DNA of 13,321 nt from Deltaproteobacteria bacterium (GTDB lineage: Bacteria; Desulfobacterota; DSM-4660; Desulfatiglandales; Desulfatiglandaceae), in the NCBI GenBank assembly GCA_018644785.1, contig JABGPV010000142.1:1-13321 (forward strand), read 5' to 3'. The position numbers and the translations under genes are program-made. The notes under the pieces are model-generated. The model was not told the DNA's origin and ran no database searches. It was given only the letters and a program-made list of their open reading frames with translations. Positions 1-13,321 of the stretch are shown here, in pieces. The first letter of the stretch is position 1. Each line of letters starts with the position of its first letter.

Positions 1-1139
1 TGGACACGCCGTTTATCCGCGCCGCACTTCAAAAGCAAATTCCCCTTATGGGAGAAATGGAGTTGGCAGCGCGACATGTTGACGCCCCCATGATTGCCGT
101 TACCGGAACAAACGGCAAGACCACCGTGACCTCATTTCTGGGTCAACTGCTTGAAAATGCGGGGTATGATGTTTTTGTCGGCGGCAATATCGGCACCCCT
201 TTAACCGCGTACCTGGCCGGGGAAAAAAAAGCAGACTATCTGGTGGTGGAAGTCAGTAGTTTCCAACTGGATACCATACAACAGTTCAGCCCCGAAATTT
301 CTATGATTCTGAACATATCACCGGACCATCTGGACCGATATGCGGATTACCCGGCCTACATCAAATCCAAATTGAGAATTTTTGAAAATCAGGGGCCCGG
401 ACAAACGGTCATCCTCAATGCCGATGATGCGGTGCTTTCAAATGTTACCCCACCCAACGGCACAACCGTTTTCCGTTACGGGGTAAAGAAGAATGAAGGA
501 ATAAACGCTTTCATTGAAAAAGGAGAAATTGTTTCAGCCGTAAATGGAAAGAATCATTTCAATCTAAACGCCTTTTCACTGGCAGGGTCTCACAATCTGG
601 AAAATCTCCTGGCCATTGTTCTGGCGGGCCGGGCCCTTGGGCTGGCACCTGAATCCATTCAAAAAACCATGGATGAATTCAAAGGACTTCCCAACAGGCT
701 GGAGTATACGAACCAGGTAAGCGGCATTCGATTTTATAACGATTCAAAAGCTACCAATGTGGATGCAGCCATCAGGGCCGTAAAGAGTTTTGACGACCCG
801 TTGATTCTCATCGCGGGAGGGAGGCATAAGGGTTCCGACTACCATCCTCTGGTTCAGTCATGCAGGGGTAACGTAAAGGGAGCGGTATTCATGGGCGAGG
901 CGGCAAGTCTCCTGGCCGAGGCTTTCACCGAACGTGTAAGGGCGAAAAATTTTTCGCCCCTACCTTTCTCTTTGGCAGAGAACATGAAAGACGCGGTTTC
1001 CAGGGCCTATGCCCTGGCCAAAAGTGGGGATATCGTACTGCTGGCGCCCGCCTGCTCGAGCTTTGATATGTTCAGGAATTACGATCACCGTGGCAGGGTT
1101 TTCAAAGCCGCTGTCGAGGACCTTTTAAATGGCCGCTAA
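1..1139 (+). CDS. murD: UDP-N-acetylmuramoyl-L-alanine--D-glutamate ligase, 5' partial
   Basis: MurD adds D-glutamate to UDP-MurNAc-L-Ala in the cytoplasm, using ATP. The frame is open from base 3 to the TAA at 1137-1139, giving 378 visible residues. The ATG at 48 is internal, because homologous sequence (a PLMGEMELA-type segment) continues upstream of it and the N-terminal UDP-binding domain lies outside the window. Visible landmarks are the ATP P-loop TGTNGKTT (102-125), the central-domain EVSSFQLD, NDSKATNVDA, the C-terminal-domain GGRHKGSDY, and APACSSFDMFRNYDHRG near the end, all typical of MurD. Nine or so residues (V-R-A-K-N-F-S-P-L, 936-963) are encoded by a palindromic repeat and look like an insertion in a loop of the C-terminal domain, just before FSLAENM. 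The 3' end overlaps the start of ftsW by 11 bases, suggesting translational coupling. Confidence 0.97.
   Translation, partial: DTPFIRAALQKQIPLMGEMELAARHVDAPMIAVTGTNGKTTVTSFLGQLLENAGYDVFVGGNIGTPLTAYLAGEKKADYLVVEVSSFQLDTIQQFSPEISMILNISPDHLDRYADYPAYIKSKLRIFENQGPGQTVILNADDAVLSNVTPPNGTTVFRYGVKKNEGINAFIEKGEIVSAVNGKNHFNLNAFSLAGSHNLENLLAIVLAGRALGLAPESIQKTMDEFKGLPNRLEYTNQVSGIRFYNDSKATNVDAAIRAVKSFDDPLILIAGGRHKGSDYHPLVQSCRGNVKGAVFMGEAASLLAEAFTERVRAKNFSPLPFSLAENMKDAVSRAYALAKSGDIVLLAPACSSFDMFRNYDHRGRVFKAAVEDLLNGR
936..963. repeat. GTAG-type palindromic element, type A, copy 1 (inside murD)
   Basis: A 28-base inverted repeat. The left arm is GTAAGGGCGAAAAA and the right arm TTTTTCGCCCCTAC, 14 bases each with no loop. 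They pair everywhere except at base 4, where A replaces the expected G. It lies wholly inside murD and is read in the phase GTA-AGG-GCG-AAA without a stop. Near-identical copies occur at 4787-4814 and 5533-5560, which argues for a dispersed element rather than chance. The segment falls in a MurD loop not expected to be conserved. Confidence 0.9.
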
Positions 1140-2232
1140 AGCAAAGGCATTCGAAGGATACAACCTCATGATCCTCATTCCGGTGATTCTCTTGATCGGC
1201 CTGGGGCTGCTCATGGTTTACAGCGCCAGCAGCAATCTTGCTGAACACCGTTTCGGGGACAGCAATTTCTATCTGAAACGGCAGATCCTGTTCTGCATTG
1301 TGGGAATTGCGACCATGCTGGTCACCCGATATATCCCCTGCACCCTTTATCAAAAAATGGCGTATCCCTTATTGCTGGCCAGCGCCCTTCTTCTGGTGCT
1401 CCTTTTTGTTCCCGGTCTGGGTCGCAAGGTGGGTGGCGCTTACCGATGGCTGAATCTGGGCGGGTTCTCTTTCCAACCATCTGAAATCGTGAAATTTTCC
1501 CTGGCGGTCTATCTGGCCTATTCCATGAGCAAGAAAGGGTCGGATCTCGAATTATTTACCAAGGGCCTGCTACCCCATATATTGGTGGTCGGCATATTCA
1601 TGGTGCTCATCTATCTGCAGCCGGATCTCGGCACCGCAGTCATTATCGGCGCCTGGTCGCTGGTGCTGCTGTTTGTGGGGGGCGTCAGGATCCTGCAACT
1701 GTTATCCCTTTTTCTGCTTGCGGCGCCATTTTTCATATACCTGGTCTGGAATGCCGAATACCGGGTCAAAAGGTGGCTGGCCTTCCTGAATCCCTGGGAC
1801 GATCCAAGGGGGATCGGTTTTCAAATCATACACTCTTTTCTGGCATTTGGTTCGGGGGGTATTTTCGGTGCGGGCCTGGGCAACAGCAAGCAGAAACTTT
1901 TTTATCTGCCGGAACCCCATACCGATTTCGCCCTTTCCATCATGGGCGAAGAACTGGGCTTTGTCGGTGTAACCGCCACCATAGTGCTCTTCGGTGTTTT
2001 GATTATGGGGGGCATTCGAATCGCCCTCAACAGCAAAGATCTTTACAGCAGCTATCTGGCCCTCGGTTTAACGTGTTTCCTGGGCCTCCAGGTGATTGTC
2101 AACATGGCCGTGGTCCTGGGACTGCTGCCCACAAAAGGGCTCACGCTTCCCCTTATTAGTTATGGTGGATCATCCCTGGTGATGACCCTGGCGGGCATCG
2201 GGGTTCTGCTGAACATTTCTTCCAGGAACTGA
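1129..2232 (+). CDS. ftsW: Cell division peptidoglycan glycosyltransferase FtsW (SEDS family)
   Basis: FtsW is the multi-pass inner-membrane SEDS protein that polymerises lipid II into septal glycan strands, working with the transpeptidase FtsI/PBP3. The 367-residue product has about ten hydrophobic segments, beginning with the helix around residues 13-31 that ends in MVYSAS, a SEDS hallmark. Other family signatures are LGRKVGGAYRWLNLG, FQPSEIVKFSLAVYLA, YLQPDLGTA, the extracellular loop YLPEPHTDFALSIMGEELGF, and the C-terminal LPLISYGGSS. The Asp of HTDF (residue 266) corresponds to the acidic residue shown to be essential in SEDS polymerases. Position between murD and murG is the classic place for ftsW rather than rodA. 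The ATG at 1129 overlaps the end of murD, with GAGG at about 1115-1118 as a possible ribosome site. murG starts 3 bases after the stop. Confidence 0.97.
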   Translation: MAAKAKAFEGYNLMILIPVILLIGLGLLMVYSASSNLAEHRFGDSNFYLKRQILFCIVGIATMLVTRYIPCTLYQKMAYPLLLASALLLVLLFVPGLGRKVGGAYRWLNLGGFSFQPSEIVKFSLAVYLAYSMSKKGSDLELFTKGLLPHILVVGIFMVLIYLQPDLGTAVIIGAWSLVLLFVGGVRILQLLSLFLLAAPFFIYLVWNAEYRVKRWLAFLNPWDDPRGIGFQIIHSFLAFGSGGIFGAGLGNSKQKLFYLPEPHTDFALSIMGEELGFVGVTATIVLFGVLIMGGIRIALNSKDLYSSYLALGLTCFLGLQVIVNMAVVLGLLPTKGLTLPLISYGGSSLVMTLAGIGVLLNISSRN

Positions 2233-2235
2233 CGG

Positions 2236-3423
2236 ATGACGGGTAACAGACGACAGAGGACGGAGGACAGAGGACGGGGTAGGGGCAGGTCTCGTGCCTG
2301 CCCATCTGATGATAGAGGAAAGAAATTACAGTGCATTATCGCAGGGGGCGGGACCGGTGGGCACCTGTTTCCCGGGATTGCCATTGCGAGGGAATTGGAA
2401 AAAAGATGCACGGACACGGCTGTTCTTTTTGTGGTGGGTCGCAGAAGGATGGAGTCGGAAATCCTCAGGCGCTACGGCTTTCAGGTGGAATTTATCGATG
2501 TTGAAGGCATGAAAGGCCGCGGATGGAAAAAAGGGCTCGCCGTTTTGAGCATGCTCCCGAGGAGTCTGGTTCAGTCCATGAGAATTATTAAGGATTTCAA
2601 ACCGTCATTTGTGATGGGAGTGGGCGGCTATTCCGCAGGCCCGTTCTGCCTGGCGGCCAGGCTACTGGGTGTTCCCACGGCCATTCATGAACAGAATTCA
2701 TACCCTGGGTTGACCAACCGTTTGTTGGCCCGTGTGGTGGATCACATTTTCGTCTCCTTCGCGGAAAGCGCGCCATATTTCAAGAAAAGTATCCTCACGG
2801 GGAATCCGGTCCGGCATGAATTACTGTCACCCCCACAAGATTCATTGCCCCCGAACGATAAATTCAGAGTTCTGGTGGTGGGGGGCAGTCAGGGGGCCAG
2901 GGCCATCAACGAAGCTTTTGTAAAGGCGTATGGTATTTTGAAAAAATCGGGAAAAAGATTCACCTTCATTCACCAAACCGGTCAGCACGATTACAAAAGG
3001 GTACTAGAAAATTACCGAGACGAAGGAGTTGAAGCCCGTGAACTTGAAGCAAATGTGTCTTCCTTTATCAAAGATATGGGTTCAGCCTATCACCGGGCGG
3101 ACATGGTGGTCAGCCGGGCCGGGGCGACAACCCTGTTTGAACTGGCGGCCCTTGGAAAGCCGTCGATCCTCATCCCCTATCCCCATGCGACCAATGGACA
3201 CCAGGAAACCAATGCCCGGTCTCTGGCTCGCTCGGGCGGAGCGGAGGTGGTGCTTCAAAAGGATCTGACCCCTGAAGGGCTGGCGAATACCCTTTCAACA
3301 TACATGGACCATCCGCAACAGTTAAAAAAGATGGGTGGCGCAGCCCGAACTTTCAGCAGACCGGATGCAGACCGAATCATTGTGGATCAAATCTTAAAAC
3401 TGACGAGCCAGGTGGAAACATGA
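2236..3423 (+). CDS. murG: Lipid II synthase: UDP-GlcNAc--undecaprenyl-PP-MurNAc-pentapeptide GlcNAc transferase
   Basis: MurG transfers GlcNAc from UDP-GlcNAc to lipid I on the inner face of the membrane, making lipid II. The glycine-rich loop GGGTGGH is at residues 37-43. GVGGYSAGP, HEQNSYPGLTNRLLA, GGSQGARAIN, SRAGATTLFELAALGKPSILIPYP and the nucleotide-sugar segment around GHQETNA follow in family order. The protein is 395 residues, about 30 longer than usual, because the body (from about KKLQCIIAGGG) is preceded by an Arg-rich tail. That tail is encoded by a 12-base direct repeat and a type B palindrome. No in-frame ATG, GTG or TTG exists between 2236 and the glycine loop, so ATG 2236 is the only conventional start. 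AGGA at 2224-2227 gives a plausible ribosome site for it. The stop overlaps the murC start (ATGA, 3420-3423). The true N-terminus is the uncertain point; the function is not. Confidence 0.95.
   Translation: MTGNRRQRTEDRGRGRGRSRACPSDDRGKKLQCIIAGGGTGGHLFPGIAIARELEKRCTDTAVLFVVGRRRMESEILRRYGFQVEFIDVEGMKGRGWKKGLAVLSMLPRSLVQSMRIIKDFKPSFVMGVGGYSAGPFCLAARLLGVPTAIHEQNSYPGLTNRLLARVVDHIFVSFAESAPYFKKSILTGNPVRHELLSPPQDSLPPNDKFRVLVVGGSQGARAINEAFVKAYGILKKSGKRFTFIHQTGQHDYKRVLENYRDEGVEARELEANVSSFIKDMGSAYHRADMVVSRAGATTLFELAALGKPSILIPYPHATNGHQETNARSLARSGGAEVVLQKDLTPEGLANTLSTYMDHPQQLKKMGGAARTFSRPDADRIIVDQILKLTSQVET
2252..2277 (+). repeat. Exact 12-base direct repeat in the 5' coding end of murG
   Basis: GACAGAGGACGG occurs at 2252-2263 and again at 2266-2277, separated by AG, in a purine-rich tract that starts just after the murG start codon. 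It is read as the Arg/Glu/Asp-rich part of the MurG N-terminal tail. It abuts the GTAG palindrome that begins at 2279, so the two may have arrived together or mark a site of repeated rearrangement. Confidence 0.85.
2279..2306 (+). repeat. GTAG-type palindromic element, type B, copy 1 (murG N-terminal coding region)
   Basis: It begins GTAGGGGCAGG and contains the inverted repeat GGGCAGG (2283-2289) and CCTGCCC (2297-2303) around a 7-base loop. Its reverse complement matches 5855-5883 in ftsQ with three substitutions and one indel over about 28 bases, so the two are the same element in opposite orientations. It shares the GTAGGGGC end with the type A palindromes but has a different core. In murG it is read in frame (GGT-AGG-GGC-AGG) with no stop. 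Confidence 0.8.
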
Positions 3424-4790
3424 AACAGTTCGGCAAAGCAAAACATATCCATTTTGTGGGCATCGGGGGCATTGGCATGAGCGGTCTGGCCGAACTGCTG
3501 ATCAACCTGGGATACACGGTTAGTGGCTCCGATCTAAAGGATTCCACTGCCACCCGAAGGCTTTTGAAAATGGGATGTCGGATCTTCAAAGGTCATGACC
3601 GCAATAACATTCAGGACGTCGACGTGGTAGTCTACTCCTCAGCGGTCGGCCTTCAAAACCCGGAACTTCTGGAAGCCAAAGACCGGTATATCCCTGTCAT
3701 CCCCAGGGCTGAAATGCTCTCCGAACTCATGCGGCTCAAATATGGCGTGGCCATCGCAGGCGCCCATGGCAAAACCACCACCACATCAATGGTCGCCTCC
3801 ATATTAACAAAGGGGGAACTCGACCCCACGGTGGTAATCGGCGGGCGCCTCGATATCTGGGGAGGATCCAACGCCAAACTGGGCCAGGGGGATATCCTGG
3901 TGGCTGAGGCGGACGAAAGCGACGGCTCATTTCTCACGTTGACCCCCACCATCGCGGTGGTGACCAACATCGACCACGAACACATGGACCATTATGGCAG
4001 CATGGCGGCCATTCGCCGAACTTTTCTGGACTTCATCAATAAGATCCCCTTTTACGGGACCGCCATCCTCTGCCAGGATAACGAAGAAATTCAAGGCATT
4101 ATCCCACAGCTAAAAAAGAGATACATCACTTACGGCATGAGCACCCAGGCCGAGGTTAGGGGTAAAAATCTGAAAAACGAGAAGTGGGGGACCAGCCTTG
4201 AGATCATTTACCACAATCATTCCATGGGACGTATTTCCGTGGGAATGCCCGGCGAGCACAACGCTTTAAACGCTTTGGCCGCAACCGCAGTAGCACTTGA
4301 GCTTGACCTGGAAATGGGAGTCATTCGGGAGGGGCTCACCGCACTTGGGGGTCTTTCGAGACGTCTCCAGATCAAGGGAGAAAAAAACGGGGTTCTGTTT
4401 ATGGATGATTACGGACATCATCCAACCGAAATTGTGGCGACCCTTAAAACAGTGAAAGCCTGCCGGTCGGAAAAACGGCTGGTCGTTGTGTTCCAGCCAC
4501 ACCGATACACCCGAACCCAGGCCTTACTGGATCGCTTTGTAATCGCCTTTAACGATGCGGATGTCCTTGTGGTGACGCCCATTTATCCGGCGGGGGAACA
4601 ACCCATCGAGGGGATAACCGCGGAAAATCTGGTCAAGGCCATCAAGGACCACGGACACAAAGAAGCGCTTTTCTGCCCCGATCTTGCGCATGTGGGGCCC
4701 ACACTGGAAAAATTGACCCGCCCCGGAGACCTTGTTCTGACACTGGGGGCCGGCAACATCAACAAGGAAGGAGAACGGTTTTTGGAGTAG
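3420..4790 (+). CDS. murC: UDP-N-acetylmuramate--L-alanine ligase
   Basis: MurC uses ATP to attach L-alanine to UDP-MurNAc, the first step of stem-peptide assembly in the cytoplasm. The 456-residue product has the N-terminal Rossmann motif VGIGGIGMSG (13-22), the P-loop GAHGKTTTT (114-122), EADESDGSF, the metal-site region TNIDHEHMDHYG, MPGEHNALNALAA, DDYGHHPTEI and FQPHRYTRT, and ends with TLGAGNINK, all in the usual order. Start ATG 3420 overlaps the murG stop by four bases. The TAG stop at 4788-4790 is formed by the first bases of a type A palindrome (GTAG, 4787-4790). The native C-terminus may therefore have been a few residues different, but all catalytic regions are intact and the length is normal for the family. 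Confidence 0.98.
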   Translation: MKQFGKAKHIHFVGIGGIGMSGLAELLINLGYTVSGSDLKDSTATRRLLKMGCRIFKGHDRNNIQDVDVVVYSSAVGLQNPELLEAKDRYIPVIPRAEMLSELMRLKYGVAIAGAHGKTTTTSMVASILTKGELDPTVVIGGRLDIWGGSNAKLGQGDILVAEADESDGSFLTLTPTIAVVTNIDHEHMDHYGSMAAIRRTFLDFINKIPFYGTAILCQDNEEIQGIIPQLKKRYITYGMSTQAEVRGKNLKNEKWGTSLEIIYHNHSMGRISVGMPGEHNALNALAATAVALELDLEMGVIREGLTALGGLSRRLQIKGEKNGVLFMDDYGHHPTEIVATLKTVKACRSEKRLVVVFQPHRYTRTQALLDRFVIAFNDADVLVVTPIYPAGEQPIEGITAENLVKAIKDHGHKEALFCPDLAHVGPTLEKLTRPGDLVLTLGAGNINKEGERFLE

Positions 4791-4814
4791 GGGCGAAAAA
4801 ATTTTCGCCCCTAC
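4787..4814. repeat. GTAG-type palindromic element, type A, copy 2 (murC/murB junction)
   Basis: The least degraded copy. It has 13-base perfectly complementary arms, GTAGGGGCGAAAA and TTTTCGCCCCTAC, around a central AA. Bases 2-4 (TAG) are the murC stop codon. The right end lies 12 bases before the murB ATG, so the element fills most of the intergenic space. As RNA it would form a strong hairpin, but there is no following U tract and murB, ftsQ and the rest continue on the same strand, so it is not a convincing terminator. Confidence 0.92.
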
Positions 4815-4826
4815 GGCTGACAAAAC

Positions 4827-5771
4827 ATGAACGTTCGTCAAAAAGAAGCCCTTGCGCAAATGACGGGAGAAAGGATCAGGTTCCACTACCCGATGCATCG
4901 AGTCACCACATATAAGGTGGGTGGGCCCGTTGAAGCCCTTTGGGAAGCCCGTGACCTTACAACACTTAAAAAGGTCATCCGGTATCTTTCCCTTGAGAAC
5001 ATCCCCTACGGCGCACTGGGCAGGGGGAGTAATTTACTGGTAAAAGACGAAGGCATTGACGGGGTTATGATACTTTTTAAGGGATCACTCGCGGCAATCA
5101 AAGCGGGTGCAAAAAAAACCCTGGTATGGGCGGGCGGCGGCGTTCACCTCACTGATTTGATGAGTTGGTGCCGGCAAAGGGGTATGTCGGGCCTGGAATT
5201 TCTTACCGGGATACCCGGGACGGTCGGCGGGGCGGTGGCCATGAATGCGGGGGCCTTCGGGCAAGAGATCAATGAAAGAATCAAGACCCTTCAATTTGTG
5301 TTTCCCGGGGGCACACAGGTTGAAATGAACCGTTCAGAGCTCAAATTCTCATACCGTCGCCTTCACATGGAAGAAGGGCGATTGGTGACAAACACCTGTT
5401 TTAGCCTGAACAAGGCTACACCGAAAGCGGTGTCTGAGAAAATGGGCGGTTTTCTCAAAACTCGAAAACAGACCCAACCCCTGGAGTACCCGAGTGCCGG
5501 TTCCGTGTTCAAAAACCCATCCGGCGCCCCGCGTACGGGCGAAAAATCTTTCGCCCCTACCCAAGGGGCGGGCAGGCTTATTGAAAAAGCAGGGCTCAAA
5601 GGAAAGAGAATCGGCGGCGCCATGGTTTCGGAGAAACATGCCAACTTCATTGTGAACGAAGGCGGCGCCACCGCAGGAGATATTCTGAGGCTTATGGATC
5701 TGGTGCGTCTTGAGGTCAAACGGACGTCGGGCATAGACCTGGAGCCGGAAATCCGGGTTTTGGGGAAATAG
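4827..5771 (+). CDS. murB: UDP-N-acetylenolpyruvoylglucosamine reductase
   Basis: MurB is the FAD- and NADPH-dependent reductase that completes UDP-MurNAc. The FAD-binding region includes YKVGGP, LGRGSNLLV and GIPGTVGGAVAMNAGAFG. The substrate domain has FSYR and the AGSVFKNP motif, whose Ser226 matches the catalytic serine of the family, and the C-terminal LEPEIRVLG carries the conserved glutamate. Family members usually go from FKNP to AGxLIEKAGLKG with only a few residues between. Here about 16 intervene, of which roughly ten (R236 to T245) come from a type A palindrome. The frame stays open and the flanking motifs are intact, so an active enzyme with a lengthened loop is likely. The ATG at 4827 has no clear Shine-Dalgarno sequence directly upstream, because a palindrome fills that space. 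ftsQ begins 51 bases after the stop. Confidence 0.96.
   Translation: MNVRQKEALAQMTGERIRFHYPMHRVTTYKVGGPVEALWEARDLTTLKKVIRYLSLENIPYGALGRGSNLLVKDEGIDGVMILFKGSLAAIKAGAKKTLVWAGGGVHLTDLMSWCRQRGMSGLEFLTGIPGTVGGAVAMNAGAFGQEINERIKTLQFVFPGGTQVEMNRSELKFSYRRLHMEEGRLVTNTCFSLNKATPKAVSEKMGGFLKTRKQTQPLEYPSAGSVFKNPSGAPRTGEKSFAPTQGAGRLIEKAGLKGKRIGGAMVSEKHANFIVNEGGATAGDILRLMDLVRLEVKRTSGIDLEPEIRVLGK
5533..5560. repeat. GTAG-type palindromic element, type A, copy 3 (inside murB)
   Basis: A 28-base inverted repeat, GTACGGGCGAAAAA then TCTTTCGCCCCTAC, matching copy 2 except for C at base 4 and a few changes at the centre. It is read as CGT-ACG-GGC-GAA-AAA-TCT-TTC-GCC-CCT-ACC, a different phase from the murD copy. 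It lies between the catalytic FKNP segment and the AGRLIEKAGLKG segment of MurB, where homologues have a short loop. Confidence 0.9.
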
Positions 5772-5822
5772 GCACGAAGGGTTTGGGCATAACCAAGATC
5801 GGTCAATAGGGGCAATTTTAAG

Positions 5823-6677
5823 ATGAGAAAAAGTTTCAAAAAGCAACGGGTTCAGACGGGCAGGCACGGGGACCGGCCCCTACCCCACAACAGGCGAAAA
5901 CCTTCAAAGATTCCCGTTGCGGGCATTATCCGGAACATCGGTTCAAGTGTTCTGAAAGTCTTTCTGTTTTTGTCTGTTCTGACTGCCATCAGCTTGACCT
6001 TCGTCATGCTCTACAACTACCTGCTCTCTTCTCCCTACATGAAACTGGCGCACGTGGAGATCCGGGGGGTTGATAAAAGCACAAAAAATGAACTGCTTCA
6101 AATGTGCGGGCTGACATCTGAGCAGGGATTACTGAGTCTCAAGCTCGGCGCTTTGAAAAAACGAATGGAAAAGCATCCATGGGTCAGGAGTGCCACCGTA
6201 GAAAGAAGATTTCCAGACACCTTGATTGTGGAGGTACAAAAAGAGGAACCGGTGATGTTGGTCTTGTTGGATCAATTTTTTTACATGAACCGACAGGGAC
6301 GCCTGTTCAAGCCGGTCTCGCGGGACGAGGAAATGGATTTTCCCATTTTGACGGGTCTTTCCAAAACAGATCCCGGCCAAAAAGAAAAACTGGATCAAAC
6401 GGCTCATGTGTTGAACGTGCTGAAAGCGCAAAAAGACCGTTGGTCCCTTCAAAACCTGTCCGAAATACATCTGAATAAGAATGGCGGGCTCTCTTTATAT
6501 TTCAATCATATCCGGGCCGCAATCCGCATTCCCCGGCACAATCTGGCCCGCAACATGGAAACGCTGAAACAGGTGACAAAACATTTAAGCAAAACAGGAA
6601 AAATCAACCTTGTGACCCAGATTGACCTGAACCATGTGGATGGCGCAATTGTATCTTTTAAAAAGAATCAGGTTTGA
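5823..6677 (+). CDS. ftsQ: Cell division protein FtsQ (DivIB-like)
   Basis: FtsQ is a single-pass inner-membrane divisome protein that recruits FtsB/FtsL and helps control septal synthesis. The 284-residue product has a basic cytoplasmic tail (1-40), one transmembrane helix (about 42-66), and a POTRA domain (about 71-142) with MKLAHVEIRGV, KHPWVRSATVERRFPDTLIVEVQKEEPVM. A beta domain follows, including FFYMNRQGRLFKP and FPILTGL. This order and the position between murB and ftsA identify it. AGGGG at 5808-5812 is a well-placed ribosome site for ATG 5823. Residues about 11-21 of the cytoplasmic tail are encoded by a type B palindrome. Because this tail varies widely between species, the insertion is probably tolerated. 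The stop lies 25 bases before ftsA. Confidence 0.94.
   Translation: MRKSFKKQRVQTGRHGDRPLPHNRRKPSKIPVAGIIRNIGSSVLKVFLFLSVLTAISLTFVMLYNYLLSSPYMKLAHVEIRGVDKSTKNELLQMCGLTSEQGLLSLKLGALKKRMEKHPWVRSATVERRFPDTLIVEVQKEEPVMLVLLDQFFYMNRQGRLFKPVSRDEEMDFPILTGLSKTDPGQKEKLDQTAHVLNVLKAQKDRWSLQNLSEIHLNKNGGLSLYFNHIRAAIRIPRHNLARNMETLKQVTKHLSKTGKINLVTQIDLNHVDGAIVSFKKNQV
5855..5883 (-). repeat. GTAG-type palindromic element, type B, copy 2 (ftsQ N-terminal coding region)
   Basis: On the plus strand it runs from GACGGGCAGGCACGG to GACCGGCCCCTAC, so the GTAGGGGC end is on the minus strand. It is the inverted counterpart of 2279-2306, sharing the run GGGCAGGCACG and the CCCCTAC end. The arms pair imperfectly (GGGCAGG against CCGGCCC), so this copy is more decayed. 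It is translated in frame within the FtsQ cytoplasmic tail. Confidence 0.75.
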
Positions 6678-6702
6678 ACAACCACGGTGAGGTAATTTAT
6701 TT

Positions 6703-7926
6703 ATGGGCATGGACATTATTGTAGGCCTGGATATCGGAACCACCAAAATCTGTGCGGTGGTGGGGGAAGTTCGACCTGACGGCCTGGAAATCATCGGGAT
6801 GGGAAGTCATCCCTCGGAAGGCCTCAGAAAGGGTGTGGTCATCAACATTGAGGACACCGTGAATTCCATCAAAGCGGCCATAGAAGAGGCGGAAACAATG
6901 GCCGGCTGTGAAATCGGATCCGTATATGCCGGAATCGCAGGCGGTCACATCGAAGGGGTCAACAAACCGGGCATCATTGCCTTAAAAGAAAAGGAGGTGA
7001 CAAAAAAGGACATTGAGCGGGTCATCGAAACGGCGAGCGCGGTGGCAGTTCCCATGGACCGCGAAGTCATCCACACGCTGGTTCAGGAATTTATAGTTGA
7101 TGATCAAGACGGCATCGTAGACCCTTTGGGCATGTCAGGCGTTCGCCTGGAAGCGAAGGTCCACATCGTTACCGGTGCGGTGACCTCCGCACAAAATATC
7201 ATCAAATGCGCCAACAAAGCCGGACTGGACGTCTATGACATTGTACTGGAATCCCTGGCATCCAGCGAAGCAGTCCTTTCAAAAGAAGAACGTAATCTGG
7301 GTGCAGCGCTGATCGATTTCGGGGGTGGAACCACTGATCTCGCCCTGTTTTCCAAAGGCGCCATCAAACACACGTCGGTTCTGGCGCTCGGCGGCGACAA
7401 CCTGACCTACGACATTTCCGTGGGCCTCAGGACACCCAAACTGGAAGCTGAAAAAATTAAAATCAAGTACGGGAGCGCCCTTTCATCCTTGATCGGCAAA
7501 GATGAAACCATTGAAGTCCCGGGAGTCGGCGGCAGAAAGCCAAGAACACTTTCCAGACAAATCCTGGGAGAGATTCTGGAGCCGCGAGTTGAAGAGATCT
7601 TCACACTGATTTACCAGGAACTGGTCCGTTCGGGATACGATGAACTTGCCAGTTCGGGAGTGGTCGTGACAGGCGGCTCCGCGGAACTCCCGGGCATCAG
7701 CGAAATGGCCGAACAGATATTCAGCGCTCCGGCCCGTGTGGGCTATCCTGAGGAAATCGACGGCCTTGTGGACCTGATTAACAAACCCATGTATGCCACA
7801 GCCGTTGGCCTCGTTCTGTACGGCGCCAAAACTTACAAGCAGAAAAAGAAGTTTCGAATTCGGGATTCCAATATTTTTCATCTGGTGATGGCCAGGATGA
7901 AACGGTGGTTTAAAGATATTGTTTAA
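6703..7926 (+). CDS. ftsA: Cell division protein FtsA, actin-like membrane anchor of FtsZ
   Basis: FtsA is the actin-fold ATPase that tethers FtsZ filaments to the inner membrane and recruits later divisome proteins. The 407-residue product has the phosphate-1 motif VGLDIGTTKICAVVGEV (about 7-23), the 1C domain including AGIAGGHIEG and MDREVIHTLVQEF, phosphate-2 IDFGGGTTDLALF (Asp205), and the adenosine motif VVTGGSAELPGI. A C-terminal amphipathic stretch (about 390-407, ending RMKRWFKDIV) fits the membrane-targeting helix. The start is ATG 6703 with GGTGAGG at 6686-6692. A second ATG two codons later is a possible alternative. ftsZ follows after 24 bases. Confidence 0.98.
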   Translation: MGMDIIVGLDIGTTKICAVVGEVRPDGLEIIGMGSHPSEGLRKGVVINIEDTVNSIKAAIEEAETMAGCEIGSVYAGIAGGHIEGVNKPGIIALKEKEVTKKDIERVIETASAVAVPMDREVIHTLVQEFIVDDQDGIVDPLGMSGVRLEAKVHIVTGAVTSAQNIIKCANKAGLDVYDIVLESLASSEAVLSKEERNLGAALIDFGGGTTDLALFSKGAIKHTSVLALGGDNLTYDISVGLRTPKLEAEKIKIKYGSALSSLIGKDETIEVPGVGGRKPRTLSRQILGEILEPRVEEIFTLIYQELVRSGYDELASSGVVVTGGSAELPGISEMAEQIFSAPARVGYPEEIDGLVDLINKPMYATAVGLVLYGAKTYKQKKKFRIRDSNIFHLVMARMKRWFKDIV

Positions 7927-7938
7927 CTTTTAAGAAAA

Positions 7939-7945
7939 AAGGAGG
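7939..7945 (+). promoter_or_regulatory. Strong Shine-Dalgarno sequence of ftsZ
   Basis: AAGGAGG lies five bases before the ftsZ ATG (7951). It is the best match to the anti-Shine-Dalgarno consensus seen ahead of any gene in the window, which fits the high level of FtsZ needed relative to FtsA and FtsQ from the same message. Confidence 0.8.
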
Positions 7946-7950
7946 GAACG

Positions 7951-9219
7951 ATGAAATTTGAATTTGTAGATGAAATGGAAAAGGGAGCCTACCATGCCAG
8001 GATTAAAGTTCTGGGCATTGGCGGCGCAGGCGGAAATGCCATCAGCAACATGATCAATTCTGATCTCAGGGGCGTGGAATTTATTGTGGCCAATACGGAT
8101 TGCCAGGATCTTGATCGATCATCCTGCACCCGGAAAATTCAGCTGGGACCTGAAATCACCATGGGTCTTGGGGCCGGGGCGGATCCGGAAATCGGCAGAA
8201 ACTCCGCCGAGGAAAGTCTTCATGAAATTCGGGAAGCGCTGGATAAATCCGACATGGTCTTTATCACCGCCGGAATGGGCGGCGGAACGGGTACCGGCGC
8301 CTCCCCCGTGGCGGCCCGGGAAAGTAAAGAAAACGATGCGCTTACCGTGGCTGTTGTCACCAAACCCTTCAAGTTCGAAGGTGAAAAACGGATGAAACAA
8401 GCCTTGGAGGGCATCGAGCAACTCAAAAAGGAAGTTGACAGCATTATTGTCATTCCCAATGAGCGGCTCAAAACCATTGGAGAGAAAACCACCTCTTTTA
8501 AGGAACTGATCGCCAAAGCGGATGATGTCCTGCTTCAAGCCGTCAAAGGAATTTCAGATCTGATCATGAGCAGCGGTTTCATCAACCTTGACTTCGCAGA
8601 CATCAGAAAGGTGATGTCGAGAAACGGAACGGCCATCATGGGCATGGGCCGGGCATCTGGAGAAAACCGGGCCGTTGATGCGGCACAGCAGGCGATCAAC
8701 AGTCCGCTTTTGGAGGATATTTCCATTGAAGGTGCGAAAGGCCTTTTGATGAACCTGACCGGCCCCTCTGATATGACCATGGAAGAAGTGGATGAAGCTT
8801 CAAATTATATCAAAGAGGAAGCCAAGGAAGCAGAGGTATTCTGGGGCCTTGTCTATGATGACAACATGGGAGATGAAATTCAGGTCACCGTGGTTGCAAC
8901 CGGGATAGATGGGTTGGAGGAAAAAAGGGCCACTGGTCACGTCATGGAGCTGAACAGCGAAGTGCAGAAAAAATCCATTGAGGATTATGACAATGTGGTC
9001 AATTTGAGAAATGTAACCATCGAAGATATTGAGGAGGAATGGACCGTAAAAAAGGATGGCGTATGTCTGGATACGCCGACATTTGTGAGAATGGGATCAA
9101 AACCGGATAATTCCCTCAAAGAAAATTTTGATAACAAGAAGAAAAAGAGCTTTTTTGATAAATTCCGTATTAAGGACAGTCTGGATTACCCCACTTTCCT
9201 TAGAGTAAAGGCGGATTAG
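7951..9219 (+). CDS. ftsZ: Cell division protein FtsZ, tubulin-like GTPase
   Basis: FtsZ polymerises with GTP into the Z-ring at midcell. The 422-residue product has GIGGAGGNA (22-30), the nucleotide-binding NTDCQDL region, the tubulin signature GGGTGTG (110-116) followed by ASPVAA, and the T7-loop region FINLDFADIRKVM that completes the GTPase site of the neighbouring subunit. The folded core ends near residue 320 (VTVVATGIDG). A roughly 90-residue linker follows, then the C-terminal conserved peptide LDYPTFLRVKAD (411-422) that binds FtsA and other partners. The linker contains a second, very similar segment, LDTPTFVRM (373-381), so the partner-binding peptide seems duplicated. A basic KKKK stretch (396-399) sits between the two. 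No terminator is evident in the 38 bases before the next gene. Confidence 0.99.
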   Translation: MKFEFVDEMEKGAYHARIKVLGIGGAGGNAISNMINSDLRGVEFIVANTDCQDLDRSSCTRKIQLGPEITMGLGAGADPEIGRNSAEESLHEIREALDKSDMVFITAGMGGGTGTGASPVAARESKENDALTVAVVTKPFKFEGEKRMKQALEGIEQLKKEVDSIIVIPNERLKTIGEKTTSFKELIAKADDVLLQAVKGISDLIMSSGFINLDFADIRKVMSRNGTAIMGMGRASGENRAVDAAQQAINSPLLEDISIEGAKGLLMNLTGPSDMTMEEVDEASNYIKEEAKEAEVFWGLVYDDNMGDEIQVTVVATGIDGLEEKRATGHVMELNSEVQKKSIEDYDNVVNLRNVTIEDIEEEWTVKKDGVCLDTPTFVRMGSKPDNSLKENFDNKKKKSFFDKFRIKDSLDYPTFLRVKAD

Positions 9220-9257
9220 TCCGTTAAACCATTTGTGATTGAAAGGTTCCAAAACCC

Positions 9258-11036
9258 GTGTCTGATGACATCACAGCCCTTTACCGCGCCATATTGGCAA
9301 AAGAAAAGGGTGCCATTCGAAAAAACTGGGGGGGGAAGATGCCCGTTGCGTTGGCATTCCCCAACCAATATCGATTGGGTATGTCAAATCTGGGGCTTCA
9401 GATCGTCTACCGGCTTCTGAATGAAAGAACGGATGTGGTGGCTGAGCGTTTTTTCCTGCCCGAGGGTCGGGAGATGGCCCTCTACCTTCGTGGTGAAGGG
9501 CCTCTTGTTTCCCTGGAATCACAGACGCCGCTGACAAAGTTTGACCTGGCAGCCTTCTCAATATCCTTTGAAAATGACTATCCGAATGTTCTTCAAATGT
9601 TGAAAATGGGGAAGGTTCCACTCCTTTCAGAGGAAAGAGGTGAAAAAGACCCTTTTGTCATGGCGGGAGGCGTTGCGTCTTTTCTCAATCCGGAGCCATT
9701 AGCGCCTTTTATGGATTTCTTTCTGTTGGGTGAAGCAGAACAGAACCTGCATCCATTCGTGGATGCCTTTCTGGAATTTGGAAGAAATACCGTCAAACGA
9801 AGGGACGTGCTCCTTCACCTGGCAAGGAATGTAGCAGGGCTTTATGCACCATCCCTTTACGACGTGGCATACAAAAAAAACGGAACACTGAAGCATTTTT
9901 TTCCGTCAGTAAAAGATGTGCCCGAGAAAGTTAAGGCATTACATGCTCCAAAAGGGGGATTTACGGATAAGGGGATGCCGCTTTCATGCATCACCACTCC
10001 GGATACCGAATTCGGCAGCAAGGTCCTTGTGGAGGTCAGCAGAGGTTGTGGTCATGCGTGCCGTTTCTGTGCAGCAGGCTATGTTTACCGCCCACCGCGG
10101 GTTTACGGGGAAAGCAACCTTAAGGAAGGTGTTAACGCAGCCCTCAAACGGTGCCCCCAGGTAGGCCTGGTGAGTCCTGCCGTATCGGACGTACCGGGAA
10201 TAGAAGCATTAATGGGCATGATTCACCACGATGGCGGCAGGTTTTCAGTTTCATCCCTGAGGGCCGAAAACCTGACCCGGAGTCTTCTGAAACATCTGAA
10301 AGAATCAGGCCAGAAAACCATCGCCATTGCGCCTGAGGCGGGGAGTCAGAGACTTCGAAATATCATCAACAAGCATTTGACAGAGGAACAGATTCTAAGC
10401 GCTGCCCGCATGATCTCCGGTGTCAGCAATTTTTCAATCAGGCTTTATTTCCTCATGGGGCTTCCCACCGAAAGCTCCCGGGATGTGAATGAAATTACCG
10501 AACTGGTCAAAAAAATCAAGCACCAGATGGTCAAGGAATCGGCGGCCAGAGGAAAAATCGGTCGCATTAAACTCAGTGTCAATTGTTTTATCCCAAAACC
10601 CTTTACCCCTTTTCAGTGGTTTCCCATGGAAGAAGTCGGGTCGCTAAAAAAAAACCAACAGCAGCTGAAAAAATCGCTTGTTAAATCCGGTGGCATTATG
10701 GTTAATTCTGACGTTCCCAAATGGGCCTACATCCAGGCATTGCTCTCACTTGGGGATAGACGGGTGAGCACCATACTGCAAAGTGCGCACAAACTGAATG
10801 GCAACTGGAAGAAAGCCATGCAGCTTTCTCAGATAAACCCTGATTTTTTCGTGCATCGCCCAAAAAACCTTGATGAACTGCTTCCGTGGGATTTTATTGA
10901 CCACGGGATTACAAAGAAGCATCTTGAAACAGAATACCATCTGGCGCTTGAGGGCAGGTTATCGGATATCTGCAGGGTGGGAGAGTGTGTTCGGTGCGGC
11001 GTATGCCGGGAAAAATCTAAATCGAGGGAATCATAA
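9258..11036 (+). CDS. B12-binding-type radical SAM protein (TIGR03960-like), function unknown
   Basis: A 592-residue radical SAM enzyme. The N-terminal part (LAFPNQYRLGMSNLGLQIVY, then RFFLPEG) resembles the cobalamin-binding-like domain of the TIGR03960 family, without an evident DxHxxG cobalamin motif. The radical SAM core has the cluster motif CGHACRFC, with Cys264, Cys268 and Cys271 expected to ligate a 4Fe-4S cluster. It is followed by strands such as SLRAENLT and IAPEAGSQRLR that are typical of the TIM barrel. The C-terminus is Cys-rich (CRVGECVRCGVC), possibly a second metal site. The start is GTG 9258 with GAAAGG at 9241-9246. Relatives of this family often have a DUF2344/TIGR03936 partner or fused domain, and none is in this window. 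The reaction and substrate cannot be named from sequence. It runs straight into the next gene, overlapping by one base (TAATG). Confidence 0.85.
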   Translation: MSDDITALYRAILAKEKGAIRKNWGGKMPVALAFPNQYRLGMSNLGLQIVYRLLNERTDVVAERFFLPEGREMALYLRGEGPLVSLESQTPLTKFDLAAFSISFENDYPNVLQMLKMGKVPLLSEERGEKDPFVMAGGVASFLNPEPLAPFMDFFLLGEAEQNLHPFVDAFLEFGRNTVKRRDVLLHLARNVAGLYAPSLYDVAYKKNGTLKHFFPSVKDVPEKVKALHAPKGGFTDKGMPLSCITTPDTEFGSKVLVEVSRGCGHACRFCAAGYVYRPPRVYGESNLKEGVNAALKRCPQVGLVSPAVSDVPGIEALMGMIHHDGGRFSVSSLRAENLTRSLLKHLKESGQKTIAIAPEAGSQRLRNIINKHLTEEQILSAARMISGVSNFSIRLYFLMGLPTESSRDVNEITELVKKIKHQMVKESAARGKIGRIKLSVNCFIPKPFTPFQWFPMEEVGSLKKNQQQLKKSLVKSGGIMVNSDVPKWAYIQALLSLGDRRVSTILQSAHKLNGNWKKAMQLSQINPDFFVHRPKNLDELLPWDFIDHGITKKHLETEYHLALEGRLSDICRVGECVRCGVCREKSKSRES

Positions 11037-11608
11037 TGCTTAGACAACTCGCTGTCGGCCCTTACCAGGCCAACTGCTACATTCTGGGTTGCGACCAGAC
11101 CCAAGAGGGCCTGGTCATCGACCCGGGGGATGAAGCCGTTCGCATTGTAACGGAGATCTCCAAATTGGGGCTTAAAATCCGCTATATCCTCATCACCCAC
11201 GGTCATGTGGATCATGTGGGGGGTGCCGGGGAATTGAAAGAAATCACCAAAGCCCCCGTATGGATACACCCTCTGGATGCGGGCGCCTTGGGCTTCCCCG
11301 CTGATGGGGATTTGTTTGAAGGCCAGGAAATCGCTTTGGGGAAATTCACCCTTTCGGTGATCCACACCCCGGGCCATTCCCTTGGAGGCGTCTGCTTTCA
11401 TGCACCGGGAGCGGTCTTCACCGGTGACACCCTGTTTGCCGGTTCCATCGGACGGACGGACTTTCCCGGCGGCAATCACGAGCAATTGATCCAGGGCGTT
11501 GTGGAAAAGATTTTCCCCCTCGGCGATGAATTGCGCGTCTATCCGGGTCATGGCCCCCACAGCACCATCGGCCAGGAAAGAAAATTCAACCCGTTTTTCA
11601 GGGGTTAG
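11036..11608 (+). CDS. MBL-fold metallohydrolase, glyoxalase II/YcbL-like
   Basis: A 190-residue single-domain metallo-beta-lactamase fold protein with the complete metal-binding set: THGHVDH (His55, His57, Asp59, His60), His114 in HTPGHSLGG, Asp131 in FTGDTLF, and His172 in YPGHGP. The opening GPYQANCYILGC and the ending GQERKFNPFF are typical of the short glyoxalase II-like (YcbL/GloC) group that hydrolyses thioesters such as S-lactoylglutathione. It lacks the substrate-binding C-terminal domain of full-length GloB, so the true substrate is uncertain. The start ATG 11036 overlaps the upstream radical SAM stop and has GAGGGA at about 11024-11029. The pair is probably cotranscribed and translationally coupled. 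Confidence 0.87.
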   Translation: MLRQLAVGPYQANCYILGCDQTQEGLVIDPGDEAVRIVTEISKLGLKIRYILITHGHVDHVGGAGELKEITKAPVWIHPLDAGALGFPADGDLFEGQEIALGKFTLSVIHTPGHSLGGVCFHAPGAVFTGDTLFAGSIGRTDFPGGNHEQLIQGVVEKIFPLGDELRVYPGHGPHSTIGQERKFNPFFRG

Positions 11609-11615
11609 GACTCGA

Positions 11616-12545
11616 TCAAATCCGAACCGTCATGTTATCGTGCGCCACGGTAACGGAATAGGGAACATCGTGGTCCGAGAGAATCCGGTCCACGGTTTTC
11701 TGCCATTGCGCTTGGTTTCCGGGGATGGGATACGGATCCTCCCCCCGGAGCGGCTTCAAGGGATCTTTGGGTTCGTATTTCTTGGCCATATGGTTCGCCG
11801 GATCCCCCGGGACCCTGTCCGCATCTCCCATATGGACCAGGAAGGTTTCTTTTTGGGGCTCCAATCGTTTTATATATTGAATGGCATTCTGAAAACTCAT
11901 ATGGCTCGGCCGGTTGTCAACAGGCTCATTCAGCCAGAAAGACTGCATAATCAAATGGTCACATCCCACCAACTCTGAGGACATATCCGGAATGTGGGCA
12001 AAATCAGACGTGTACAGAAGTTTCGTTTCCGCACCCGAACGATCCCGGCCCTGAACCACAAATCCAACGGAACCTTTAGCAAAATTCCCGTGGTCTGTCT
12101 TAAACGGAAAAACCCGGAATGGTCCCTGCTCGAACCATTGCCCGGGTTCAATTGCCACAAACCGGATTACCCCCAGTTTTTCCAGATAGGCGAATCTGGC
12201 CTCAACCACTTCATGTGTCTGATGGGTCAGATAGACCGGAATAGGCGAAAACTCTTCCTTTGGCAGCACCCTTTTATACACAAAAAGTTCGTCCAGCCCG
12301 ATATAGTGGTCATTATGTTCATGGCTGATCAGAACCGCATCGATTTTTTTCACCTTGTTCCGCGACAGTTGTTCTTTGGCATCGGGTCCACAATCAATGA
12401 GCAAGGTGGCATCACCTTCAGTCAAAAGGATTGACGTGCGGTCCCGCCGTTCCTGTTGCGCCCTCATTTCTTTGCAGATGGCGCAGTCGCAGTTCATTTC
12501 GGGCACCCCCCATGCGGCGCCGGTTCCTAAAAATGTGATATCCAT
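11616..12545 (-). CDS. MBL-fold metallohydrolase, PhnP-like (COG1235)
   Basis: The metallo-beta-lactamase fold is shown by SHEHNDHYIGLDEL (His75, His77, Asp79, His80), His152 in KTDHG, Asp181 in YTSDFAH and His238 in LVHMGDAD. The opening FLGTGAAWGVPEMNCDCAIC, with Cys19, Cys21 and Cys24, matches the N-terminal zinc-site region of PhnP, the phosphoribosyl cyclic phosphate phosphodiesterase. No phn genes are nearby, so a phosphonate role is not supported and the substrate is open. I chose the ATG at 12545 because MDITFLGTG is the usual family start and AGGGGA lies about 11 bases upstream. An in-frame ATG at 12593 would add 16 residues and overlap the upstream gene. The stop is only seven bases from the convergent gene's stop. 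Confidence 0.82.
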   Translation of the reverse strand: MDITFLGTGAAWGVPEMNCDCAICKEMRAQQERRDRTSILLTEGDATLLIDCGPDAKEQLSRNKVKKIDAVLISHEHNDHYIGLDELFVYKRVLPKEEFSPIPVYLTHQTHEVVEARFAYLEKLGVIRFVAIEPGQWFEQGPFRVFPFKTDHGNFAKGSVGFVVQGRDRSGAETKLLYTSDFAHIPDMSSELVGCDHLIMQSFWLNEPVDNRPSHMSFQNAIQYIKRLEPQKETFLVHMGDADRVPGDPANHMAKKYEPKDPLKPLRGEDPYPIPGNQAQWQKTVDRILSDHDVPYSVTVAHDNMTVRI

Positions 12546-12579
12546 TATGTTCTGTTTCCCCTGTTCATCTGGAAAGTCT

Positions 12580-13191
12580 TTACGCTTTCTCATAAAGGGC
12601 CAAGACCCCTTCCATGGGGCTGAGTTCCTTCATGAGTCGAAACCCCGGATAACGGGGCATTATTTTGTGAAGCCCATAGACCATGTAAACAGCGCCTTTC
12701 TTTGCCTTTTCCGCCAGCATATGCGCAAACTCCTCATTCATGATCAAGTAAGTGTAAAAAAAATCGAAATCGGCCAGATCGAGACCCGTTTCATGAATGA
12801 TTTGACCATGGACCGTTTCATCCGTAGCGTCTCCTTGAAACAGGTAGACATTTTCATTGGGGGGCGATATTCCCGCCGTCTTCAATGTTTCCAGCAGTTC
12901 CCTTCTCAGCGGATCATATTCATCCAACGTCCATTCATCCAGTTCAACACCCACGGAGACGCGCATCAGATAACTGAAAAAGAGATTGACCCTGCCATCG
13001 GCGCATCCCATATCCAAAAAAGCACTTTGACCCGGTATGATGATGTTCTCCGCGATCAAACGCTCCGCGCAGGCCAGAAGGGTCGTCAGGTTCGTGGACC
13101 GCCTGAACCCCAGAGGACCCACATCACCCACCCGTCTTGCGTCAAAGAATTGGGAAAGTTTGATCAGGCTGTTTTTTATTCCGTCGTCCAT
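12580..13191 (-). CDS. Putative class I SAM-dependent methyltransferase-like protein
   Basis: A 203-residue protein with the outline of a Rossmann-fold methyltransferase: glycine-rich motif I FLDMGCADGRV (58-68), an acidic residue after strand 2 in GVELDEW (81-87), FQGDAT (118-123) as the motif III-like region, and DFDFFYTYLIM (141-151) at the motif IV position. No DPPY/NPPY-type catalytic motif of DNA or N6-amino methyltransferases is seen, so the target is not predictable. The first 35 residues (ending SLIKLSQFFDARRVG) form a helical lead-in. No good ribosome site precedes ATG 13191, and the start overlaps the 3' end of the upstream partial frame by 16 bases, so coupling is likely. The PhnP-like gene follows 34 bases downstream, or overlaps if its upstream start is used. 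Confidence 0.7.
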   Translation of the reverse strand: MDDGIKNSLIKLSQFFDARRVGDVGPLGFRRSTNLTTLLACAERLIAENIIIPGQSAFLDMGCADGRVNLFFSYLMRVSVGVELDEWTLDEYDPLRRELLETLKTAGISPPNENVYLFQGDATDETVHGQIIHETGLDLADFDFFYTYLIMNEEFAHMLAEKAKKGAVYMVYGLHKIMPRYPGFRLMKELSPMEGVLALYEKA

Positions 13192-13321
13192 GTTCTAAAC
13201 ACACGTTTAACCTGTTCATTCAACATGAAGAGGCCGTTTATTTCCACCCCCTCCACTTCCTGAAGGTCGTTGAGAACGGAAGGTTGAAGGTTGTTCGTAA
13301 TTTTTTTGCACATATAGTTGA
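13176..13321 (-). CDS. Possible partial reading frame, C-terminal end, unrecognised
   Basis: On the minus strand a frame is open from the window edge to a TAA at 13176-13178. Reading from an ATG at 13313 it gives 45 residues (about 48 from the edge), including NLQPSVLNDLQEVEGVEING and MLNEQVKRVF. The sequence looks protein-like, with an amphipathic helix (VLNDLQEV) followed by a beta-like GVEINGLFML, and overlaps the start of the methyltransferase-like gene by 16 bases. Whether ATG 13313 is its start or the gene begins outside the window cannot be decided, because only eight bases lie upstream. The opening LNDLQEVEGVE faintly recalls small roadblock/LC7-type proteins, but this is too weak to name it. 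Confidence 0.35.
   Translation of the reverse strand, partial: NYMCKKITNNLQPSVLNDLQEVEGVEINGLFMLNEQVKRVFRTWTTE

Follow-up and report, generated by a model that had tools for sequence, protein, structure and literature searches.

Palindromes in the murD-ftsQ region

The window, the whole 13,321-nt stretch of DNA analyzed here, includes the cell wall and division genes murD, murG, murC, murB, and ftsQ and contains five short palindromes of two types (Table 1). An earlier note had placed the five palindromes, and all were located in the window sequence where it put them. The three type A copies (936-963, GTAAGGGCGAAAAATTTTTCGCCCCTAC; 4787-4814, GTAGGGGCGAAAAAATTTTCGCCCCTAC; 5533-5560, GTACGGGCGAAAAATCTTTCGCCCCTAC) differ pairwise at 2-3 of 28 positions. 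As the note held, no further type A copy was found in the rest of the window with up to 10 ungapped mismatches. Four of the five copies lie within open reading frames, unlike the mostly extragenic placement of GTAG REPs, although published families are known to include a smaller share of copies within genes. For murG, position 2236 is the sole in-frame start codon within 2236-2344.

Table 1. Genes and palindromic elements of the window
Feature	Position	Strand	Remarks
murD (5' end beyond window)	3..1139	+	hosts type A copy 1
type A double-foot REP copy 1	936..963	.	in frame inside murD; peptide VRAKNFSPL(P); left foot GTAA
murG	2236..3423	+	hosts type B copy 1; gene name is our own reading
type B REP copy 1	2279..2303	+	in frame, murG 5' end; peptide (G)RGRSRACP; single GTAG foot
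murC	3420..4790	+	stop codon TAG (4788-4790) from GTAG of type A copy 2
type A double-foot REP copy 2	4787..4814	.	between murC and murB; both feet intact
murB	4827..5771	+	hosts type A copy 3
type A double-foot REP copy 3	5533..5560	.	in frame inside murB; peptide RTGEKSFAPT; left foot GTAC
ftsQ	5823..6677	+	hosts type B copy 2; name read from place in cluster
type B REP copy 2, decayed, opposite orientation	5855..5883	-	in frame, ftsQ 5' end; peptide TGRHGDRPLP

The type A copies are the three strongest palindromes of the window. The copy at 4787 scored 13, compared to a best score of 11 in 100 dinucleotide-preserving shuffles, and three palindromes scored at least 9 versus a mean of 0.51 per shuffle. 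Taken singly, the copies at 936 (score 11) and 5533 (score 9) are unremarkable against the shuffles. All three fold as RNA far better than shuffled sequence (z -5.7 to -6.4). A paired foot, 5' GT[AG]G with 3' C[TC]AC, is complete at 4787 and has one altered base each at 936 and 5533. The claim that GTAG is itself part of a palindrome reading the same both ways is thus accurate for type A, with only one of the three copies keeping both feet intact, but not for type B; neither type B copy in the window has the paired double foot.

The type B copies are weaker and less alike than those of type A. The copy at 2279 has 3 mismatches over 29 positions to an idealized type B sequence, and its fold leaves the GTAG of the 5' foot unpaired (z -3.7). 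The copy at 5855 gave no match to the idealized sequence within 10 ungapped mismatches, could be aligned to it by eye if a difference of 1 nt in length was allowed, and barely folds, with neither strand clearly better than shuffles (z -0.1 and -0.9). One foot is altered in each of the copies at 936, 5533, 2279, and 5855.

Presence and absence among relatives

The nearest relative compared (L001) is 84% identical to the window over 9.7 kb, and every insertion of at least 6 nt in the window relative to it falls at one of the five palindrome sites. The net gain is 24 nt at the murD site, 31 nt at murG, 21 nt at murB, and 18 nt at ftsQ. As gains of 24, 21, and 18 nt are unlike the 28 or 29 nt of an element, the insertions were not simple or were altered later. 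None of L001, L002, and L003 has an element at the window sites, and the paired ends GTAGGGGC-N(0-30)-GCCCCTAC were found in none of 80 related loci, some of which cover only part of the cluster. All five palindromes are thus genuine, and each is an insertion. Like GTAG REPs, they are present or absent between close relatives, both in L001-L003 and in the MurB and MurD comparisons below. The earlier note had named position-for-position conservation among distant relatives as the mark of ordinary coding sequence; such conservation is not seen.

None of the other genome comparisons yielded an intact empty site near enough to reveal the insertion junctions. Between G226 and G424, the orthologous place holds a diverged palindrome-like stretch with no intact empty site, and for a second REP-bearing stretch no orthologous stretch was found. 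Comparing G313 with G352 also gave no intact empty site; in G352 unrelated sequence, read as a putative IS insertion, interrupts the palindrome in the middle, and for a stretch beside a RAYT locus an intact counterpart was not found. A search for empty sites in genus mates of G363 returned G363 itself only.

Among MurB homologs, 100 of the 120 listed matched the motif used for scoring the murB copy. Five of these 100 are filled (P0001, P0002, P0003, P0012, and P0027). With the window allele they have in common the position and frame of the insert and a following Q, where the FST-type empty alleles have P or L. The copies come and go among close homologs. In a MurB tree of 48 rows including the window (P0019 did not pass the cut, and P0042, P0045, P0049, and all rows after P0051 were unused), filled and empty alleles are mixed across lineages and a single clade of filled alleles was rejected (p-AU 3.9e-7). 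On the tree of the remaining MurB sequence the filled or empty state changes five times, four of the changes forced by starred branches.

Similarly, 50 of 120 listed MurD homologs were examined and 30 had a scorable motif. The peptide encoded by the murD copy is present in six of these 30, again polymorphic among close homologs. In what appears to be a single organism, MurD is filled (P0245) and MurB empty (P0006), the two states being uncoupled. The loop of MurB that takes the insert varies naturally in length among homologs, suggesting it may tolerate the insert.

It is quite possible, at a little under even chances, that the filled murB allele arose once and then spread by homologous recombination between related species or persisted as an old polymorphism. 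The shared position, frame, and Q, the scatter of filled alleles on the rest of MurB, and the uncoupled MurD and MurB states are consistent with this. However, the tree uses protein data only, leaves 15 of 45 inner branches open, and tests a group named after the alleles were seen, and repeated loss or site-preferring insertion would give a similar pattern. A single origin of this allele would refine, rather than exclude, the RAYT-mobilized origin that we favor below.

RAYT genes and genomes with the palindrome

None of the window's open frames was recognized as a RAYT/TnpA-REP transposase, in agreement with the earlier note. One relative, G044, from the same family group as the window's nearest kin among the genomes compared (G001), has the consensus type A 28-mer, exact and in frame, inside a RAYT gene (L239:1452-2033; inner peptide VGAKNFSPL). 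The same palindrome in frame inside the transposase gene is a trait of subclass 2.4. For this subclass, Quentin et al. 2018 (PMC6006769) describe double-foot REPs and REPs inside transposase genes, with W, Q, E, H, and R contacting GTAG. Like TnpA-REP of that subclass, the G044 RAYT has the contact residues (WQRNYYEHIIR, W Q....E H..R), together with MPNHVH (HuH) and YITNN (catalytic Y, N four positions later), its assignment to subclass 2.4 being by eye against the residues named in PMC6006769. A RAYT with an inner REP had been considered as a novelty, which we dropped as it is already described there.

The G044 RAYT matches NCBIfam REP_Tyr_transpos (E 1.8e-16). With NF047646 REP_Tyr_transpos, the G044 and L083 RAYTs score 60.3 and 56.6 bits, short of the curated cut-off of 80, and with PF01797 they score 21.1 and 21.0 bits, short of 23. 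We think the inner insert may split the match to the family models and so lower the scores. In plasmid records, three RAYT matches were found (37-65% identity).

Inner palindromes are common in RAYT genes of the phylum. Our first set, the 120 best RAYT homologs, had the peptide motif in 109, but its query itself contained the motif. We therefore relied on a later set with a query ending before the insert. From it 110 loci were analyzed, the weaker end of the match list being left out, and their 118 alignments yielded 101 unique rows that matched our HUH pattern (17 rows dropped). A palindrome lies within 240 nt behind the HUH motif in 67 of the 101; resampling under a first-order Markov model (20 per locus) gives an expectation of 1.8. 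In 53 of the 67 the inner palindrome is of the GGGGC type. Its centre recurs in the flanks of its own gene (700 nt upstream and 500 nt downstream) in 31 of the 53 versus 5.4% in the flanks of other loci, and none of 2000 permutations was as high. Two of the 31 are neighboring G044 genes, each matching through the inner copy of the other; the palindromes flanking the G044 RAYT differ in their centre from the inner one. Of 36 inner palindromes with a clear GTAGGG, 25 are read as GTA GGG and 11 as.GT AGG, a count in which TAG-frame copies cannot appear as the region ends at the first stop.

We also examined 395 genomes of the phylum. Of the 87 RAYT-positive genomes, 58 contain the GTAGGGGC-N-GCCCCTAC palindrome, compared to 55 of the 308 RAYT-negative ones (Fisher p 1.8e-17, uncorrected for relatedness); at least three copies are present in 42 and 22, respectively. 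RAYT-positive genomes hold 1020 of the 1261 copies. The highest count of the general pattern is 112 in the genome of one relative, and RAYT-negative genomes have up to 36 copies. The 55 RAYT-negative genomes indicate that presence of the palindrome needs no currently detectable RAYT. As a reversed control pattern also occurs, once or twice in 24 of the 395 genomes, the RAYT-negative occurrences are partly chance. Within the family group, type A-like sites (up to three mismatches) are found in eight of 46 genomes and are absent from the other 38, the reversed control being found in one of 46. G001 has eight type A-like copies while giving no match to the RAYT type at E 1e-10. The RAYT-like origin raised in the earlier note thus gains support from both the consensus copy in the G044 gene and the enrichment across the 395 genomes.

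Another mobilizer, an IS200-type TnpA or replication slippage or recombination, with RAYT associated by descent only, is very improbable. A Y1_Tnp match of some kind is present in 44 of the 46 family-group genomes, and such a mobilizer would fit the RAYT-negative genomes with palindromes, including G001. However, inner and flanking palindromes match locus by locus with their own RAYT, the co-occurrence is strong, and 24 of the 30 Y1_Tnp loci listed (L100-L129) have neither GTAGGGG nor CCCCTAC; the remaining six have one or two such ends, none paired at short distance.

Proposed origin and known systems

The window elements are very probably REPs mobilized by a RAYT/TnpA-REP of the subclass 2.4 kind and inserted into the murD-ftsQ region. 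Such REPs are short non-autonomous palindromes moved by this single-strand transposase. Type A has a GTAG foot and, at the opposite end, its complement CTAC; type B has one GTAG foot. Insertion probably took place as single-stranded hairpins on the replicating strand, after the split from the nearest sequenced genomes. Harmless insertions would have been kept, in frames avoiding the TAG of GTAG and in tolerated places, probably loops or N-terminal tails of the murD, murG, murB, and ftsQ products; behind murC the TAG would have become the stop codon. We infer RAYT to be the mover in the window's organism, a single-strand mechanism, and tolerance rather than benefit. Judging by resemblance only, type B, the copies of which are decayed, may likewise be linked to RAYT.

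Type A resembles the subclass 2.4 REPs of PMC6006769 in its long stem, the two ends of which are GTAG and CTAC. Unlike these REPs in or beside the transposase, the window copies are in essential dcw genes, and two of the three type A copies have one mutated foot. GTAG REP families with intragenic members are reported by Di Nocera et al. 2013 (PMC3733652). Like these, the window elements have a GTAG tag at the foot of a 20-40 bp palindromic hairpin, some copies inside ORFs, and the TAG of GTAG serving as a stop codon of flanking frames. GTAG is unpaired in the classical GTAG REPs while paired in window type A. Families 11 (G. uraniireducens) and 14 (D. alkenivorans) are among those of that account. 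Rickettsia palindromic elements (RPE) are also in frame within protein genes according to the same source; RPE-4 and RPE-6, however, are grouped there among CGTC repeats, a class in which no association with a transposase was found, in contrast to the GTAG type and RAYT link of the window elements.

A non-mobile, regulatory nature of the palindromes, as hairpins or binding sites (attenuators or sites of mRNA processing) under selection in the dcw operon, is very unlikely. Their strong type A folds and the copy between murC and murB would suit such a role, but the sites are empty in L001-L003, the paired ends are missing from the 80 related loci (some covering part of the cluster), the murD and murB copies come and go among close homologs, the same palindrome is inside RAYT genes, and the window has no Rfam family at gathering score. 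Chance palindromes in GC-rich coding sequence have next to no likelihood even though one as strong as the copy at 5533 arises about once per two shuffled windows, being excluded not by single-copy scores but because the three type A 28-mers are nearly identical, and also in view of the same 28-mers in other genomes and the coincidence with every window insertion of at least 6 nt relative to L001.

With RAYT-mobilized REPs as the preferred reading, the REP type is one already described, and the window clearly illustrates its presence within essential genes. It places a little-studied REP class in four core cell wall and division proteins of a sulfate-reducer-like bacterium; in both genes checked (murB and murD), close relatives have different alleles. 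The REP/RAYT pairs, with their inner, upstream, and downstream copies, are material for testing the REP insertion step. Caution is warranted where conserved proteins contain in-frame peptides like VGAKNFSPL or RTGEKSFAPT, as these may be REP insertions and not domain features.

A more speculative reading, which we consider unlikely, is that double-foot REPs are coding-compatible by design, with the inner copy a protected master and the murB allele spreading by recombination. If true, such REPs could live inside essential genes and their own transposase gene, and the inner master copy would keep the transposase gene and flanking REPs in step. On this view, a double-foot REP has two open frames out of three on each strand, and the symmetric type A gives the same peptide from either strand.

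Palindromic elements in the dcw cluster

The window carries a dcw cluster whose open reading frames we read as murD, an ftsW-like gene, murG, murC, murB, ftsQ, ftsA, and ftsZ. An earlier note claimed five short GTAG palindromes in this region; all five are present, spanning positions 936-5883 of the window. The double-foot type A comprises three near-identical 28-mers, and the two single-foot type B elements are less alike. The top palindrome of the window outscores every one of 100 shuffled windows. At a score of at least 9, 0.51 palindromes are expected per shuffled window versus the three type A copies present, a number at this strength not expected by chance. When folded as RNA, the three type A copies were equaled by 0, 1, and 0 of 200 shuffles, respectively. 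Among type B, the copy at 2279 alone clearly beats its shuffles.

Elements of the window, with their feet and the genes they occupy
Element	Position	Feet	Gene context	Encoded peptide
Type A, copy 1	936	left foot GTAA	in frame in murD	VRAKNFSPL
Type B	2279		in frame near murG start	RGRSRACP
Type A, copy 2	4787	GTAG and CTAC both intact	forms murC stop codon	
Type A, copy 3	5533	left foot GTAC	in frame in murB	RTGEKSFAPT
Type B	5855-5883		in frame near ftsQ start	TGRHGDRPLP

The nearest sequence in the genome collection is locus L001 from a Desulfobacteraceae MAG, with a MurC 88% identical. Over 9.7 kb the window aligns at 84% identity to L001, 80% to L002, and 79% to L003 (delta proteobacterium NaphS2). 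Relative to L001, all window insertions of at least 6 nt in the aligned 9.7 kb coincide with the five elements; L001 has two additional stretches near 9221-9232. Against L002 and L003 there are further unrelated length differences, one being a 7-nt window insertion at 6676. The pair GTAGGGGC-N(0-30)-GCCCCTAC is found in none of 80 related loci, some of which cover only part of the cluster. The five elements are insertions in the window.

Beyond the cluster, 3′ of ftsZ (9258-12593), there are three further open frames, all named by reading only: a long one whose cysteine motif is radical-SAM-like, and two that resemble the metallo-beta-lactamase fold.

Reading frame and allele distribution

Relative to L001 the net gain is 24 nt in murD, 21 nt in murB, and 18 nt in ftsQ, each divisible by three and none matching the element length. 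In MurG and FtsQ, the sole in-frame start codon of the examined stretch precedes the element, so the element-encoded residues are expected in the protein and should be translated. The MurB element site is a loop that is 12 residues shorter in the three solved MurB proteins matching best.

The murB and murD sites are polymorphic. The element-encoded peptide is present (filled) in five of 100 scorable MurB homologs and in six of 30 scorable MurD homologs. Apparently within one organism, MurD (P0245) is filled and MurB (P0006) empty. On the MurB tree, filled rows are scattered beside empty ones (the window and P0001 with P0005; P0012 with P0028), and a single clade of filled rows was rejected (p-AU 3.9e-7). 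Every filled MurB row has Q at a position holding P or L in FST-type empty rows. As this residue is shared, the protein rows speak, tentatively, for a single origin of the filled murB allele followed by spread, rather than repeated insertion.

REPs and RAYT genes

This kind of element is already known. In the parts covered of Quentin et al. 2018 (PMC6006769), TnpA-REP subclass 2.4 has double-foot REPs, and REPs insert inside subclass 2.4 transposase genes with the frame kept, generally between HuH and Y. According to the covered parts of Di Nocera et al. 2013 (PMC3733652), REPs can lie inside genes, and GTAG can provide a TAG stop codon. Neither dcw genes nor Desulfobacterota double-foot REPs are mentioned in the parts covered of these two papers, Corneloup et al. 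2021 (PMC8266576), and Nunvar et al. 2010 (PMC2817692); we make no priority claim.

G001, which carries L001, belongs to a family group of 46 genomes, eight of which have type A-like sites. In locus L083 a RAYT-like frame contains a type A variant with a different centre, and the RAYT gene of a relative, G044, contains the exact consensus type A 28-mer. Using the L083 RAYT portion preceding the insert as query, we searched 395 genomes of the phylum and found a RAYT of this type in 87. A palindrome lies at most 240 nt behind the HUH motif in 67 of 101 unique RAYT rows, versus 1.8 expected from Markov resampling. The inner palindrome is of the GGGGC type in 53 rows, 48 of them with it 15-62 nt behind the motif. 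Its centre is repeated up- or downstream of its own RAYT gene in 31 of the 53, including two adjacent G044 genes that each match via the other, versus 5.4% for flanks of other loci. There are 29 distinct centres, so the palindrome tracks its gene and not some common sequence. G363 is a clear example: three identical palindromes are placed before, within, and after the RAYT gene, and a fourth follows 1.4 kb farther along (L251:4150, 4460, 4779, 6169). In G044 the inner palindrome is type A but the flanking ones differ in centre. Inner palindromes use one stop-free frame in 25 of 36 cases and the other in 11, a count excluding TAG-frame copies since these would terminate the frame.

Across the phylum, GTAGGGGC-N(10-18)-GCCCCTAC has 1261 copies in 113 of 395 genomes (maximum 112 per genome); its reversed control is found in 24 of the 395, at one or two copies apiece. 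The palindrome is present in 58 of 87 RAYT-positive versus 55 of 308 RAYT-negative genomes (odds ratio 9.2), and at least three copies in 42 of 87 versus 22 of 308 (odds ratio 12), the co-occurrence p-value being nominal because genomes share kinship. The 55 RAYT-negative carriers count against a strict requirement for a presently detectable RAYT. Four genomes (G119, G269, G398, and G146) have 18-36 copies without a match to this RAYT type.

We propose that a RAYT recognised the folded single strand through GTAG and the stem, and would then have cleaved the strand and ligated the REP into the dcw region. Insertions in harmful frames would have been eliminated.

Variation among REP copies

In five RAYT homologs (P0153, P0167, P0178, P0186, and P0203) the post-HUH insert has expanded into extended runs of repeated peptides, GAHQHSPGNT and TVGAKNVI among them; the pattern resembles a REP with its spacer multiplied in tandem within the gene. 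Three others (P0145, P0152, and P0222) have a second palindrome-like peptide near the C-terminus (VGARCNVPLP, VGAYCNTPLP, and VGARRAVPLP, respectively), which may mark insertion of a further REP type, judging from the protein.

In front of a RAYT gene, genome G352 has a tandem run of seven 29-bp REP copies, most of them spaced at 46-47 nt (L130, L298; C66:79813-80153). Two such copies are listed at the matching locus (L297) of the related genome G313. At another locus, a REP intact in G313 (L295, C40) is interrupted exactly at the palindrome centre in G352 (L303, C5) by a sequence we read as a mobile element. In the window copy at 5533, GTAC replaces GTAG at one foot (5533-5536). GTAC is also the most frequent altered left foot across the fetched loci (13, next 6), counts that are non-independent as most come from one G352 array (8 of 14 such places).
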